From NCBI GenBank assembly GCA_002050235.1, contig MWST01000038.1, positions 1 to 64,000 on the forward strand: a stretch of 64,000 nucleotides of DNA. Reading direction: 5' to 3'. Source of the DNA: Polyangiaceae bacterium UTPRO1. GTDB taxonomy: Bacteria; Desulfobacterota; Binatia; UTPRO1. The notes beneath the pieces are model-generated. The model saw nothing but the letters and a program-made list of their open reading frames with translations. It searched no databases and was not told where the DNA came from. The translations under genes were made by a program, and so were the position numbers. Shown piece by piece: positions 1 through 64,000 of the stretch; position 1 is the first letter of the stretch, and the number at the start of each line of letters is the position of its first letter.

Positions 1-299
1 GGGTGGAGGTGCGAGATCGCGTCGACATCGGGCCGGACCCGGTAGACGGCGGTGTGGAGGTGGACCTCCTTCGACGGTACGTGGCGGTCGGGACCGGCGA
101 CCTTGCGTCCTTCGAGATCGACGGTGATGAAGTCCTCCGGCGTGCACTCGCGCAGCGACATCGCGCTCGGCGTGATCAACACCGCCTCGCCGCAGCGCAC
201 GCTCAGGTTGCCGCCGGTGCCCGTGACCAGGCCGCGGTGGTAGACGAATCGGCAGTAGCGGGCGAGCTCCTCGCGGAGCTGCTGTTCGGTCGACGGCAC
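1..299 (-). CDS. Class II aldolase/adducin-family protein (partial, C-terminus off the window)
   Basis: The reverse strand reads as the N-terminal third of a class II aldolase/adducin-fold protein: a TGTGGNLSVR substrate/phosphate-loop motif, an ITPSAMSL segment, then ISHLH at the window edge, which begins the metal-binding His cluster. The GTG start at 299 is preceded by AAAGGA with a 9-nt spacer. It starts 34 bp after the pdxA-like gene, so the two are probably co-transcribed. Family members cleave or decarboxylate sugar phosphates with a divalent metal. Pairing of a PdxA-type dehydrogenase with a class II aldolase is known from four-carbon acid sugar catabolism (OtnC, 3-oxo-tetronate-4-phosphate decarboxylase), which is the most likely but unproven role. 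A fuculose- or ribulose-phosphate aldolase is the alternative. Confidence 0.85.
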   Translation of the reverse strand, partial: MPSTEQQLREELARYCRFVYHRGLVTGTGGNLSVRCGEAVLITPSAMSLRECTPEDFITVDLEGRKVAGPDRHVPSKEVHLHTAVYRVRPDVDAISHLH

Positions 300-333
300 G
301 GTGCAGGTTCCTTTCGCGAACGGGATCAGCGCC

Positions 334-1356
334 TCAGACACGGGCAGCGGCGGCGGGCCCTCGCCGCCGGCGCACGGCCAGATCAGCGGCGGTCTCGATG
401 GCTGCGAGCAGGTTCTTGTGATCGGCGATGCCCTTCCCGGCGATGTCGAACGCGGTCCCGTGGCCGGTCGACGTGCGGATGAACGGCAAGCCGACGAGCA
501 GCGTCACGACATCACCGAAACCGAGGAGCTTCACTGCTCCCAGGCCCTGGTCATGGTAGAGCGCGATGGTGAGATCGTACATGCCCTGCTTGGCTTTGAA
601 GAAGACCGTATCGGCGGGAACCGGTCCGATGGCGTTCACGCCGGCGGCTCTGGCCGCGGCGATGGCGGGCGCTATCTCCTCGATCTCCTCGCGTCCGAAG
701 AGGCCGCCCTCGCCGGCATGCGGGTTCAGGGCCGAGACCGCGATCCGCGGCGCCGCCATCCCCTGCCCGACCAGCGCCTCGTGCGCGAGCATTATCTTCT
801 CGAGCACCCGCGCCTTGGTGACCTTGTCGCACGCTTCACGGAGCGACATGTGGTTCGTCAACAAGAGGAGCCGCAGGTCGCCCAGCAGAAGCACCATCGC
901 GTAGCGCTCGACGCCCGCCTCCTCGGCGAAGATCTCGGTCGCCCCCTCGTAGCGGAAGCCGGCCGCCCGCATCGATTCCTTGTTGAGCGGCGCCGACACG
1001 ATCGCATCGATCTCGCCGCGTAGCGCATACCGAGCCGCCTCGCGCGTGTAGCGCACGGCTGCGGCTCCGAGCGCGGGATCGACCACCCCGATGCGCACCG
1101 TGGCCGGATCGACGTCGCCGTAGTCGACGACGGCGACGGCGTCGCCGTCGCGCCGCCATGCCGACGGCCGCTCGATCGCCCGCAGCGGCAGCGTCAGTCC
1201 CGCCGCCTCGGCGGCGGCGGCGATCACCCGCAAGTCGCCGATCACGACCGGCTCGCAGCAGCGGCGAAGTGCCGGGTCGGCGAGGGATTTGGCGAGGATC
1301 TCGGGGGAGATGCCGGCGGCGTCGCCCATGGTGATGCCGATCGTCGGAAGTGCCAT
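334..1356 (-). CDS. pdxA: PdxA-family 4-phospho-hydroxy-acid dehydrogenase
   Basis: A 340-residue PdxA-family NAD-dependent dehydrogenase of full family length. Near the N-terminus it has GITMGDAAGISPE. The three metal-binding histidines lie in TNHMS, LNPHAGEGG and YHDQGL, and the C-terminal STGHGTAFDIAGKG motif is present. Canonical PdxA oxidises 4-phosphohydroxy-L-threonine in vitamin B6 synthesis. The PdxA2 subgroup oxidises 4-phospho-D-threonate or D-erythronate. The downstream class II aldolase favours the PdxA2-type catabolic role, but no tetronate kinase is visible to settle it. The gene follows a GT4 gene by 55 bp on the same strand and looks unrelated to glycan synthesis. Confidence 0.9.
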   Translation of the reverse strand: MALPTIGITMGDAAGISPEILAKSLADPALRRCCEPVVIGDLRVIAAAAEAAGLTLPLRAIERPSAWRRDGDAVAVVDYGDVDPATVRIGVVDPALGAAAVRYTREAARYALRGEIDAIVSAPLNKESMRAAGFRYEGATEIFAEEAGVERYAMVLLLGDLRLLLLTNHMSLREACDKVTKARVLEKIMLAHEALVGQGMAAPRIAVSALNPHAGEGGLFGREEIEEIAPAIAAARAAGVNAIGPVPADTVFFKAKQGMYDLTIALYHDQGLGAVKLLGFGDVVTLLVGLPFIRTSTGHGTAFDIAGKGIADHKNLLAAIETAADLAVRRRRGPAAAARV

Positions 1357-1411
1357 GCGTGCGAATCTCCTCGAGCTCTAGGTAGAAATGGGACGGGAGG
1401 CGCGGAGCTGC

Positions 1412-2671
1412 TCAGGCTTCGAGGACGCCGAGCGGCGCCGCCGCCCGCGCCTCCGCGGCGGCGACGTCGCGCTGCAGCACGGCCTCGTAGATCGACTCGA
1501 CTTGATCGATGACGCGCTCCCAACCGTATTCGCCCTCGACGGTGCGGCGGGCGGCCGCCCCGAGAGCGCGGCGGCGCACCGGGTCGGCGAGGAGCCCGAT
1601 GATGGCGGCGGCATACGCCTCGGGCCCCTCGTCCTCGACGACGACGCCGTCGACGCCGTTGCGCACCGCCTTTGCCGAGGCCGCCGAGACCACGACGGCC
1701 TTGGCGGCCGCCATGTAGTTGAGAAGCTTCATCGGGAAGCCCGACCACGCGCGGCGCGGACAGAGGGCGAGGTCGGCGGCGCGGGTCAGGTCGCGGATGG
1801 TCGCGAAGTCGCCGGCGCTCACGAGCCGCACCCCGGCGGGCAAGCGGCGGAGGTGCGGCGGCAGATCGCGCGGGGCGGTGTGGGTCGCGAGCACCAGGAG
1901 CGCGTCGCCGAACGTCCGCCGCACGATGCCGATGCTCGCGAGCAGGAGGTCCAGGTTCTGGTAGCCGTCGACGTTACCGGTGTAGAGGAGCAGAGGCCGG
2001 TCGCCGAAGTCGAAGCGGGCGCGGATGGCGGCGACGTCGGCGCGCGAGCACGCCGGGAACTCTTCCGGCGAGCCGCCCGGAGCGATGAGAGCGATCGCGC
2101 CCTCGCCGACGCCGCGCGCGCGCAGGAAGCCCACGAGCTCGCGGCAGATGGCGATGCAGCGATCGGCGCGCCGCGGCACCTCGCGATCGGCGATCGCACC
2201 TACGAAGTGCGCCAACCGACGCGCCGTCCGGCTCCGGAAGTATGTCGGCAGCTCCTCGGCGAGCGCGTTGTGGCTGTGGTAGATGAGCGGCACTCCGGTC
2301 AAACGCCGGGCCGCGAGACCGACGAGCGCCGCCTCGTAGTTGTGCGCGTGCATCAACTCGATCCCCTCGCGCGTGATCACGCGCACCAGGCGAACCAGCA
2401 GGGCAGCGTCGAGCGCCAGCTTGGAGGCGCACGGTCCGGAGCCGGCGGCGCGCAGTCCGGGAAGGCGCGGGATGCGCCGCACCGGCAGCCCCGCGAGCGC
2501 CTCCTCCAGCCCCTCGGCGTAGGTCACCACGACGGGCTCGTGGCCGCGCGCGCGCAGACCTTGCGCTAGTTTGCGGATGAGGAGCTGCGAGCCCTGCAGC
2601 GTCGGGAACGGGCACGCAGCGACGATCGCCACCCGGTAGCGGCGTCCCCTGACGTCGTCCACGGGCATCAT
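1412..2671 (-). CDS. GT4-family glycosyltransferase
   Basis: A 419-residue GT-B fold glycosyltransferase. The N-terminal Rossmann half carries ACPFPTLQGSQ (acceptor-side loop) and the ELMHAHNYEAAL region typical of GT4 enzymes. The C-terminal half has LLLYTGNVDGYQN and the sugar-nucleotide site GFPMKLLNYMAAAKAVV, where the usual EX7E pattern is replaced by a K/N-type variant. It would transfer a sugar from an NDP donor at the cytoplasmic face of the inner membrane during polysaccharide assembly. The start overlaps the stop of the upstream phosphatase-superfamily gene in an ATGA (4 nt), which indicates translational coupling. Substrate cannot be read from sequence. Confidence 0.9.
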   Translation of the reverse strand: MMPVDDVRGRRYRVAIVAACPFPTLQGSQLLIRKLAQGLRARGHEPVVVTYAEGLEEALAGLPVRRIPRLPGLRAAGSGPCASKLALDAALLVRLVRVITREGIELMHAHNYEAALVGLAARRLTGVPLIYHSHNALAEELPTYFRSRTARRLAHFVGAIADREVPRRADRCIAICRELVGFLRARGVGEGAIALIAPGGSPEEFPACSRADVAAIRARFDFGDRPLLLYTGNVDGYQNLDLLLASIGIVRRTFGDALLVLATHTAPRDLPPHLRRLPAGVRLVSAGDFATIRDLTRAADLALCPRRAWSGFPMKLLNYMAAAKAVVVSAASAKAVRNGVDGVVVEDEGPEAYAAAIIGLLADPVRRRALGAAARRTVEGEYGWERVIDQVESIYEAVLQRDVAAAEARAAAPLGVLEA

Positions 2672-4353
2672 GCGGCGGGCTCGCTCAGGTAGCCGAGCGC
2701 CTGGAGGCGGCGGCGGAGCTCGGCATCATGGTCGTGGTCATCGCTGCCGGCGGGATCGACACCGGCGGAGGCGGCGGCGGCGATGCGCGCCGTGCCGGCG
2801 ATGCCGGGGAGCAGAGCGCCGTCCATCCAGGCCGGCACGTCGAGCCCGGCCAGATGCAGCACCGACGGCGCGACGTCGACGATCGCGGCCGCGGTCGCCG
2901 CGGTCGCGGCGATGCCGCTCCCCGCGAGCACCCAGAGACCCTGCGGGCGGTGGCTGCCGTTCATGCCGCCGCCCTTGCCGGCCACGTACTCGCGCGCCTC
3001 CAGGCGGCGCGCGCTCCGCGCCGCGGCAGGCACCGTCGGTAGACAGGGGTACGAGTAGCCGCGGTCGAGCGCCAGCTCGAGGACGAGATCCGGCGCCGCC
3101 TCGACGAACGGACCCGCGTAGATCTCGTCGCGGCGGTGTACGCGGGCGACGATCGCGGCTCCGGTCTCCGGATGGCGCCACTCGAGCAGCGCCGCGCGCA
3201 GCGCCGTGACCGCGGCGTCGTACTCCGCCCCGGGGGCGACGGTGCCGTCCGGATCGCGGCCGCGGACGTTCAGCCAGATGCTCGGCGCATAGTTGAGCTC
3301 CTCCGAGAAGGCCCGCGTACGCCCCATGTCGATCGCCCCGAAGCGCGACCAGCTCTCGAGTCGGCGCGCCAGAGCGCGGCCGCCGCGACGCACTAGCCGC
3401 TCCTGCAGGCGTCGCGGCAGGAGCTGCAACGCCGCCCACCGCGCGCCGCGCGCCGCCCGGGCGCCGAGCTCGCGCCGGCCGGTGCGGAACGCGAGCCAAC
3501 CGTGGTCGGCGAGCCAGCGATTCAGATGCAGCGCCGTCGTCCCGGCGCCGCCGAAGCCGTGATCCGAAGCGACCAGCACCGTAGCCTCGGGCGGCAGCTC
3601 GTCGAGGATCGCACCGAGCGCGGCATCGAGGCGGCGGTACACGTCGCGCAGCGCCCCGCCGAAGCGGCGAGCGCCCGCGGCGTCGAAGCGCGGCGACGCA
3701 GGGTCGGCGAACATCCAGAAATGGTGGCTCGCCGTGTCCGCCTCGCCGAAGAGCATCATGAAGCAGTCCCAACGCTCCCGCCGCAGCACCCAGCGCGCGA
3801 GGTCGCGCTTGCGGTCGACGGCGGTCAGGATCTTCGGCAGCGCGTCGGCGTGCCACCCGGGGCCGATCGTCAGCTCCTGGAAGTCCGTGATCGCGTATGC
3901 TCCGACGGCGCGGGTCATCTCCGCATAGAGCTCCCGCGGGTGGACGAACGAGCCGTCGATGCCGGTGGCGACCGGGCTATCGAAGCCCCCGACCATGATG
4001 CCGTTGACCGGCTCCGGCGGATACGTGGTCGGCACGCCGATCACCGCTACCCGCCGGCCGGCGTCCGACATGAGCTTCCAGATCGTCGGAACGCGGCGGT
4101 CGCGGCTGCCGACGAACGCCACCTCGTACGTACCCGGGACCCGGCGGGTGAAGTCGAAGATCCCGTGCTTGCCGGGATTCGTCCCGGTCATGAAGGACGA
4201 CCACGCCGGGAAGGTGACCGGCGGGGTCGTCGACCACAGCACGCCGTGGGCGCCGCGGCGACGCAGGCTAGCCAGCACGGGCATGTCTCCGGCCTCGCAG
4301 AACGGCCCCGCGAGGTCCCACGTCGCCCCGTCGAGACCGATGATCGCGATCAC
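2668..4353 (-). CDS. Alkaline phosphatase superfamily protein (type I phosphodiesterase-like)
   Basis: A 561-residue protein of the type I phosphodiesterase/nucleotide pyrophosphatase branch of the alkaline phosphatase superfamily. It starts with AIIGLDGATWD (first metal aspartate) and places the nucleophile threonine in PPVTFPAWSSFMTG. It keeps FGEADTASHHFW and ASDHGFGG for the second metal site. No signal peptide or membrane segment is apparent, so it probably acts in the cytoplasm. A second member of the same branch lies at 9006-10394. The 19-bp gap to the upstream sulfatase-fold gene and the ATGA overlap with the GT4 gene place it in the polysaccharide operon. It may hydrolyse or transfer a phosphodiester on a glycan or lipid intermediate; the substrate is unknown. 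Confidence 0.85.
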   Translation of the reverse strand: MIAIIGLDGATWDLAGPFCEAGDMPVLASLRRRGAHGVLWSTTPPVTFPAWSSFMTGTNPGKHGIFDFTRRVPGTYEVAFVGSRDRRVPTIWKLMSDAGRRVAVIGVPTTYPPEPVNGIMVGGFDSPVATGIDGSFVHPRELYAEMTRAVGAYAITDFQELTIGPGWHADALPKILTAVDRKRDLARWVLRRERWDCFMMLFGEADTASHHFWMFADPASPRFDAAGARRFGGALRDVYRRLDAALGAILDELPPEATVLVASDHGFGGAGTTALHLNRWLADHGWLAFRTGRRELGARAARGARWAALQLLPRRLQERLVRRGGRALARRLESWSRFGAIDMGRTRAFSEELNYAPSIWLNVRGRDPDGTVAPGAEYDAAVTALRAALLEWRHPETGAAIVARVHRRDEIYAGPFVEAAPDLVLELALDRGYSYPCLPTVPAAARSARRLEAREYVAGKGGGMNGSHRPQGLWVLAGSGIAATAATAAAIVDVAPSVLHLAGLDVPAWMDGALLPGIAGTARIAAAASAGVDPAGSDDHDHDAELRRRLQALGYLSEPAA

Positions 4354-4372
4354 GGGATCGCTCCGACCGCCG

Positions 4373-6262
4373 TCAGTGCACGTACCCGAGCGCCCGCAGG
4401 CGCTCTTCGCTGGCGGCGTCGATCGCGGTCCCGGTCGACTCGACGGCGATCGACTCGGCGTGACTCTGGACGGCGCTCATGGCGGCGGTCAGCTGGTTGG
4501 CGACCTCGGTCCGGGTCGCCATGAGGTCCTTGTGCTCGCCCGGGTCGCGGGCGACATCGAACAGCTGGTGCTCGGGAAGGCCGCGCGGATTGCCGGGATT
4601 GGCGTGGATCACCTTCATGCCCCCGCTGCGGTACGCCTGGACGCTGTTGCCCTCGAGGTCGGTCTCGGCGAATACGTGGTCGCGCGGCGCCGGCGCATCG
4701 GCGGTGAGGCCGAGCGCCTTTCCGACCATCGACGGCGGCACCTGGAGACCCGCCGCCCGGATGAGCGTCGGCGCGATGTCGAGGCTCGACACCACCGCCT
4801 CGTTCACCGCGCCCTTCGGCGCCGCCGACCCGCCCTTGACGATGAGCGGCACCGCGAGCTGCTCGTCATAGAGGGTCGTGCCGTGCCACCAACCGCCGTG
4901 CTCGTGGAACTCCTCGCCGTGGTCGGAGGTGAGGAGGATCACGGCGTCGTCGTACAGTTCTTGGGATTTCAGCTCGGCAATGAGCTTCGCGAGCTCGCCG
5001 TCGAGGAAGCGGATGGCGCCGTCGTAGGCAGCGCGATACGCGCCGGCGAGAGCGGGGTCGGGATTCGGATCGGCGACGCGTGCGTAGGCCTCGCCGTTGT
5101 ACGGGTGCACGAAGTACGGATCGTGCGGCTCCATGAAGTGCAGGAACATGAAGAACGGCCGCTGCCGGTCGCGGGCCGCGAGCCAGTCGAGACCATGCTT
5201 CACCACCACGTCGGCCGGTTGATAGTAGTTCTCGACCCACTTCTTCTTGGAGACGAAGCGCTCGCGGACGAGGCGGAGCTGGTTGTAGATCGTGAGCTGC
5301 GCCGCCGACTCGGTGGCGCCGAAGAAGAACTCCGGCTCCAGGAAGACGTACTGGTCGAACCCCTGCTGGAAGCCGAAGAGCGGCGCGACGTTGATGTTGT
5401 TGGCGAAGCCGACGGTCGAGTATCCGGCGCCCTGCATGACCTCCGCGAGCGTCACGACCGCGTCGGGCAGCGCATCCGACTTGTGGATAGCGCGATGCGA
5501 CGACGGGTAGAGCGAAGTGAAGATCGTGCCGAACGACGGCCGCGTCCACGACGCCTGCGCGTAGGCGCGGGCGAAGCGCGTACCGTCGGCGGCGAGGGCG
5601 TCGATGACCGGAGTCGCTCCGCCCTCGCCGCCGTAGCAGGAGAGGTGGTCGGCGCGGAGCGTGTCGACCACGATCAGGAACACGTTCGGACCCTGCGGCG
5701 GCCGACCGCTCGCCACGCGAGCCGGCGCCGACTCCTGCTTGGCGCCGCCGAGCGCCATGCCGGCGCGAGCGCCGAGCACGGCTATGGCGAGCGCCGTCAC
5801 GACGACGAGGGGCGACGCCAGCCGCGGCTGCCGTCGCGCCAGCGCCCGCCAGACGAGGAACGCCACCACGAACAGCGCCAGCGCCGCCGCTGCGGACGCC
5901 AGCTGGAATTGCAGCGGCGACAGCGGCGCACCGTCGAAGGTTTCATTGAAGACGTCGCGGAAGACCCGGAAGCGGCCGATGATCGTCGCCAGGACCGCGA
6001 GCACGGACGCGCCCGCGAGCCCGAAGGCGCTCGGGAAGCTCACCCGCGTCGCGATCCCGAGGACGACTCCGATTCCGAGCCCGAGGAGAGCGCCGACGCC
6101 GCCGTAGGCCAGGAACGCGAAGTACAGGAGCCCGGCATCGACGCCGAGATGCCGCTCGGTGATCACGATCGCCGCCTCCGCGAGGCCCACGACCACGGCA
6201 GCGAGCGCGCCTCCGGCGAGGGCGCTGCCGATCGTTCCGTTTACCGCCTTGGCCGGGCTCAA
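4373..6262 (-). CDS. Membrane-anchored sulfatase-fold hydrolase/transferase
   Basis: About 629 residues. Several hydrophobic helices fill roughly the first 170 residues, followed by a sulfatase (PF00884) domain with VVDTLRADHLSCYGG and TSDHGEEFHEHGG metal motifs. At the position of the sulfatase formylglycine Cys/Ser the protein has Thr (SWTRPSFGTIFTS), as in phosphoglycerol or phosphoethanolamine transferases rather than true sulfatases. The TTG start at 6262 overlaps the TGA of the upstream small gene (TTGA, 4 nt). An upstream in-frame ATG at 6376 would require a non-homologous leader lying inside that gene. The catalytic domain is expected to face the periplasm, where it could decorate a glycan. 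Same-type gene: 18201-20243. Confidence 0.85.
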   Translation of the reverse strand: MSPAKAVNGTIGSALAGGALAAVVVGLAEAAIVITERHLGVDAGLLYFAFLAYGGVGALLGLGIGVVLGIATRVSFPSAFGLAGASVLAVLATIIGRFRVFRDVFNETFDGAPLSPLQFQLASAAAALALFVVAFLVWRALARRQPRLASPLVVVTALAIAVLGARAGMALGGAKQESAPARVASGRPPQGPNVFLIVVDTLRADHLSCYGGEGGATPVIDALAADGTRFARAYAQASWTRPSFGTIFTSLYPSSHRAIHKSDALPDAVVTLAEVMQGAGYSTVGFANNINVAPLFGFQQGFDQYVFLEPEFFFGATESAAQLTIYNQLRLVRERFVSKKKWVENYYQPADVVVKHGLDWLAARDRQRPFFMFLHFMEPHDPYFVHPYNGEAYARVADPNPDPALAGAYRAAYDGAIRFLDGELAKLIAELKSQELYDDAVILLTSDHGEEFHEHGGWWHGTTLYDEQLAVPLIVKGGSAAPKGAVNEAVVSSLDIAPTLIRAAGLQVPPSMVGKALGLTADAPAPRDHVFAETDLEGNSVQAYRSGGMKVIHANPGNPRGLPEHQLFDVARDPGEHKDLMATRTEVANQLTAAMSAVQSHAESIAVESTGTAIDAASEERLRALGYVH

Positions 6263-6522
6263 TCCGGAAACTCCACGAGGAGATCGGCGTCGTTGTGGGT
6301 CGAGCGCAGGCCCTTGGGCGAGATCTTGAAGACGTCCGCCGCCTTCCAGTGCAGATACCGGTTCTGCTCGAGCCACTGCACCTGCGGCGCCAGGGTCTCG
6401 TAGCTCTCGCCGAGCATCTCCACCAGATGTTGGCGGGTGTGCAGGAACGGCATGTCCTTGTTGGCGTCGTTCGCCCGCCGGTATTCCTTCAAGATGCGCC
6501 GTCTGATCGCGTTGTCGCTCAT
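6259..6522 (-). CDS. Small hypothetical protein, winged-helix-like
   Basis: An 87-residue, highly charged soluble protein from the ATG at 6522. GGAGG lies 14 nt upstream, somewhat far, so a start 18 nt further upstream (MEARHEP) is possible. The pattern RRRILKEYRRAND at the N-terminus, a central helix ending QVQWLEQNRYLHW, and the terminal VFKISPKGL strand-turn resemble a small winged-helix domain. No catalytic motif is recognised. It sits between the UDP-sugar dehydrogenase and the sulfatase-fold gene and overlaps the latter by 4 nt, so it is co-translated with it. A regulatory or adaptor role is a guess. Confidence 0.6.
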   Translation of the reverse strand: MSDNAIRRRILKEYRRANDANKDMPFLHTRQHLVEMLGESYETLAPQVQWLEQNRYLHWKAADVFKISPKGLRSTHNDADLLVEFPD

Positions 6523-6657
6523 CGGTTCGTGTCTAGCCTCCATCCGAGATACCCCGCCGCGGCGAGCGGGTACCCTTGCCATCGTCCCGCGCAGGGGCGC
6601 AAGGCCCCCGCCCGGTCGGCGTCCTGCCGGCTCCGCTGTCGACGCACCTGCCGCGCC

Positions 6658-7953
6658 TCAGAGCCGGATGATGTTGCCGCCGATGAAGTCGCGGAGCGCG
6701 TTGCGCGTGTCGACGATCATCGGCGCCAGATGAACGATCTCCGGATAGTTGAAGCAGCCGTGGTCGGTGAGGATCACGACGCAGTCAGTACCCGCTCCCA
6801 GCGCTTCGCGCACCGGCACCTCTGCCATCTCCATGCCTTCCTCGCGGATCGTCGGCGCGTACGGGTCGCTGTAGGTGACCTTCGCACCTCTGTCGACGAG
6901 CATCTTGATCACGTGCAGCGCCGGCGATTCGCGCACGTCGTTCACGTTGCGCTTGTACGCCACCCCGAGCACGTGGATGCGCGAGTTGCGCACCGCCTTG
7001 CCGTCGCCGTTGAGCGCGTCGGTGATCTTGTCGACGACGAACTTCGGCATCGACTCGTTGATCTGGCCAGCGAGCTCGATGAACCGCGGCTCGAAGCCGT
7101 TCATCTTCGCCTTCCACCCGAGGTAGAAGGGGTCGATCGGAATGCAGTGTCCGCCGAGCCCGGGTCCGGGGTAGAACGGCATGAAGCCGAACGGCTTGGT
7201 GGCGGCCGCGTCGATCACCTCCCACACGTTGACGCCGAGCTTCGCCGACATCAGCGCCAGCTCGTTCACGAGGCCGATATTGACGCTCCGGAAGGTGTTC
7301 TCGAGGAGCTTCACCATCTCCGCGACCCGCGTCGACGAAACCGGCACGACGGAGTCGATGCTCTGCTCGTACAGCGTCTTCGCGACCTGCGTGCACTGGG
7401 CAGTCACGCCGCCGACGACTTTCGGGATGTTGCGCGTCTGGTAGCGCTTGTTGCCGGGGTCGATGCGCTCGGGCGAGAACGCCAGGAAGAAGTCGCGGCC
7501 GACCTCGAAGTCCGCCCGCTGCAGCGCCGGGAGCACGACCTCGTCGGTGGTGCCGGGATAGGTCGTCGACTCCAGGATGACGAGCTGTCCCGGGTGCAGG
7601 TACTTCTTGATCTCCGCGATCGCCGCCAGGATGTACGTCATGTCCGGATCCTTGGTCTTCCGCAGCGGCGTCGGCACGCAGATGTTGATCGTGTCGCAGT
7701 CGTCGAGCACCGAGAAGTCGTCGGTGGCCACCAGACGGCCGGTCGCGACCAGCGACCCGACCTCGTCGTCGGCGGTGTCGACTATGTACGACCTGCCGGC
7801 ATTGACCGCGTCGACCTTGCGCCGGTCGACGTCGATGCCGACGGCGCGAAAGCCGGCGCGCGCGAACTCGATCGCCAGCGGCAGCCCGACGTAGCCGAGG
7901 CCGATGACGCCCGTGCGCGCCTTGTGGCTGCGGATCTTGTCCAAGAGCTCCAT
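6658..7953 (-). CDS. UDP-N-acetylglucosamine/mannosamine 6-dehydrogenase (WbpA-like)
   Basis: A 431-residue nucleotide-sugar dehydrogenase. It has the NAD-binding GVIGLGYVGLPLAIE near residues 15-29, the FLAFSPERIDPGN segment, and the active-site Cys270 in GGHCIPIDPFYLGW. The third domain includes GVAYKRNVNDVRESP. These features match the WbpA/WecC/VipA group that oxidises UDP-HexNAc to the uronic acid in two NAD-dependent steps, rather than UDP-glucose dehydrogenase. A clear AGGAGG lies 5 nt before the ATG. It would supply a HexNAcA donor to the glycosyltransferases of this cluster. The 111-bp space upstream could hold its own promoter. Confidence 0.92.
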   Translation of the reverse strand: MELLDKIRSHKARTGVIGLGYVGLPLAIEFARAGFRAVGIDVDRRKVDAVNAGRSYIVDTADDEVGSLVATGRLVATDDFSVLDDCDTINICVPTPLRKTKDPDMTYILAAIAEIKKYLHPGQLVILESTTYPGTTDEVVLPALQRADFEVGRDFFLAFSPERIDPGNKRYQTRNIPKVVGGVTAQCTQVAKTLYEQSIDSVVPVSSTRVAEMVKLLENTFRSVNIGLVNELALMSAKLGVNVWEVIDAAATKPFGFMPFYPGPGLGGHCIPIDPFYLGWKAKMNGFEPRFIELAGQINESMPKFVVDKITDALNGDGKAVRNSRIHVLGVAYKRNVNDVRESPALHVIKMLVDRGAKVTYSDPYAPTIREEGMEMAEVPVREALGAGTDCVVILTDHGCFNYPEIVHLAPMIVDTRNALRDFIGGNIIRL

Positions 7954-8064
7954 GGAATCCTCCTCAGGGAAACGACGGCGGGAACACCACGATAAAGGAA
8001 CGGAGCGCCGCCGACGACCGTGAAAACGCAGGCGGCGCAGCCTATGGCGGGAGCGAGAGCGGGC

Positions 8065-8997
8065 TCAGCGCTCGCAGGCGGTGAGCGCCGCCGCGACGGC
8101 GTCGCGGCGGCGCTCGATGCCGCGGCCGATGAAGACGGCCTGGTTCTCGACGACATCGGCGAGCTTCACCCAGCCAAGGTCGACGCGGCCGCAGGTGACG
8201 TTGAACGCACAGAGCCAGTCGTGGTCGACGAGGCGGACGATCCCCTTCGCCCGGATGACGTCCGCCGGCAGCGTTCGCAGTACGTCCGCGAACGCAGGCT
8301 TCGCGAGAGGCCGCCGACTCCGGTAGACGAACGACCCGAAGCCGTCGCGCGCGAGGTGCGCCGCCGCCGGGCGCGGCGCCGACGCGGCGCGCTCCCGGTG
8401 CACGGCGACGTCGGTCGCGAAGAGCACCTCGGCAGCGACGGCGCCGCGGGCGCTCGCTAGCTGCAGCGCCCGCGGATTCAGGCGCTCGAGCCGCGCCCGC
8501 AGACTCGCGAGCGCTCCGGGATCGACGAGGTCGCCCTTGCTCACCACGAGGAAGTCCGCGGCTGCGATCTGCGCCGCGGCGACCTCGGCTTCGGCGAGGA
8601 AGCGCTCGATGTGAGCGGCGTCGACTACCGTGATCACTGCGTCGAGCGCCAAGCCCGCGCTCTTGATCCGGTACGCGAGCGGCTCGGGATCGGCGAGCCC
8701 CGTCGACTCGATGACTATGAGATCGGGACGCGCCGTCTCGATGATCTCCCGGATCGCCAGGTCGAAGCGGTATTCATCGATCGAGCAGCAGATGCAGCCG
8801 CTCGCGAGCTCGACCATCTTCTCCACGTAGCCGAGGCCGGTCACGATGGTCCCGTCGATGCCGATCTCGCCGATCTCGTTGACGACGACGGCGACGCGCT
8901 TGCCGGCGAGGCCGTGCCTCAGCGCGTGCGTCAGCAGCGTGGTCTTGCCGCTTCCGAGGAAGCCCGTGAGGACGTCGACCGCGACCTGCCGCGCCAT
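8065..8997 (-). CDS. CobW/COG0523 family G3E GTPase
   Basis: A 310-residue G3E P-loop GTPase. Walker A is GFLGSGKTT (residues 12-20). The family metal-binding GCICCS motif follows NEIGEIGIDG, with IESTGLADP as switch/Walker B and SKGD as the base-recognition motif. A CobW C-terminal domain occupies roughly residues 215-305. COG0523 proteins deliver zinc, cobalt or other metals to client enzymes. No Zur box or cobalamin gene is adjacent. It lies 8 bp upstream of a phosphatase-superfamily gene, whose members need two metal ions, so a metal-supply role for those enzymes is a reasonable but untested idea. Confidence 0.88.
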   Translation of the reverse strand: MARQVAVDVLTGFLGSGKTTLLTHALRHGLAGKRVAVVVNEIGEIGIDGTIVTGLGYVEKMVELASGCICCSIDEYRFDLAIREIIETARPDLIVIESTGLADPEPLAYRIKSAGLALDAVITVVDAAHIERFLAEAEVAAAQIAAADFLVVSKGDLVDPGALASLRARLERLNPRALQLASARGAVAAEVLFATDVAVHRERAASAPRPAAAHLARDGFGSFVYRSRRPLAKPAFADVLRTLPADVIRAKGIVRLVDHDWLCAFNVTCGRVDLGWVKLADVVENQAVFIGRGIERRRDAVAAALTACER

Positions 8998-9005
8998 CGT
9001 CGCGC

Positions 9006-10394
9006 CTAGGCGACGAGCGGCGCGCCGACCATATCGGCGGGAATCGGCTCGCCGCAGAGCCGCAGGATCGTCGGCGCGACGTCGTAGATCGAGAGCTCGC
9101 CGAGGTCGCCCGCAAGCGGCGATGCCCCGTCGAGTGCGGCGAGCACGAAGATGCCGAACCAGTCATGGTTGGCCTCGTCCGGCCCGGTATCGTTCTCGAA
9201 GGTGTGGATGCCGCCCATGCCGACGGCCCCCACCGAGCGCCACGCCAGGTCGCCGAAGTAGACGATCAGGTCGGGCGCCACGCCGCGCACCTCGCGGTAG
9301 ATCTCCTCGGGACGATAGGCCCGCGAGCCGAGCGGCCGGCCGTGGGGATCGGCGATCGCAGCGATGCCGGCGATCAGATCGTCGCGGACGCGCTCGTAGT
9401 CCGCCGGGTCCACGACGCCTTCGGGTTCGCGCCCCTTCACGTTCAGGAAGCATCGCCCGTAGTATCCTCCGTCGCCCCACGCCTTGGTGCGCGTCCAGTC
9501 GATCGTCGCCTGGCCGATCGGCGTCGGTGTCGTCGGCGGGTCGTGCAGAGTCAGGTAGCCGGCGCGAATCAGCCACTCGTTGAAGCAGATGCCGCCGTCC
9601 ATGCGCTTTACGCCGTGGTCCGAGACCACGAGTACGATCGTATCGCGCGGCATCAACTCGAGGAGAGACGCCAGCTCGCCGTCGAGGTAGCGATAGTAGT
9701 CGCGGATCGCGGTCGCGAACGGGCTCCCGGGCTCGTAGCGGTGGTGCTCGCGGTCCATGAAGCTCCAGAACCCGTGGTGCAGCCGGTCGAGCCCCATCTC
9801 GACGAGCATGAAGAAATCCCAGGGATGCGTCCTCGCGAGATGGCGGGCGGCTGCCCAGTGCTTGCGCGTCTTGGCATGGATCCGCTCGAGGAGCGCCCGC
9901 TTGTCGGCGGTGCGAAAGTCGTCGACGTCGAGCACGTAGCCGCCGGCAGCCGCTTCGACCTCGACCTTGAGCGCCTCCGGATAGGTGTACGCAACCTTGG
10001 TCGACGGCGTGAGGAAGCAGGTCACCATGTCGCCGACGATCGGCCGCGGCGGATACGTCTGGGGTACGCCGAGGACGATCGAGCGCTTGCCGCCGCGGCC
10101 GAGCAGATCCCAGACTCGCGGTGTCGTCACCTGCGTCGAGTTGGCGAACGCGTAGCCGTCGTAGGAGTGGTCCCTGCGGTTGCGAAAGCCGTAGCAGCCG
10201 AGTTGCCCGGGGTCCTTGCTCGCCATCATGGCGGTCCAGGCCGGCACGGTGATCGGCGGGTTCGTGCTCAGGAGGCGGCCGTGGGCGCCGCGTGCGACGA
10301 GGCCCGAGAGCGTCGGCATCTCACTGCGGTAGACGTCGAAGACGAGGCGCGGCGGCGCCGAGTCCAACCCCACTACCAGAACTTTGCGACCCAC
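9006..10394 (-). CDS. Alkaline phosphatase superfamily protein (type I phosphodiesterase-like)
   Basis: A 462-residue paralogue of the 2668-4353 product. It begins VLVVGLDSAPPRLVF (metal Asp), has the nucleophile Thr in PPITVPAWTAMMAS, and carries VEMGLDRLHHGFW plus VVSDHGVKRMDGGI for the second metal site. There is no signal peptide or transmembrane segment. It is about 100 residues shorter than its paralogue, mainly through loss of a C-terminal insertion. It is embedded between the flippase and the CobW gene with gaps of 24 and 8 bp. The family cleaves phosphodiesters or phosphonates; its glycan-cluster position suggests a polyprenyl- or nucleotide-linked substrate, which is inference. Confidence 0.85.
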   Translation of the reverse strand: MGRKVLVVGLDSAPPRLVFDVYRSEMPTLSGLVARGAHGRLLSTNPPITVPAWTAMMASKDPGQLGCYGFRNRRDHSYDGYAFANSTQVTTPRVWDLLGRGGKRSIVLGVPQTYPPRPIVGDMVTCFLTPSTKVAYTYPEALKVEVEAAAGGYVLDVDDFRTADKRALLERIHAKTRKHWAAARHLARTHPWDFFMLVEMGLDRLHHGFWSFMDREHHRYEPGSPFATAIRDYYRYLDGELASLLELMPRDTIVLVVSDHGVKRMDGGICFNEWLIRAGYLTLHDPPTTPTPIGQATIDWTRTKAWGDGGYYGRCFLNVKGREPEGVVDPADYERVRDDLIAGIAAIADPHGRPLGSRAYRPEEIYREVRGVAPDLIVYFGDLAWRSVGAVGMGGIHTFENDTGPDEANHDWFGIFVLAALDGASPLAGDLGELSIYDVAPTILRLCGEPIPADMVGAPLVA

Positions 10395-10418
10395 CTGCCC
10401 TCTCTCCCCGGCCGCGCC

Positions 10419-11756
10419 TCAGGAAGTCCCCGATCGCCGCAAGCGCGCCCCCGTAGCCATGAGGAGCCGAGAATAGCGCGCGAGGTCGTCGGCGCCCACC
10501 AGTACCGTATCGCGCACCCGCCACCCCGATTCGCGAACGAAGACCGTGAGCAGGATGCCGGCGGCGAGCGAGTAGGAGATCGCGGTCGAGAGCGCCGCGC
10601 CGACGATGCCGAGGCGGGGAATGAGGAGCAGGTTCGCCGTCGCGTTGACGGCGAGCGCGACGCCGGCGGCGACGATGTTGATCTGCTGGCGATTGCGGCT
10701 CGTGAAGTTGCGGCTCAGGATCTGGTAGAGCGAGATCATGATGATGCCGGGCAGCATCATGAACATCGGCGGAATCGCCGGCGCATAGCGGCGGCCGTAG
10801 AACAGCACCATCAGCTGGCTGCCCGCTCCGGCGTACAGGATGGCGGCGACGAGGGTCGCGAAGAGTGTGTGGCGGCAGGTGACCGCCGTCCGCTCGTGCG
10901 CTGCTCGGTCCGACGACCCTGCGAGCTTCGGGAAGATAACGGTGCCGATGGCGTCGGGAATCTGCAGGATCGGGTTCGTCATGTTGACCGCGATCGAGTA
11001 GAAAGCGACCTGCTCGGGCGTCAGCAGCAGCGCGATCAGGTAGAGGTCGATGCGGTAGTGGAGATGGGCGGCGAGCGTCTGGACGTACGATTTCGCCCCG
11101 AAGCTCAGGGTGCCGCGCCCGACTTCCGAGCTCCAGCGCAGGCCGAACGGCGCGACGCGATAGCACTGGATCAGCAGCCACAGGTTGCAGGCGGTGAGCA
11201 CCGACACCTGCGACATCAACGCTGCCCAGAGCTTTCCGTGCGCGAGCAGGAGGGCGGTCGCCATGCCGGCGAAGCTCAAGATCGCCTTGATGACCGACTG
11301 CAGATTGTAGGCGCGAAACGCCTCGACCGCCTGCAGTATGGCCATGAAATAGCTCTCGATCAGGAGCGCCGGCACGAGGGCGAGCGCGAGCCAGACGTAC
11401 GACCAGGGCGCGCCGTCCGTGAACGGATCGATGATCCAGTGCCCGAAGAAGTAGCAGGCCGAGAGGAGCAGCAGAGAAACGATGCCGGTGAGGACGAGGG
11501 AGTTCGAGGCGACCGTGGCGACGGGCACGCGCGCCCGTCGCACGTAGTAGACGTTCGCCTGCGCGACGCCCATCTTGGCAAACGTCACCAGCGTCTGCGG
11601 CAGCGTGATCAGCAGCGTGAAGAGCCCGCGGTCGTGCGGGCCGAGAATGCGGGCGGTGATGATGCCCGTGCCGAAACCGAAGACCACGAGCATGAACCGG
11701 GATCCGATGAGCCCAGCGATGTCGGCCAACATGTTGCCGCTCGCCTTGCGCTTCAT
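10419..11756 (-). CDS. Wzx-like oligosaccharide flippase (MATE/MVF superfamily)
   Basis: A 445-residue integral membrane protein with about 12-14 predicted helices. It opens with ADIAGLIGSRFMLVVFGFGTG and the TARILGPHDRG segment that is a hallmark of polysaccharide flippases (ARxLGPexyG). The ATG at 11756 overlaps the TGA of the upstream membrane glycosyltransferase (ATGA). The long in-frame extension upstream of it lies inside that gene and is not coding. It should move undecaprenyl-diphosphate-linked repeat units across the inner membrane for the polymerase and export proteins encoded upstream in the same run of genes. Confidence 0.9.
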   Translation of the reverse strand: MKRKASGNMLADIAGLIGSRFMLVVFGFGTGIITARILGPHDRGLFTLLITLPQTLVTFAKMGVAQANVYYVRRARVPVATVASNSLVLTGIVSLLLLSACYFFGHWIIDPFTDGAPWSYVWLALALVPALLIESYFMAILQAVEAFRAYNLQSVIKAILSFAGMATALLLAHGKLWAALMSQVSVLTACNLWLLIQCYRVAPFGLRWSSEVGRGTLSFGAKSYVQTLAAHLHYRIDLYLIALLLTPEQVAFYSIAVNMTNPILQIPDAIGTVIFPKLAGSSDRAAHERTAVTCRHTLFATLVAAILYAGAGSQLMVLFYGRRYAPAIPPMFMMLPGIIMISLYQILSRNFTSRNRQQINIVAAGVALAVNATANLLLIPRLGIVGAALSTAISYSLAAGILLTVFVRESGWRVRDTVLVGADDLARYSRLLMATGARLRRSGTS

Positions 11757-13687
11757 GAGCCGCTCGCCGAGGCCGCGGCTCCGTCGGCGGCGACGGCCGG
11801 ACGCGTATGCGACGGCAACCGGTAGACGGCGCCTTCGGGCCCGTCGGCCACCTTCTCGGCTCCCGCGACCAGGGCGTCCCAGAGCCGGATGACGCGCTCG
11901 CCGACCGGGTTGGCGGCGGCCCTCTCCTCCTCCGGCTCGCGCACCACGTGGGTGACGCCGTAGGGGGCGAGCGCAGCCGTGAAGTCGGCGACCGTCGCCA
12001 GGCGCCGGTAGTCGATCGCGCCCTGCTCGAGCGGGCTCGCCAGCGTGAAGCGGCGCAGGAGGTGATAGGGATGCGGGATCATGGCGAGCACCAACACGTT
12101 GCCGTCGGCGGGAACCTCGCGATTCACGAGATCCCAGAGCGCATAGCGGCGCTCGTGGCGGCGGAGGAACGCGTCTTCGGAGAGCCGTCCGAGCGCCACG
12201 CGCAAGCTGTCCGGAGCCAGCGGCGCCACCACCCGCAGCGCCGTCATGCCCTGCCAGAGCGCGGTCGCGGCGAGCACGGCGGCGACGGCTCGGCGAGCGG
12301 CCGGGCCGGCGTCGCCGAGCGCGCGGCAGGCGGCGACCGCGACGATCAGGAGGAGCACCAGCGCCGGATGGACGTAACGCGGGTGCGCCCACATGCCGAA
12401 GACTACTATCGCGCCGTACGCGAGGCCGACGCCGGCCAGGATGCGCGCCCGCGGGTCGCGCCGAAGAAGCACGACTGCCGGCGCGAAGGCGAGGAGGAAT
12501 GGCCCCACGTCGTAGGCGAAGCGGCCGGAGCTCTCGAACGCGTACGGTGCCATCGTCGCGTCCCAGGGAAAGCGCAGCGTTTCGCGCCACGAACCGTAGG
12601 CTCCCCCGCCCCGCCTCTCCGCCTGCGTCTGCCGGTAGGCTGCGTAGTAATCGTCGAGTCCGCGCGCCGCCTCGCCGCTCCAGTGGCGGCCGCCGAAGAG
12701 GCCATAGCCGAACGGGAAGATCGGGTTCCCGGTAGCGACGAAGTTGCGGAGATAGCACGGCGACGCCACCAGCACGGCGACGAGCCCGAAGCCGATCGCG
12801 GTCCGCAGCGCCGGCACCGGCCTGCGGCGCGCGTGTGCCGTCGCCAGAACCACCACGCCGAGGAGCGCCGGGGCGAGCACGCCCATGAGCTTGGTCCCGC
12901 CGGCGAATCCGGCCATGACGGCGGCGAGCGCGAGCCAGCCGCGGTGACCGGACTGGCGCCACGCGAGCACGCCGATAGTCGCGCTCACTACGTAGAGTGT
13001 CAGCGCCATCTCCACCCACGCCCGGACCATCAGGGTCGCCGTGAGCGGCATGGCGAAGAAGAGCAGCGCCGCCCAGGCCCCGACCGTCCGTCCGCAGGCG
13101 CGGCGCCCGAGCGCGAATACCGCCCCGGTCGCGAGCACGCCGAAAGCGACGTTGACGAGCCGGGCCAGGACGTCGCCGCGCAGCACGAACGCCGCGGTGA
13201 AGAGCATGTTCCCGAGGTACTGCATGTATCCCCAGAAGCTCCACGGCGTCGGCACGAAACCGCCGGCCGCCGCGAACAGCCGGGGGTACACGAGCTGATA
13301 CTTAGTCTGGTCGCCGCCCACTGCCGGCGCCATGACGAGTAGGCATTCGATCCCGAAGAGCGCGAGCGCGAGCGCGGCCGCGAAGCGGGCTCCGCCCGGA
13401 GCGAGCGACGCGAAACGCCAGGTCGCCCGGAGCCCGCGGACGACGCCGCTCACCGCCTCGCGCCGTCCGAGCCAGGCCATGCAGCCGAGCACGGACGCGA
13501 GCACCGGCAGCCGGAGGATGCCGAGCAGCGCGAGCGCCAGCGTCACGTAGCCGAGGAGCCCGAGGCCGAGGCCGAGGGCGAAGATCGCCTCCTCGCCGCC
13601 GTCGACGAAGGGAATCGCCCGCACGCACCGCCGCCCGACGCCATAGACGGCGACGAGCAGAACGAGCAGAGTGGCAGCGTCGAGCAT
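11753..13687 (-). CDS. Polytopic membrane glycosyltransferase (GT-C type, GT39/GT87-like)
   Basis: About 644 residues with 10-12 hydrophobic helices in the first 480 residues and a soluble C-terminal part. The region around GGDQTKYQLVYPRLFAAAGG, with acidic and basic residues in the first large external loop, resembles GT-C enzymes that use polyprenyl-phosphate sugars. The ATG at 13687 overlaps by one nucleotide the stop of the 35-codon gene upstream (TGATG); an alternative upstream GTG would run inside that gene. It probably adds a sugar to a lipid-linked glycan on the periplasmic side. No specific family could be assigned with confidence. Confidence 0.75.
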   Translation of the reverse strand: MLDAATLLVLLVAVYGVGRRCVRAIPFVDGGEEAIFALGLGLGLLGYVTLALALLGILRLPVLASVLGCMAWLGRREAVSGVVRGLRATWRFASLAPGGARFAAALALALFGIECLLVMAPAVGGDQTKYQLVYPRLFAAAGGFVPTPWSFWGYMQYLGNMLFTAAFVLRGDVLARLVNVAFGVLATGAVFALGRRACGRTVGAWAALLFFAMPLTATLMVRAWVEMALTLYVVSATIGVLAWRQSGHRGWLALAAVMAGFAGGTKLMGVLAPALLGVVVLATAHARRRPVPALRTAIGFGLVAVLVASPCYLRNFVATGNPIFPFGYGLFGGRHWSGEAARGLDDYYAAYRQTQAERRGGGAYGSWRETLRFPWDATMAPYAFESSGRFAYDVGPFLLAFAPAVVLLRRDPRARILAGVGLAYGAIVVFGMWAHPRYVHPALVLLLIVAVAACRALGDAGPAARRAVAAVLAATALWQGMTALRVVAPLAPDSLRVALGRLSEDAFLRRHERRYALWDLVNREVPADGNVLVLAMIPHPYHLLRRFTLASPLEQGAIDYRRLATVADFTAALAPYGVTHVVREPEEERAAANPVGERVIRLWDALVAGAEKVADGPEGAVYRLPSHTRPAVAADGAAASASGS

Positions 13688-13794
13688 CAGCCCAGATAGC
13701 TCGCTGCGTAGGCGACGTACACCGCGATCGCCCACCCGAGGAGCGCGAGCGTAATCGGCCAGGAGGGCCGCGGACGAGGAGCGTCAGTAGACAT
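13687..13794 (-). CDS. Small single-pass membrane protein (35 aa)
   Basis: A short open frame from the ATG at 13794 to the TGA at 13687. It encodes a proline/arginine-rich N-terminus (APRPRPSWP) and one hydrophobic helix (about residues 13-34). Its start lies 11 nt inside the end of the methyltransferase gene, and its stop shares one nucleotide with the ATG of the membrane glycosyltransferase, the pattern of a translationally coupled gene. The arrangement and the positively charged N-terminus before one helix argue for a real product. It may be a stabiliser of a neighbouring membrane enzyme. It could also be only a coupling leader peptide. Confidence 0.5.
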   Translation of the reverse strand: MSTDAPRPRPSWPITLALLGWAIAVYVAYAASYLG

Positions 13795-14344
13795 ACGGCA
13801 GGAGGCGGGACGTGCGCGCGGCGTAGGCCGCGTAGTCGGGGAAGCGCGCGGCGAGGGCGCGCTCCTCGACGCCGATGCGGCGCACGACCGCGACGAGGAA
13901 GAGCGCGCTCACGACGAGGGTACAGCGGGCGGCGAGCAGGAGCGGCAGCCCGAAGGCGAGCATGATCTCGGCGAGGTACATGGGGTGGCGGATGCGTCCG
14001 TACCAGCCGCGCTCGACCAGCCGCGCCGGCTCCACCGGCGCCACGAGCGGGCCGAGCCGATCGCCGAGCGCGCGCCCGGCGCGCCGATAGCCGGCGACCC
14101 CGGCGGCGGCGAGGAGCAGTCCGACGAGCTGCCAAGCGGCGGCCGGACGGCCGCCGAGCCACCACTCGACCGGCGCCGCGAGCACCAGCGCGTAGAAGAG
14201 CGCGTGCTGCCGCCGCACGAGCACCAGGTCGGCGGCGCTCGCCACGAGATGGCGCGCGGCGCGCGCCGCCTCGGGGTCGACGAAGCGAACGAAGAGCGCC
14301 GCCAGCATCACCAGGTAGGCGGCGAACGGCCAGATCCGGGTCAG
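13784..14344 (-). CDS. Isoprenylcysteine carboxyl methyltransferase-like membrane protein
   Basis: About 186 residues with four to five membrane helices and the ICMT/NnrU-type C-terminal signature: RLVERGWYGRIRHPMYLAEI, then EERALAARFPDYAAYAART. In this superfamily the RHPMY and EE motifs form the S-adenosylmethionine and substrate site. The start is uncertain: a CTG at 14344 overlaps the TGA of the upstream gene, while GTG/ATG at 14311/14308 lie inside the first helix. Bacterial members methylate lipids, quinones or unknown small acceptors. Here it stands in a glycan cluster, so a lipid-linked or sugar acceptor is possible. Confidence 0.75.
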   Translation of the reverse strand: MTRIWPFAAYLVMLAALFVRFVDPEAARAARHLVASAADLVLVRRQHALFYALVLAAPVEWWLGGRPAAAWQLVGLLLAAAGVAGYRRAGRALGDRLGPLVAPVEPARLVERGWYGRIRHPMYLAEIMLAFGLPLLLAARCTLVVSALFLVAVVRRIGVEERALAARFPDYAAYAARTSRLLPYVY

Positions 14345-14958
14345 TGGACGTCCTCCGCGCCGGTCTCGCGCCGATGCCCGCGCCCGACCGCCACGACCTT
14401 CCACAGCAGGACCGCCCCCACCGTCAGCGCCGCCTCGCGCCCGAGGGCGACCACGGTCGGCCACGCGAGCACGCTGCCGAGGAAGCCGGTCCGGGTGACG
14501 CCGTCGACGTGGATCTCTCCGAAGATGCGAATGGGAGCGATGTAGTACGCATCCGAGAACGGCCACAAGAACTGCCCGCCCTCGGGCGGCCGAGAATCGA
14601 CGGTCAGCCAGTCGAGGAGGAGATGCGACCCGTAGGCGGCGGCAAACGCCAGCGCCGCCGGCAGGAACGGAGCACGCCAGCGGCTGCGGGCGACCCCGCC
14701 GGCGAAGACGCCGAATGCTACCGCGGCACCGATGGTGTGGCTGACGCCCCGATGCACGAGCCCGGGGCGTCCGGCCACGAACCCGATCAGGAAATCGAAA
14801 TCGGGAAGGTTACCGATGAGCATGAAGAGCGCGATCAGGCGCCACGCGGCGGCCGGCTGGTCGTCCCCGAGCGAGGCGCGGCATGTCGAGCCCCGACACG
14901 CCGTGCGCAGGACGAGATATCCGGCCGCCGCGTGCGCGATCGGCAGCGCCGCGAGCAC
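14341..14958 (-). CDS. YdjM-like membrane-bound metal-dependent hydrolase (DUF457)
   Basis: 205 residues from a GTG at 14958, with four to five membrane helices. Conserved family motifs are NLPDFDFLIG (metal-binding Asp pair), HRGVSHTIG (His) and YGSHLLLDWLTVDSRPPEGG. This matches the DUF457/YdjM family of inner-membrane proteins with a predicted metal-dependent hydrolase site; the true reaction is unknown. The gene begins 3 bp after the GT2 stop and ends within the next gene's start. Such proteins often accompany polysaccharide and lipid loci. Confidence 0.8.
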   Translation of the reverse strand: MLAALPIAHAAAGYLVLRTACRGSTCRASLGDDQPAAAWRLIALFMLIGNLPDFDFLIGFVAGRPGLVHRGVSHTIGAAVAFGVFAGGVARSRWRAPFLPAALAFAAAYGSHLLLDWLTVDSRPPEGGQFLWPFSDAYYIAPIRIFGEIHVDGVTRTGFLGSVLAWPTVVALGREAALTVGAVLLWKVVAVGRGHRRETGAEDVH

Positions 14959-14961
14959 CGC

Positions 14962-15726
14962 CTAGTTCGCGGCGCGACGCTCGATCGGCTCGGCCGCCTC
15001 GGCCGTCGCCGTACGTATCGGTTCCACCACGCGCAGGCGCGGCTGCTTCTTGCGCAACATGAAGCGCTTCTTCACCAGGAAGAACAGGTTGTAGAAGCCG
15101 TCGCGCCAGATGTTGAGCTTCGACTCGCCGATCCGTGCGCCGTAGTAGATCGGCATTTCGAGGCAGCGGATGCCGGGGTGCGTGAAGGCCTCGATCTTGA
15201 TCTCCTCGGAGAGCGCCATGCCGTTCGACGTCAGGTCGAGCTCCGGTAGGATCTCCTTCTTGAACATCCACATGCCCGACTGCGAGTCGATGATGAACTT
15301 GAAGTAGAGCGCCATCATCGTGCCCGAGAGGATGGCGTTGCCGAGCAGGCGGATCGGGCTCTTCACCTCGCCGCTCTTCGAGTACCACCGCCGCGCGGTG
15401 ATGAAATCGACCTTCTCCTCGAGCATCACATAGAGGAGGAGGGGCACGCTGTCCGGCGGATAGGTGCCGTCGCCGTCCATGGTGACGATGATGTCGCCCT
15501 TGGCGGCCGCGTAACCGGCCTTGTGCGCGTAGCCGTAGCCTTTGCGCGTCTCCGTGACCACGCGCGCTCCGGCCGCGGTCGCGATCTCGGCAGTGCGGTC
15601 GGTAGAGTTGTTGTCGACCACGACGACCTCGTCGATGATCGACGGCATCTGCGCCATGACGGCGGCGATACCGTCCTCTTCGTTGTGGCACGGAATGACG
15701 ACTGAAATGCGCTTGCCTCGATACAT
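14962..15726 (-). CDS. GT2 family glycosyltransferase (polyprenyl-phosphate sugar synthase-like)
   Basis: 254 residues, GT-A fold. SVVIPCHNEEDGI opens the domain, VVVDNNSTDRT is the nucleotide loop, and TMDGDGTYPPD is the DXD-type metal site. A basic C-terminal segment with a hydrophobic stretch (NLFFLVKKRFMLRKKQP) fits membrane association. The closest functional group is the dolichol-phosphate mannose synthase-like family, which would make polyprenyl-phosphate sugars for a GT-C enzyme such as 11753-13687. The ATG at 15726 follows GGAGGT by 6 nt. The gene follows the radical SAM gene by about 70 bp. Confidence 0.9.
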   Translation of the reverse strand: MYRGKRISVVIPCHNEEDGIAAVMAQMPSIIDEVVVVDNNSTDRTAEIATAAGARVVTETRKGYGYAHKAGYAAAKGDIIVTMDGDGTYPPDSVPLLLYVMLEEKVDFITARRWYSKSGEVKSPIRLLGNAILSGTMMALYFKFIIDSQSGMWMFKKEILPELDLTSNGMALSEEIKIEAFTHPGIRCLEMPIYYGARIGESKLNIWRDGFYNLFFLVKKRFMLRKKQPRLRVVEPIRTATAEAAEPIERRAAN

Positions 15727-15797
15727 GTGGGGACCTCCGGTCGAAAGGGATGGTGCGGCGGGAGGGTCGCGGCCGCAGCCGCGACCCGGGGGAGCGG

Positions 15798-17129
15798 TCA
15801 GTTGAGCGGGTGAGCTTCGCCGTCGGAGCGAGCGTCGTCCGCGGCGGCGCCGTTCAGCGCGCTGCCGGCACGACCGTTGGCTCCGTTCAGCACTTTCTGG
15901 TTGTGAGCGGCGATCGCGGTGTTGATGCAGCCGCCCTGCACCTTCGGATGCGTCAGGATCGCCGACGGCTTCTTCTCGGCGAGGCCGAGGGCGCGCATCG
16001 CCTTGCGCAGCTTCAGGCTTCCCCACTCCTTCAGGATCTTCGGCATCATGCGCGGATTGAAGAGGATGTTCACGGTCAAGAAGCACTCGTAGGTGCAGAA
16101 GCACTTGGTGTCGGCGATGAATTTGCGGGTCTCGTCGGCTTTCTTGCTGAACCAGATCTTCTTGAAATCGTAATTGACCTCGCGGACGTTGCCCATCTTG
16201 CGGTCGATGAGCAGCTCGCACGGCAGGATGTCGCCGTTGGCGAACATGCAGGCGCCGAGCGAGCCCGCGTAGCACGGAATCTGGTAGGTGTTGGTCTTCG
16301 CGATCTCCGCGATCAGGCGATGGCGGACGATGCGCTTGGCGTTGATGAAGTCGGCGAACGGGAAGCTGTTGTAGCCCGAGAGCGCGCCGCTCTTCATGTC
16401 CTCTTCGATGAGGTCGGCGTACTCCTCGTACAGCTTGATGTCGAAGAACTTCGCCACCGATTCCTTCGGTGAGCCGCGCGTGAGCAGCGTGAAGACGTTG
16501 TCGACCTCGAGCTCGCGCCGGAACCAGGCGTAGTTCTCGAGCAGATGCTTGTCGTTGTGCGCCGAGACCGTCGTCTCGACGTTCACGTTCAGGCGCGGGT
16601 AGTGCTTCGAGAGCTTCTTCAGCTCACGGTACGTCTGCACGGAGCGCTCGAAGAGCCCGGGAAAGACGCGAATCTCGTCGTGCAGCGCGCCGACGCCGTC
16701 GAGCGAGACGTCGATGCCGAGGTCCAGGTCGGGACACGACTTCAACACGTCCTCGACGATCTTCAGCGTGCGCGTGACCGTCGAGCCGTTGGTCGGGATG
16801 CCGACGTTACGGACGCCGGTGTTCTTGTAGAAGATCTTGACGATCTCGCCGATGTCCTTGCGCAGGAACGGCTCGCCGCCGGTCGGCAGGAGGAACATCA
16901 GGCTCTTGCCCATGCTCGCGGTGACCTTGTCGACCTCCTCGAGCGTCAGCTCCTGCTTCCTGAACTGCATGCTCGGCGTTTCCCATCCGGGGTGCGCGCC
17001 GTCGGCGAGCAGGCAGTGCTTGCACTTGGCGTTACAGGTGTCGGTTATGAAGTACACCATGTACACCGGCATCGCGCCCTTCTTCGAGAACATCTTGGCG
17101 CCGTGCCGCAGGTAGTCCAGGTAGCCCAT
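15798..17129 (-). CDS. Radical SAM protein with SPASM-type C-terminus
   Basis: 443 residues. The cluster motif is CNAKCKHC near residues 32-39 (CX3CX2C), followed by LPTGGEPFLRKD (GGE) and GIPTNGS. A second Cys set, CYAGSLGACMFANGDILPC and then CFCTYEC, matches a SPASM/twitch domain that binds auxiliary iron-sulfur clusters. The Ala/Asn-rich C-terminal tail is probably disordered. Enzymes of this build modify peptides or small molecules by radical chemistry. Here it sits between two GT2 genes, which suggests a sugar or lipid-linked substrate (epimerisation, dehydrogenation or a C-C link). No precursor peptide is visible nearby. The substrate is unknown. Confidence 0.88.
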   Translation of the reverse strand: MGYLDYLRHGAKMFSKKGAMPVYMVYFITDTCNAKCKHCLLADGAHPGWETPSMQFRKQELTLEEVDKVTASMGKSLMFLLPTGGEPFLRKDIGEIVKIFYKNTGVRNVGIPTNGSTVTRTLKIVEDVLKSCPDLDLGIDVSLDGVGALHDEIRVFPGLFERSVQTYRELKKLSKHYPRLNVNVETTVSAHNDKHLLENYAWFRRELEVDNVFTLLTRGSPKESVAKFFDIKLYEEYADLIEEDMKSGALSGYNSFPFADFINAKRIVRHRLIAEIAKTNTYQIPCYAGSLGACMFANGDILPCELLIDRKMGNVREVNYDFKKIWFSKKADETRKFIADTKCFCTYECFLTVNILFNPRMMPKILKEWGSLKLRKAMRALGLAEKKPSAILTHPKVQGGCINTAIAAHNQKVLNGANGRAGSALNGAAADDARSDGEAHPLN

Positions 17130-17153
17130 CGGAAATGTCCTCCTCTGTACGGC

Positions 17154-18191
17154 TCAGTACTTCTTACCGCCGATATAGGTTGCAACGCCGGCGGCGCTCC
17201 CGGCGCCGGCGGCGAGAAGCTCGATGATGAGCAGGCCGCAGCTCGGACCCCACGTCCGCACTCCGCCGTGCTCGCGCAGCAGCCTCAGAAAGGGAATGTT
17301 TAGCACGAGAATAGCCGCGAGAGCGAAGAAATTCGCCCACAGCAACGTCCGGTTGCCGCACGCTATGCCAATCGCCAGGAGGGCGACGGCGAGTCCGGCG
17401 AGCGGCACGCTGGCGATGTAGCCGGTGGGCACCGAGGTGTCGTTCTTGCCGATGCCTTCCGCACTCTTTCGCAGCTTCAACCTCGCCAGCGACCGCGAGC
17501 GCAGGAAGTCGACGCGCAGGAGACCGGCGAGGTCGTAGCCTTTGACGTGCTCAACCTCGAGGTCGGCGAGAATCCGGATCCGGTAGCCCAGGCGGGCGAG
17601 CTTCTGACCGAAGTCCGTGTCCTCGATATTGGGATCGACGTAGTTGGAATCGAAGCCGCCCGCAGCGACGAAAGCCCGGCGCCGGATCGCCGCCGCCGTC
17701 GTGTAGAACAGCGACACGTCCTGCCCCGCCTTGCGGACGTAAGTGTAGTGCATCCAGAGGTTCTTGTAGACCGAGCAGAGGTTGCGAAACCGCATCGCCG
17801 GCGACTGCACCGCCATCAGGCCGGAAAGACCGGGGTCGCAATCGAACGCCGCGACGATGCGGGCCAGGGTGTCGGGGCGCACGACGACGTCGGAGTCGAT
17901 GAAGAAAACGATGTCGCCGCGCGCGTGATCGACGCCCATGTTCCGGGCGCGGCCGGGACCGAGGCGGCCGCCGCTGGCGACGACGCGGGCACCGTGTGCG
18001 GCCGCGATCTCGCGCGAGCGGTCGGTCGAGCCGTCGTCGACGACGACGACTTCGTAGGCGCGGAAGGTGCTCGCCGCCACCGCCGCCAGGCACTCTCCGA
18101 GCAGGCGCTCGGCGTTGTAGACGGGCATCACGACCGAAACCCGCGGCGGGAGCGCGTCGGAGCGATCGGAGGAAGAACCAGCGACGGACAT
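17154..18191 (-). CDS. GT2 family glycosyltransferase with C-terminal membrane helices
   Basis: 345 residues. The GT-A domain shows SVVMPVYNAERLLGE, VVVDDGSTDRS, a DXD-type FFIDSDVVV, and GGFDSNYVDPNIEDTDFG, the acceptor-side ED motif of processive or O-antigen GT2 enzymes. After about residue 260 come three hydrophobic helices, so the enzyme is anchored in the inner membrane. It is 24 bp from the radical SAM gene and 9 bp from the upstream sulfatase-fold gene. The sugar donor is not predictable from sequence. Confidence 0.9.
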   Translation of the reverse strand: MSVAGSSSDRSDALPPRVSVVMPVYNAERLLGECLAAVAASTFRAYEVVVVDDGSTDRSREIAAAHGARVVASGGRLGPGRARNMGVDHARGDIVFFIDSDVVVRPDTLARIVAAFDCDPGLSGLMAVQSPAMRFRNLCSVYKNLWMHYTYVRKAGQDVSLFYTTAAAIRRRAFVAAGGFDSNYVDPNIEDTDFGQKLARLGYRIRILADLEVEHVKGYDLAGLLRVDFLRSRSLARLKLRKSAEGIGKNDTSVPTGYIASVPLAGLAVALLAIGIACGNRTLLWANFFALAAILVLNIPFLRLLREHGGVRTWGPSCGLLIIELLAAGAGSAAGVATYIGGKKY

Positions 18192-18200
18192 ACGGCTCCT

Positions 18201-20243
18201 CTATTCGACGTGTTCGCGGAGATCGGCGTAGGGATCGACGGCCGCCGCGAGGTTCGAGTCCATGGCGCTCATCGCCGCCTCGAGCTCGCCTTCCATCCCG
18301 GTCACGCGCTCGGGATTCTCCCCGGCGAGATCGTCGTTCTCGCCGGGATCGTTCGTGAGGTCGAAGAGGAAACGCTCGCCGCGCGAGGTCGAGATCAGCT
18401 TGTAGGGTCCTTCGTAGATGACGCGGAGCGCGCGGTTGTAGACCTCGCCGTAGAAAGACACGAACTCCGGGTTGATGTGCTCCTCGGCGAGGCTGTTGCG
18501 CGCGACCTGCTGCAGCGGCGATCCCTGGACGCCCGCCGGCAGAGGTGCGCCCAGCGCCTGCAGGACCGTCGGTACGATGTCGACGAGCTGTACGGGATTC
18601 GTGATCACGCCCTGCGGGCGCGATGCGCCTGGAAGCTTGACGACCAACGGGACGCGCAGAAGGCCCTCGTACATCATACGGCCGCCGTGCCCGACGATGT
18701 CGTGCTCGCCGAGCAGCTCGCCGTGGTCGGCGGTCACCACGATGAGCGCATTCTCGTAGCGCCCCCGCTTCTTCAGATCGGCTATGAGCTCACCGAGCGC
18801 CGCATCCATGGCCAGGATCTGGCCGTCGTAGTTGGCGGTGATGAAGTCGCGCTCCTCCTGGCTCAGGTGCGCGGGCACGGCGTGCGTGAAGAGGCCTTTG
18901 CGGGCGAGGCGCGCGGCGTGCGGCAGATCGCGCGCCCAGAGGTCGTACGGCGGGGCCGCGATCCAATGGTGCGGTTCCAGATAGTTCACGAAGACGAACG
19001 CCGGCCGGCCTGCCGGCACGCGATCGAGCCACGCGAGCGCGGCGGCGTTGATCTCGCGCGCGCTCCGGAACGGCTTCTTCATGAACGCCGGCGAGAACTG
19101 CTGTACGAAGCCGACCACGTGCGGAATCGGCCGCAGCAGCAGCTGCGGATGGTCCTCGTAACGCTGGAACCCCTGGGCCATGCCGAAGCCGCGAAAGAGA
19201 TTGGCGAAGTTGGCGACGAAGGCGCCGGTCGCCCAGCCGCGATCGTGGAGCACCTCGGCGAGCGTCGTGCGATCGTCCGCTAGCGGGAAGACGCGGCGGC
19301 GCCCGTATATCGCCGGCCCCGCGCTCCAGCCGCCGACATAATGCGCGCCGTGGCGGCTCGGATACATCCCGGTCAGCATCGAGGCGTGCCCCGGCACCGT
19401 CCACTGCGCCGGCGAGCGTGCCGCCGTGAAGTTGAGGCCGTCGGCAGCGAGCTCGGTCAAGCGCGGCGACGTCTCGCGCGCATACCCGTAGGTCGACATG
19501 TGGTCGGCGCGCGTGGTGTCCATGGAGATCAGGAAAACGTCCGGCGCGTCCGCCGGCGCGACGGCCCGCAGCGGGCGCGGATCGTCGAGCGGCGCGATCG
19601 CGAGCGGCTTGCCCCAGATCCACACGGCGACGAGCGCAGCGGCCACGAGTGTAGCGAGCCGCACGCTGTCGCGGCGCAGCACGGCGCCGACGACCCGGTC
19701 GAGCACGACGCCCGCTAGCGGCAGCACTCCCAGGACGAGCACGAGCGCGACCCCGTTCGGCTCCTGCTTGCTGAAGTACGAGCTCTGAACCTCGGTGATG
19801 CCGGTCTTGCCGATCGCGAGCGCCGCCGTCGCGACCAGCGCCACGTGCACGAAGCCGAGGATGCCGCGCCGCCGGCCGGCGACGACCACCCCGACCGCCG
19901 CGGCCAGCGTCCCGACCAGCACGAACATCGCCTCGCCGAGGAGGCCGGGCGGCTCGTAGACGCGGAGCAGGCCGTAGACGACCGTGACGCCGAGCGCGTA
20001 GGCCGCCGCGTCGTCGCCGCGCCCGATCACTCCGAGCACGGCGCCGACCACGAGCCCGCCGGCGCCCGCAATCGCCAGGTCCAGCGCCAGCACGATCGTC
20101 GCCTCGTACATGGGGATCACCCCGCCGAAGGCGTAGTTCACCGCCAACTCGACGAGCCACCAAACGACCCCTCCCGCCAGCCCGGCTCCCAGGCCGCGGA
20201 CGATGCCGGCGCCGATCCCGACGCGCGTGCCGCTTCCGTTCAT
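18201..20243 (-). CDS. Membrane-anchored sulfatase-fold hydrolase/transferase
   Basis: 680 residues. About six hydrophobic helices occupy the first 215 residues, then a sulfatase-fold domain with ISMDTTRADHMSTYGY (first metal Asp) and VTADHGELLGEHDIVGHGG (second site). The nucleophile position is Thr in AQWTVPGHASMLTG, not the Cys/Ser needed for formylglycine, so transferase or phosphohydrolase chemistry is more likely than sulfate-ester hydrolysis. Architecture is shared with 4373-6262. The domain should face the periplasm, where it could add a phospho-group to the glycan or remodel it. It lies between the GT2 gene and the priming-transferase/polymerase fusion in the same transcript. Confidence 0.85.
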   Translation of the reverse strand: MNGSGTRVGIGAGIVRGLGAGLAGGVVWWLVELAVNYAFGGVIPMYEATIVLALDLAIAGAGGLVVGAVLGVIGRGDDAAAYALGVTVVYGLLRVYEPPGLLGEAMFVLVGTLAAAVGVVVAGRRRGILGFVHVALVATAALAIGKTGITEVQSSYFSKQEPNGVALVLVLGVLPLAGVVLDRVVGAVLRRDSVRLATLVAAALVAVWIWGKPLAIAPLDDPRPLRAVAPADAPDVFLISMDTTRADHMSTYGYARETSPRLTELAADGLNFTAARSPAQWTVPGHASMLTGMYPSRHGAHYVGGWSAGPAIYGRRRVFPLADDRTTLAEVLHDRGWATGAFVANFANLFRGFGMAQGFQRYEDHPQLLLRPIPHVVGFVQQFSPAFMKKPFRSAREINAAALAWLDRVPAGRPAFVFVNYLEPHHWIAAPPYDLWARDLPHAARLARKGLFTHAVPAHLSQEERDFITANYDGQILAMDAALGELIADLKKRGRYENALIVVTADHGELLGEHDIVGHGGRMMYEGLLRVPLVVKLPGASRPQGVITNPVQLVDIVPTVLQALGAPLPAGVQGSPLQQVARNSLAEEHINPEFVSFYGEVYNRALRVIYEGPYKLISTSRGERFLFDLTNDPGENDDLAGENPERVTGMEGELEAAMSAMDSNLAAAVDPYADLREHVE

Positions 20244-20261
20244 GAGTGCTCGCTCCCTCTC

Positions 20262-22178
20262 TCAGTCGCCGTGCTCGCCGAAGCGCCACAGCACCCGGAA
20301 CGTCGGCCGACGGCCGCTGAGGTGCGTGACGATGCCGAGGCCGACGCCCACCATGCCCCAGAAATAGATCTGGATCGTGACGCTGAAGAACACGTTGGCG
20401 TCGGCCATGGAGATCAGGACTCCTACCAGCGAGCTGAAGATCGCCCAGACGATGCGACGCATGTGCGGATCGTGGATGTGGTCGTGGCCTCGATAGAGCG
20501 CCAACAGCGCTGCGGCGACGATCCACATCATCAGCCCCCATCCGATCAGGCCGTGTTGCCGGATCAGGGTGAGATGCATGTTGTTCGAGATGTACGGACG
20601 GTCGCGTTCGGGGATCGGCGAGACCGCCTGCCGACGGATGCTGCCGACGCCGAGCAGCAGCTCCGGCACCGGCGCCGCGAAGACCTCTCCCGCCGCCTCG
20701 CCGCGTCGCGCGGCCTCCGCCGTCACCTCCGGCAGCGACAGGCGCAGGGACTCGCCGCCGAGAACGATCATCGTGACCATGATGACGAAGAGCGAGACGA
20801 TCGCGAGCAGGCGATAGCGGCTGCGCCAGAGGAACGTGCCGAAAGTCACCAGCAGGGCGACGAACCCCAGCCGCGTCTGGGTCAGGAATATGCCGACGAG
20901 GGCGATCGTCGCGCACGCCACCCAGACGTCGCGCACCTCGCGCGTCCGGCTGTGCAGCATCTGCGTCAGCAGGAACGGCAGGCCGAGCACCAGGTACGTC
21001 GCCAGCAGCACCGGATTACCCAGGGTCGACGACATACGCGGCGCGCTCTGGGCGCCGAGCTGGTTCTCGAGGCCGATCTGCATCAGACCGATCATCGACA
21101 CGGCGACCGCCGACAGGCCGACGACGGTCGCAATCTGGTTGGCTTCGGTCTGCGAGAGCCGCGTCGTCACGATCAGGAGCGTCAGGAGGAATCCCGTGGC
21201 GACGTAGTACAGAACCCCCTGGACCGCGGAGCCGGGATCGCTCGAGAACAGCGCCGCAACGATCGCGAACCCGACGAAGACGACGATCGGGCCGTTCACC
21301 GGCGTGTCGTAGATGCAGAGCCGGTGCCGCGGCGATCGCTGCACCGCGATCCAGGCGGCGGTCACCGCCACGAAGAGCTCGAACGGGCTCAGCTTGAACG
21401 TGCCGATCTCGAGTTGGAACGGGTAGTGGAAGAGCCCCGGCAGCAGCGCCGCCGAGAGGAAGAGCGCCGTCAGGAGGAGCCCGAGGGTCATCCAGCGGTT
21501 CAACACCTTGATGAACGTGAGGGTCACCAGGCGGACGTCGAGCCACCAGCCGCGGTTGCGGATGTAGATGTCGTCGTAGCGGAGCTTGTCGCGCGGATGC
21601 GTGAAGTAGCCGCCGCGCACCTGCGCCAGACCGGTCATGCCCGGGTTCACCGTGAAGCGCCGGAGATAGCCCGGGATCTCCCGCGACAGCGTGTCGAGGA
21701 AGATCGGCCGCACCGGGCGCGGACCGACCAGGTTCATGTCGCCGCGGATGACGTTGAGGAGCTGCGGGATCTCGTCGAGCTTGGCGCGCTTCAACATGCG
21801 CCCGATACGCGTATAGAGGCCGTCGGAGTGCTCGAGCAGGCGGGCGCCGATGCGCTGCTCGGCGCCGACCTCGAGCGTGCGAAACTTGTAGATCGTGAAG
21901 ACCGACGCGCCGCGGCCGAGGCGCTTGCCGCGGTACAGAATCGGACCGGGGCTCGTGAGCTTGATCGCGATGGCGATCGCGAAGGCCAGCGGCGACAGCA
22001 GCACGAGCCCTATGATCGCCGCCAAGCGCTGCCAGACGGGCGTCGCGCCGCCGACCACCGCGAACGTGGCGGCCTCGGCCGACGGGAACACCAGCTCCGG
22101 CGCCTCCAGGCTCGGCAGCCGGGGAGAGACGGAAGTACTGCTGACGGGAACGCTGCTGACGGGAGTATGCATGCTCAT
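20262..22178 (-). CDS. Fusion of polyprenyl-phosphate sugar-1-P transferase and O-antigen polymerase/ligase
   Basis: One uninterrupted 638-residue frame with two enzymes usually encoded apart. Residues about 45-235 are a bacterial sugar transferase: a membrane helix (GLVLLSPLAFAIAIAIKL), SPGPILYRGKRLG, the FTIYKFRT loop, AKLDEIPQLLNVIRGDMN, LVGPRP and NPGMTGLAQVRG. Residues about 240-620 are a polytopic Wzy/WaaL-like O-antigen ligase domain with about 10 helices, TRLGFVALL and NNMHLTLIRQHGLIGWG. The first half would load sugar-1-phosphate on undecaprenyl phosphate in the cytoplasm; the second would polymerise or ligate repeat units on the periplasmic side. A separate O-antigen ligase gene at 26127-27578 makes the division of labour unclear. 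It starts 6 bp after asnB. Confidence 0.88.
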   Translation of the reverse strand: MSMHTPVSSVPVSSTSVSPRLPSLEAPELVFPSAEAATFAVVGGATPVWQRLAAIIGLVLLSPLAFAIAIAIKLTSPGPILYRGKRLGRGASVFTIYKFRTLEVGAEQRIGARLLEHSDGLYTRIGRMLKRAKLDEIPQLLNVIRGDMNLVGPRPVRPIFLDTLSREIPGYLRRFTVNPGMTGLAQVRGGYFTHPRDKLRYDDIYIRNRGWWLDVRLVTLTFIKVLNRWMTLGLLLTALFLSAALLPGLFHYPFQLEIGTFKLSPFELFVAVTAAWIAVQRSPRHRLCIYDTPVNGPIVVFVGFAIVAALFSSDPGSAVQGVLYYVATGFLLTLLIVTTRLSQTEANQIATVVGLSAVAVSMIGLMQIGLENQLGAQSAPRMSSTLGNPVLLATYLVLGLPFLLTQMLHSRTREVRDVWVACATIALVGIFLTQTRLGFVALLVTFGTFLWRSRYRLLAIVSLFVIMVTMIVLGGESLRLSLPEVTAEAARRGEAAGEVFAAPVPELLLGVGSIRRQAVSPIPERDRPYISNNMHLTLIRQHGLIGWGLMMWIVAAALLALYRGHDHIHDPHMRRIVWAIFSSLVGVLISMADANVFFSVTIQIYFWGMVGVGLGIVTHLSGRRPTFRVLWRFGEHGD

Positions 22179-22184
22179 GGGCTC

Positions 22185-24140
22185 TCAGGATCCTCGGGAT
22201 ACCGCGCCGGCGGCGGCCGCGGCTGGTACTGGGGGGTGGGAAGCGACGGAGCGAGTGCGCAGCCGTTGCCACATGTCGTACCAATTCATGAACACGAGCA
22301 GGGTCCACAACGGGCGGCTGTGGTCCATCTGCTTGGACGCGTGCTCGGTGATCAACCGATGCACGTACGACGGCTCGAAGAGCCCGACGCGGCGGAGCGC
22401 GGTCGGCGACAGGACGTCCGCCACCATGTCGCGCAGCTCGTTCTGGAGCCAGGTCGCGACCGGGACGTTGAAACCTCGCTTCTTCGCCTGCAGGATCGCC
22501 GTCGGAACGTAGTCGGCGAGCGCCTGCTTCAAGATCCACTTCTTGTTGAAGCGGCGCAGCTTGACGGCGCTCGGCAGGCGCGCCGCAAGCTCGACCAGCT
22601 TGGTGTCGAGGTACGGCACCCGCGCCTCCAGCGAGTGCGCCATGCTCATCCGGTCGGCCTTCGTCAGGATGTCGTCGGGCAGATAGATCTGCGCGTCGAT
22701 AGCTTGCAGGCGCGCGAGCCATTCGTCGGTCCCGGCGCGCTCGGCGGCGGCGCGATACAACGCCGCCGTCTCGAGCATCGGATCGTACGCCTCGCGCACG
22801 CAGAGCTCGGCCTGCGCGGCCTCCGACAACACGACCTTCCACCAGAAGTGTCCGTCGGCGAGCGGCAGCGTCGCGCCGGCGACGAAACGCTTCGCCTTGT
22901 AGTCGAGGCTGACCTTGGCGTGCGACACCGGCAGGCGCCGTACCACGGCGGGGAGCACACTGCGGCCGACGATGCGCGGCAGCCGCCGGTAGAGCGCGGC
23001 GAGCTTGCCGGCGAGATAGGTCTCGTAGCCGGCGAAGACCTCGTCGCCGCCCTCGCCCGAGAGCACCACCTTGACGCTGCGATGCGCGAGCTCCGATACG
23101 TAGTAGACGGGCACGGCCGACGAGTCTGCGAAGGGCTCGCCGAAGTGATGCACCAGCGCCGGCAGCACGCGCAGCGCATCGGGTCGCACCACGATCTCGT
23201 GGTGCTCGGTGCCGTAGCGGGCGGCAACCTGGCGCGCCAGGTCGAGCTCGTCGAAGCTCTTCTCTTCGAAACCGACCGAGAAGGTCTGGATCCGCTGCGA
23301 CGCCATCTCGCTCATGAGGCCGACGAGGCCGCTCGAGTCGACGCCGCCGGAGAGGAAGACGCCGATCGGTACGTCGGAGAGGAGGTGGCTCTTCACCGCG
23401 GCCCGGAGGGCGGCACGCACCTCCTCGACGTACTCTTGGTCGCGGCGCGCCGGAGCCTCGGGCGCGAAGCGGAGCTGCCAGTAGCGCCGCTCGGCGGGAG
23501 CGCGACCGACCGCATAGGTGACCTGCGTTCCGGGCTCGAGCTTGCGAACGCCCGTGAATATGCTGCCCGGCGCCGGTATGTAGCCGAGCGATAAGTAGTG
23601 GTGGAGGCTCGCGAGATCGATGTCCTCGCACCAGCCTGCGACCATGAGCGCGGTGACCTCCGAGGCGAAGGCCACGGCCCCGGGACGCGTCGCGACGTAG
23701 AGCGGCTTGATGCCGACCCGGTCGCGCGCCAGGCAGAGGATACGCTTGCGTGCGTCCCAGAGCGCAACCGCGAACATGCCGTCGAGGCGGCGGACGAAGT
23801 CCTCGCCGTACTCCTCGTAGAGGTGCGGGATCACCGCGACGTCCGAGCGCGACGTCAAGCGGTGGCCGCCGGCCTCGAGCTCGCGCCGCAACGCCGGCGA
23901 GTTGTAGATCTCCCCGTTGCAGACTACGACCACCGACCCGTCCTCGTTGGCGAGCGGCTGCCGGCCGCCCTCGAGGTCGTTGATGCTGAGGCGGGTCATA
24001 CCCATCCCGAAGGCGCCGTCGAGGAAGTGCCCCTCGTGGTCGGGACCGCGATGCACGATCGCCGCGCACATCCGCTGGAGCGCGCCGTCGTCCATCGGCG
24101 CCCCGTCACCGTAGTTGTATTGGCCGACTATCCCGCACAT
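22185..24140 (-). CDS. asnB: AsnB-type glutamine amidotransferase (exosortase/EPS-associated group)
   Basis: 651 residues. Cys2 (MCGIVGQYN) is the glutaminase nucleophile, with HRGPD, NGEIYN and RSDVAVIPH of the class II amidotransferase domain (to about residue 215). The synthetase domain has the PP-loop SGGVDSS at 264-270 and SGEGGDEVFAGYE. Length and architecture match the asparagine-synthase-like amidotransferases found in XrtA/EpsH exopolysaccharide loci, which probably amidate uronic acids or other carboxyl sugars rather than make free asparagine. The cluster's own UDP-HexNAcA dehydrogenase would supply such a carboxyl group. A second, more distant copy is at 42093-44021. Confidence 0.9.
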   Translation of the reverse strand: MCGIVGQYNYGDGAPMDDGALQRMCAAIVHRGPDHEGHFLDGAFGMGMTRLSINDLEGGRQPLANEDGSVVVVCNGEIYNSPALRRELEAGGHRLTSRSDVAVIPHLYEEYGEDFVRRLDGMFAVALWDARKRILCLARDRVGIKPLYVATRPGAVAFASEVTALMVAGWCEDIDLASLHHYLSLGYIPAPGSIFTGVRKLEPGTQVTYAVGRAPAERRYWQLRFAPEAPARRDQEYVEEVRAALRAAVKSHLLSDVPIGVFLSGGVDSSGLVGLMSEMASQRIQTFSVGFEEKSFDELDLARQVAARYGTEHHEIVVRPDALRVLPALVHHFGEPFADSSAVPVYYVSELAHRSVKVVLSGEGGDEVFAGYETYLAGKLAALYRRLPRIVGRSVLPAVVRRLPVSHAKVSLDYKAKRFVAGATLPLADGHFWWKVVLSEAAQAELCVREAYDPMLETAALYRAAAERAGTDEWLARLQAIDAQIYLPDDILTKADRMSMAHSLEARVPYLDTKLVELAARLPSAVKLRRFNKKWILKQALADYVPTAILQAKKRGFNVPVATWLQNELRDMVADVLSPTALRRVGLFEPSYVHRLITEHASKQMDHSRPLWTLLVFMNWYDMWQRLRTRSVASHPPVPAAAAAGAVSRGS

Positions 24141-24164
24141 GGCAGACGATCTCGAAGGAAACGT

Positions 24165-24950
24165 TCAGGCGCGCACGCGCGCGGCCGCATCCATGAGCGC
24201 CCCACGAATGTGCCGCCAGCGCTCGGCGCCCACGAGCTGCTTTCCGAGCTTCTTCACGGCGTGGAACGATCGCAGGGTGGCGAGCGTCAGGCGATGGCCC
24301 GCGCACACCTGCCGGAGGAACTCCGGCGTGGTGCGCTGCTTCACCGCGATACGCGGCACCTCGTAGGGATCGGTGCGTACCGACACCAGCCCCGGCTCGC
24401 TCGTGCAAAACGCCCGGTAGCCGAGCTCCTTGATGAGCGCGCCCATGCCGGGGGCCAGGCTGCCGCGCGGCAAGGACGCGAAGTGGACGGCGCGCCCGAG
24501 GCCGTCTTCCAGGATGCGCTTCGACTCCCCGAACTCGCGGCGGATCTCGTCCGGGTCGGCCCGATGGAGGAAGGGGTGCGTGAGGGAATGGCTTCCTATC
24601 TCCATACCGGCCGCAGCCATCTCGCGGAGCTGATTCCAGCCGAGAGCCCGCGGCGCCCCGACCTGGCTCGCGATCACGAAGAAGCATCCCGGCCACCCCC
24701 GCTCCGCGAGCCGAGCGAAGGCGACCGTGTAGTCCGTCAGGTAGCCGTCGTCGAAAGAAAGCACGAAGCGCCCCGACGCCGGCGTCGCGAGCACGTCGGC
24801 GAGGCGGCTCGGGCACAGCCCCGGCGCATCCAACGCCGCGAGGTGGGCATCGAACTGCGCCTGGCTGAGAACGTACGCCTGCGCCGCCGGCGCCGGCGCG
24901 CCGGGCCGCTCGACGAAGTTGTGGTACGCGAAGACGGCGGCGCCGTTCAC
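24165..24950 (-). CDS. Polysaccharide deacetylase (NodB/CE4)
   Basis: 261 residues from a GTG at 24950 that overlaps the GT4 stop (GTGA). The NodB homology domain carries FVLSFDDGYLTDY (catalytic base Asp and metal Asp), GSHSLTHPFLHRAD (two metal His) and FASLPRGSLAPG. It starts with VFAYHNFVERPG, typical of the family. There is no signal peptide, as in several EPS-locus deacetylases. It would remove N-acetyl groups from HexNAc residues of the glycan or its lipid-linked precursor. The long open frame continuing upstream in the same phase lies within the GT4 gene and is not coding. Confidence 0.9.
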   Translation of the reverse strand: MNGAAVFAYHNFVERPGAPAPAAQAYVLSQAQFDAHLAALDAPGLCPSRLADVLATPASGRFVLSFDDGYLTDYTVAFARLAERGWPGCFFVIASQVGAPRALGWNQLREMAAAGMEIGSHSLTHPFLHRADPDEIRREFGESKRILEDGLGRAVHFASLPRGSLAPGMGALIKELGYRAFCTSEPGLVSVRTDPYEVPRIAVKQRTTPEFLRQVCAGHRLTLATLRSFHAVKKLGKQLVGAERWRHIRGALMDAAARVRA

Positions 24951-26143
24951 CGGGGGTCGGCTCCTTCGAGCTCCGGCGCCGCGACGAGCGCGGCGCGCTC
25001 GGCAGCGAGGGCGCGCGTCTCGCCCGCGGCGGCTGCGGCATAGACGGCTTCGAGCCGCCGCACCATGCTGCGGGCGCCGTAGCGCTCCTCGACCGCCCGG
25101 CGCGCCGCCGACCCGAGCGCGGCAGCGAACGCGCCGTCGTCGAGTACGCGAGCGATCGCCGCCGCCATCGCACCGGCAGCGTCGGCAGGCACGAGGACCC
25201 CGCTCCGCCCGTCGGTGACCACCTCCTGATTGCCGCCGACCGCCGTCGCCACCACGGGCAGTCCCATGGCCATCGCCTCGAGGAGAGCGTTCGACATGCC
25301 CTCGGTGCGCGACGGCAGCACGAACACGTCGAGGGCGGCGAGCACCTCGCGAACGTCGGAACGATCGCCGAGCAGCTGCACCGACCCCGTCAGGCCGCGC
25401 GCGGCGACGTCGCGCGCCAGCTCGTCCCGCAGCGGGCCGTCGCCCACGATCACCGCCGCCAGCGGCCGACCGGCGGCGCGGAGCGCGCCGAGAGCGGCGA
25501 CGAGCACCGCCGTTCCTTTGCGTGGCTCGAGGCGGCCGACCGTACCGATCACCGGCGTCTTCGGATCGAGCCCGAGCCTGGCCTTCGCATCGCCGCGCTC
25601 GGCCGTCGGCCGGAAGCGGTCGGTGTCGACGCCGCTCGGAATCACGTCCGTCCGCTCCCCCGCCCGGCCTGCCGGCCGCAGGAGGTCCGAGTTGACGATG
25701 ATCCGATCGGCTGCATGCACGACCAGGTCGGCGAGCCAGCGCTGCACGCCGCGCTCCTTGTTGACACTGCGGCGCGCGGCGACGATCCGGCAGCCGCCCG
25801 CACGCCGCGCCGCCAGGAGCGCGATCGTCCCGGCGCGCCATTCGAAGTACTGCACGATGCCGACGCGATGCGCTCGCAGCGCGCTCGTCGCTTCCCGCAC
25901 GCAGCGCCAGAAGTCACGGCTCACCATCGAAGGGCCGAGGCCGAGCTCGACCAATGCCGCGCCCGCCGAGCGGACGGCGTCGCCGAGCGGCCCGTGCCCC
26001 TTCGCGGATATCACCATCGGCACGAAGCGCGTGCGGTCGATCAGGCGCAGCACCTCGAGGAGGTGGCGCTGCGTACCGCCGTTCACGAGCTCGGGGGAGA
26101 AAAACGCGATCGTACGCGGCGTCTGCTCAGGCGATGACGACAC
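24947..26143 (-). CDS. GT4-family glycosyltransferase
   Basis: 398 residues from a GTG at 26143, inside the last 17 nt of the O-antigen ligase gene. The GT-B signature is strong: FFSPELVNGGTQRHLLEVL at the N-terminus, then VIPSGVDTDRFRP, IGTVGRLEPRKG, and the donor-site EGMSNALLEAMAMGLPVVAT (EX7E). It is followed by the deacetylase with a 4-nt overlap. The same GT4-deacetylase pair, in the same order, occurs again at 40937-42082 and 39975-40940. It likely adds the sugar that is then deacetylated; the donor is unknown. Confidence 0.92.
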   Translation of the reverse strand: MSSSPEQTPRTIAFFSPELVNGGTQRHLLEVLRLIDRTRFVPMVISAKGHGPLGDAVRSAGAALVELGLGPSMVSRDFWRCVREATSALRAHRVGIVQYFEWRAGTIALLAARRAGGCRIVAARRSVNKERGVQRWLADLVVHAADRIIVNSDLLRPAGRAGERTDVIPSGVDTDRFRPTAERGDAKARLGLDPKTPVIGTVGRLEPRKGTAVLVAALGALRAAGRPLAAVIVGDGPLRDELARDVAARGLTGSVQLLGDRSDVREVLAALDVFVLPSRTEGMSNALLEAMAMGLPVVATAVGGNQEVVTDGRSGVLVPADAAGAMAAAIARVLDDGAFAAALGSAARRAVEERYGARSMVRRLEAVYAAAAAGETRALAAERAALVAAPELEGADPR

Positions 26144-27578
26144 GGCGGCAGCTCACGTAGCGTTTGAAGACCATGGTCAGCACGACGAGGATGTAGGTTA
26201 TGGGGTTCAACCACATGTCGGCGAAGAAGCTGTAGAAGAGCAACAACATCAGGCTCGGCTCGAGTGCGGCGGCGATCCAGCGGACGTCGGCAGGCGTGGC
26301 GGGAGACCGTTGAATCCATCGGATATCGCGCAGCGTCACCCAGTAGAGCAGCAAGAACAGCGCCAGGCAGAAGATCCCGCCTTCACTGAGCGCCCAAATG
26401 TAGGAGTTGTGCGGGGGCCGATAGAACGGGTCGTTGTAGACCTGCCGCGCGACCTCGCGGAAGTTGCCGAGGCCGACGCCGAAGATCGGATACTCGAGGA
26501 AGATGTCCCAGCCGAGGCCGACGGTCTCGACGCGGCGCTCTGTCGAGTGCGTGCCGATGTTGCCGCCGCGCCCTTGCGCGAACGGATTGAGGTTGGCCAT
26601 CCGCTCCAGGCTCTCCTGGGGCACGATGGTCAGCATCATGCCGATCATGAGAAAGGCCAGGAGGACCACCTGAATGCGGCTGCCGCGCATCGCGCCGCGG
26701 TCCCGGGTCAGGAGATAGAAGAGCACGCCGAGGCCGAGAAAGCCGCTGCGCGAGGCGGCCAGGAGCACCGTCAGCACGAGTGCGCCGATCACGCCGTAGA
26801 TGAACAGCCGCACCGCCGGCGACTTCTGCGTCTGTCCCAAGTACCACCAGAAGGCGGCCTGCATGAGGCAGAGGAACGCCAGGCGGTTCGAATTCGTTCC
26901 CATCGAGAACGCCGCCGCCGCGCGCCCGTCGGCTCTCGTGCCCATCGCCCAGTCGCCGAGCGCCGACGGGACGACCATGATCAGACAGAGCAGGATGACC
27001 GTCATCGCCATCTTGATGTGGCGTTTGGTCGTCAGGAACTTCGCCGCCAGGATGATGAACGCGAAGCGGGTGATGAAATCGCGTGCGAGCGGCGCCGTCT
27101 GGTCGAGGGTGCGGACCTTCCCCCAGGTGATCCGGAGGTCAGGGAAGGTCCAGTAGGACGCGAAGGTGCCGAAGAGGAATACGACGCCTAGTAGCAGGTA
27201 CAGCTGGACTTGCCGCACGCGCACGAACCAGAAGTCGGGACGCTGCGCCAGCTCGGCGAGCAGGATCACCGACAAGATGATGCCGAGCACGTTGTTGATC
27301 GTGAGGAGCCCGCCGCCGCGAATCGGCGTCGGATAGCTCGCGAAGAGGTAGTTCGTGAGCAGGAGCAGGATCCCGACTTCCGGCCGTGCCAGCACCACCA
27401 CGAGCAACATCGATGCGATGATGAGCGCGACGGCGGTCGCCTCCTGGCTCGCCAGGGTGGCGGCCACGAGCAGCACCGCCAACGCGGCGAGTCCCACGAG
27501 CCCGAGGAGGGACGGACCCGATCCGCCGCGCGCCCGGGAGCCATAGCCGGGCAGTGCCTGATCGGCCGCGGCGCTCAT
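26127..27578 (-). CDS. O-antigen ligase/polymerase family membrane protein (Wzy/WaaL-like)
   Basis: 483 residues with 11-12 predicted helices. The Wzy_C/O-antigen-ligase signature is present: AASRSGFLGLGV, a large periplasmic loop, YPIFGVGLGNFREVARQVYND, then PPHNSYIWALSEGG with the conserved His. These proteins polymerise lipid-linked repeat units or ligate glycans to an acceptor at the periplasmic side. It follows the CpsD-like gene by 37 bp and overlaps the GT4 gene by 17 nt. Whether this or the fused domain at 20262-22178 is the polymerase cannot be told from sequence. Confidence 0.9.
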   Translation of the reverse strand: MSAAADQALPGYGSRARGGSGPSLLGLVGLAALAVLLVAATLASQEATAVALIIASMLLVVVLARPEVGILLLLTNYLFASYPTPIRGGGLLTINNVLGIILSVILLAELAQRPDFWFVRVRQVQLYLLLGVVFLFGTFASYWTFPDLRITWGKVRTLDQTAPLARDFITRFAFIILAAKFLTTKRHIKMAMTVILLCLIMVVPSALGDWAMGTRADGRAAAAFSMGTNSNRLAFLCLMQAAFWWYLGQTQKSPAVRLFIYGVIGALVLTVLLAASRSGFLGLGVLFYLLTRDRGAMRGSRIQVVLLAFLMIGMMLTIVPQESLERMANLNPFAQGRGGNIGTHSTERRVETVGLGWDIFLEYPIFGVGLGNFREVARQVYNDPFYRPPHNSYIWALSEGGIFCLALFLLLYWVTLRDIRWIQRSPATPADVRWIAAALEPSLMLLLFYSFFADMWLNPITYILVVLTMVFKRYVSCRRVVIA

Positions 27579-27615
27579 CGTCCCTCGTCGACCTGCCCGC
27601 GACCACGGTCGCGGC

Positions 27616-28410
27616 TCAGATCATCTCCTCTAGGAACGCCGGTAGATAGCTCTTACGCCGGTTGAACAGGGCGCCCAGCATCTTGGTCCCGGCGCGCTCG
27701 AGCTGCCGCTTGGCGCGCTGCGCTTCGTCGATGCGCGTGCGATCCGCCTCGACCACGAAGACGGCGCCGTCGGTGTGCGGCCCGAGGATCAGCGCATCGG
27801 TGTAGACGTTCGCCGGCGCCGAATCGAAGACTACGAACTGAAAGCGCTCGTGGAGCTTCTCCATCACCTCGGGAAAACGCGACGACTCGAGAATCGCCGA
27901 CGGCGCGCTCTCGTAGTGCCCGCTAGTAATGACGAAGAGCTGCGGCTGGGGCGTGGCCTGAACGACCGCCTCGAGCCCCTGTCGTCCTTCGACGAGCTCC
28001 GCGAAGCCGCCGTTGCGCCGGATCGGAAAGACCTGCTCGAGCGCCGGCGTCCGGAAGTTCGCCTCGATCAGCAGCACATCGAGCTTCTTGCGCTTGGCGA
28101 GCGTCGACGCGAAGAGCGCCGCCGTCGTTGTCGTGCCCTCGCCGTGCAATGACGCAACGACCATGAGATCGCGGAGGACCGGCTGCTCGTGGCTCGGCAA
28201 CAGCACGTGGGTCCCGAGCCGCTGATAGGCTTCCTCGATATCGGGGGCGAGGTCGAAGTCGATACGCAGGCTACCGTTCGTCCGCACCCCGCCCGTCTTC
28301 GGCGCGCGCCGCCACCACGCGCGCCGCGGCGGCGGATCGCCGCCGCCGGGAGCGGCGCCGCCTTCGCGTTCTTCCTGCGCCCGCTGCAGCGCTTCGTAGA
28401 TCTTGCTCAT
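27616..28410 (-). CDS. CpsD/CapB-like (BY-kinase family) ATPase lacking the Walker A lysine
   Basis: 264 residues of the bacterial tyrosine autokinase fold found in XrtA-type exopolysaccharide loci. It begins SKIYEALQRAQEE, the usual N-terminus of that group. The Walker A should read GEGKST or similar, but here it is HGEGTTTTA (residues 89-97), with Thr93 where the catalytic Lys belongs. The Walker A' motif is LLIEANFRTPAL (Glu for the usual Asp) and Walker B is VVFDSAPANVYTDA. There is no C-terminal Tyr cluster. It overlaps the chain-length gene by 4 nt, and the two would form a Wzc-like pair. It may still pair with the Wzz-like protein structurally, but ATP hydrolysis and autophosphorylation are doubtful. 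Confidence 0.85.
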   Translation of the reverse strand: MSKIYEALQRAQEEREGGAAPGGGDPPPRRAWWRRAPKTGGVRTNGSLRIDFDLAPDIEEAYQRLGTHVLLPSHEQPVLRDLMVVASLHGEGTTTTAALFASTLAKRKKLDVLLIEANFRTPALEQVFPIRRNGGFAELVEGRQGLEAVVQATPQPQLFVITSGHYESAPSAILESSRFPEVMEKLHERFQFVVFDSAPANVYTDALILGPHTDGAVFVVEADRTRIDEAQRAKRQLERAGTKMLGALFNRRKSYLPAFLEEMI

Positions 28411-29948
28411 ACCCGTTCGACCTCGATGGCCTCGCTGATGTCGGGAATGACGGCGAAGACCGGAAGCTCGAGATGCTGCTCCACTTGCTCCTCGAGCTTG
28501 AAGTTGCGCCCGAGGAACTCGAGCCCGACCGCCGAGCCGACTCCGAGGCCTATCCCGGCGATGAGCGCCGCCAGGATCATGACCATGCCCATTTGGTTGA
28601 ACGGCTTCAGCGCCAGGCTCGCGGGATCGAGCACGCCCACGTTCACGATGCCTTCCTTGTCGAGCGCCTCCGCGATGCGGGCCTCATCCTGTTTGCGCTC
28701 GAACAGCCGGTAGGACTCGCGCGCCGCCGAGACGTCCTGTTCGAGGGCCGCGAGCTCGATCGTCTTCTTGCGCAGCTCGACCGCTGCCTCTTCGTTCTGA
28801 TCTCGCCAGTTGTCGAGGAACGTGGGCAGCGCCTTGACCCGCTCCCGCAAGTCGAAGAGATTGCGTTCGTGGTGCAGGATCTCCTGCGTGAGCACCTCGC
28901 GAATGGGGTTGGCGCTCATGCGCTCGCGACCGGGCACGCCGGCGCTCGCCTTGGCGAGCGCGAGCCGCTCTTTCAGGATCGCGATCTCGCCGTCGAGATC
29001 GGAGATCGTGCGGTCCTCGTCGGTGTAGAGCTGCTTCGCATTCGCCCGCTTGGCTTCGAGCTCCCCGAGCTTCGTCATCAGCAGTTGCGCCTCCGGATTG
29101 ATGCGCTCGGCGTCGGCGAAAATGCGCTCGGGCTGCTCGGCGAGCTGCTGCTTCATGATCTCGAGGTTGCGCTCGGCGACGCTGATCTTGTTCGTCTGCG
29201 TACGCAGGACGTCGCGATAGCGAACCGCGTCCTTTACGGCCCAGCGGATCTGGTCCTCGGGAACGACGATGCGTTCGCGCTCGACGAAGTCGGCGAGCTT
29301 CGCCTCCGCCTCCCGGACGCGCATCCGCTGCCGTACGAGCTCTTCTTCGAAGAAGTGGGCCGCGCCGTTCGCCCCGTGCACCTGGGCGTGACGATCGAGG
29401 TAGGTGTCGACGAGGGTCTGCAGGATCTGCTGCCCCTTCTGCGGATTGCGGGCGAAGAGATCGACGGCGATGACGTTCGATTGCGGCGCCGGCCCCACCG
29501 ACAACATGCTGCGGAGTATGCCTACCTGCTCTTCCACCGAGCGATCGGTGTCGGCGCCGAAGATCGGCGTCCCGGCGCCATTCATGCGGTCCAGCACCCG
29601 GCGGGCGAGCTCGGCGCTCTTCAGGATCTCGATCTCGGAATTGATCTGCTCGGTCGTAGCGGAGACCGGCAAGGTGATCTCGCGCTGCTCGCCCGAGCTC
29701 ACCTGCACCTCGGCGCGGCCCGGGCGGATCATCACCTTGGACGTGCTCTTGTAGATGCGCGGGCGCATGAAGCCGGCGATCAGCACGGCGAGCACGACGA
29801 CCGCGATCACCGCCAGCACCTGCCACTTGCGCTTGAACACCGCGTAGAGCATCAGCTTGATGGCCGCGGCGCCATCTTGTTGCGGCGGAGCTTCCGCAAA
29901 GTATGGGAAACCGCCGTTCGTTTTCATGATCTCGGGTTGCACGCTCAC
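28407..29948 (-). CDS. Wzz/GumC-like polysaccharide chain-length determinant
   Basis: 513 residues from a GTG at 29948, which has AGG 5 nt upstream; an ATG at 29927 is an alternative without a ribosome site. An N-terminal helix (about residues 43-60, VLAVIAVVVLAVLIAGF) and a C-terminal helix (about 455-480) flank a large periplasmic domain with long coiled coil (roughly 180-430). This is the Wzz/GumC family build without the fused kinase domain, which is encoded next (27616-28410). It would set glycan length and connect polymerisation with the outer-membrane export lipoprotein encoded 7 bp upstream. Confidence 0.9.
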   Translation of the reverse strand: MSVQPEIMKTNGGFPYFAEAPPQQDGAAAIKLMLYAVFKRKWQVLAVIAVVVLAVLIAGFMRPRIYKSTSKVMIRPGRAEVQVSSGEQREITLPVSATTEQINSEIEILKSAELARRVLDRMNGAGTPIFGADTDRSVEEQVGILRSMLSVGPAPQSNVIAVDLFARNPQKGQQILQTLVDTYLDRHAQVHGANGAAHFFEEELVRQRMRVREAEAKLADFVERERIVVPEDQIRWAVKDAVRYRDVLRTQTNKISVAERNLEIMKQQLAEQPERIFADAERINPEAQLLMTKLGELEAKRANAKQLYTDEDRTISDLDGEIAILKERLALAKASAGVPGRERMSANPIREVLTQEILHHERNLFDLRERVKALPTFLDNWRDQNEEAAVELRKKTIELAALEQDVSAARESYRLFERKQDEARIAEALDKEGIVNVGVLDPASLALKPFNQMGMVMILAALIAGIGLGVGSAVGLEFLGRNFKLEEQVEQHLELPVFAVIPDISEAIEVERV

Positions 29949-29955
29949 CCTCGCC

Positions 29956-30702
29956 TCAGGGAATGGGGATCGGCGCGGTCGCGCCGGCGCGCGACTCCAC
30001 TGGAAGGATCTCGCGAATGTACTGCTTCACGAAGATGCCGGCGTTGGCGATACGAGAGGCCGGGACGAAGACGATGTCGTTCCCGGAAAGCCGCACCACC
30101 TCGGGAGTGCCGTTGGTCACGACGTCCTCGAGATCGACCCGGCTGGCGTTGTAATCGCCGTTCGAGTCGCGGGCGATATAGAGCACGTCTTGCTTCTGCG
30201 CCGTATCTTTGAAGCCTCCCACCGCCATGACCGCCTGGAGCGGGGTCATCCCCTCCTGCACGGTCACGAACCCCGGACGGTTCACTTCGCCGCCGACGTA
30301 GACGCGGCGATCGCCGATGCCGATCACGATCACGACCACTTCGGGGTTCTTCAGGTAGCGGGAGGAGCGCTGCTTGATGATCTCGGCCAGTTCGAGCGGG
30401 GTGCGCCCCTCGGCCAGGATCTCGCCGGTGACATCGAGGCTGATCATGCCGTCGGGCCGCACGGGGAGCTCCTGATCGCGGGCGTGATGATACGGGAACT
30501 TCACGCTCAGCTTGTCGCCGGCCATGAGACGATACTCGCCGCGACGGATCGGGCCGCGCTGCTGCGCCATCACCTCTTCGGGCGGCGGCAGCTTCCGCTT
30601 GCCGACGCTGCTGCAAGCCGACGGCAGCAGCAGCAGCAAGACGCAGGCGCCCGCACCGATCCGGCGCGGCACTCGCATCTTCGGAGATGTTCCCTGGATC
30701 AT
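29956..30702 (-). CDS. Wza-like polysaccharide export outer-membrane lipoprotein
   Basis: 248 residues from the ATG at 30702, with GAGGAAG 8 nt upstream. A signal peptide ends in a lipobox (LLPSAC, Cys30). Residues about 70-150 form the poly-export domain (GDKLSVKFPYHH, RPDGMISLDVTGEILAEG, TPLELAEIIKQR), followed by one SLBB domain (VYVGGEVNRPG, MTPLQAVMAVGGF). It should form the outer-membrane or periplasmic channel with the Wzz-like partner. The 161-bp gap before it, after the NusG gene, holds only a short GTCCC/GGGAC hairpin (about 30739-30753). Confidence 0.92.
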   Translation of the reverse strand: MIQGTSPKMRVPRRIGAGACVLLLLLPSACSSVGKRKLPPPEEVMAQQRGPIRRGEYRLMAGDKLSVKFPYHHARDQELPVRPDGMISLDVTGEILAEGRTPLELAEIIKQRSSRYLKNPEVVVIVIGIGDRRVYVGGEVNRPGFVTVQEGMTPLQAVMAVGGFKDTAQKQDVLYIARDSNGDYNASRVDLEDVVTNGTPEVVRLSGNDIVFVPASRIANAGIFVKQYIREILPVESRAGATAPIPIP

Positions 30703-30863
30703 CGACGTCGCTTCCTCGTCACCGGCGCAGCCCCGACTTAGTCCCGCTCGGGGACGAGGCTCCGCCATCGCAGATTGCGTAAGTACCGGCAATGCCTCCA
30801 CAACCACCACCGTACCTGAAACCGATACGGCTCACCCAGTCGAGAAATGAATTCTTTGCGAAC

Positions 30864-31364
30864 CTAGAAGCGGCCGACGGCCGCGAGAGGAATTTCCACC
30901 GAGGTGCCTTGCCGCAGGAAGTCCATCAGAACGCGGATCCGCCCGCGCTCGGGACACGGCTTCTCGATGATCGCTATCAACCCCGCGAACGGCCCGCGCT
31001 TTATCCGGACGCGCTCTCCCGCCCGGAAAGCCCGATCGGGTCGGATGATGCCGTCGGGAGCTGTCTGGTCGCGGAGAAAATCGACGATCTTTCTTCCGAT
31101 CGGTGAGGGGATCTCGCCGAAGGACACGAAGCCCTTGACGCCCGGGCTCCAGCTCACCGCCTGGTAGGCCGTATGGAGCACGACGTCGACGAAGATGTAG
31201 CCGGGAAAGAGCGGCACCGCCGCCCAGTCGTTGGTCCAGCCCACGGGCTCCAGGATCCGCGGGCAGAAGGCGGTGATTCCGCGTCGGTCGAGGCTCCGAA
31301 GCGCTTGTTCCTCCTTGCGCGACTTCGTGCGAACGACGAACCATTCGGGCTGCGGAGTAGGCAT
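30864..31364 (-). CDS. NusG paralogue (RfaH/UpxY-type antiterminator)
   Basis: 166 residues. The NusG N-terminal domain opens with WFVVRTKSRKEEQALRSL and contains PLFPGYIFVDV, the RNA-polymerase clamp-binding face. The C-terminal KOW domain reads RAGERVRIKRGPFAGLIAIIE. It is shorter and more divergent than housekeeping NusG, and it is the first gene of the polysaccharide transcript, as with RfaH, UpxY and LoaP. Such proteins ride on polymerase and suppress termination through long cell-surface operons. It begins about 20 nt after the predicted transcription start of the sigma-54 promoter, with no obvious Shine-Dalgarno sequence. Confidence 0.9.
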   Translation of the reverse strand: MPTPQPEWFVVRTKSRKEEQALRSLDRRGITAFCPRILEPVGWTNDWAAVPLFPGYIFVDVVLHTAYQAVSWSPGVKGFVSFGEIPSPIGRKIVDFLRDQTAPDGIIRPDRAFRAGERVRIKRGPFAGLIAIIEKPCPERGRIRVLMDFLRQGTSVEIPLAAVGRF

Positions 31365-31395
31365 GGTGGAGAGACGGGATTCGACAGGAAACTAG

Positions 31396-31411
31396 AGCAA
31401 GTTCGATGCCA
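31396..31411 (-). promoter_or_regulatory. Sigma-54 (RpoN) promoter
   Basis: The reverse strand reads TGGCATCGAACTTGCT, against the sigma-54 consensus TGGCAC-N5-TTGCW. All -24 GG and -12 GC bases are present with the required 10-nt spacing, and only one core base differs (T for C in the -24 element). Transcription would start near 31384, about 20 nt before the NusG paralogue's ATG. The NtrC-family activator at 33276-34691 is the natural partner. Confidence 0.8.
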
Positions 31412-31530
31412 TAGAATCAGATGATTCCTGTCCGTTCGGCCCTCCTGACGCCACACCGCGGCGGCGGCTTTCTGCCTGCGCCTCCATGCACCTGCGGCTC
31501 GGGGGCCATCTTCCTCCATCGCCACCCACC

Positions 31531-31546
31531 CGAGACCATGATCTCG
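31531..31546. promoter_or_regulatory. Candidate enhancer (activator-binding palindrome)
   Basis: CGAGACCATGATCTCG is palindromic at 14 of 16 positions. It lies about 120-135 bp upstream of the sigma-54 promoter, the usual distance for an NtrC-type upstream activating site. Whether the adjacent regulator binds it is inference. Only one full copy was found. Confidence 0.4.
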
Positions 31547-31666
31547 ACTCGATCGAGCCGACGTTGCGTTTCTGCGGGATCGTGCACCCACGTCAGGTGA
31601 TCGCCCTACGATATCTCTAGGAACCCGTGTGACACTGCGTGGTTAGGCATGCGCTCCCGCAGCGCT

Positions 31667-33193
31667 TCACGGCAGGGGATCGTCATCCACCCCCGGGTCG
31701 TCCGTCGCAAGCTCATCGTCATCGGAGAGCGGCTCCTCGCCAGGGAGCATCCCCCCGCCGGCGCCGGGTCGTCCGTAGTCGAGGCGCGGCGCCGGCAGCA
31801 CCAAGATCCTGCCGGCCGCGATGACGTTCGGATCGTCGAGCCACGGATTCGCCTTCTGGATCATCGCCAGCACGCGCGGCGTAGCGCTACCGTAATAGCG
31901 GGTCGCGAGATCGGCGACGGTGTCGCCGCCGCTCACCGTGACGCGGAGGTCGTCGGAACGGCCCGTGCGCGCCGGCCGGGCCTCCGCATCGTTGGCGTGC
32001 TGCGCGGCCTCCGCCCGCACGGCCGCAGCGGCAGGCTCCGGCAGCAGAGTCGCCGCAGGCTCGGGCAACGACGTCGCCGCCGCCGTCTCGACCGGTTCGG
32101 GCTCCAGACGCGAGCCGGACAGGACAGCAACGGCCGGGTCACCGGTCGCCGCCACCGCGGGATCGACTACGGCCGCGCTCGCTGGCGCTGCCGTCGGCTC
32201 GACGGGCGGCCGGGTCGGTGCGGGCACAGCAACGGTCGCCGGCGACGCCGCTGGAACCAACGGAGCATCCGCTCGCCATCCGCCGCCGCGCGCGGACACC
32301 AGGCTCACGACCGCTAGCGCGCCGCCGAAAACCGCCGCCGCGCCGAGCGCCGCGGCGCGCCCCATCCGGCTCGGGATCCATGCGCTACGGCGCCGCAGAT
32401 CGCGCATCGCCTCGCCGATCTCGCGCCACCCGATAGTGCGCTTGCCGTGCGCGTAGGCCGTCACCAGGGCGTTGTCGCACGCTGCGTTCACGAGCCGCGG
32501 CACGCCGCCCGAGAACCACCACAGCCGGAAGAGCGCCGCCGGCGTGAACAGACCGCGCACGTCCCCGCCGGCGGCGGCAATGCGCGCTCCCACATATGCC
32601 CGCACCTCGGTGCGCGCGAGCGGGCGCAGCCGCGCGCTCACCGAGATCCGCTGTCGCAGCTGGCGGATCTCCGGACGGGCCAGCAAGGCATCGAACTCGG
32701 GCTGCCCAGCGAGGACGAGCTGCAGGATCTTCTCCTTCGCGGTTTCCAGATTCGAGAGCAGCCGCAGCTCCTCGAGCACCGGGATGGTGAGGTCCTGAGC
32801 CTCGTCGATCAGGACGACGACGTTGCCGCCGCGAGCCAGCGTGTCCAGCAGCTCGGCGTTCAGCGCCTCCAGCATGTCGAGCTTGCCGGCGCCGGCGGCC
32901 GGCGGGTGCCCGAGATCGGAGAGGATGAAGCGCAGCATCTCCTCGAAGCCGATGGCCGGATTGATGACCAGCACGCTGCGCGTCTCGCGCGGCAGCTCGG
33001 AGAGCAGGCGGCGCAGCAGCGTCGTCTTCCCGGTCCCCGCCTCGCCGATCAGCGACACGAAGCCCTTGCGGTCGACGACCCCGTAATGCAGCGCCGCGAG
33101 CGCCTCGCGATAGCTGGCGTTCAGGTAGAGGAACTTCGGATCCGGGGTGAGATTGAACGGCTTCTCGCGGAAGCCGAAGAACGCGCGATACAC
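31667..33193 (-). CDS. ExeA-like AAA ATPase with membrane helix and C-terminal LysM domain
   Basis: 508 residues. The N-terminal ATPase (about 1-270) opens MYRAFFGFREKPFNLTPDP and has Walker A GEAGTGKTT (50-58), Walker B VVLIDEAQD and arginine-rich sensor motifs. This is the ExeA/GspA family, whose members also occur as XrtA/PEP-CTERM-locus ATPases. A single helix (about 288-306) is followed by a Pro/Ala-rich spacer and a LysM domain (about 420-470, GGDTVADLATRYYGSA then IQKANPW). The topology puts the ATPase in the cytoplasm and LysM on peptidoglycan. It may open or mark the wall for the export machinery. It follows the regulator gene by 82 bp. Confidence 0.88.
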   Translation of the reverse strand: MYRAFFGFREKPFNLTPDPKFLYLNASYREALAALHYGVVDRKGFVSLIGEAGTGKTTLLRRLLSELPRETRSVLVINPAIGFEEMLRFILSDLGHPPAAGAGKLDMLEALNAELLDTLARGGNVVVLIDEAQDLTIPVLEELRLLSNLETAKEKILQLVLAGQPEFDALLARPEIRQLRQRISVSARLRPLARTEVRAYVGARIAAAGGDVRGLFTPAALFRLWWFSGGVPRLVNAACDNALVTAYAHGKRTIGWREIGEAMRDLRRRSAWIPSRMGRAAALGAAAVFGGALAVVSLVSARGGGWRADAPLVPAASPATVAVPAPTRPPVEPTAAPASAAVVDPAVAATGDPAVAVLSGSRLEPEPVETAAATSLPEPAATLLPEPAAAAVRAEAAQHANDAEARPARTGRSDDLRVTVSGGDTVADLATRYYGSATPRVLAMIQKANPWLDDPNVIAAGRILVLPAPRLDYGRPGAGGGMLPGEEPLSDDDELATDDPGVDDDPLP

Positions 33194-33275
33194 GCCGTCA
33201 CCTCACCAGCGGCGATCCACCGCCGCTCAGTCGTTGGACCGCGAAGGGCGAAGGCCGACCCGAGGCATTCGGCAA

Positions 33276-34691
33276 TCAACCGACCAGGGCCTGGTCGGCC
33301 TCGCCGCGATCCCGACCGCGGAAGTCCTCCCGCTGGAGCGTGTGCAGCTTCATCTTGCGGTGGAGCGTCGCCGCGTCGACCAGCGCGTGCTTCGCGCTCA
33401 GGTTGATGCTGCCGCGGTTCTTCTTCAGCACGTGGCTCAGGTAGTCTTTCTCGGCGCGCCGCAGGTACTCCTTGAGCGGCACCTCGTAGTCGTAGGCCCG
33501 TCTGAGCGACTCGATGTCCTTGCGCTTGCCGGCGCCCGGAAGGTCGACCTCGCGGATCACCGGACCGGTAGTCCGCAAGATGGCGCGCTCGAGCACGTTG
33601 CCGAGCTCGCGCACGTTGCCCGGCCAGTGGAAGCCCATGAGCTCCGACAGCGCTTTGTTGGACACGCGGGCAATGCCGCGCTCGCGCGCCATCTCGCTGT
33701 TGCGCAGGAACTCGCTCACCAGGAGCGGGATGTCCTCGATGCGGTCACGCAGCGGCGGGATGCGGATCGGCACGACGTTGATGCGATAGAAGAAGTCCTC
33801 GCGCATGCGGCCGTCGGCGACGAGCTCGGTCAGCTCGACATTGGTCGCCGCGATGACGCGCATGTTGACCTTCACCCGGCGGTTGCCGCCGAGCCGTTCG
33901 ACCTCGCGCTCCTCGAGCACGCGCAGGAGCTTCAGCTGCATGTTGAGCGTTATGCTCTCGATTTCGTCGAGGAAGAGCGTGCCGCCGCTCGAGAGCTCGA
34001 TCTTGCCCACGCGATCGTGCACCGCGCCGGTGAATGCTCCGCGCTCGTAGCCGAAGAGCTCGCTCTCGAGGAGGGTGTCCGGGAAGGCGGCGCAGTTGAT
34101 GGCGACGAACCGTCCCGACTTGCGCTTGCCCTGGAAGTGCACGGCGCGCGCGACCAGCTCTTTGCCGGTTCCGGACTCGCCGGTGACGAGCACCGTCGCA
34201 TCGTTCTGCGCCAGCACCTCGATCGACTCGAAGATCTCGTGCATGACGCGGTTGCGGCTCACGATGTTGGCGAACGAGTAGCGGTTCGAGAGCTGGTTGC
34301 GCAGATAGTTGATCTCGTCGAGGAGGCGCCGCTTCTCGAGCACCTTCTCGGTCGCGAGGAGAATCTCCTCCTTCTGGAAGGGCTTCGTGATGTAATCGCT
34401 GGCGCCTTGTTTGATGGCCTCGACGGCGCCTTTGATGCTGGCGTAGCCGGTGATCATGATCACGTCGAGATCGGGCCAGTGCTCCTTGATCTCGCGCGTG
34501 AGACCGATCCCGTCGGTTCCCGGGATGCGGAGGTCGACGACCGCCAGCGAGAAGTCGTGCTCGCCGAGCAAGCGCAGCGCCTCGGAGGCGTTGCCGGCGC
34601 TGCTCACGAGATACTGCTGCGAGGTGTAGAGGTCCTCGAGCTGGCGGCAGATGAGGGGATCGTCGTCGACGATGAGAATACGCGTGTCCAT
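33276..34691 (-). CDS. Sigma-54-dependent response regulator (NtrC family, PrsR-like)
   Basis: 471 residues. Receiver domain with acidic pocket DDD (9-11), phospho-acceptor Asp53 (VVDLRIPG), Thr81 and Lys103. The AAA+ domain has GESGTGKE (171-178), the sigma-54-contacting GAFTGA loop (218-223), LFLDEIESI and WPGNVREL. The C-terminal Fis-type helix-turn-helix is recognisable (NRGSINLSAKHALVDAATLHRK) but diverged. It resembles PrsR, the regulator of exosortase-A exopolysaccharide loci. It should activate the sigma-54 promoter at 31396-31411 after phosphorylation, presumably by the kinase encoded 21 bp upstream. Confidence 0.92.
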   Translation of the reverse strand: MDTRILIVDDDPLICRQLEDLYTSQQYLVSSAGNASEALRLLGEHDFSLAVVDLRIPGTDGIGLTREIKEHWPDLDVIMITGYASIKGAVEAIKQGASDYITKPFQKEEILLATEKVLEKRRLLDEINYLRNQLSNRYSFANIVSRNRVMHEIFESIEVLAQNDATVLVTGESGTGKELVARAVHFQGKRKSGRFVAINCAAFPDTLLESELFGYERGAFTGAVHDRVGKIELSSGGTLFLDEIESITLNMQLKLLRVLEEREVERLGGNRRVKVNMRVIAATNVELTELVADGRMREDFFYRINVVPIRIPPLRDRIEDIPLLVSEFLRNSEMARERGIARVSNKALSELMGFHWPGNVRELGNVLERAILRTTGPVIREVDLPGAGKRKDIESLRRAYDYEVPLKEYLRRAEKDYLSHVLKKNRGSINLSAKHALVDAATLHRKMKLHTLQREDFRGRDRGEADQALVG

Positions 34692-34712
34692 AAGTCCGAT
34701 GCTCCCGAATCG

Positions 34713-35444
34713 CTAAACGTAGAGCGGCAGGAAGATCAACACCACTTTGCGGCCGTTGGCCTCGTAGCGTTCGATGATCTCGCCGCCGTGCAGCTCGATC
34801 AATTTCTGCGCCACCGCCCACTCCACCCCCGCCTCGGCGCCGCGGAAGAGCGGCGATGCCGGCGTTTTCGGCTCGACGTCGAGCCGCACTTGGAGCCCGT
34901 CGAAGTCGCGACGTTTGGCCGTACCGAGCGTCACCGCCAGCGCCCCGCCGAGCTTCAAGTCCTCGTGCACGTGGTGCAGCGCGATGCGAAACGCCTGCGA
35001 GATGCGCGTCGGATCGACGAGGATCGTCGCCGGCGGATCGATCTCGTCGCGCCGCACCTCGACGGCGGTGCCGTTCGCGTGCGACCCCAGGTGGGTCAGG
35101 AAGCCGTCGAGCAGTTCGCCGACAGATACCTTCGTGAAGTTGAGCGTGATGGGATGGAAGTACTCGAGCGCGACCTTGAGGAATTCCTCCAGGTTGGCGA
35201 TCGTGCGCTCCAGCATGTGGCCGGCAGTCGAGTCCGCCTTCTTCGCCGTCTCGCCGTCGGTCTTGATGAAATCCGACCAGTAGTAGAGCTTATGGAAGAA
35301 ATTTCCGAGCTCGTGGGCAATGTCGGCGAGCACGCGCTCTTGCACGACCACCAGACTCCCGTGCTCGCTGCGCATCTCCGGACGCGACGGCAACACCGCG
35401 TCCTGCGGCACGAGGCTCTGTGATCGATCACGGTGAGCGGTCAT
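34713..35444 (-). CDS. Histidine kinase-like protein with degenerate ATP-binding domain
   Basis: 243 residues from the ATG at 35444; an in-frame TTG at 35498 would add 18 residues. A dimerisation/phosphotransfer helix with the H-box DIAHELGNFF (His44) is clear. The C-terminal GHKL fold keeps a G2-like stretch (GAEAGVEWAVAQKLIELHGGEI), but the N-box asparagine and the DxGxG G1 box are not found where expected. There is no sensor domain and no membrane helix. It resembles the C-terminal part of PrsK, cut down to the core. It is paired with the response regulator. It may act as a phosphotransfer or phosphatase partner instead of a kinase. Confidence 0.75.
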   Translation of the reverse strand: MTAHRDRSQSLVPQDAVLPSRPEMRSEHGSLVVVQERVLADIAHELGNFFHKLYYWSDFIKTDGETAKKADSTAGHMLERTIANLEEFLKVALEYFHPITLNFTKVSVGELLDGFLTHLGSHANGTAVEVRRDEIDPPATILVDPTRISQAFRIALHHVHEDLKLGGALAVTLGTAKRRDFDGLQVRLDVEPKTPASPLFRGAEAGVEWAVAQKLIELHGGEIIERYEANGRKVVLIFLPLYV

Positions 35445-36407
35445 GGGTGGGGAGTTGCGCCAAATTGGATCGCTTGCGGCCTTGCAAGAGCGGCGCAACG
35501 ACGGCGAGTCTACTTGCGCCGCTAGGGGCTTTCAACCCGCGAAATTCGCCGCCCTGACAGGAAAATTTTCGTGATTTCGATGGGATGCCGCATTGCGGTA
35601 GAGCCGCTGACTCTCGCAGCGTTGCCGGGCGCACGAGCGAGCCGCCCCGGGCGAAGGAGGTGCGACATGGGGGCCGGGCGGCGCCGGCCGCGAGGCGCGG
35701 ACCAGGCGGCGACGGCGATCGCCGCCTACTGGCTTCCTGTCGTCGGCCAGTGATTTTGTCCTCCCTTAACAGCCCGTATTGAAGAAAGCCGGAATCTTGG
35801 AGCAACGGGTTGCAATGTCGCCGGATAACACGCTCAGCGGTAGCACTGTCATGAACAGTTGTTTGCCACAGCAGCTTTCACAAATCAGACAACGATCGTG
35901 ACTCCGTTCGTTCCGCTGGCGATGTCTCCGGTGACGGTCGCTGGAACAGTTGCGCAGACGCTGCGCGCATCGAAGATTCCCGATGCGCAGGCGGCTTATG
36001 AGTCAGCCAATACGCTTCGCCCACGTATCTCGGCGGCGTGAACTTAGTGCTCATACCGCAAGCTGGCTCGCAGGGTTCGCGTCCGACTTTCTCACGTTCT
36101 TTTCCTCTCCGGCGCGACTATCGCTTGCGACAGCCCGGGTCATTTCTTCCCTCGAGGGGCTCAGCAGAACCCGATGATGCGCAGGACGGGATCGTAGAAG
36201 TCGATCGCGCGGGCAAGGTCGGTCACGATGATGTCAATGGGGCAGTCCGGCCGTTTATGTCACGATCAGATTTTGGCTTGGTCGTGATACTTACGCGGCG
36301 AACTCTCATGCGGTATTTCTCGACCTGGCGTCAGACCGCCCCAACGCCAAGGCAGATCCCAGCACTCGATCAAGAGTCGACCGGACGTCGCCCCTCCGAC
36401 TTCTTTC
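35445..36407. other. 963-bp intergenic region with a gene scar
   Basis: No intact gene is supported. Open frames here have poor codon phase and no family motif. The left half is GC-rich; from about 35.8 kb G+C drops. It holds the glyoxalase fragment at 36161-36253 and an 8-bp hairpin (GCGCATCG/CGATGCGC, 35965-35988). The region probably marks the border of the inserted low-GC segment to its right and also contains the promoter of the kinase-regulator pair, which I could not pinpoint. Confidence 0.6.
36161..36253 (-). pseudogene. Remnant of a glyoxalase/VOC-family gene
   Basis: Thirty codons read IDIIVTDLARAIDFYDPVL then RIIGFC and stop. This matches the first beta-alpha unit of glyoxalase/bleomycin-resistance (VOC) proteins, which start with a DHxxxxVTDLERSxxFYxxVLGxLGF-like pattern. 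The metal-binding residue normally near the start is absent, no start codon is in frame just upstream, and the rest of the roughly 120-residue domain is missing. It is a truncated scar beside the low-GC insert. Confidence 0.6.
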
Positions 36408-37514
36408 CTATTGTGCTAACGCGGGACGCCGGCCGTGCGCGCGCCATCCACGACGGTCGGTATCCTGGACGAGGATGTCCTCGAGCTGCGCGCCACGGAA
36501 CCATTCGACCAATTCCTCGCGATCGTGAAAGTGCGTTATCGGCGTCGACAACCGGTCGTGTACGCCCGCGACGCGGGCACTCCACGGATGGTCGACGTAC
36601 GACGAGAGTGGCAGACGCTCGACGAGGTCACGCAGCCCGAGCGTCTTCAGGGACCTTAGCGGTTCCCAATAGACTGCCGAGAGCAGTGCCGCGACGAACT
36701 TGGACGCGCGGACACGTGCCGGATGAGACATGCGCTTCGTCAATCGATGGAGAGAGCGCATGTGCGATAAGCGATACGTGAATGCCATTCCGCGATACCC
36801 GTACACCCATATGACCACGAGTCCACCCCGCTTTACGAACGGCACGACGGCGAGAAAGCCAGCACGAGGGTCCGGAAGGTGGTGGAGTACCCCGAACGAC
36901 CACACAATGTCCACGCTCTCGTCGCGCACGGCGCGCTCGTAGAGGTTCGTCTGGACGATATGGCATTGTGGATACGCCTTATTATTGGCATATGCCACGT
37001 CGACACCGCCAGAAAGATCGATTCCGATCGTTTCGGCCGCTCCAAACTGATTAGCGACGTACAAGTGACGGCCGAAGCCGCAACCTACATCTAAAATGAT
37101 CTTACTCCGAAGACTCTCCAGCGAAATCGTCTGCCCCAAATTGCGCTGCAAATTATCGCGCCATTGCTCGGCAAATTTCGTGCTCGGCGGCTTCAGATCT
37201 AGTCGCTGACGGGTAAAACTCTCGAGGGTCTCCGAGAGATCCGTCGTACCGGTCGTCCTCTTCGGCGCCAAGGTGGGATGGCGTGAAAAATATTCGGGAT
37301 AACGGCGCGTCAACGGGACGAGAAGGTCGCCGTGAAGAATCCGCGGCACGCCTTCGATAATCGGGAATGCCGATTTACAGTCAATGCATTCAAGCACGCC
37401 CTCGACGATCTCGGGATCGTCGGCGGCAGAGGGACCCGGACCACCAAAGGACTGCGCGCGGAACGTCCCGCGACACTTGGGGCATACGATGAAGTCGAGA
37501 ATCCGTCGACGCAT
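36408..37514 (-). CDS. Class I SAM methyltransferase with N-terminal Trm112-like zinc ribbon
   Basis: 368 residues. The N-terminal about 60 residues form a Trm112-type zinc ribbon (CPKC at 11-14, CIDC later, then SAFPIIEGVPRI). The methyltransferase domain has motif I ILDVGCGFGRH, GIDLSGGVD (motif II Asp) and a VDIVWSFGVLHHLPDP motif IV/V. Such fusions are common in glycan and lipid loci; the acceptor is unknown. Codon use is markedly less GC-biased than in the flanking operons, which suggests recent acquisition. No clear Shine-Dalgarno sequence precedes the ATG. Confidence 0.88.
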   Translation of the reverse strand: MRRRILDFIVCPKCRGTFRAQSFGGPGPSAADDPEIVEGVLECIDCKSAFPIIEGVPRILHGDLLVPLTRRYPEYFSRHPTLAPKRTTGTTDLSETLESFTRQRLDLKPPSTKFAEQWRDNLQRNLGQTISLESLRSKIILDVGCGFGRHLYVANQFGAAETIGIDLSGGVDVAYANNKAYPQCHIVQTNLYERAVRDESVDIVWSFGVLHHLPDPRAGFLAVVPFVKRGGLVVIWVYGYRGMAFTYRLSHMRSLHRLTKRMSHPARVRASKFVAALLSAVYWEPLRSLKTLGLRDLVERLPLSSYVDHPWSARVAGVHDRLSTPITHFHDREELVEWFRGAQLEDILVQDTDRRGWRAHGRRPALAQ

Positions 37515-37523
37515 AGCAGGCGG

Positions 37524-37552
37524 GGATTACTGAGAAGGTCTTGATGTGTCAA
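37524..37552 (-). promoter_or_regulatory. Possible sigma-70-type promoter for the methyltransferase gene
   Basis: On the reverse strand a perfect -35 TTGACA (37552-37547) is followed after 17 nt by TAATCC (37529-37524), a weak -10. Transcription would begin only a few bases before the ATG at 37514, so the mRNA would be nearly leaderless, which fits the lack of a ribosome site. An 11-bp palindrome CGCAAATTGCG (37554-37564) sits just upstream of the -35 and could be an operator. Confidence 0.35.
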
Positions 37553-37604
37553 GCGCAAATTGCGTCACGATCCCGCTCGGCGGCATCGTATGCACCCTGA
37601 GGCA

Positions 37605-37648
37605 GACCTCGGCCGCGCGACAAACATTTACGTCGCGCAGCCGAGGTC
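37605..37648 (-). terminator. Strong hairpin after the beta-helix gene
   Basis: A 17-nt arm (37605-37621) pairs with 37632-37648 at 16 of 17 positions around a 10-nt loop (AAACATTTAC). It starts about 30 nt after the beta-helix gene's stop on the minus strand. No T-run follows, so it is not a textbook intrinsic terminator; it could be a processing or boundary hairpin. Confidence 0.45.
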
Positions 37649-37678
37649 ATGACTATGTCGAGGACATGAAAACGAGAC

Positions 37679-39043
37679 TCAGAAGTTGCATTGAGCTGAG
37701 CTGCATGTCGACGCGCTATCTGTGCGCGTCGAGATGGGTACGGTGTCTTGCGTCACGGGAGGCAACGAATCGAAGCAATTGTTTCGAGCACCAACCGATG
37801 CGCTATTGCCAGTGCTGCCATTGCACGTTGTGCCGCTGCACATGCAGTCGGTGATATTCCAAATGTCGTTGAGGCTCCCTTGGCAGAAGATGTTGCCTCC
37901 GCTGGAGACCGAACCTATTACGGCCGTTCCGCTGTAGTCTCCGCCGCCGAAATCCACCTTTGCGTTCGGATTGTCCTTGACGACCAACGCGCCACGTTGG
38001 CAATCGCTGGCAGTGTTGCCGCCGTTGCCCTTCAACTTGTTACCGGTCCCCTTGAGCTTACCGGCGCCACTGCCTTTGACCTGAAATCCGGCGACGTAGC
38101 TGTTCTTGATGATGTTGCTGGTCGCGTCGACGGAAGCCGCGTCGACGACCCGAATGCCGAATTTGCAGTAGCTGATCGTATTGTTGCTGACGGTGTTGGT
38201 TCCGCCGTCGAACGAATACGCTTGACACACGTTTTTGTCGGTGTTGCTACCCGTTGTGCTATTGCCCGACACTGTGTGCGTCCCAGCGACGACCTTGACC
38301 GGTTGCCCGATCGTATTGATCGTATTCCCGGAGATCGTGGACGCCCCACCATTCACTTGGATCGCCTTGTCGAGTCCGCAAAGCCCCGAGGCGCCGCTGC
38401 TCTTCAGACACGTGTGCCCGCTGCCCGCTGTCGTGTTTCCCGTAAGCGTATTGCCAGAGACTGTGATGCCCGTACCAGCGGTGCTGTCGATAGTGATGGC
38501 GTCTTCACAGATGAATTTGTTCGTGACGCCACTCACCGTGTGGTTATCGCCTGAGCGGATGTGAATGCCCTCAGGAAAATACTGCATGGTGAAGTTCTTT
38601 ACTTGATTGTCGTGTCCTTTGAGCGTGAAAAGCGCCGGCTGAGGTGACGCGCAGCTGCCAGAGCAGCTTTGACAGACACCGGTCCCATTAAAATTGAATG
38701 TGACCTTGTTGGCGCCATCGACGATCGTATGGTGGCCAGTGAGGCACACCGCATTCTTTTCGAAGTCGCCGGTGCATGCGGCGGTCGTGCTGCTCTGCGC
38801 CATGTTGATTGTACAGCCGGTGCCGCTGTTGAAAGTGATCGTGCGGATAAATGTTGGAGTTCCCGAACAGGCATTGGCCTTCGAGATTGCGTCGCGGAGG
38901 TCGGTTTCAGTGCAGTCGACCGAGCACGCGGTTTGGCTGCAGGTCGCCGAGCAATTGTTAGCGGCCTGAGCAAAATATGAATTGCCGAAAATCAGCAGCA
39001 GGGCGAACGTGGGGCCAGTGATGAGTTTCCCGACCATTTGCAT
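37679..39043 (-). CDS. Secreted cysteine-rich right-handed beta-helix protein
   Basis: 454 residues. A signal peptide (about 1-27, hydrophobic ITGPTFALLLIFGNSYF, cleavage after AQA) is followed by a Cys-rich N-terminal region (NNCSATCSQTACSVDC). The middle shows repeated short-turn units such as TISGNTINTIG, VSGNTLTGNTT and VSNNTISYCKFGI, typical of parallel beta-helix folds (NosD/pectate-lyase-like). About 22 cysteines imply disulfides outside the cytoplasm. Asn/Ser/Thr-rich composition and lower G+C mark it as foreign to the region. AGGAGG is 2 nt before the first ATG but 8 nt before the second, at 39037, which may be the real start. It may bind or cleave a polysaccharide. Confidence 0.8.
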   Translation of the reverse strand: MQMVGKLITGPTFALLLIFGNSYFAQAANNCSATCSQTACSVDCTETDLRDAISKANACSGTPTFIRTITFNSGTGCTINMAQSSTTAACTGDFEKNAVCLTGHHTIVDGANKVTFNFNGTGVCQSCSGSCASPQPALFTLKGHDNQVKNFTMQYFPEGIHIRSGDNHTVSGVTNKFICEDAITIDSTAGTGITVSGNTLTGNTTAGSGHTCLKSSGASGLCGLDKAIQVNGGASTISGNTINTIGQPVKVVAGTHTVSGNSTTGSNTDKNVCQAYSFDGGTNTVSNNTISYCKFGIRVVDAASVDATSNIIKNSYVAGFQVKGSGAGKLKGTGNKLKGNGGNTASDCQRGALVVKDNPNAKVDFGGGDYSGTAVIGSVSSGGNIFCQGSLNDIWNITDCMCSGTTCNGSTGNSASVGARNNCFDSLPPVTQDTVPISTRTDSASTCSSAQCNF

Positions 39044-39160
39044 CCCCTCCTATTGGTATGGGGCCATAGAGAGGTGGGCGCGGGCCTGTTTCGATAGCAG
39101 CGGCCAGGAGACTCTGTCAACGTAAAAGCGATTGAGCGATGCTTTAAAGGGATGTGTCGC

Positions 39161-39436
39161 CTACTGGCTTCCTTGACCGCTGCGGGATTCGAAGACGAGC
39201 TTCAGGTTCTGCACTTTGCGTAGCTCGTAGTCGATCGTGAGCAGCGCCTCGATCACGTTCTTGATCTCGCCAGTCATGCGATCGAGCTCCTGGAAGGAAA
39301 CACGCTCGAGCTCGCGCCGCACCTGCTCGTAGAGGCTCAGAATGTTGCCGAGACCCCCCGCGGACGTGAAGCGGGCGTCGATCTCGTCGTAGGAAGAGAG
39401 GATGCGGTCGATCAGTTCCCGGATTTCCTGAGTCAC
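39161..39436 (-). CDS. Small helical coiled-coil protein, paralogue of 39629-39925
   Basis: 91 residues from a GTG at 39436 with AAGGAG 9 nt upstream; the longer in-frame start at 39502 has no such site. The sequence is almost all amphipathic helix (IRELIDRILSSYDEIDARF, then LYEQVRRELERVSFQELDRM). It aligns end to end with the neighbouring 98-residue product (I-L-x-x-Y-x-E-I/L-D-x-R, a central Gly-rich turn, and a C-terminal D-Y/S-E-L-R/H-x-x-x-x-L-K). No known family was recognised. It could be a small structural or adaptor protein. Confidence 0.65.
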   Translation of the reverse strand: MTQEIRELIDRILSSYDEIDARFTSAGGLGNILSLYEQVRRELERVSFQELDRMTGEIKNVIEALLTIDYELRKVQNLKLVFESRSGQGSQ

Positions 39437-39548
39437 GCCGGTGCGCTCCTTGCCGGCGATGAGAGCAATTACAATGCCATCCCCACCGGCCGCCGAAAGC
39501 AATTCATCCGTGATTTCAAGAACTTCGCTCTAGCCCACCACGCTGCGG

Positions 39549-39568
39549 CTCGTGCAAACCCGCACGAG
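39549..39568 (-). other. Short hairpin between the paralogous small genes
   Basis: CTCGTGC and GCACGAG form a perfect 7-bp stem with a 6-nt loop in the 192-bp gap between the two small coiled-coil genes. There is no T-run after it on either strand. It may attenuate or process the transcript; significance is low. Confidence 0.3.
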
Positions 39569-39628
39569 CGGCCCGCCTCGGGAGACTCTGCGGCGCCGGA
39601 GCTCTGCAGCGCACCGGGCGGCCTACCG

Positions 39629-39925
39629 TCAGTCCTCGTCGCCGCCGATGCCGAGCGGTCCGTCGTCGCCGCCGAGCCGCGTCTTCAACGCCCGCAGGCG
39701 GTGCAGCTCGGAATCGATGCGCACCAAGCGCTCGACCAGGCCGCGCAGCTCGCGGACGGCCGCGTCGAGATCCTGCCGTTCGATGACCTGGAGAGCGTTC
39801 GCTACGTGCTGCGAGACCGTGAGGAGGCCAACGATGCCGTCCATGCCCGCCGCCGCGACGCGCCGGTCGAGCTCGCCGTAGTAGCGCAGGATCCCCTCGG
39901 AGCGTCGCCGCAGATCGTCGTCCAC
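39629..39925 (-). CDS. Small helical coiled-coil protein, paralogue of 39161-39436
   Basis: 98 residues from a GTG at 39925. Mostly amphipathic helix (RRRSEGILRYYGELDRRV, LDAAVRELRGLVERLVRID), ending in a flexible Gly/Asp tail (GGDDGPLGIGGDED). It shares length, heptad pattern and key residues with the downstream gene, so the two arose by tandem duplication. It starts 49 bp after the deacetylase and is probably the tail of that operon. Function unknown; the fold resembles small helical-hairpin chaperones or adaptors only in the general sense. Confidence 0.65.
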   Translation of the reverse strand: MDDDLRRRSEGILRYYGELDRRVAAAGMDGIVGLLTVSQHVANALQVIERQDLDAAVRELRGLVERLVRIDSELHRLRALKTRLGGDDGPLGIGGDED

Positions 39926-39974
39926 GCCGCGACCACTAGCATCGGCAGCCGGTGGTCCGTCAATGGCGCTCCCG

Positions 39975-40940
39975 CTATGCGGTCAGCACTTTCAGCCGCA
40001 CCAGCGCGGCGTCGTCGTGCGGATACACCGGCACCCGCGGCAGCAGCTCGAGCGGCTGGCGTCCGAGGCGGCCGCGCGTCATCGTCGTCGCCGAACGATA
40101 GTGGCGCGCCACCCGCGCCGGCGCCACGGCGCCGATGCTGGCCGCGCCGCCGAAGGGATAGCAGAAGTGTCGGCAGTCGCGGCCGGTGTGGGCGGCGATC
40201 TTCTGCCGGCTCCGCACCAGCTCGCGCTCGAGCGCGTCGTCGTCGAGCGCGGCGACGGCGGTGTGGGTGACACCGTGGCTCTCGAAAGCCACGACGTCCT
40301 CGCGCGCGAGCGCCTCGACCTCGGGCCACGTGATCGCCGGCGGCGCCGCGAGCATCTCCGGCGCGACCAGTCCGCGAGCAACGAGCGCGTCGACGAGCGC
40401 CCGGAGCCGCGGGCCGTACTCCGCCCACGGCCGGGTGTACATCACCTTCGTCGTCGCCCGCGCGAAGGCGCGGACCGCACCCGGAGGCCGGAAGTCGAAC
40501 GTCTCGCCTCCCGCCGTGATCGCGACCGGCGGCGCGTACCGCTCGATGGCGCGCAGCCACTGAAAGGGCATGCCGCCCGGCGCATCGAGGTACGCGGTCG
40601 GCAGATAGAAGGTGACCGGCCAAGCGCGCGCCGCCGCGACGGCGGCGATCGTGCGCACGGTCTCGCCCACGCCGTCGTCGAAGGTGATCGCGAAGAGTCC
40701 GTGCGTCGTCGCACCGCGCGCATGGCGGCTGACGAGCTCGTCGAGGGCGAGCGGACGGCTCGGTGCGAGTGCCTCCACCTGCTCGACGAAGCGCGCCGCC
40801 GGCAAGTTGTGGTAGGCGAGCACGAAGCCGCCGCGTGCGCGTCCGCACAGGCGCTCGAGCGGCCCGTAGGCTCCGGCGCCGCTGAGCGCCCGCGCGGCCG
40901 CGGCACGCAATGCGCTCACCATCGCGGCGGCTGCGCTCAT
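39975..40940 (-). CDS. Polysaccharide deacetylase-like protein (CE4/NodB)
   Basis: 321 residues. FVLAYHNLPAARF opens the domain. FAITFDDGVGETV carries the catalytic/metal Asp pair, VAFESHGVTHTAVA the metal-binding His pair, and CRHFCYPFGG the Arg/Pro-Phe-Gly motif. The ATG at 40940 overlaps the GT4 stop by 4 nt. It lacks a signal peptide. The domain is longer than the deacetylase at 24165-24950, with an insert around residues 150-205. It likely deacetylates a lipid-linked sugar of the second glycan module. Confidence 0.88.
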   Translation of the reverse strand: MSAAAAMVSALRAAAARALSGAGAYGPLERLCGRARGGFVLAYHNLPAARFVEQVEALAPSRPLALDELVSRHARGATTHGLFAITFDDGVGETVRTIAAVAAARAWPVTFYLPTAYLDAPGGMPFQWLRAIERYAPPVAITAGGETFDFRPPGAVRAFARATTKVMYTRPWAEYGPRLRALVDALVARGLVAPEMLAAPPAITWPEVEALAREDVVAFESHGVTHTAVAALDDDALERELVRSRQKIAAHTGRDCRHFCYPFGGAASIGAVAPARVARHYRSATTMTRGRLGRQPLELLPRVPVYPHDDAALVRLKVLTA

Positions 40941-42082
40941 TCGTCTCGGTGCATCGATACGGCCGGCGCCGCGTTGCCGGCGGCGACGCGCGACCGACCG
41001 GGGCGACGCTCCGCCGCCGCGACGAGCCGCTCGTAGTGCCGCCCGAGCACGTCGAGATTGGTGGCGCGGTCGGCGCGCGCGCGCACGCGCGCGCGATTGC
41101 GGTCGCCCGCGGCCGTCCAGGCGGCCGGCGACTGCAGAGCGCGCGCGAGCGCGGCCGCGAGCGCCGGGGCGTCGTCGGGCGGAAACAACAGGCCGTCTCC
41201 TTCCCCGGCGAGCCATTCGCGGTTCGCCGGGCAGTCGCTGACCACGGGGTAGACGCCGGCGGCCATGGCCTCGAGGAGCGCCGGGCTCGTGCCGTCCCAG
41301 AGCGAGGCCGAGACGTAGACGTCGGCCGCGGCTAGGAGCGCGGGGAGCGCCTCGGGCAGATAGCCGCCGAGGAAGCGCACGCGGTCGGCGAGTCCGTGCG
41401 CCGCCACCTCGGCGCGGAGCGCTGCGCCGTCGCGGCCGTCGGCGGCGAAGGTCATCTCGAACGCGAGTCCGGCGGCCGCGAGCCGGGCCAACGCCGCGAC
41501 GATGATCCCGGGCTGATACGGCCGATGCAGCTTGCGGGTGCAGACTATGCGGGCAACCCCGTCCGGCCGCCGCGGCACGCGCGGCAGCGTGAAGCGCTCG
41601 ACGTCGATTCCCTGCGTCAGGCAGAGGATCTTCTCCGCCGGCACGCCGAGCGTGGCGATCTTCGCTGCCAGCTCGGCCGAGACCGGATTCACGAGATCCG
41701 CCCGCCGCACCACCCAGCGGGTCAGCGCCCGGCGGGCGTGCGAACGCAGCGAGTTGTGGACGTCGCTGCCGCGGGCGCTCACCACCAGAGGATGGAATCC
41801 GCTCGCAGCCGCGACCAGGCCGTTGCTGGTGAGGAAGTGGGCATGGACGAGATCCGGAGCGATGGCGCGCACCAAGCGCCGCACCCGCGGGATCGCGCAT
41901 ACGTAGGCCGTCGGGTGCTGCGTCGGATCGCACTCGCGCGGCAGGAGATGGTGATTCACCGCGTTCGGCAGCTGCTCGCGCGTGAAGCTGAGCAGATGGA
42001 TCTCGTGGCCGCGGCGCGCGAAGTGGTCGATGTACGGCGCCGCGAAATGACTCTGCGAGTGGACGATGTAGCAGATACGCAT
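40937..42082 (-). CDS. GT4-family glycosyltransferase
   Basis: 381 residues. The GT-B N-terminus is RICYIVHSQSHFAAPYIDHFA with HEIHLLSF and DLVHAHFLTSNGL. The donor half has LTQGIDVERFTLP and a SLWDGTSPALLEAMAAGVYPVVSD site, where EX7E is changed to D..E. The overall pattern fits the GT4 colanic-acid/WcaL-like group. It is followed by the deacetylase with a 4-nt overlap and follows asnB by 10 bp. The donor sugar is unknown. Confidence 0.9.
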   Translation of the reverse strand: MRICYIVHSQSHFAAPYIDHFARRGHEIHLLSFTREQLPNAVNHHLLPRECDPTQHPTAYVCAIPRVRRLVRAIAPDLVHAHFLTSNGLVAAASGFHPLVVSARGSDVHNSLRSHARRALTRWVVRRADLVNPVSAELAAKIATLGVPAEKILCLTQGIDVERFTLPRVPRRPDGVARIVCTRKLHRPYQPGIIVAALARLAAAGLAFEMTFAADGRDGAALRAEVAAHGLADRVRFLGGYLPEALPALLAAADVYVSASLWDGTSPALLEAMAAGVYPVVSDCPANREWLAGEGDGLLFPPDDAPALAAALARALQSPAAWTAAGDRNRARVRARADRATNLDVLGRHYERLVAAAERRPGRSRVAAGNAAPAVSMHRDE

Positions 42083-42092
42083 GGCGGTCCGC

Positions 42093-44021
42093 TCACCTCT
42101 CGGCGAGCGCCGGCATGGCGTGATCGGGCCCGAAGCTGCCGTCGACGAAGGTGCGGAACCAAAGCTCCAGCCAGAGGAGCAGCCAGAAGCGCGTGCCGTG
42201 CCGCGCCGCCCCCGACGCGTGGGCCCGCCACAGCCGCTCGAGGTACTCGAAATCGAAGAGGCCGCGGCTGCGCGCTTCGTCGGAGAAGATGATGGCGTGC
42301 GCCGCAGCGCTCCACGCGCCGCGGAACCAGGCGTCGTGCGGAATCGAAAAGCCGTGCTTGGGTCGATAGACGACCTCGCGCGGCAACCGCCCGGCAGCCA
42401 CCTTCTTGAGGAGCGACTTCGCTTCCCACGGCTTGAGCTTGGCGCGCGCCGGCACCGCTGCTGCCCATTCGACGACCTCACGGTCCAGGAAGGGACAGCG
42501 CGCTTCGAGGCTGCTCATCATGGTCGCGACGTCCACCTTCGGATTGTAGCCGAACGGCAGGAGGACGGAGAGATCGTGGTGCAGCGCCCGATCGAGCGCC
42601 GAGGTGCCGTCGAAGTCCGCTGCCGCCTCGAGAGCGTATCCGAGCAGTACGTCGCGGTCGGCGAGGCCGCGGTACGGCGCCGACCAGAGAGCGGGGATGT
42701 GGTGCAACGACCAGGTCGTCGCGCCGGCCCAGTTCACCAGCGGATCGGTCTGCGCGTAGCGCAGGAAGCGCGCTGCCGACGCGCGCCAGCCGCGGTCGCC
42801 GGCATCGAGCAGCGCCGTGTTCGCCCGCCGCCAGCGCTCGAGGAGCGGCTGCGGAACGACCCGACCGACCATTGCCCCGAGATACCGGCCGAGATGCTGG
42901 CTGTAGCCCGCGAAGGACTCGTCGCCGCCGTCGCCGGTGAGCGCGACGGTCACGTGCTGCCGGGCGCAGCGCGCCACGTAGTACGTCGGGATGCAGGCCT
43001 CGTCGCCGAAGGGTTGGCCGAACTCCCAGACGAGCCGCGGCAGCAGGCCCCAGGCGTCGGCCGTGACCTCGAACTCGGTGTGCTCGGTGCCGCAGTGCTC
43101 CGCGACCCGGCGCGCATGACCGCGCTCGTCGTGGGCGGCGTCCCCGGTGCCCATCGAGAACGTCCGCACTTTCCGGCTCACGCTCTCGGCCATGCAGCTG
43201 ACGACGATACCGCTGTCGACGCCGCCGCTCAGGAAGGCCCCGAGCGGCACGTCGCTCCTCAGACGGCGGCGCACCGCCGCCGCGACCACGCGATCGGCAT
43301 CGGCGACGAGATCCGCTTCCGGCCCGCGCAGCTTGCGGGCGAACGACAGCCGCCAGTAGCGCTCCTCGCACTGACCGTCCGGCGTCACCGTCAGGAAGTG
43401 CCCCGGCAGGAGTTGATAGGCGTCGGCGTAGATGGTCTCGCGCCCCGGCAGATAGGTCCAGTAGAGGAAGCGCGCCACCGAGTCCGGACGCACGTGCCAG
43501 CCGCCGGGATCGGTGATCCAGAGCGCCTTCAGCTCCGACGCGAAGAGGAACCGCCCGTCGTGCCACCCGTAGAAGAGGGGCTTCTTGCCGAGCCGGTCCC
43601 GCGCCAGAAGGAGCACCCGCCGGCGCGCATCCCAGATCGCGAAAGCGAACATGCCGTTGATGCGCTCGAGAAGGCCCCGGATCCCCCACTCCTCGTAGCC
43701 GTGCACGAGCACGTCCGAGTCGGAGTCGCTGATGAAGCGATGCCCGGCGGCCGCGAGCTCGGTCCGGAGCGCCGCGAAGTCGTAGATCTCGCCGTTGAAG
43801 ACGACCCACACCGAGCCGTCCTCGTTGCGCATCGGCTGCCGTCCGCGCGGCGACAGATCGATGATGCTGAGGCGACGGTGCGCGAGCGCGGCGTGCGTCA
43901 AGATCTCGGTACCGGCGTCGTCGGGTCCGCGGTTGACCATCGTCTCCCGCATGCGGGTGACGAGCTCCGGCGCAATCGGTCGGTCGCTGGCGAAATCGAC
44001 GATGCCGCAGATGCCGCACAT
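42093..44021 (-). CDS. asnB: AsnB-type glutamine amidotransferase (second copy)
   Basis: 642 residues. Cys2 nucleophile (MCGICGIVDF), NRGPDDAG, RRLSIIDLSPRGRQPM, NGEIYDF and SDSDVLVHGYEEWG in the glutaminase domain. FLSGGVDSGIV and TGDGGDESFAGYSQH in the synthetase domain. It is clearly diverged from the copy at 22185-24140, so it is not a recent duplication. Its place among GT4 and deacetylase genes points to amidation of a sugar acid or an aminoacyl-sugar step rather than free asparagine synthesis. The frame continues upstream, but that part lies within the GT4 gene. Confidence 0.9.
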   Translation of the reverse strand: MCGICGIVDFASDRPIAPELVTRMRETMVNRGPDDAGTEILTHAALAHRRLSIIDLSPRGRQPMRNEDGSVWVVFNGEIYDFAALRTELAAAGHRFISDSDSDVLVHGYEEWGIRGLLERINGMFAFAIWDARRRVLLLARDRLGKKPLFYGWHDGRFLFASELKALWITDPGGWHVRPDSVARFLYWTYLPGRETIYADAYQLLPGHFLTVTPDGQCEERYWRLSFARKLRGPEADLVADADRVVAAAVRRRLRSDVPLGAFLSGGVDSGIVVSCMAESVSRKVRTFSMGTGDAAHDERGHARRVAEHCGTEHTEFEVTADAWGLLPRLVWEFGQPFGDEACIPTYYVARCARQHVTVALTGDGGDESFAGYSQHLGRYLGAMVGRVVPQPLLERWRRANTALLDAGDRGWRASAARFLRYAQTDPLVNWAGATTWSLHHIPALWSAPYRGLADRDVLLGYALEAAADFDGTSALDRALHHDLSVLLPFGYNPKVDVATMMSSLEARCPFLDREVVEWAAAVPARAKLKPWEAKSLLKKVAAGRLPREVVYRPKHGFSIPHDAWFRGAWSAAAHAIIFSDEARSRGLFDFEYLERLWRAHASGAARHGTRFWLLLWLELWFRTFVDGSFGPDHAMPALAER

Positions 44022-44032
44022 CGACGACGGCC

Positions 44033-45154
44033 TCAGTCGCCTGCGAGCTCGGCGAAGATGGCGTTCCAGCGCGCGCTCACGACGGGCGCGGTGAACGAGC
44101 GGACCGAGTCGGCCGCGGCGGCGCGTAGCCGCGCCAGGGCCGACGGATCGCGCAGCAGGTCGAGGAGCGCTGCCGCCAACGCCCCGACGTCGCCCGCGGG
44201 CAGCAAGCGGCCGTTGACGCCGTCGCGCACGATCTCGCTCACCCCGTACGGGCAGTCGAAGGCGACGATCGGCAGCCCGCACGCCAGCGCTTCGAGCGCC
44301 ACGTTGGGCATGCCTTCGTAGCGCGACGAGAGCACGAAGACGTCGGCGTGCGCGAAGAAGCGCTCCGGCTGCTCCTGGAATCCCACGAAGTCGACGACAT
44401 CGGCGAGTCCGAGGGCGCGCGCGCGCGCGCCGAGCTCGGTCTCGAGCTCGCCGATGCCGACGATCGTGAGCCGGGCCCGCACGCCTTCCGCACACACTCG
44501 GGCGAAGGCTTCGAGCAGGAGGTCGAAGCCCTTCTGCCTGGTGAGGCGTCCCATCGCCAGCACGTGCGGGCCCGGATCCGTGAAGGGCGACGTCGAGCGC
44601 GCCGCCGCCGCCGCCAGGCGTTCGGCATCGACCGGGTTGTGGATGCACTCGACCTGCCCCGGACGCGGCGCGATCTCGCGGCCGAGCCGCTCGGCCACGG
44701 CCGCGGTCTGGGTCACGATGCGATCGGCCTTGCGCACCAGGCGGAGGTAGCACCGGTACAACACGTCGCGATAGCGATTATGCTCCATGTAGCGTTCGCC
44801 GATGACCTCGCGGATCACCAGCTTGGTCCGGGGCAGCACCGGCCGTGCCAGCAGCAGCAAGAAGTTGATGTAGCCCTGAGTCGCGACCACGACGGCGGGA
44901 CGGACGCGCCAGAGAAGACGCACGAGCTTCGGCATGGCGTTGCGCGCGCGCCTTGCTTCGAGGACGTGCATGACGACGTCGTCCGGCACCTCGGACGCGA
45001 ACCAGAAGCCGTAGAACCGGTAGAAGATCACCAGGTGCGGCTCGAACCGCGTCCGATCGAGGTGTCGCAGCAGTGTGATCACGACCCGCGCTGCGCCGCC
45101 ACCCAGGGTCGGCAACACGAACAGCACGGGACGTCGGGCTCGGGGATTGGTCAC
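44033..45154 (-). CDS. GT4-family glycosyltransferase (first gene of the second glycan module)
   Basis: 373 residues from a GTG at 45154 (an upstream in-frame GTG/ATG region to 45274 lacks homology-like sequence). PVLFVLPTLGGGAARVVITLLRHL at the N-terminus is typical of GT4 enzymes, with IHNPVDAERL, VLAMGRLTRQKGFDLLLEAF, and the donor EX7E in SRYEGMPNVALEALACGLPIVA. The start faces the divergently transcribed acyltransferase gene, with a 17-bp palindrome in the shared region. No strong ribosome site was seen, so the start is uncertain by a few codons. Confidence 0.9.
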   Translation of the reverse strand: MTNPRARRPVLFVLPTLGGGAARVVITLLRHLDRTRFEPHLVIFYRFYGFWFASEVPDDVVMHVLEARRARNAMPKLVRLLWRVRPAVVVATQGYINFLLLLARPVLPRTKLVIREVIGERYMEHNRYRDVLYRCYLRLVRKADRIVTQTAAVAERLGREIAPRPGQVECIHNPVDAERLAAAAARSTSPFTDPGPHVLAMGRLTRQKGFDLLLEAFARVCAEGVRARLTIVGIGELETELGARARALGLADVVDFVGFQEQPERFFAHADVFVLSSRYEGMPNVALEALACGLPIVAFDCPYGVSEIVRDGVNGRLLPAGDVGALAAALLDLLRDPSALARLRAAAADSVRSFTAPVVSARWNAIFAELAGD

Positions 45155-45240
45155 GATTTCGCAGCGCCGACGCAGTCGGAACGATCCATGCGCATAGCGA
45201 CGGCTGCCCGACGACGCAAGCTCGAAAAGCGAGCCTGAAA

Positions 45241-45257
45241 CCGCGTTGACAACGCGG
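45241..45257. promoter_or_regulatory. Perfect palindrome over a -35-like element between divergent genes
   Basis: CCGCGTTGACAACGCGG is a perfect 7-bp inverted repeat around GAC, and its centre contains TTGACA, a consensus -35. It lies 29 nt before the acyltransferase ATG and about 87 nt from the GT4 start. A repressor bound here would block a rightward promoter. No strong -10 follows at the proper distance, so promoter activity is unproven. Confidence 0.4.
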
Positions 45258-45285
45258 AAGATGGCGCGGACCATGGAGAGGTCGC

Positions 45286-46422
45286 ATGCTCACACGCCCC
45301 GGGCCACAGTCGACAGCCGCCGCCCCGGCGGCGCGCGCCTCCGCGCCCGGCCGGCAGGCCCTCGGACTGCTCGCCGCGAGCATCTATCCGAACGTCGGCG
45401 ATCACCCGGCATCGACCTTCGTCGCCGAGCTCGACGAGTCGGCGATCGCGCGCGTGCGCCGCGAGTCGCTGGCACTCCGGCTCCGCCTTCGGGTGCCGGT
45501 GACAGCGGAGCTCCGCTACGTCGCCGACGCCACCGCGACCGCGCTCGTAGCCACGCTCGGCGACCTCGCAAGCCACGAGGTCACCGTCGTCACGCGCCCG
45601 ATCGGCAACGCGACCGCCCCGGCCGCCGCGCTGCACCCGGGCGGCGCCGCAGCGGCGCCGATCGCGAGCGAGCCCGACCCCTTCGGCCTCGACCCGGAGC
45701 TCCGCGCCCTCGCCCTACCGGCGTTCCGCTTCATGTTCGAGCGCTACTGGCGCATCGAGGTGAGCGGCCTCGATCGGCTCCCGGCCGGCAGAGCGCTCGT
45801 AGTGGCCAACCACGCGGGGGCCGTCCCCGCCGACGCCTTCATGATGGCGACCGCGCTCGAGCTCCGTGGCGGTCGTCGCTTGCGCGTTCTCTACGACAAG
45901 TTCGTCGACGCGCTGCCCTTCATCGGCGTTTTCTATCGCCGCCTCGGCGGCGTCACCGCCTCCTTGCCGAACGCCGAGCGCTTGCTGCGGCGCGGCGAGC
46001 TGGTCGGCCTGTTTCCCGAAGGCATCGCCGGCGTCGAGAAGCGCTGCGCGGAGGGCTACCGGCTGCGTCCGTTCAAGACCGGCGCCGCCTGGCTCAGCAT
46101 CCGTACCGACAGCCCCATCGTGCCGGTCGCCATCGTCGGCGCTGCCGAAGCCTACCCCGTGGTCGCGCGCCTCTATCGCGCCGGGCGGCTCGTCGGCATT
46201 CCATGGATCCCCGTCACACCGACCTTCCCCCTCTGCGGCGTCGCCGGCGCCCTGCCGCTGCCCTCCAAGTGGATGATGCACTTCGGGGCGCCGATCCAGC
46301 CACCGCCGCCGGACGGCCGCTCCGAGAGCGAACGGATCGCGACGCTCACTGCCCGCGTCCGCGACGCCATCGCCGAGAGCCTGCGCGTACTGCTCGCCAA
46401 ACGCAGCGGAATCTTCCTATAA
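45286..46422 (+). CDS. PlsC-like lysophospholipid acyltransferase with extra N-terminal domain
   Basis: 378 residues. The acyltransferase domain lies at about 140-370, with VVANHAGAVPADAFM (catalytic His, spaced Asp as in the NHxGxxPxD subgroup) and VGLFPEGIAG (motif III). The first ~135 residues are not part of the domain; they include a LRLRLRVPVTAELRYVADATATALVATLGD stretch, shown here only by position (about 66-95), and match nothing I recognise. There is no membrane helix in the N-terminus. GGAGAGG precedes the ATG. It is divergent from the second glycan module, so the substrate could be a phospholipid or a glycolipid. Confidence 0.82.
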   Translation: MLTRPGPQSTAAAPAARASAPGRQALGLLAASIYPNVGDHPASTFVAELDESAIARVRRESLALRLRLRVPVTAELRYVADATATALVATLGDLASHEVTVVTRPIGNATAPAAALHPGGAAAAPIASEPDPFGLDPELRALALPAFRFMFERYWRIEVSGLDRLPAGRALVVANHAGAVPADAFMMATALELRGGRRLRVLYDKFVDALPFIGVFYRRLGGVTASLPNAERLLRRGELVGLFPEGIAGVEKRCAEGYRLRPFKTGAAWLSIRTDSPIVPVAIVGAAEAYPVVARLYRAGRLVGIPWIPVTPTFPLCGVAGALPLPSKWMMHFGAPIQPPPPDGRSESERIATLTARVRDAIAESLRVLLAKRSGIFL

Positions 46423-46521
46423 AGCGAAGGGCGTGCGGGCGCCCGCCGTCCGCTCCGCAGGAAGGACACGCGGTCGTCGGAATGCTTCCGGCAGCCCCGC
46501 AGCCCGGGAGGGGGACAAGCG

Positions 46522-47025
46522 ATGCGCAGTCATCTGGCCTTGGTCGCCGCGCTGGCGTTCGGCGGCGCCGCCTGCTCGCAGCTCCTGCAACCGACCGTCC
46601 GTCCCTGCACTGCTCCAGCGGCGCGCCGAGCGACGGGCGGCATCGGCATCATCGGCATGTCCCTCGACCGTCATCCGGGAGCGAGCGGCAGCCCGGAGCT
46701 CGTCGTCGATCGCGTCGTTCCCGACGGTCCGGCCGCCGCCGCCGGCGTTCGCCCCGGCGATCGCATCCTCGAGATCGAGGGATCGTCGACCGCGACCATG
46801 TCGATCGCGGACGCGGCCCGCCGCCTGCGCGGTCCGGTCGACGCGCCGGTAGCGCTCGTCATCTCCACCGGCGACCGGTCACGGGACGTCACCATCATCC
46901 GCGTCGCCCCGAGCGCGCTCTGGAACGCGACCGGCCGCGGCGCACGGACCACCGGCAAGGGAATCGTACCCGCCACCGATCTGGCGCCGGCCGCGAAGGC
47001 GGCGGCGCCTCCATGTCGCCCCTGA
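46522..47025 (+). CDS. PDZ-domain lipoprotein
   Basis: 167 residues. A signal peptide ends in a lipobox (FGGAAC, Cys18), so the protein is lipid-anchored at a membrane. A PDZ domain spans about residues 45-130 (IIGMSLDRHPGASGSP, VVPDGPAAAAGVRPGDRILEIEG). GGGAGGGGG lies 7 nt before the ATG. It follows the acyltransferase by 99 bp on the same strand. PDZ lipoproteins usually scaffold proteases or secretion parts; no protease is nearby. The Ala/Pro tail is low complexity. Confidence 0.75.
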   Translation: MRSHLALVAALAFGGAACSQLLQPTVRPCTAPAARRATGGIGIIGMSLDRHPGASGSPELVVDRVVPDGPAAAAGVRPGDRILEIEGSSTATMSIADAARRLRGPVDAPVALVISTGDRSRDVTIIRVAPSALWNATGRGARTTGKGIVPATDLAPAAKAAAPPCRP

Positions 47026-47040
47026 CTCTCCCCTCTCCGG

Positions 47041-47526
47041 CTATGCCTTGCAGCGCACGCCGGCGGTCACGAAGTACGAGCCCGTCTCTCTGACGGTCCC
47101 GCCGAAGACGTCGGCGACGCCCGCCGGCTCTATGGAAGCGATCGCCACCGCACCCGCCGAGGTCTGCATCGCTCCGTCCTTGCGGCGGAAGACGTAGCCC
47201 TCCGGGTAGTAGGCGAAGCTGTCGAGGAGGTCGCCGGGGGCGAGCGACGTCACCGGACGCTCGGCGCCGTCGCGCCCGTAGAAGACGTGGCCGTGGTCCA
47301 CCGCTACCGACAGGCCGTTGTCGAACGTCACCCGCAGGATCGGCACCGCGCTCGCCGCCACGGCGATCTTGGAGAAGAGCCGGAACCCGATCCGACCGTC
47401 CGGGAGCCGGGTCATGACCGTCACCGACTTCCCGGCGAGGCCGCCGATCGCAACCGGTCCGTCGACGCTCTCGATGAGGCTCTCTCCGGTGAGACACCCG
47501 CGCTCGCATCGTCGTTCGCCGCGCAC
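47041..47526 (-). CDS. Stand-alone Hint-domain (intein/hedgehog-like) protein
   Basis: 161 residues from a GTG at 47526 with GGAGG 5-6 nt upstream. After 10 residues a Cys11 opens a Hint domain: CLTGESLIESVDGPVAIGGL (block A), VTFDNGLSVAVDHGHVFYG (block B with His78), PGDLL, and VADVFGGTVRETGSYFVTAG (blocks F/G). The chain stops at VRCKA where a C-terminal splice junction (His-Asn then Cys/Ser/Thr) would be, so splicing is impossible but an N-terminal acyl shift is not excluded. No larger host gene carries it. It is convergent with the PDZ gene, 15 bp apart. Role unknown. Confidence 0.75.
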   Translation of the reverse strand: MRGERRCERGCLTGESLIESVDGPVAIGGLAGKSVTVMTRLPDGRIGFRLFSKIAVAASAVPILRVTFDNGLSVAVDHGHVFYGRDGAERPVTSLAPGDLLDSFAYYPEGYVFRRKDGAMQTSAGAVAIASIEPAGVADVFGGTVRETGSYFVTAGVRCKA

Positions 47527-47684
47527 GCCGCCCTCCTTTCGCGTCGCCGCCGAGCTTGCCACGAGAGCCCGCCGCAGCGCGAGGGACGCTCTTACACGGC
47601 GCCGCGACCTGGCGCCACGCAGCCGCCGCCACGGTCGCGGCCGTTGACAGTCGTCACCCCCTCTGTGAGAAGACGCGCCGCCCC

Positions 47685-48098
47685 ATGCCTCGGCATCTAG
47701 CGTATCGTGCGCTCGCCGCGGTGACCGCGTGCAGCCTCTTCCTCTTCGGATTCGTCTTCGTCTGCGGATTCATCGACCGGGCCCTCTTCCAGGTCCTGGC
47801 CCGTCCTCTCTTCGCCACCGATTTCTGGGGCTATTACATCCTCGGCGTCGCCGGCTCGGCGCTGATCGTCTGGGCCGCAGCGCTCTTCGCCGCGGTGCGG
47901 GCACCGACCCTGCACCCCGGAGTCGCGACTGCGACCACGGTCGGCTTGATCCTCGGCGCCATCCTGCGCCTGCTCGCCTGGTACTCCGGGGAGTATCGGC
48001 AGGCGGGCGATCAACTCCGCCTCGAGACGGCCGTGCTCCTCGTCCTCGCCCTCGGCTTCATCTGGCTGCGTCCGCCGCGGCTGCCCCCGCCCGCATGA
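47685..48098 (+). CDS. Small polytopic membrane protein (four helices)
   Basis: 137 residues from the ATG at 47685. Four hydrophobic segments (about 10-32, 45-66, 80-98, 112-128) with short polar loops; the first contains VTACSLFLFGFVFVCGFID. No family motif was recognised. Its stop overlaps the ATG of the thioredoxin-fold gene (ATGA), so the two are co-translated and probably work together in the inner membrane. Upstream in-frame codons lie within the antisense Hint gene's promoter side and are not used. Confidence 0.65.
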   Translation: MPRHLAYRALAAVTACSLFLFGFVFVCGFIDRALFQVLARPLFATDFWGYYILGVAGSALIVWAAALFAAVRAPTLHPGVATATTVGLILGAILRLLAWYSGEYRQAGDQLRLETAVLLVLALGFIWLRPPRLPPPA

Positions 48099-48721
48099 CC
48101 GCCGGCGGCGAGCGCAAGACAGCGGTTCTCGCGGGTCGCATCGGCGTCACGCTCCTCTGCCTATATCTCCTCGGCGTGACCTTACGGATCGGCGGCTGCT
48201 ACGGCCCCGAGCTCGCCGTGCGCGACGAGCGCCCCGATGCAGGCCCGGCGGTCGGCGCCGAGTTCCCCGCCTTCTCGCTGCCGGACGCAAGCGGAGTCGC
48301 CATCGGTCGCGAGCAGCTAGCGGGAGCCGTCGCCCTGATCGTCGTCGCGCCGAGCCTCGATTGGTCGCCGGCGACCAAAGCGCGCCTCCTCGATCTCGCC
48401 GAAATAGTGCGCGAGCGCTCCGACGTGCGCGTCGCAGTCATCGTCCCCGCCGCCCAGGCGACGCCGCGGAGCCTCGCCTTCGTCCGCGATCACCTCCTTC
48501 CCTTCTTCGTGCTGATCGACGACGCCGGTCTGATCGACCGTCTCGGGCTCGTTGCCCCGGCGCCCGACGGCACCGCCGCGGCGCTCCCCGCAGCCTTCGT
48601 CCTCGGACCCGACGGTCGCGTGCGCGCCCGCGACGTGCGCCGCAGCGCCCGCCTGTGGGCCGACCCGGCGGCGCTGCTGGCCGCGGCCGCGGCGACGACC
48701 GGAGCCGCCGCGGCTCCGTGA
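48095..48721 (+). CDS. Membrane-anchored thioredoxin-fold protein without catalytic cysteines
   Basis: 208 residues. One N-terminal helix (about 13-35, containing VTLLCLYLLGVTL) is followed by a peroxiredoxin/TlpA-like fold: GAEFPAFSLPDASGVAI, then VALIVVAPSLDWSPATKARLLDLAE, HLLPFFVLIDDAGL and AAFVLGPDGRVRA. The position of the CXXC or peroxidatic Cys is SLDWS, so it has no redox-active cysteine there. The domain is periplasmic by topology. It may bind rather than reduce. It is coupled by a 4-nt overlap to the small membrane protein before it. Confidence 0.7.
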   Translation: MTAGGERKTAVLAGRIGVTLLCLYLLGVTLRIGGCYGPELAVRDERPDAGPAVGAEFPAFSLPDASGVAIGREQLAGAVALIVVAPSLDWSPATKARLLDLAEIVRERSDVRVAVIVPAAQATPRSLAFVRDHLLPFFVLIDDAGLIDRLGLVAPAPDGTAAALPAAFVLGPDGRVRARDVRRSARLWADPAALLAAAAATTGAAAAP

Positions 48722-48792
48722 GGGGCGGTCGGCAGGGCAGCGCCGCCGGCGGCCGCCTCGACTCCCCGCCCGGTGTTTTGTAGACCCGAGCC

Positions 48793-50181
48793 ATGCGGCT
48801 CGCGGCGCGTGTCCACGGACGGAGCCACCGCTTCACCTCGGTGCGCGACGTCCTGGCACGCGCCAACGAGCCCAAGGCCGGCGACGAGCGGGCCGGAATC
48901 GCCGCCCGTTCGCACGAAGAGCGCGCCGCCGCCAAGCTCGTGGTCGCCGAGCTCACCCTCGCCGACCTGCGCGAGAATCCGGTGGCGCCCCTCGACGAGG
49001 ACGAGGTGAGTCGCGTCATCGACGCCGGCGTCGACGAAGCGGTGTACCGCGAGATCCGCGGCTGGAGCGTCGGCGAGCTGCGCGATTGGCTCCTCGCCGA
49101 CGACACCTCGGTCGCGGCCGTGCAGCGCCTGCGTCGCGGCCTCACGGCCGAGATGGCCGCCGCGGTCGCCAAGATCTCGTCGAACCTCGACCTCGTCTAT
49201 GCGGCGCGCCGCCTGCCGGTGACGACGCGCGCCCGCACGACGGTCGGCCTGCCGGGCCGCTTGAGCACGCGCCTGCAGCCCAACCACCCGAGCGACGACC
49301 CCGACGGCATCACCGCGGCGATCTACGAGGGACTCGCCTACGGCGCCGGCGATGCGCTGATCGGCATCAATCCCGGCAGCGACGACGTGGCGAACGTGAG
49401 CAAGCTCCTCGAGCTCACCCGCGACCTCATCTCCCGGCTCGGCGTACCGACCCAGAACTGCGTCCTCGCGCACGTGACCACGCAGATGCGGGCGCTCGAG
49501 CGCGGCGCGCCCATGGACATCCTCTTCCAGAGTCTCGCCGGCACCGAGGCCGCGGTCGCGAGCTTCGGAACCTCCGTAGCGATGCTCGACGAAGCGAGCG
49601 CGATGATCCGCGAGCGGTCGACGCTGCGCACCCACGGCGGCCGCACCGGCCGGCTGCAGCTCATGTACTTCGAGACCGGCCAAGGATCGGAGCTCTCGGC
49701 AGGCGCCCACGGCGGCGCCGATCAGGTGACGCTCGAAGCGCGCTGCTACGGACTCGCGCGCCGCTACGACCCGTTCCTCGTCAACACCGTCGTCGGTTTC
49801 ATCGGCCCCGAATATCTCGCCGACGGGCGCCAGATCGTGCGCGCCGGACTCGAGGACCACTTCATGGGGAAGCTGCTCGGCGTGCCCATCGGCGCCGACG
49901 CCTGCTACACCAATCACGCCGAGGCCGATCAGAACGACTGCGACAACCTCGCCGCCCTGCTCGCGACCGCCGGCTGCAACTATTTCATGGGCGTTCCCGC
50001 CGGCGACGACGTGATGCTCGGCTACCAGACCACGAGCTACCACGACGGCGCGACGCTGCGGCAGCTCCTCGGGCTGCGGCCGGCGCCGGAGTTCGAGGCG
50101 TGGCTCGTCGAACGCGGCCTGCTGGCGGACGGCCGCCTCACCGACCGCGCCGGCGACCCGGCGGTGTTCCTCCCCCGATGA
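48793..50181 (+). CDS. eutB: Ethanolamine ammonia-lyase large subunit (EutB)
   Basis: 462 residues, the usual EutB length. Highly conserved EutB blocks are visible: LQPNHPSDDPDGITAAIYEG, GDALIGINPGSDDV, CVLAHVTTQM, FQSLAGTEAA, STLRTHGG, FETGQGSELSAGAHGGADQVT and YTNHAEADQND. With EutC it forms the adenosylcobalamin-dependent enzyme that converts ethanolamine to acetaldehyde and ammonia. The gene overlaps eutC by 4 nt. No eutA reactivase, permease, aldehyde dehydrogenase or microcompartment shell gene is visible on either side. Confidence 0.95.
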   Translation: MRLAARVHGRSHRFTSVRDVLARANEPKAGDERAGIAARSHEERAAAKLVVAELTLADLRENPVAPLDEDEVSRVIDAGVDEAVYREIRGWSVGELRDWLLADDTSVAAVQRLRRGLTAEMAAAVAKISSNLDLVYAARRLPVTTRARTTVGLPGRLSTRLQPNHPSDDPDGITAAIYEGLAYGAGDALIGINPGSDDVANVSKLLELTRDLISRLGVPTQNCVLAHVTTQMRALERGAPMDILFQSLAGTEAAVASFGTSVAMLDEASAMIRERSTLRTHGGRTGRLQLMYFETGQGSELSAGAHGGADQVTLEARCYGLARRYDPFLVNTVVGFIGPEYLADGRQIVRAGLEDHFMGKLLGVPIGADACYTNHAEADQNDCDNLAALLATAGCNYFMGVPAGDDVMLGYQTTSYHDGATLRQLLGLRPAPEFEAWLVERGLLADGRLTDRAGDPAVFLPR

Positions 50182-50915
50182 GCGCCCCGGCCCCAGCTCT
50201 CGCCAAGCTGCTGGCCCGGACGCCGGCCCGGCTCGCCATCGGCCGCAGCGGCCCCCGGCTCCCGACCGCTGCCTATCTGCGCTTCCTCGCCGACCACGGC
50301 CGGGCGCGCGATGCCGTGCTCGCCGAAGTGCCGGCTGCGGTGGTGAAGAAGCTCGGCCTCGTCGAGCTCGCGACCGCGGCGGCGTCGCGCGCCGCCTATC
50401 TGCGCGAGCCGCGGCTCGGACGGACGCTGGCGGCGAGCGCCCGCTCGCGCCTCGCGCGCTGCCGCAAGCGACCCGAGGTCCAGCTCGTCGTCGTCGACGG
50501 CCTCTCCGCAGCGGCGGTCGTGGCGCATGCGCCGACGCTGCTGCGCGCCCTCGGCCGCGAGCTCGGCCGCCGCCGGCGGCGGCTCGGCACGCCGCTCTTC
50601 GTCCGCAACGGCCGCGTCCGCATCCAGGACGAGATCGGCCACGCCCTCCGCCCCGAGGTCTGCTGCGCGATCGTCGGCGAGCGCCCCGGACTCGCCACGA
50701 CGACCAGCCTCTCCGCCTACGTGATCTACCGTCCGACGCGCTCCTCGGCCGAGCCCGATCGCAGCTTGATCGCCAACATCCACGACGGCGGCATCGCTCC
50801 GACCGCAGCGGCGCGCCGAATCGCCGACCTCATCGACACGTGCCTCGAGCACCACGCCAGCGGCGCCGCCCTGGCGGCACGTCTCGCCGCCGGCGCCGAC
50901 GCGTCCGGCGCCTAG
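50178..50915 (+). CDS. eutC: Ethanolamine ammonia-lyase small subunit (EutC)
   Basis: 245 residues from the ATG at 50178 inside the eutB stop. It has the EutC pattern: TPARLAIGRSGPRLPT, the ADHGRARDAV segment, VVVDGLSAAAV, RIQDEIGHALRPEVC (cobalamin-contacting region) and IGERPGLATTTSLSAY. It is shorter than the about 295-residue enterobacterial protein at the N-terminus, as is usual outside enterics. It completes the B12-binding face of the enzyme with EutB. Confidence 0.93.
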   Translation: MSAPAPALAKLLARTPARLAIGRSGPRLPTAAYLRFLADHGRARDAVLAEVPAAVVKKLGLVELATAAASRAAYLREPRLGRTLAASARSRLARCRKRPEVQLVVVDGLSAAAVVAHAPTLLRALGRELGRRRRRLGTPLFVRNGRVRIQDEIGHALRPEVCCAIVGERPGLATTTSLSAYVIYRPTRSSAEPDRSLIANIHDGGIAPTAAARRIADLIDTCLEHHASGAALAARLAAGADASGA

Positions 50916-50929
50916 GGCGCCGCTCATCC

Positions 50930-51919
50930 GTGCGCGCGCTGCTCCCCGTTCTCGTCGTCCTCGCCGCGGCCGGCCTCGCGCTCGCGATCGCGGTGACGCG
51001 CGCTCCCTATCCGCGCCTGCGCGCCGAGCACCTGGCGTTCCGCTTCCTGGCGCCGATCGGTCAGGCGGTCCTCGGCCTGCGCCGGCAGCCCGCCGCTACG
51101 GTCCGGGACGGCTTCGCCTTCGAGCGGCCGGAGGAGTTGCGCGAGCTGCGTCGGGACCATGACCTCGACGCCGTCGTCGGCGGCGCCGCCAACGACTTCG
51201 AGCGCTGGGTGGCGCTCATGCACTGGGCTCGGGATCGCTTTCCGCATCGTCCGAACGCCGCCGCTCCCGACGCCCAGAGCTTCGACGGCGCCGCGCTCCT
51301 CGCCCGGCGCCGCGGCGACGACGGCTACCTCTGCGGCACGATCGCGCCGCTCCTCGTGCAGGCGGTGACCTCCCTCGGCGGCCGCGCCCGCCGCGTCGAC
51401 CTCCGCTTCACGCCGCACGACAGCCACGTCGTCGCCGAAGTCTGGTCGGCGCACTTCGGCAAGTGGCTCGTGCTCGACCCGGACTACGATATCTGGTTCG
51501 CGGTCGGCGGCGTCCCCCAGCACGCGCTGGAGCTGCACGCTCTCTGGGCGCGTGGCGCGATCGACACGGTGCGCGTGCACTGGCGCGACAGTCCGCACAA
51601 CATCTATCGATCCGATCTCGAAGCCGGGCGCCGCGACTTCCTCCAGTCGATCTTCGCGACCCGCGATTGGCGGCGCTGGGATCGCGAGCGCGACCGGCAC
51701 AAGGGCGAGCGCTTCGCCGTCCGGCTCCTCAACTACTACAGCCACGTCTCGTTCCCCTGGCGCAACGACTGGCGTTCGCGACCGCTGCCCTGGTGGCATC
51801 CCGAGGGCAACCACGTGCAGGGCTCGCTCGTGATCGCGGTGCCGACGATGCCCGAGTGGGACGATTTCCTGCGGCGGGTCACGGACGCCGACGCCCTCTA
51901 CGGGCCGCCGCCCGCCTGA
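50930..51919 (+). CDS. Transglutaminase-like protein with N-terminal membrane anchor
   Basis: 329 residues from a GTG at 50930. A hydrophobic N-terminus (LLPVLVVLAAAGLALAIAV) is probably a signal anchor. The papain-like transglutaminase triad is plausible: Cys135 in DGYLCGTIAP, His166 in DSHVVAEVW and Asp183 in WLVLDPDYD. The C-terminal third is Trp/Arg-rich (WRNDWRSRPLPWWHPEG). Such proteins may be peptidases or cross-linkers in the periplasm. It starts 14 bp after eutC but shows no functional tie to it. Confidence 0.75.
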   Translation: MRALLPVLVVLAAAGLALAIAVTRAPYPRLRAEHLAFRFLAPIGQAVLGLRRQPAATVRDGFAFERPEELRELRRDHDLDAVVGGAANDFERWVALMHWARDRFPHRPNAAAPDAQSFDGAALLARRRGDDGYLCGTIAPLLVQAVTSLGGRARRVDLRFTPHDSHVVAEVWSAHFGKWLVLDPDYDIWFAVGGVPQHALELHALWARGAIDTVRVHWRDSPHNIYRSDLEAGRRDFLQSIFATRDWRRWDRERDRHKGERFAVRLLNYYSHVSFPWRNDWRSRPLPWWHPEGNHVQGSLVIAVPTMPEWDDFLRRVTDADALYGPPPA

Positions 51920-51922
51920 CGG

Positions 51923-53872
51923 TCAGGCGCTCATCCGCTCCAGCTTCTCGTACAGGCCTTCGACCTCGCGCTTCAGGCGCGCATACGCCGAGAAGGCGGC
52001 CTGGGGATTGGGGTGCGTCTGGTAGAAGTCGGGATCGTTCATGACCTGCGAGAGCTCCGCGAGCTCGGCTTCCTTGGCGGCGATCGAGCTCTCGACGCTC
52101 GCCGCCTCCCTGGCGCGCTTGTCCGCGGCGCGCGCCGCCCGGCGCTCGGCGTCGCGCGCCGCGCGCGCCGCATCCCGCGCGCTCTGCGGATCGGCGGCGG
52201 CCGGAGGAGCGGCGGTCGCCGCGGCCGGCGCCCGCGCTGCCGCCGCCGGCGGCGCCACTCTGACCCCGCTGGCCTTCCGCGCCAGGTAGTCCTCGTAGTT
52301 GCCGAGATGGCGAACCACCTCTCCGCGCCCCACTTCCAGTATTTCCGTGGGTAGGCGATCGAGGATGTAGCGATCGTGGGCGACGAGCACGACCGTGCCT
52401 TCGTACGCCAGCAGCGCCTCGAGCAGCACTTCCTTGGCGGTGAGGTCGAGGTGGTTCGTCGGTTCGTCCAGGAGAAGGCAGTTGGCAGGCTCGATCAAGA
52501 GCTTGGCCAGCGCCAGCCGATTGCGCTCGCCGCCCGACAGCACCCGCACCGGTTTGTCGACCGCGTCGCCGCTGAAGAGGAAGGCGCCGAGGAGGTCGCG
52601 TACGCGCGGCACCATCTCGACCGGCGCCACCCCCATCATCTCCTCGAGCACCGTCTTCGTGGGGTCGAGGATCGCCGACTGGTCCTGAGCGAAGTACGCG
52701 AGCCGCACGTTGTGGCCGGCCGTGCGCCTCCCCGCGCTCAGCGGCTCGACGCCGGCCAGCATCTTGAGGAGCGTCGACTTGCCGGCGCCGTTCGGACCGA
52801 CGAGCGCCGTCTTGGTGCCGCGCTCGACGGCGACGTCGACCCCGCCGTAGACCTCGAGGGCGCCGTAACGCTTCACCGCCCCCTCGACGCCGACCACGAT
52901 GCGGCCGCTGCGCGGCGGCTCGGGCAGGCGGATGGTCACGCGCCGCTCGTGCCCCTCGGGCGCGGCGAGGCGCTCCATCTTCTCGAGCTGTTTGACGCGG
53001 CTCTGCACCTGGGCCGCCTTCGACGCCTGGTAGCGAAAACGCCGGATGAAAGCCTCTATGCGCGCGATCTCCTCCTGCTGCTCGGCATAGGCGGCGGCCT
53101 CCTGCGCGCGGCGCTCCTCGCGCTGCTCGAGGTAGCGCGTGTAGTTGCAGGTGTAATCGGTGAGCCGCCCGCGCGAAACCTCGGTGATGCGCTGTACGCA
53201 GACGTCGAGGAAGTAGCGGTCGTGGGCGACGAGGATCACCAGCGATTCGCAGGCACCGAGAAACTCCTCGAGCCAGGTGCGCGCCTCGAGATCGAGATGG
53301 TTGGTCGGCTCGTCCAGGAGGAGCACGCGCGGACGGCGCAACAAGAGCTTCGCGAGCGCGATCCGCATCTGCCAGCCGCCGCTGAACGTGCCGACGTCGC
53401 GGGTGAAGTCCCGGGTGCGGAAGCCGAGGCCGTTCAGCACCCGCTCGCTCTCCGCCTCGAGGTCGTATCGGGCCGAGGCGTCGAAGCGCTCGCGCACGTC
53501 GTGGTATGCCGCCATCAGGGCATCGTGCTCGACGCCGCTCGTCGGCGCGTGCGCCAGCGCATCCTCCAGCCGCCGGCACTCGGCCTCGAGCGCGTGCTGG
53601 TCCGCAAAGGCATCGAGCGCTTCCGCGATGAGCGTCCGTCCGCTGCCCCCGACCACCTCCTGCGGCAAGTAGCCGACGGTCGTGCCCTTGGGGAGCACGA
53701 TCTCGCCGGCGTCCGGCTCCATCTGGCCGGCGATCATGCGCAGCAGCGTCGACTTCCCGGCCCCGTTCATCCCGGTGAGCCCGATGCAGGTGCGCTCGGG
53801 CGCGAACCAGTTCACCCCGTCGAGGATCTTCTGTCCTCGGAACGCCTTGGTGAGGTTCGCGATCGTGAGCAT
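51923..53872 (-). CDS. ABC-F family ATPase (Uup/YheS-like)
   Basis: 649 residues. Two ATPase domains with no membrane part: GMNGAGKST, FSGGWQMR and LLLDEPTNHLD in the first; GPNGAGKST, LSGGERNR and LLLDEPTNHLD in the second. A charged linker and C-terminal coiled coil with an Ala/Pro-rich spacer (about residues 530-640) follow. ABC-F proteins act on the ribosome (E-site or antibiotic protection). FSGGWQMR resembles the YheS/ABCF3 group. It is convergent with the transglutaminase gene, 3 bp apart. An open frame continuing upstream of the ATG lies in a different gene. Confidence 0.93.
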   Translation of the reverse strand: MLTIANLTKAFRGQKILDGVNWFAPERTCIGLTGMNGAGKSTLLRMIAGQMEPDAGEIVLPKGTTVGYLPQEVVGGSGRTLIAEALDAFADQHALEAECRRLEDALAHAPTSGVEHDALMAAYHDVRERFDASARYDLEAESERVLNGLGFRTRDFTRDVGTFSGGWQMRIALAKLLLRRPRVLLLDEPTNHLDLEARTWLEEFLGACESLVILVAHDRYFLDVCVQRITEVSRGRLTDYTCNYTRYLEQREERRAQEAAAYAEQQEEIARIEAFIRRFRYQASKAAQVQSRVKQLEKMERLAAPEGHERRVTIRLPEPPRSGRIVVGVEGAVKRYGALEVYGGVDVAVERGTKTALVGPNGAGKSTLLKMLAGVEPLSAGRRTAGHNVRLAYFAQDQSAILDPTKTVLEEMMGVAPVEMVPRVRDLLGAFLFSGDAVDKPVRVLSGGERNRLALAKLLIEPANCLLLDEPTNHLDLTAKEVLLEALLAYEGTVVLVAHDRYILDRLPTEILEVGRGEVVRHLGNYEDYLARKASGVRVAPPAAAARAPAAATAAPPAAADPQSARDAARAARDAERRAARAADKRAREAASVESSIAAKEAELAELSQVMNDPDFYQTHPNPQAAFSAYARLKREVEGLYEKLERMSA

Positions 53873-53940
53873 TCGACGGTTGTATCGAGTGGCGCCACAC
53901 CGCGCCAGGGAGCAGCCGGCGACGGCCGCCCACACGCGCG

Positions 53941-54309
53941 TCAGGCCGGCAGCCTTACCTCTACGATCACCGTCTTGCCGCGCCGCACCCGCTCCGGACT
54001 CGGCCGGAAAAGGCCGAGCCAGGCGATCCAATATTTCTTCGCGTACGCGGGCGCCATGCGCGCCGCGAGGTCGGGGTCGCGCCGGATCGCCGCCGGGGCG
54101 ACGAAATGCGGGCCGCCGGTGCTCCCGATCCACACGTGGAGCGCGCTGCCCCTGGCGATGCGCTTGGCCTTGTACGTCGTCGGCAGGGTCGTGAAGTAGA
54201 TCGCCTCGCCGTCGTACATGAACCAGACCGGCGCCGCCTTGCCGGGCGTCCCGTCGGCACGCTCGGTAGCGACGTAGATCTCCTTCGCCGATCGCAAGAG
54301 CTCGAACAT
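53941..54309 (-). CDS. Pyridoxamine-5-phosphate-oxidase-like (flavin split-barrel) protein
   Basis: 122 residues from the ATG at 54309, with GGAGGGG upstream. The split-barrel pattern is visible: IYVATERADGTPGKAAPVWFMYDGEAIYFTT, shown only in parts here, and ARGSALHVWIG. Members bind FMN or F420 and reduce or oxidise small molecules; some only bind. Substrate is unknown. It lies 68 bp before the ABC-F gene on the same strand and may be its partner, or independent. Confidence 0.75.
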   Translation of the reverse strand: MFELLRSAKEIYVATERADGTPGKAAPVWFMYDGEAIYFTTLPTTYKAKRIARGSALHVWIGSTGGPHFVAPAAIRRDPDLAARMAPAYAKKYWIAWLGLFRPSPERVRRGKTVIVEVRLPA

Positions 54310-54408
54310 CCGCCCCTTCCCCTCCCCTCCTCGCCGGAATTCCGACCGCCGCCGACGGCCGCGAGCGCCGGCGTAGCATCGGCGCATTCCCGCTGCCAGG
54401 CGCGATCC

Positions 54409-54439
54409 GCGGCGCGCCGGCGCCGAGCGGCGCGCCGGC
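54409..54439. repeat. Two 13-bp direct repeats in a divergent promoter region
   Basis: GCGGCGCGCCGGC occurs at 54409-54421 and again at 54427-54439, 18 bp apart start to start, each with an internal GGCGCGCC palindrome. They lie between the divergent split-barrel and RND genes. About 20 bp further right is TTGACC (54461) with CAAATA 18 nt later (54485), a weak promoter for the RND gene. The repeats could be regulator sites. Confidence 0.3.
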
Positions 54440-54512
54440 AATATGCAGCGCGCCGTCTCCTTGACCGGCACGCAGCCCTCCGTGCAAATAGGCGGCGCAT
54501 GGCGGGCAGCGG

Positions 54513-56867
54513 TTGAGCGCCTTCGAGCGTTACGTCGACTGGGTCGTCAGGCATCGCCGCTTCGTCGTCCTCGCGATGCTCGCCGTGACGGCCTTCTGGG
54601 CTTCGCAGCTCCCGGCACTGCGCGTCGAGATCGATCCGGACGCGAACCTGCCGCAGGACCATCCGTACATCCAGGCGCTGAAGACGCTCGAGCGGACCTT
54701 CGGAGAGAAGAACCTGATCATCGTCGGACTGTTCCCGAAGGATCGCAACGTCTACGGCGCCGCCTTCCTCGGCAAGGTCCGACAGATCACCCGTCGGATC
54801 GGCGAGGTACAGGGACTGATTCGTGCGACCTACCTGAGCATCGCCTCACCGCTCGTGAAGGCCATCGAGGGCGACGGCGAGTCCATGCTAGTGCGGCAGG
54901 TGCTCGAGGACACTCCGACGACGCCGGCGGCACTGGCCGAAGTGCGCCGCCGCCTGCACGCCAACCCCTTCTACGTCGGCATCATCGTCTCGGCGCAGGA
55001 CGACGCGACGGCGATCATCGCCAACTTCAAGTTGAGCCCCGAGCTGCCCGGCTACCCCGAGATCGAGCAGCGGGTCGCCCAGATCGTCGCCGAGGAGAAC
55101 GACGGCACGTTCGCCGCGTACCTCGGCGGCACGGTCGCCTTGAACGCGGGGCTGGCGCGCATCACCGAACGCACGGTAGTGCTGTTCCCGATCGCCCTCT
55201 TGATGATCGCCCTCCTGCACTACGAGGCGTTTCGCACGGTGCAGGGAATGGTGTTGCCCGTGCTGACGGCGATCCTCGCCGTCGTCTGGAGCCTCGGCCT
55301 GATGGGCTTCCTGCGCATTCCCCTGGACCCGTTCAACACCACGACGCCGATCCTGATCCTCGCCGTCGCCGCCGGACACGCGGTGCAAATCCTCAAGCGT
55401 TACTACGAGGAGTTCGAACGCTACCGCGACGAGCGGGTCGCCATCCGGGTCGCGGTGGCGCGGGTGGGACCGGTGATGCTGACCGCCGGGGCGATCGCCG
55501 CCTTGTCGTTCTTCTCGTTGATCGCTTTCCGCACCGCGGTCATCCGCAACTTCGGGCTGTTGGCGGGCTTCGGCATCATCGCCACCCTGCTGATCGAGCT
55601 GACGTTCACGCCCGCCCTGCGGGCGATGCTGCCGGCTCCGCAACGCGACGAGATCGCCCGCGAGGCCAGGAGCGGACGCGCGATCTCCTGGTTGCTGGGG
55701 CGGATCGCCAACGTCGTCGCCGCGCGTCCCGGCGGCATCGCGGCGGCGTGCGGCATCCTGGCGTTGGTCGCCATCGTCGGCGCCATGCGCATTCACGTCG
55801 ACACTACATTCAAGCGCCAGTTCCCGCGCTCGCATGCCGTGCGCGTAGCCGACGACATGCTCGGACGAGCCTTCAGCGGCACCAACACCCTCGTCTTTCT
55901 CGTCGAGGGCCGCGAGGACGGCGCCCTCCACGATCCGGCGGCTCTGACCGCGATCGCCGAGCTCCAACGTTTCGTCGAAGCCGACCCCGACGTCGGCAAG
56001 ACGCTCTCGATCGTCGACTACCTGAGCGAGATGCACCGCGCCTTGACCGGCGGATCGGCCGGCGTCGTGACCGTCCCGCCCTCCGCGGAGCTCGTGAGCC
56101 AGTACCTCTTCCTCTACTCGCTGTCGGGGGGGCCCGAAGATCTCGACAGCCAGATCGACAGTGCCCACCGCCGAGCGGCCGTGCGGGCCTTCCTACGCAA
56201 CGACTCGACGGAGTACGGCGAGCACCTCCTCGCCCGAGTGCGCGACCAGGTCGCCCGCACGTTCCCTCCCGGCTTCACCGTCCACTACTCGGGAACGATC
56301 GCGTCGAGCGCCGCTCTCACGGAGACGATGGTCCACGGCAAGGTGCTCAACATGGCGCAGATCGGCACCATCATCGTTCTCGTCTCCGGCCTGGTGCTGC
56401 GGTCCCTGGTAGGCGGGCTGCTCGTGGCGACTCCGCTGGCGTTGGCGGTCCTGATGAACTTCGCGGTCATGGGATTCACCGGCACCCCGCTGGACGTCAT
56501 AACGTCCCCCATTGCGGCGATGGCGGTCGGGATCGGCTCCGACTATGCGGTGTATTTCCTGTTTCGCTTCCGCGAGGAGCTCGCGACCAGCCGCACCGAG
56601 AGCCTGGCCCTGGCGAGCACGATGCAATCGTCGGGCAAGGCGATCGTGTACGTCTCTTCGGCCATAGCCGGCGGCTATCTGGTCCTCTGCGCGTCGGGAT
56701 TCGTCTTCCACATCGAGCTCGGCGTGCTCGTAGCGCTGGCGATGATAGTTTCGAGCCTCGGCGCGATCACGGTATTGCCGGCTCTCGCCCTGCTCGTCCG
56801 GCCCGCCTTCCTCTTCGCGCGAGCTACGGCCGACGGCGCCGCGACAACGCCGCAAACGATCGCCTGA
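54513..56867 (+). CDS. RND/MMPL-superfamily exporter (HpnN-like)
   Basis: 784 residues from a TTG at 54513. Two repeats of one helix, a large periplasmic domain and five to six helices: the first helix around 18-34, then 225-400, then a helix near 425 and a cluster at about 610-770. RND motifs are visible (ILAVAAGHAVQILKRYYEEF, PIAAMAVGIGSDYAVYFLFRF, with the GSDYAVYFLFR D-containing helix). The build is that of MMPL/HpnN-type lipid or hopanoid exporters; no hopanoid gene is in this window. The gene is divergent from the split-barrel gene and convergent with the receiver-kinase gene. Confidence 0.88.
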   Translation: MSAFERYVDWVVRHRRFVVLAMLAVTAFWASQLPALRVEIDPDANLPQDHPYIQALKTLERTFGEKNLIIVGLFPKDRNVYGAAFLGKVRQITRRIGEVQGLIRATYLSIASPLVKAIEGDGESMLVRQVLEDTPTTPAALAEVRRRLHANPFYVGIIVSAQDDATAIIANFKLSPELPGYPEIEQRVAQIVAEENDGTFAAYLGGTVALNAGLARITERTVVLFPIALLMIALLHYEAFRTVQGMVLPVLTAILAVVWSLGLMGFLRIPLDPFNTTTPILILAVAAGHAVQILKRYYEEFERYRDERVAIRVAVARVGPVMLTAGAIAALSFFSLIAFRTAVIRNFGLLAGFGIIATLLIELTFTPALRAMLPAPQRDEIAREARSGRAISWLLGRIANVVAARPGGIAAACGILALVAIVGAMRIHVDTTFKRQFPRSHAVRVADDMLGRAFSGTNTLVFLVEGREDGALHDPAALTAIAELQRFVEADPDVGKTLSIVDYLSEMHRALTGGSAGVVTVPPSAELVSQYLFLYSLSGGPEDLDSQIDSAHRRAAVRAFLRNDSTEYGEHLLARVRDQVARTFPPGFTVHYSGTIASSAALTETMVHGKVLNMAQIGTIIVLVSGLVLRSLVGGLLVATPLALAVLMNFAVMGFTGTPLDVITSPIAAMAVGIGSDYAVYFLFRFREELATSRTESLALASTMQSSGKAIVYVSSAIAGGYLVLCASGFVFHIELGVLVALAMIVSSLGAITVLPALALLVRPAFLFARATADGAATTPQTIA

Positions 56868-56871
56868 TCGC

Positions 56872-57972
56872 CTACGCGAGCGGCAGCGCGACGCGAAACG
56901 CCGCGCCCGGCGTCTCCGGCAGCAACGCCAGCTCGATATTCTGGAGATCGGCGATGCGCGACGCCACGAAGAGGCCCATACCGAGCCCGTGGACCGCCGT
57001 GGTGAAGAACGGCTCGAAGATCCGCTGTCGCTGCTCGGCGGGAATCCCGGGGCCGCGATCGCGCACTACCACCACCAGGCGATCCGTCTCCCGGTCGGCT
57101 TCGGCGTCGATCTCGATCCCGACGCCCTCGGGCGAGAAGCGCACCGCGTTCTGCAGCAGGATCTCGAACAGGCAGGCAGCGGCATCGCGATGCACCCGCA
57201 CCTCGGGAACGACCCGCGGCAACCGCCGGTGCACGACCAGACGTTTGGTACGCAGATCCTCGGCCACTCCCGCTTCGGCCAGGGCCAGGATCTCATCGAC
57301 GCGATAGACCTCGTGACCCTCGGGCGGCACGGTCGTCGCGCGCATGATGTCGAGGACGAGGGCTCGGATCCGGTCGGCATCGGCAATCGCCATCGCCAGA
57401 TACTTCTCGCGGAACTCGGGGTCGACATAGTGCGTCGGCACCAGCTGCAGGAAGGTCCGGATGGTAGCCAGCGGATTGTTGATGTGATGCGCCAGACCCG
57501 AGGCCAGGTAACCGAGGGTCGCTGCGCGCTCGGCGCGGTACAGGCGCTTCTCGAGCGCCCGCCGCTCGTCCGCCAGCCGGTAGCGCTCGAGAACTTCCGA
57601 AACGGCGTACGGCAGCGTGGCGAGATACCCCTCCTCTTTGACGATGTAGTCGTCCGCCCCGAGCTTTATCGCTTCGACCGCCACCCTGGCGGACGTCGCC
57701 GTCGTCACTACGAGGATCGGGGCTCGCACCTCCCGGGCGCGGATCTCGCGCAGGATCTCCAGCCCGTCGCCGTCCGGCAGCCAGTAGTCCAGGACGTAGA
57801 GATCGTACGTGCGCGCCGCCATCCGCCGGCGAGCCTCGGCGATCGTGGCCACGACATCGAGCGTCCAGTCGTCGAGGACCGTTGCCAACTCTTCGCTGAT
57901 GAGTACGGCTTGCCCCCCGTCGTCCTCGACGACCAACGCGGCTCTGCCCATCGGCGCCAGCTGTTCGTCCAC
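56872..57972 (-). CDS. Receiver-histidine kinase hybrid (receiver first), copy B
   Basis: 366 residues from a GTG at 57972 (ATG at 57951 possible). Receiver domain: DD (17-18), phospho-acceptor Asp62 in YVLDYWLPDGDG, Lys112. Kinase core: AHHINNPLATIRTFLQL (His162), N-box LLQNAVRFSPEG, G1 RDRGPGIP, EPFFTTAV, G2 GLGMGLFVAS. The residue after the phospho-His is His, where HisKA enzymes normally have Glu or Asp. No sensor domain, membrane helix or DNA-binding domain. It is highly similar across its full length to the upstream gene (58049-59194), so it is a tandem duplicate, and lies 76 bp after it. Confidence 0.9.
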   Translation of the reverse strand: MDEQLAPMGRAALVVEDDGGQAVLISEELATVLDDWTLDVVATIAEARRRMAARTYDLYVLDYWLPDGDGLEILREIRAREVRAPILVVTTATSARVAVEAIKLGADDYIVKEEGYLATLPYAVSEVLERYRLADERRALEKRLYRAERAATLGYLASGLAHHINNPLATIRTFLQLVPTHYVDPEFREKYLAMAIADADRIRALVLDIMRATTVPPEGHEVYRVDEILALAEAGVAEDLRTKRLVVHRRLPRVVPEVRVHRDAAACLFEILLQNAVRFSPEGVGIEIDAEADRETDRLVVVVRDRGPGIPAEQRQRIFEPFFTTAVHGLGMGLFVASRIADLQNIELALLPETPGAAFRVALPLA

Positions 57973-58048
57973 CGTCAGCGCAGGCTACATCGGCGGCCGC
58001 GCCGCTCTCAAGCCGTTCATGCCGCCACCGCGTCGCATTCCCGTGCCC

Positions 58049-59194
58049 CTATCCCGCGGCTGCGATCGAATCCGTTGCAGCGGTCTCGTCGCCCGCTGTC
58101 GCGCCCTCCGCCGCTTCCTTGAAGCCCACCCTAAACACCGCCCCGCCTTCTGCCGGCGTCGGCATGAGCTGCAACTCGATGTCCTGGAGGTCGGCGATGC
58201 GCGACGCCACGAACAACCCCATTCCGAGGCCATCGACCGCGGTCGTGAAGAATGGCTCGAAGATCTTGTCGCGATTCTCCGGCGGAACGCCGGGGCCGGA
58301 GTCGCGGACCTCGACCACCACCCGCCGCGACGACGCGTCGTAATGGGCTCGCAACTCCACCTTCGATCGTTCCGGCGAGAAGCGCACCGCGTTCTGCAGC
58401 AAGGTGAGCAGCAGGCACGTCGCCGCCTCCCCGTGCACCGACAGGAGCGGCATGCCGTCCTCGATCTGCTTGTCGAGCGCGATGCCGCGCTTCTGCATCT
58501 CTCCGGCAGCGCTGCTCTCGACGCGCTCCACCAAGTCTTCCAGCCGCTTCAGCTCACGGGCCTGCTGCGGCACGGTGGCGGCGTTCATGATGTCGCGCAC
58601 CAGGTCACGGATGCGTTCGCTCTCCGCGAGCGCCATGGCGAGGTACCCGGTCCGGAACTCGGCATTGTCGATGTGGGTGGGCAGGAGCTGCAGGAAAGTG
58701 CGGATCGTAGACAGGGGGTTGTTGATGTGGTGCGCGAGCCCGGAGGCGAGAAAGCCCAGCGTCGCGGCCCGCTCGGCACGCTGCAGGCGCTCTTCGAGGA
58801 GCTGGCGCTCGGCGGCGAGCCGGCGGCGCTTCAGCACCTCCTGCACCAGATACGGCAATACCGCGAGGTACCCCTCTTCTTTGACCAGGTAGTCGTCGGC
58901 CCCGAGCTTCATCGCCGTGACCGCCAGCGTCGCCGACGTGGCGGTGGTCACGAAGATCGTCGGAGTGGCGATGCCCTGGGCGCGAACTTCGCGGAGCAGC
59001 TCGATGCCGTCGCCGTCGGGCAACCTGAAATCGAAGACGAAGAGGTCGTACGGGCGGCTCGCCATCTTTACCCGCGCCTCCGCCAACGTCGGCACCTGAT
59101 CGAGCGTCCATCCCTCCAGCGCCGACTCCAGTTCATCGGCGATCAACTCGGCGTGCGAGCTGTTGTCCTCCACGAGCAAGGCCGCTCGACTCAT
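58049..59194 (-). CDS. Receiver-histidine kinase hybrid (receiver first), copy A
   Basis: 381 residues with the same build as copy B: receiver (VEDN, phospho-acceptor Asp in FVFDFRLPDGDG), a helical linker, AHHINNPLSTIRTFLQL, N-box LLQNAVRFSPE, G1 RDSGPGVP and G2 GLGMGLFVAS. It also has His in place of the acidic residue after the phospho-His. The C-terminal tail (about 20 residues) is Ala/Thr-rich. Its ATG overlaps the stop of the membrane kinase gene by 4 nt, so the two are co-translated; the membrane kinase is its likely phosphodonor. Confidence 0.9.
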   Translation of the reverse strand: MSRAALLVEDNSSHAELIADELESALEGWTLDQVPTLAEARVKMASRPYDLFVFDFRLPDGDGIELLREVRAQGIATPTIFVTTATSATLAVTAMKLGADDYLVKEEGYLAVLPYLVQEVLKRRRLAAERQLLEERLQRAERAATLGFLASGLAHHINNPLSTIRTFLQLLPTHIDNAEFRTGYLAMALAESERIRDLVRDIMNAATVPQQARELKRLEDLVERVESSAAGEMQKRGIALDKQIEDGMPLLSVHGEAATCLLLTLLQNAVRFSPERSKVELRAHYDASSRRVVVEVRDSGPGVPPENRDKIFEPFFTTAVDGLGMGLFVASRIADLQDIELQLMPTPAEGGAVFRVGFKEAAEGATAGDETAATDSIAAAG

Positions 59195-60621
59195 GCGCTG
59201 TCCCTCACTTCCTCTGCGATGTGCTCCATCTCTCTGGGAAAACTCAACCGGAACGTGGATCCTTCACCGGGCGTGGACTCCACCCAGATGCGCCCGCCAT
59301 AGCGCTGCACGATGCGCTTCACGACGGCTAGCCCGATCCCGTGCCCTTGCTGCGCCACGCCGGCGACCATCTGGTTCGGAGCCCGATGGTACAGTTGGAA
59401 GATCCGGCCCATCTGTGACGGCTCGATGCCGACGCCGTTGTCGCGCACGCTGTACTCGATGGTGTTCGGACCCACGAACCCATCGACCGCAACCGTGGGA
59501 TGGCGCTTGTCCCCGACGTACTTGCACGCGTTCGACACGAGATTCTCGAACACGTGGTACATCTTCTGCTCCTCGGCCAGGAGCGGCGGCAGATCTCCGA
59601 GCCGCACGTCGATGCGCTTGCTCTCGATGATCGCGTGGGCGCGGCCGACGGCGTCTTGTACGACCGCATTCACGTCCACGACCTCGCGGCGCTCCGCAAC
59701 CTCCGATTGCGCGACGACCTCCAGCAGGTTGCGCAGCATCGTCGCCATGAGGCGACAATCGCGCTGCAGGCGCTCCACGTACCTCTGGCCGCGCGGCGCG
59801 CAACTCCCGCCGTCGACCTCCCGGAGCTTGCGGATCGTTTCCGTGCTCGCGACGGCGACGTTTTGCAGGTCGTGGGTTACGATGTGCACGAGCTCTTCGA
59901 GCTCCGCCGTACGCTCCTGCAGCGCCAGCGTGCGCGCTTCCAGCTCCCGCGTCCGCTCGCGGACACGCTGCTCGAGGAGGCGATTCTGCTCCTCGACTAT
60001 GTCTTTGGTCGCCGCCAACTCTTCGTTGGCGCGTCGCAGGAGCTCGGAGAGCGTCCCCGCGAGATACGCAAAGACGAAGAACGTCACGCCCGAGATGCCG
60101 ACGATGAACACGCGGAGCGTCGGCGCATAGTGGTGGTGCCAGATGCCGAGGCGCTGCGGCAGCCATCCCTGGATCTCACCGAGGCCGAGCAAGGCGTACG
60201 CGATCGTCGCCCCGGTCGCCAGCCGGAACGACGCCCGCTGCGATACGAAGATCGCCGCGGTCAAGATGATCGTCATGTACGAGAATTGCACCAGGGGAAC
60301 GTCGATGCCGCCGAGGAAGTAGATGCTCGCCGTGATCGCGACGAGATCCAGCGCCCAGTGCAGATAGAAGTAGGAGAGCGAGAACTGCGTCCTCCGGCCG
60401 AGATACCAGTACGGGATGTTGACGAGCGCCATGGCCGAGAGAATTGCAACCACGGGCGCGCTCTGGCTCCAGTCGAGCCCGACGTTGAAATGCGCGGCAA
60501 GGGCGCAGAAGGCCGCAAAAACGAGCGCGGCGACGGCGCGCGTGAGAAGCCCTTCGATGTAGCGACGGCGCAGGCTCAGAGCCGCAGTAGACGCATCGAG
60601 ACCGATTCGCTGCTCCCGCAT
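59191..60621 (-). CDS. Membrane-bound sensor histidine kinase
   Basis: 476 residues. Six hydrophobic segments lie in about the first 195 residues with very short loops, a membrane-embedded sensor domain (MASE-like) without a periplasmic domain. A coiled coil (about 200-250) leads to the HisKA domain with HIVTHDLQNVAV (His and Asp normal) and an ATPase domain with NLVSNACKYVG (N-box), RDNGVGIE and GHGIGLAVVKRIV. It overlaps copy A by 4 nt. A single transcript would therefore make three kinases. The 113-bp space upstream probably contains the promoter. Confidence 0.88.
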   Translation of the reverse strand: MREQRIGLDASTAALSLRRRYIEGLLTRAVAALVFAAFCALAAHFNVGLDWSQSAPVVAILSAMALVNIPYWYLGRRTQFSLSYFYLHWALDLVAITASIYFLGGIDVPLVQFSYMTIILTAAIFVSQRASFRLATGATIAYALLGLGEIQGWLPQRLGIWHHHYAPTLRVFIVGISGVTFFVFAYLAGTLSELLRRANEELAATKDIVEEQNRLLEQRVRERTRELEARTLALQERTAELEELVHIVTHDLQNVAVASTETIRKLREVDGGSCAPRGQRYVERLQRDCRLMATMLRNLLEVVAQSEVAERREVVDVNAVVQDAVGRAHAIIESKRIDVRLGDLPPLLAEEQKMYHVFENLVSNACKYVGDKRHPTVAVDGFVGPNTIEYSVRDNGVGIEPSQMGRIFQLYHRAPNQMVAGVAQQGHGIGLAVVKRIVQRYGGRIWVESTPGEGSTFRLSFPREMEHIAEEVRDSA

Positions 60622-60734
60622 CCCCACACCGCACCGTACACGGCGTCCGCCGCTGCACTCAACGCACAATCGACCGGCGTCCGCGCAACACGAGATGTCG
60701 CACGTCACTCCGCGTGTCGGCGGTGAACGTCGCG

Positions 60735-61370
60735 TCAGGCGGCGCCGGCAGTGGTCCGGACGACGTGCGCCAACGCGTCGAGCGTGCCTTCCAGCGCATC
60801 GGCGACCTCGCGCCGGTTCGCGCCCCTGCCGACGCTCACTTCGTCCCCGATTGCAGCGACGAGGCGACACTTCGGCGTCGGCACGCGCACGCGCGATTGC
60901 GGCGCGAACGTCAGCGCCGGAGAGAGCCCCGCGGACACCGGCACGATCGCCGCGCCGAGCGACGCTGCCAGCGCCACCACGCCGGTGCCCACCTCGCGAT
61001 AGGGGCCGCCGCCGTCGACGGGGAACGCGCACGAGCCTCCGGTCCGGATCACCTCGTACACGCCGCGCACGCGTTCGCTATCGCCGGGCAGCGCCAGCAC
61101 CGTGAAGCGACCGCCCAGAGCCGCAATGATCGCAGCGCTCGCACGCCCGGCGAACGTGTCGTCGACGATACACCGCAAGCCCTGCATCCACTCGAAGAAT
61201 CGGCTGTGCGCCAGGGCCAACGTCGCGACCCCGAGCGCGTCGGCGATGTAGTAACTCATGATGACGGGCGACTCGCGCCGGCGCAGCGTCGCCAGGCGGC
61301 GCTCGACGCTGCGCTCATCGAGTAACCGTCCATCGCCGTCAACCCACCGCAACGACGCCGAGCGCGCCAC
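60735..61370 (-). CDS. DUF374 lysophospholipid acyltransferase-family protein
   Basis: 211 residues from a GTG at 61370. The DUF374 signature is visible in FPVDGGGPYREVGTGVVALAASLGAAIVPV, shown here by parts: PVDGGG replaces the usual PDGPRGP, then GVVALA and IVPVSAG. In-frame coding-like sequence (EVALARGTLAYLRWVA) continues 5-prime of the GTG as far as the ACP stop without a normal start codon, so the true start may be a CTG or further upstream. DUF374 proteins acylate lipid A or other lysolipids. It is next to an ACP and a ketosynthase, so acyl-ACP is the likely donor. Confidence 0.7.
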   Translation of the reverse strand: MARSASLRWVDGDGRLLDERSVERRLATLRRRESPVIMSYYIADALGVATLALAHSRFFEWMQGLRCIVDDTFAGRASAAIIAALGGRFTVLALPGDSERVRGVYEVIRTGGSCAFPVDGGGPYREVGTGVVALAASLGAAIVPVSAGLSPALTFAPQSRVRVPTPKCRLVAAIGDEVSVGRGANRREVADALEGTLDALAHVVRTTAGAA

Positions 61371-61502
61371 CCAGCGCAGGTATGCCAGCGTGCCGCGCGC
61401 CAGCGCGACCTCTACGGCCCCGAGCCGCGAGCGCCGGTCTTCCGCATCCCGCGCTCGCAGAGTCCGGCGGAGGGGTGTGGCCAGGTTCGCCAGACGGATC
61501 CC

Positions 61503-61757
61503 TCAGGTCGCGGGATGGAGGCTCACGTGTTGCCGCAGCAGCGACTCGACGTCGCGCACGGTCGACACCGCCGCCAACTCGGCGACGTCGATGGCGGCGA
61601 TGCCGAACGTCTCCTCGGCGGCGAACAGGATGTTGAGCGCCGCGACGGAGTCCATGCCGAGATCCTGCCGCAGCCGCGCCTCGGGCGTCACCTTCTCGCC
61701 GTCGACCTGGAGCTCGACGGCGATGATGTCTCGAATCCTGCGGCTCAGACTGTCCAC
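61503..61757 (-). CDS. Acyl carrier protein
   Basis: 84 residues from a GTG at 61757 with AAGGAG 6 nt upstream. The 4-helix ACP pattern and the phosphopantetheine site are clear: LRQDLGMDSVAALNILFAAEETF (given here as DLGMDS), Ser37. It is a freestanding type II carrier, acidic in helix II as required for partner binding. It lies 11 bp after the ketosynthase and ends in frame with the DUF374 sequence. The Met/Val after Asp-Ser differs from the DSL of housekeeping AcpP, so it is a specialised carrier. Confidence 0.9.
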   Translation of the reverse strand: MDSLSRRIRDIIAVELQVDGEKVTPEARLRQDLGMDSVAALNILFAAEETFGIAAIDVAELAAVSTVRDVESLLRQHVSLHPAT

Positions 61758-61768
61758 GACGATCTCCT

Positions 61769-63001
61769 TCAGGCTTCGTACTTCCGAACTACGAGCGCCG
61801 CGTTCCTGGATCCGAACCCGAACGACGTCGACAGGACGGCGTGCGGAGCGAGGTCGCGCGCGCCTTCGGTGACGTAGTCGAGGTCGCACTCTGGATCCGG
61901 CTCGACGACGTTGATCGTGGGCGGAACGACGCGCTCGTGGATGCTCATCGTGGAGATGACGAGCTCCACCGCCGCTGCCGCGCCGATCATGTGGCCGAGC
62001 ATCGACTTCGACGAGCTCACGGGGATGCGATGCGCATGAGCGCCGAGCGCCTGCTTCAGGATCGACGTCTCCGTCGCATCGTTCTTGACGGTGCCGGTGC
62101 CGTGGGCGTTCACGTAGTCGATGTCGGCAGCACCGATGCCTGCTTGCCGCAACGCCAACTCGACGGCGCGCGCGCCCTGGCGTCCGTCCGGCGCCGGATG
62201 CAGGTGGTGGTGCGCATCGGAGGTCGCGCCGAAGCCTGCGAGCTCGGCGTAGATGCGGGCGCCGCGTTCGCGCGCCACGTCCTCGGCCTCGAGGACGAGC
62301 ATTCCCGCGCCCTCGGCGAGCACGAAGCCGCAGCGATCACGCGAGAACGGCCGCGACGCCCGCTCCGGAGGGTCGTTCAGGCGCGAGATGACTTGCAGGC
62401 GATCGAAGGCGTGGAAGAGCAGCGGTAGGATCGGCGCCTCGCTCCCGCCCACGACCGCGGCGTCGATCACGCCCGACGCGATCAGCCCCATGGCGAGACC
62501 CGTCGCGTCCGCGCCGGCCGTACACGCCGTCGAAATCGAATAGGCCGGCCCGCGCAGACCGAGCACGATCGCGACCTCCGAGGGCAAGCTCCCGCAGTAC
62601 TGCAACGGGCACATAGGATGGACGCGATCGATGCCGAGCTCGGCAAAGGTCACGCCGTCGCTGATGTTCCGGCTGCTGGCGCCGATCGAGCTGCCGATGC
62701 TCACCGCCACGCGGTCCGGGTCGAGCGCGCCGGCGGCGCGAGCGTCCTCCCAGGCCATGCGAGCCGCAGCGAAGCCGAAATGCACGTAGCGGGAGAAGGT
62801 CTGGATCTCGCGCCGCGCCAGGAAATCTTCCGGGCGGAAATCCGTGATCTCTCCCGCCACGTGACTGTGACAGCGGCTCACGTCGAACGACGACACCGCC
62901 TTGGTGCCCGATCGCCCGGCCACCAACGCGCTCCACGTATCCGCGAGCCCGATGCCGCAGGGGGTGATGCAGGCGAGTCCGGTAATTACTACTCGTCGCA
63001 A
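61769..63001 (-). CDS. Beta-ketoacyl-ACP synthase II (FabF-type)
   Basis: 410 residues from a TTG at 63001. RRVVITGLACITPCG is the FabF N-terminus; the active-site Cys160 is in STACTAGADA, the two His in NAHGTGTVKND and SMLGHMIGAAAA, and the C-terminal FGFGSRNAAL is present. The condensing enzyme elongates acyl-ACP with malonyl-ACP. It is followed by the ACP and the DUF374 acyltransferase, not by fabG or fabZ, so it looks like a specialised acyl-chain module rather than primary fatty-acid synthesis. No strong ribosome site precedes the TTG. Confidence 0.92.
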   Translation of the reverse strand: MRRVVITGLACITPCGIGLADTWSALVAGRSGTKAVSSFDVSRCHSHVAGEITDFRPEDFLARREIQTFSRYVHFGFAAARMAWEDARAAGALDPDRVAVSIGSSIGASSRNISDGVTFAELGIDRVHPMCPLQYCGSLPSEVAIVLGLRGPAYSISTACTAGADATGLAMGLIASGVIDAAVVGGSEAPILPLLFHAFDRLQVISRLNDPPERASRPFSRDRCGFVLAEGAGMLVLEAEDVARERGARIYAELAGFGATSDAHHHLHPAPDGRQGARAVELALRQAGIGAADIDYVNAHGTGTVKNDATETSILKQALGAHAHRIPVSSSKSMLGHMIGAAAAVELVISTMSIHERVVPPTINVVEPDPECDLDYVTEGARDLAPHAVLSTSFGFGSRNAALVVRKYEA

Positions 63002-63209
63002 GCGCGAAAGGTCGCTTTCTCCGGGGGGTGCCGGAAGCTAGCGCACGCGCGTGCGAACAAGCAAGTCTCGAAGCGAGCCCGCGGAGAAGTCGCATGCCGC
63101 GGCGCATCTCGTCACGAGAAGAGTTCCCGAGCATGCACCATCGCGCCCGCTATCTGTTGTGGTGTAGCGCGCCGCCAGCTACCACGCAGCGCTCATGCGG
63201 TCCGATCCG

Positions 63210-63731
63210 TCAGCCGCCGGCGCCGATCCTGCGGAGCTGTCCCGGTGTCAGGAAGAACTCGAGCGCACCGGCGGATCGCGGCGGCAGCGTCGCGACGACG
63301 AAGCCGGCGAGCCCCGCCTTGCGAAATCCCATGTGCACCAGCCCCGGCGTGCCGGTGAGGAGCGTCGACGCCAGCATCGCCAGATCGGGTTCGTGCCCGA
63401 CCAAGACGAGGCCGCGCGGACGGCCGACGTCGGCTAGCGCCGCCAGTGCGGCGTCGGGGCCAGCACCCGGCGCGAAGGCCGACGCAACGACGACCGCATC
63501 ATCGAGCTCGAATCCCGCAGCGACGATCTCGGCCGTCTCGACGGCGCGCCGCAGCGGGCTCGACACGACGCGCTCGATCGGAAGCTCGAGCGCCCGCATG
63601 CCCGCCACGACCTCTCGGAGCTTGCGCTTACCCTCGCCGGTCAGACGGCGATCGTGATCGCGGCCGGTGTCGCTACGATCCTCGGCGATCGCGTGCCGCA
63701 TGAGCATGAGGAGATGCGGAGGACCCGCCAC
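63210..63731 (-). CDS. SixA-like phosphohistidine phosphatase
   Basis: 173 residues from a GTG at 63731 (start uncertain; an in-frame start at 63770 exists, and the family's usual start LLMLMRHA lies a little further in). The histidine-phosphatase motif is MRHAIAEDRSDTG (RHG-type, here RHA), with SPLRRAVETAE and the second His in VLVGHEPDLAML. SixA removes phosphate from histidine phosphotransfer proteins; here three histidine kinases lie within 8 kb, but they are separated by the ketosynthase group. It is divergent from the antiporter gene. Confidence 0.82.
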   Translation of the reverse strand: MAGPPHLLMLMRHAIAEDRSDTGRDHDRRLTGEGKRKLREVVAGMRALELPIERVVSSPLRRAVETAEIVAAGFELDDAVVVASAFAPGAGPDAALAALADVGRPRGLVLVGHEPDLAMLASTLLTGTPGLVHMGFRKAGLAGFVVATLPPRSAGALEFFLTPGQLRRIGAGG

Positions 63732-63779
63732 GTCCCGCCTGTCGCAGATCGCGGCCGCCGAGGCAACCAACCCCGTGCT

Positions 63780-63826
63780 GCGGCGTCCCGACTCGCCATT
63801 GCCGCAGCGGCGAGTCGGGACGCCGC
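63780..63826. repeat. Perfect 18-bp inverted repeat between divergent genes
   Basis: GCGGCGTCCCGACTCGCC at 63780-63797 is exactly repeated in inverse at 63809-63826, with an 11-nt spacer. It is at the promoter side of both the phosphatase (minus) and the antiporter (plus), not at a gene end, so a terminator is unlikely. It could be an operator for a large dimer, a stem in the antiporter 5-prime leader or a mobile-element relic. Confidence 0.6.
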
Positions 63827-63882
63827 CGGGGCACGCCCGTTCGACCTCCTCCCGCCGCTTCCCCTAGAATCGTCCCGTCCGA

Positions 63883-64000
63883 TGCCTCCGGGGATCCAAT
63901 CGCACACGCTGTTGACGTTCATCCTGCAGCTGGCGCTCCTCCTGACGGCAGCGCGAACACTCGGCGAGATCGCTCGCCGTCTCGGACAACCGCCGGTGAT
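63883..64000 (+). CDS. Cation:proton antiporter (CPA2/KefB-like), partial 5-prime end
   Basis: 39 codons run to the window edge. A hydrophobic helix LLTFILQLALLLTAARTLG is followed by EIARRLGQPPVI, the standard start of monovalent cation:proton antiporters of the CPA2 family (first helix, then the LGQPxVIGEI motif). The ATG at 63883 is 57 nt after the inverted repeat. Family identity is fairly sure; ion specificity cannot be read. Confidence 0.75.

What the first reader, a model, noticed from the sequence alone, without database searches (positions are those of the whole stretch)
47041..47526. Free-standing Hint domain with the N-terminal Cys but no splice junction at the end
Hint folds occur in inteins, hedgehog proteins and toxin delivery. 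Here the whole protein is the Hint domain with 10 residues before Cys11, and it ends where the His-Asn should be. The N-terminal Cys and the block B His are present, so thioester formation is possible while splicing is not. With another Cys at residue 7 and one at 159, self-modification or cleavage of the short N-terminal peptide is conceivable.
Basis: partly seen in the sequence, partly recalled or inferred. Interest (0 to 1): 0.65.

Follow-up and report, generated by a model that had tools for sequence, protein, structure and literature searches.

The report
Stand-alone, splicing-dead intein-fold protein
A small bacterial gene encodes nothing but the fold of a self-splicing protein element (an intein) that has lost the residues needed to splice, and it has been kept as an ordinary gene across many related bacteria, which suggests a parasite-derived module put to a new, still unknown use.

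Summary
The ORF is real: 161 aa, minus strand 47526..47041, GTG start with an AGGAGG ribosome site. It is a complete, stand-alone Hint (intein-fold) domain. AlphaFold gives pLDDT 93.8, and structural alignment puts Cys11 on intein residue 1 and the last residue, Ala161, on the intein's terminal Asn.

It belongs to an orthologous family of stand-alone proteins. The single-sequence search found it in 40 of 148 genomes of the class and all six of its own taxonomic family; it is mostly single copy and under purifying selection (dN/dS 0.15-0.28). The terminal His-Asn is absent from all 37 full-length members. Cys11 occurs only in the window's own family; elsewhere it is Arg, Gly, Ala, Gln, Val or Ser. 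His80 is Gln in five of eight families. Neighbour genes differ between families. So splicing is excluded, and thioester self-cleavage cannot be the family's shared function, though it is untested in the window's lineage.

The nearest relatives found outside are inteins in ribonucleotide reductase genes. Best reading: a retired intein domain domesticated as a non-catalytic module; its role is unknown. New variant of a known kind, moderate interest.

The parts
47041..47526 (-). stand-alone Hint-fold protein, 161 aa (GTG start, TAG stop)
   Evidence: ORF; fold; orthologues; dN/dS 0.15-0.28
47532..47537 (-). ribosome-binding site AGGAGG, 5 nt before the GTG
   Evidence: kept in L034 and L035
47497..47526 (-). 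residues 1-10 (MRGERRCERG), the stretch before intein position 1
   Evidence: identical in the three genomes of the genus; R-C-x-x-G-C kept throughout the taxonomic family
47494..47496 (-). Cys11 codon, structurally intein position 1
   Evidence: VIA-align: model residue 11 on chain residue 1; not conserved outside the taxonomic family
47287..47289 (-). His80 codon, equivalent of block B His; Asp77 replaces the block B Thr
   Evidence: HMM alignment to inteins; column counts
47050..47052 (-). Cys159 codon, third residue from the C-terminus
   Evidence: C in families f1, f4, f5, f8 and part of f7; mostly S, G or L elsewhere
47044..47049 (-). Lys160-Ala161, in place of the intein terminal His-Asn
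   Evidence: model residue 161 aligns with residue 154 of 1mi8 and residue 440 of the Mtu RecA intein; no His-Asn in any of 37 rows

Best explanation
The gene encodes a retired intein splicing domain that became an independent, vertically inherited cellular gene. SHOWN: full Hint fold (predicted model); no exteins; no terminal His-Asn and no +1 nucleophile in any full-length member; Cys1 kept only in the window's own taxonomic family; block B Thr lost everywhere and block B His lost in five families; purifying selection; mostly single copy; no recurrent partner gene across families. INFERRED: it descends from an intein of the ribonucleotide reductase (NrdJ-like) lineage that lost its endonuclease and its host; it no longer does splicing or cleavage chemistry as its shared job, but works as a compact, probably cytosolic binding or structural module whose ends pack where the splice junctions used to be. 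The positions most conserved in the family (Glu19, Gly23-Pro24, Thr39-Arg40, Gly44, Phe48-Arg49, Gly98, Leu101, Pro108, Gly110-Tyr111, Gly156) are the likely working surface or core; part of this (the V-x-x-R...G-R...R-M-M stretch) is already present in the reductase inteins, so it may be inherited structure rather than new function.
For: Fold; same fold for a Cys1-less member (pLDDT 91.6; Z 19.7 to 1mi8). Family. Catalytic residues. Selection. Neighbours conserved only within families. Intein kinship: the profile hits reductase inteins at E 7e-18 to 2.5e-16 (56-61 bits; host identified) against 22-31 bits for DnaB inteins of the class. Reciprocally, one reductase intein as query finds this family first in the class, the window's genus best (E 1.8e-10 to 2.1e-9, 37-38% identity), with no reductase intein seen in the class and the best true intein there at 5.9e-6. 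The reductase genes of the window's genome match across the insertion site without an insert.
Against: No functional partner or phenotype is known, so 'binding module' is the default left after shared catalysis is excluded. The tree of the short N-terminal half neither shows nor rejects a clade of this family with the reductase inteins (p-AU 0.376). In the window's own lineage Cys7, Cys11, His80 and Cys159 are all kept, which could mean retained chemistry there. Distribution outside the phylum was tested only with phage, plasmid and viral-contig collections and one close-relative scan of 84,980 genomes.
Confidence: 0.62

Rival explanations
1. One reading: in the window's lineage the protein still makes an N-terminal thioester (N-S acyl shift at Gly10-Cys11) and releases or transfers the decapeptide MRGERRCERG.
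For: Cys11 on intein position 1, Gly before it, His80 at the block B His position; R-C-x-x-G-C and D-x-x-H kept in all members of the taxonomic family that could be read.
Against: Block B Thr is Asp; Cys11 absent from all other families; no second nucleophile or Asn to complete a reaction; the proposed product is a basic peptide with no recognisable target.
Confidence: 0.12
2. The old active site was turned into a thiol or metal site: N-terminal Cys residues pair with Cys159 (disulfide, or metal ligand with His80), giving a redox- or metal-sensing switch.
For: N-terminal Cys and Cys159 mostly occur together: 16 rows have both, 15 neither, 6 only one. The model matches a DnaE intein solved as a redox trap with an N-extein (3nzm, Z 18.3).
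Against: The pairing does not reach significance once shared ancestry is counted (3 independent pairs only); clades f14 (one exception with Cys159) and f9 and most of f6 have no such Cys; the N-terminal Cys sits at different positions in different families.
Confidence: 0.12
3. It is a bacterial intein-like (BIL type B-like) autocleavage domain.
For: Lacks the block G His-Asn, as type B BILs do (definition in PMC4031507); the C. thermocellum BIL structure 2lwy matches at Z 17.7.
Against: BIL domains act on flanking protein; here there is none beyond 10 residues, and Cys1 is lost in most members.
Confidence: 0.06
4. Functionless intein debris on its way out.
For: Catalytic residues gone in different ways in different families; patchy presence in the class (40 of 148 genomes).
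Against: dN/dS 0.15-0.28 within the genus; intact in the full-length members read, with six invariant residues over a deep tree; present in 6 of 6 genomes of the taxonomic family.
Confidence: 0.06

Closest known systems
Inteins of ribonucleotide reductase (NrdJ-like, TNPC insertion site, some with HNH endonuclease), e.g. loci L116-L120 and reductase genes of Thermus phages TSP4, G20c and P23-45
   Same: Hint N-terminal half about 38% identical to the window protein, including Cys1 and the V-x-x-R...G-R...R stretch
   Different: Those are embedded in a reductase, have block B T-x-x-H and in some an endonuclease; the window protein has no host, no endonuclease and no C-terminal splice residues
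Mini-inteins of DnaB, DnaE and RecA (1mi8, 4kl5, 3ifj)
   Same: Same fold over the whole protein (Z 19-20, rmsd 1.7-2.1 A)
   Different: 17-19% identity; the splicing residues are missing
Yeast HO endonuclease, a stand-alone domesticated intein relative (PMC7282813)
   Same: Independently expressed stand-alone gene related to inteins; no splicing, no exteins
   Different: HO kept the endonuclease and has a zinc finger; the window protein kept only the Hint part
Bacterial intein-like (BIL) domains, type A and B (PMC4031507, PMC2362128)
   Same: Hint fold without a full set of splicing residues
   Different: BILs sit within larger proteins and cleave at their flanks; this is a whole protein, mostly without Cys1

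Membership tests
Hint fold superfamily | Hint fold over the whole domain | tested here: met
   sequence profile to inteins E 5.7e-7
Intein | nucleophile (Cys/Ser) at position 1 | tested here: met
   Cys11 in the window protein; but only 5 of 37 family rows have Cys there (one more, f9, has Ser)
Intein | block B T-x-x-H | tested here: not met
   D77-H78-G79-H80: Thr replaced, His kept; Gln at 80 in families f5-f9
Intein | C-terminal Asn (usually His-Asn) | tested here: not met
   Lys160-Ala161 here; no Asn there in any of 37 rows
Intein | in-frame exteins and a +1 nucleophile | tested here: not met
   stop codon right after residue 161; only 10 residues before Cys11; divergent conserved gene upstream
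BIL domain type A | C-terminal His-Asn | tested here: not met
BIL domain type B | no block G similarity but cleavage at the domain's ends | not testable with these tools
   His-Asn absent; cleavage needs a bench assay; there is almost no flanking protein
Hedgehog autoprocessing domain (Hog) | a signalling domain before Hint and a sterol-recognition region after it | tested here: not met
   protein ends with the Hint fold and starts 10 residues before it
Polymorphic-toxin Hint (PF07591) proteins | Hint joined to a toxin and its delivery parts | tested here: not met
   Hint domain alone; no PF07591 match in any member; no toxin-like neighbour recognised

The most novel reading that the evidence does not exclude
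An intein of a ribonucleotide reductase (a lineage also carried by phages) was domesticated once in an ancestor of several families of one bacterial class, lost endonuclease and splicing, and became a conserved stand-alone cellular protein with a new, non-splicing function: a bacterial counterpart of yeast HO, but keeping the Hint half instead of the endonuclease.
Probability: 0.35. Interest if true: 0.65.

Novelty: new variant of a known kind. Interest (0 to 1): 0.45.

Why it matters
Inteins are usually seen as selfish elements; the documented domesticated stand-alone case considered here is yeast HO, which keeps the endonuclease. A conserved stand-alone bacterial family that keeps only the splicing fold, with splicing residues lost in clade-specific ways, would show that the Hint fold can live on for another use. 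It also gives a natural series, with and without Cys1 and the block B His, for asking what a Hint fold does when it no longer splices.

Tried and rejected
Split host gene or frameshift upstream: rejected (divergent conserved gene; own start and ribosome site). Phage or plasmid cargo: no match in phages, plasmids or viral contigs. Defence or phage protein families: nothing meaningful in PADLOC or PHROGs. Fixed operon partner: no neighbour recurs across all families; a uracil-DNA-glycosylase-like gene next to it in f4 and f9, and shared segments in f7/f8 and f5/f8, are the only links between families seen. Long upstream extension (GTG 47562): not conserved in the genus. Simple promoter and terminator scan: nothing. 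Tree test of origin from reductase inteins: inconclusive. Correlation of N-terminal Cys with Cys159: suggestive by rows, not significant by independent pairs. A paper search on a guessed class name gave nothing, so the organism is named only by its nearest record.

Full report
1. Observation. The minus-strand ORF 47526..47041 is real. AGGAGG lies 5 nt before the GTG at 47526, and the same start and site occur in two other genomes of the genus (L034, L035). The longer start at 47562 is not shared.

2. Is it a Hint domain? From one sequence the evidence is thin: nothing in Pfam, NCBIfam intein models at E 0.008-0.013. With 37 orthologues the profile reaches solved inteins at E 5.7e-7. AlphaFold gives mean pLDDT 93.8. 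The top 50 Foldseek and VIA-align entries are inteins, BIL domains and Hedgehog: 1mi8 Z 20.2, rmsd 1.7 A over 133 residues; NpuDnaE 4kl5 Z 19.1. In these alignments model residues 11..161 cover intein residues 1..last. So the protein is a complete Hint domain with a 10-residue head and no tail.

3. Family. All 6 genomes of the taxonomic family have it, and 40 of 148 genomes of the class in the single-sequence search. G001 and G003 show pieces at contig ends, so their copy number is unsure. A profile search raises the count to 50, but the ten extra genomes hold distant matches: mostly true inteins, such as DnaB inteins, and a second kind of stand-alone Hint-like protein in f3. In the phylum sample (395 genomes, E up to 1e-12) only class members have the stand-alone form; the other matches, in f43, are parts of large ORFs. 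The gene tree largely follows taxonomic families. dN/dS is 0.15, 0.18 and 0.28 for the three pairs in the genus.

4. Catalytic residues. The roles of Cys1, Thr-B7, His-B10, His-G6 and Asn-G7 in inteins are from PMC4031507. In the 37 rows: position 1 is Cys only in the window's family (one change on the tree); elsewhere R (f14), G (f4, part of f7), A (f8, part of f7, one f6), Q (f6), V (f5), S (f9). B7 (residue 77) is D, G, A, V or L, never Thr. B10 (His80) is His in f1, f4 and f14 and Gln in f5-f9 (two changes). The last two positions are never His-Asn. A Cys1-less f14 member keeps the same predicted fold (pLDDT 91.6; Z 19.7 to 1mi8). So no member can splice by a known route, and Cys1 thioester chemistry cannot be the shared function.

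5. Surroundings. In the window the gene stands alone between a convergent PDZ-domain gene (46522-47025 +, Pfam) and a divergent gene (47684-48098 +, membrane-protein-like by eye). Gene-calling in relatives was a simple codon-position score, so small neighbours may be missed. Across families the neighbours change: in f14 an ATP synthase a-subunit-like gene, a ParB-like gene, an alcohol dehydrogenase-like gene, a riboflavin synthase-like gene and a ClpB-like gene; in f6 a type III pantothenate kinase-like gene, an EF-G-like gene and an electron-transfer-flavoprotein-like gene; in f4 a DnaA-like gene and a uracil-DNA-glycosylase-like gene. These names are my reading of the sequences, not searched. 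No partner recurs throughout, and no mobile or toxin context was recognised.

6. Origin. The nearest outside relatives found are inteins in ribonucleotide reductase large subunits of f43 in the same phylum (E 7e-18 to 2.5e-16; host by Pfam), inserted after T-N-P at the TNPC site. They share V-x-x-R...G-R...R-M-M with the family. As a query, one of them finds this stand-alone family best in the class, the window's genus first (E 1.8e-10 to 2.1e-9), ahead of the class's DnaB inteins. The reductase genes of the window's genome match straight across the site. Relatives of that intein lie in reductase genes of Thermus phages. A tree of the 94 usable columns cannot decide (p-AU 0.376). I therefore hold the origin as likely, not shown.

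7. Mechanism. Shown: Hint fold (predicted), no splice junctions, clade-specific loss of catalytic residues, purifying selection. Inferred: a domesticated, non-catalytic module. A thiol or metal site made of N-terminal Cys and Cys159 is a fair rival (16 rows both, 15 neither, 6 one only; but 3 independent pairs).

8. Comparison. It is in the Hint superfamily but fails defining tests of an intein (no T-x-x-H, no terminal Asn, no exteins). It is like yeast HO in being a stand-alone gene related to inteins that does not splice (PMC7282813), but keeps the opposite part. Several Hint-like subgroups outside inteins, some bacterial, are on record (PMC2362128); I could not test whether this family is among them.

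9. Verdict. Observation confirmed, interpretation partly supported, new variant of a known kind, interest 0.45.

Noticed in passing
L112:2366-6658 (-), genome G067 contig C91: An intein-like Hint domain inside an aconitase gene (Aconitase and Aconitase_C Pfam domains on either side, Intein_splicing E 1e-7, just under the curated cut-off), to my knowledge an unusual host for an intein.
   Followed up: partly
L102:3679-4335, L104:3801-4493, L106:2789-3388, L108:3885-4508 (+), taxonomic family f3: A second, distant set of stand-alone Hint-like proteins (open frames of 200-231 residues) without terminal His-Asn, some with Cys and some with Gly at position 1; forms its own starred clade.
   Followed up: partly
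L116, L117, L119, L120: The reductase inteins at the TNPC site seem to end in Gln (VNVLQ, VNVRQ or INTCQ before CGEQPLL) instead of Asn.
   Followed up: no
L036 around 8144 and L037 around 3375: In the sister genus a quinone-oxidoreductase-like gene lies directly upstream, its stop overlapping the Hint start (ATGA), so the two may be translated together there.
   Followed up: no
f4 loci (e.g. L052:8709-9467, L056:8558-9313) and L044:8795-9673 (f9): A uracil-DNA-glycosylase-like frame overlaps the end of the Hint gene in two taxonomic families.
   Followed up: no
window 48793-50181 (+) and about 39800-45300 (-): An EutB ethanolamine ammonia-lyase large subunit gene (Pfam E 3.4e-196), and a run of glycosyltransferase-like and asparagine-synthase-like frames (by eye).
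   Followed up: no
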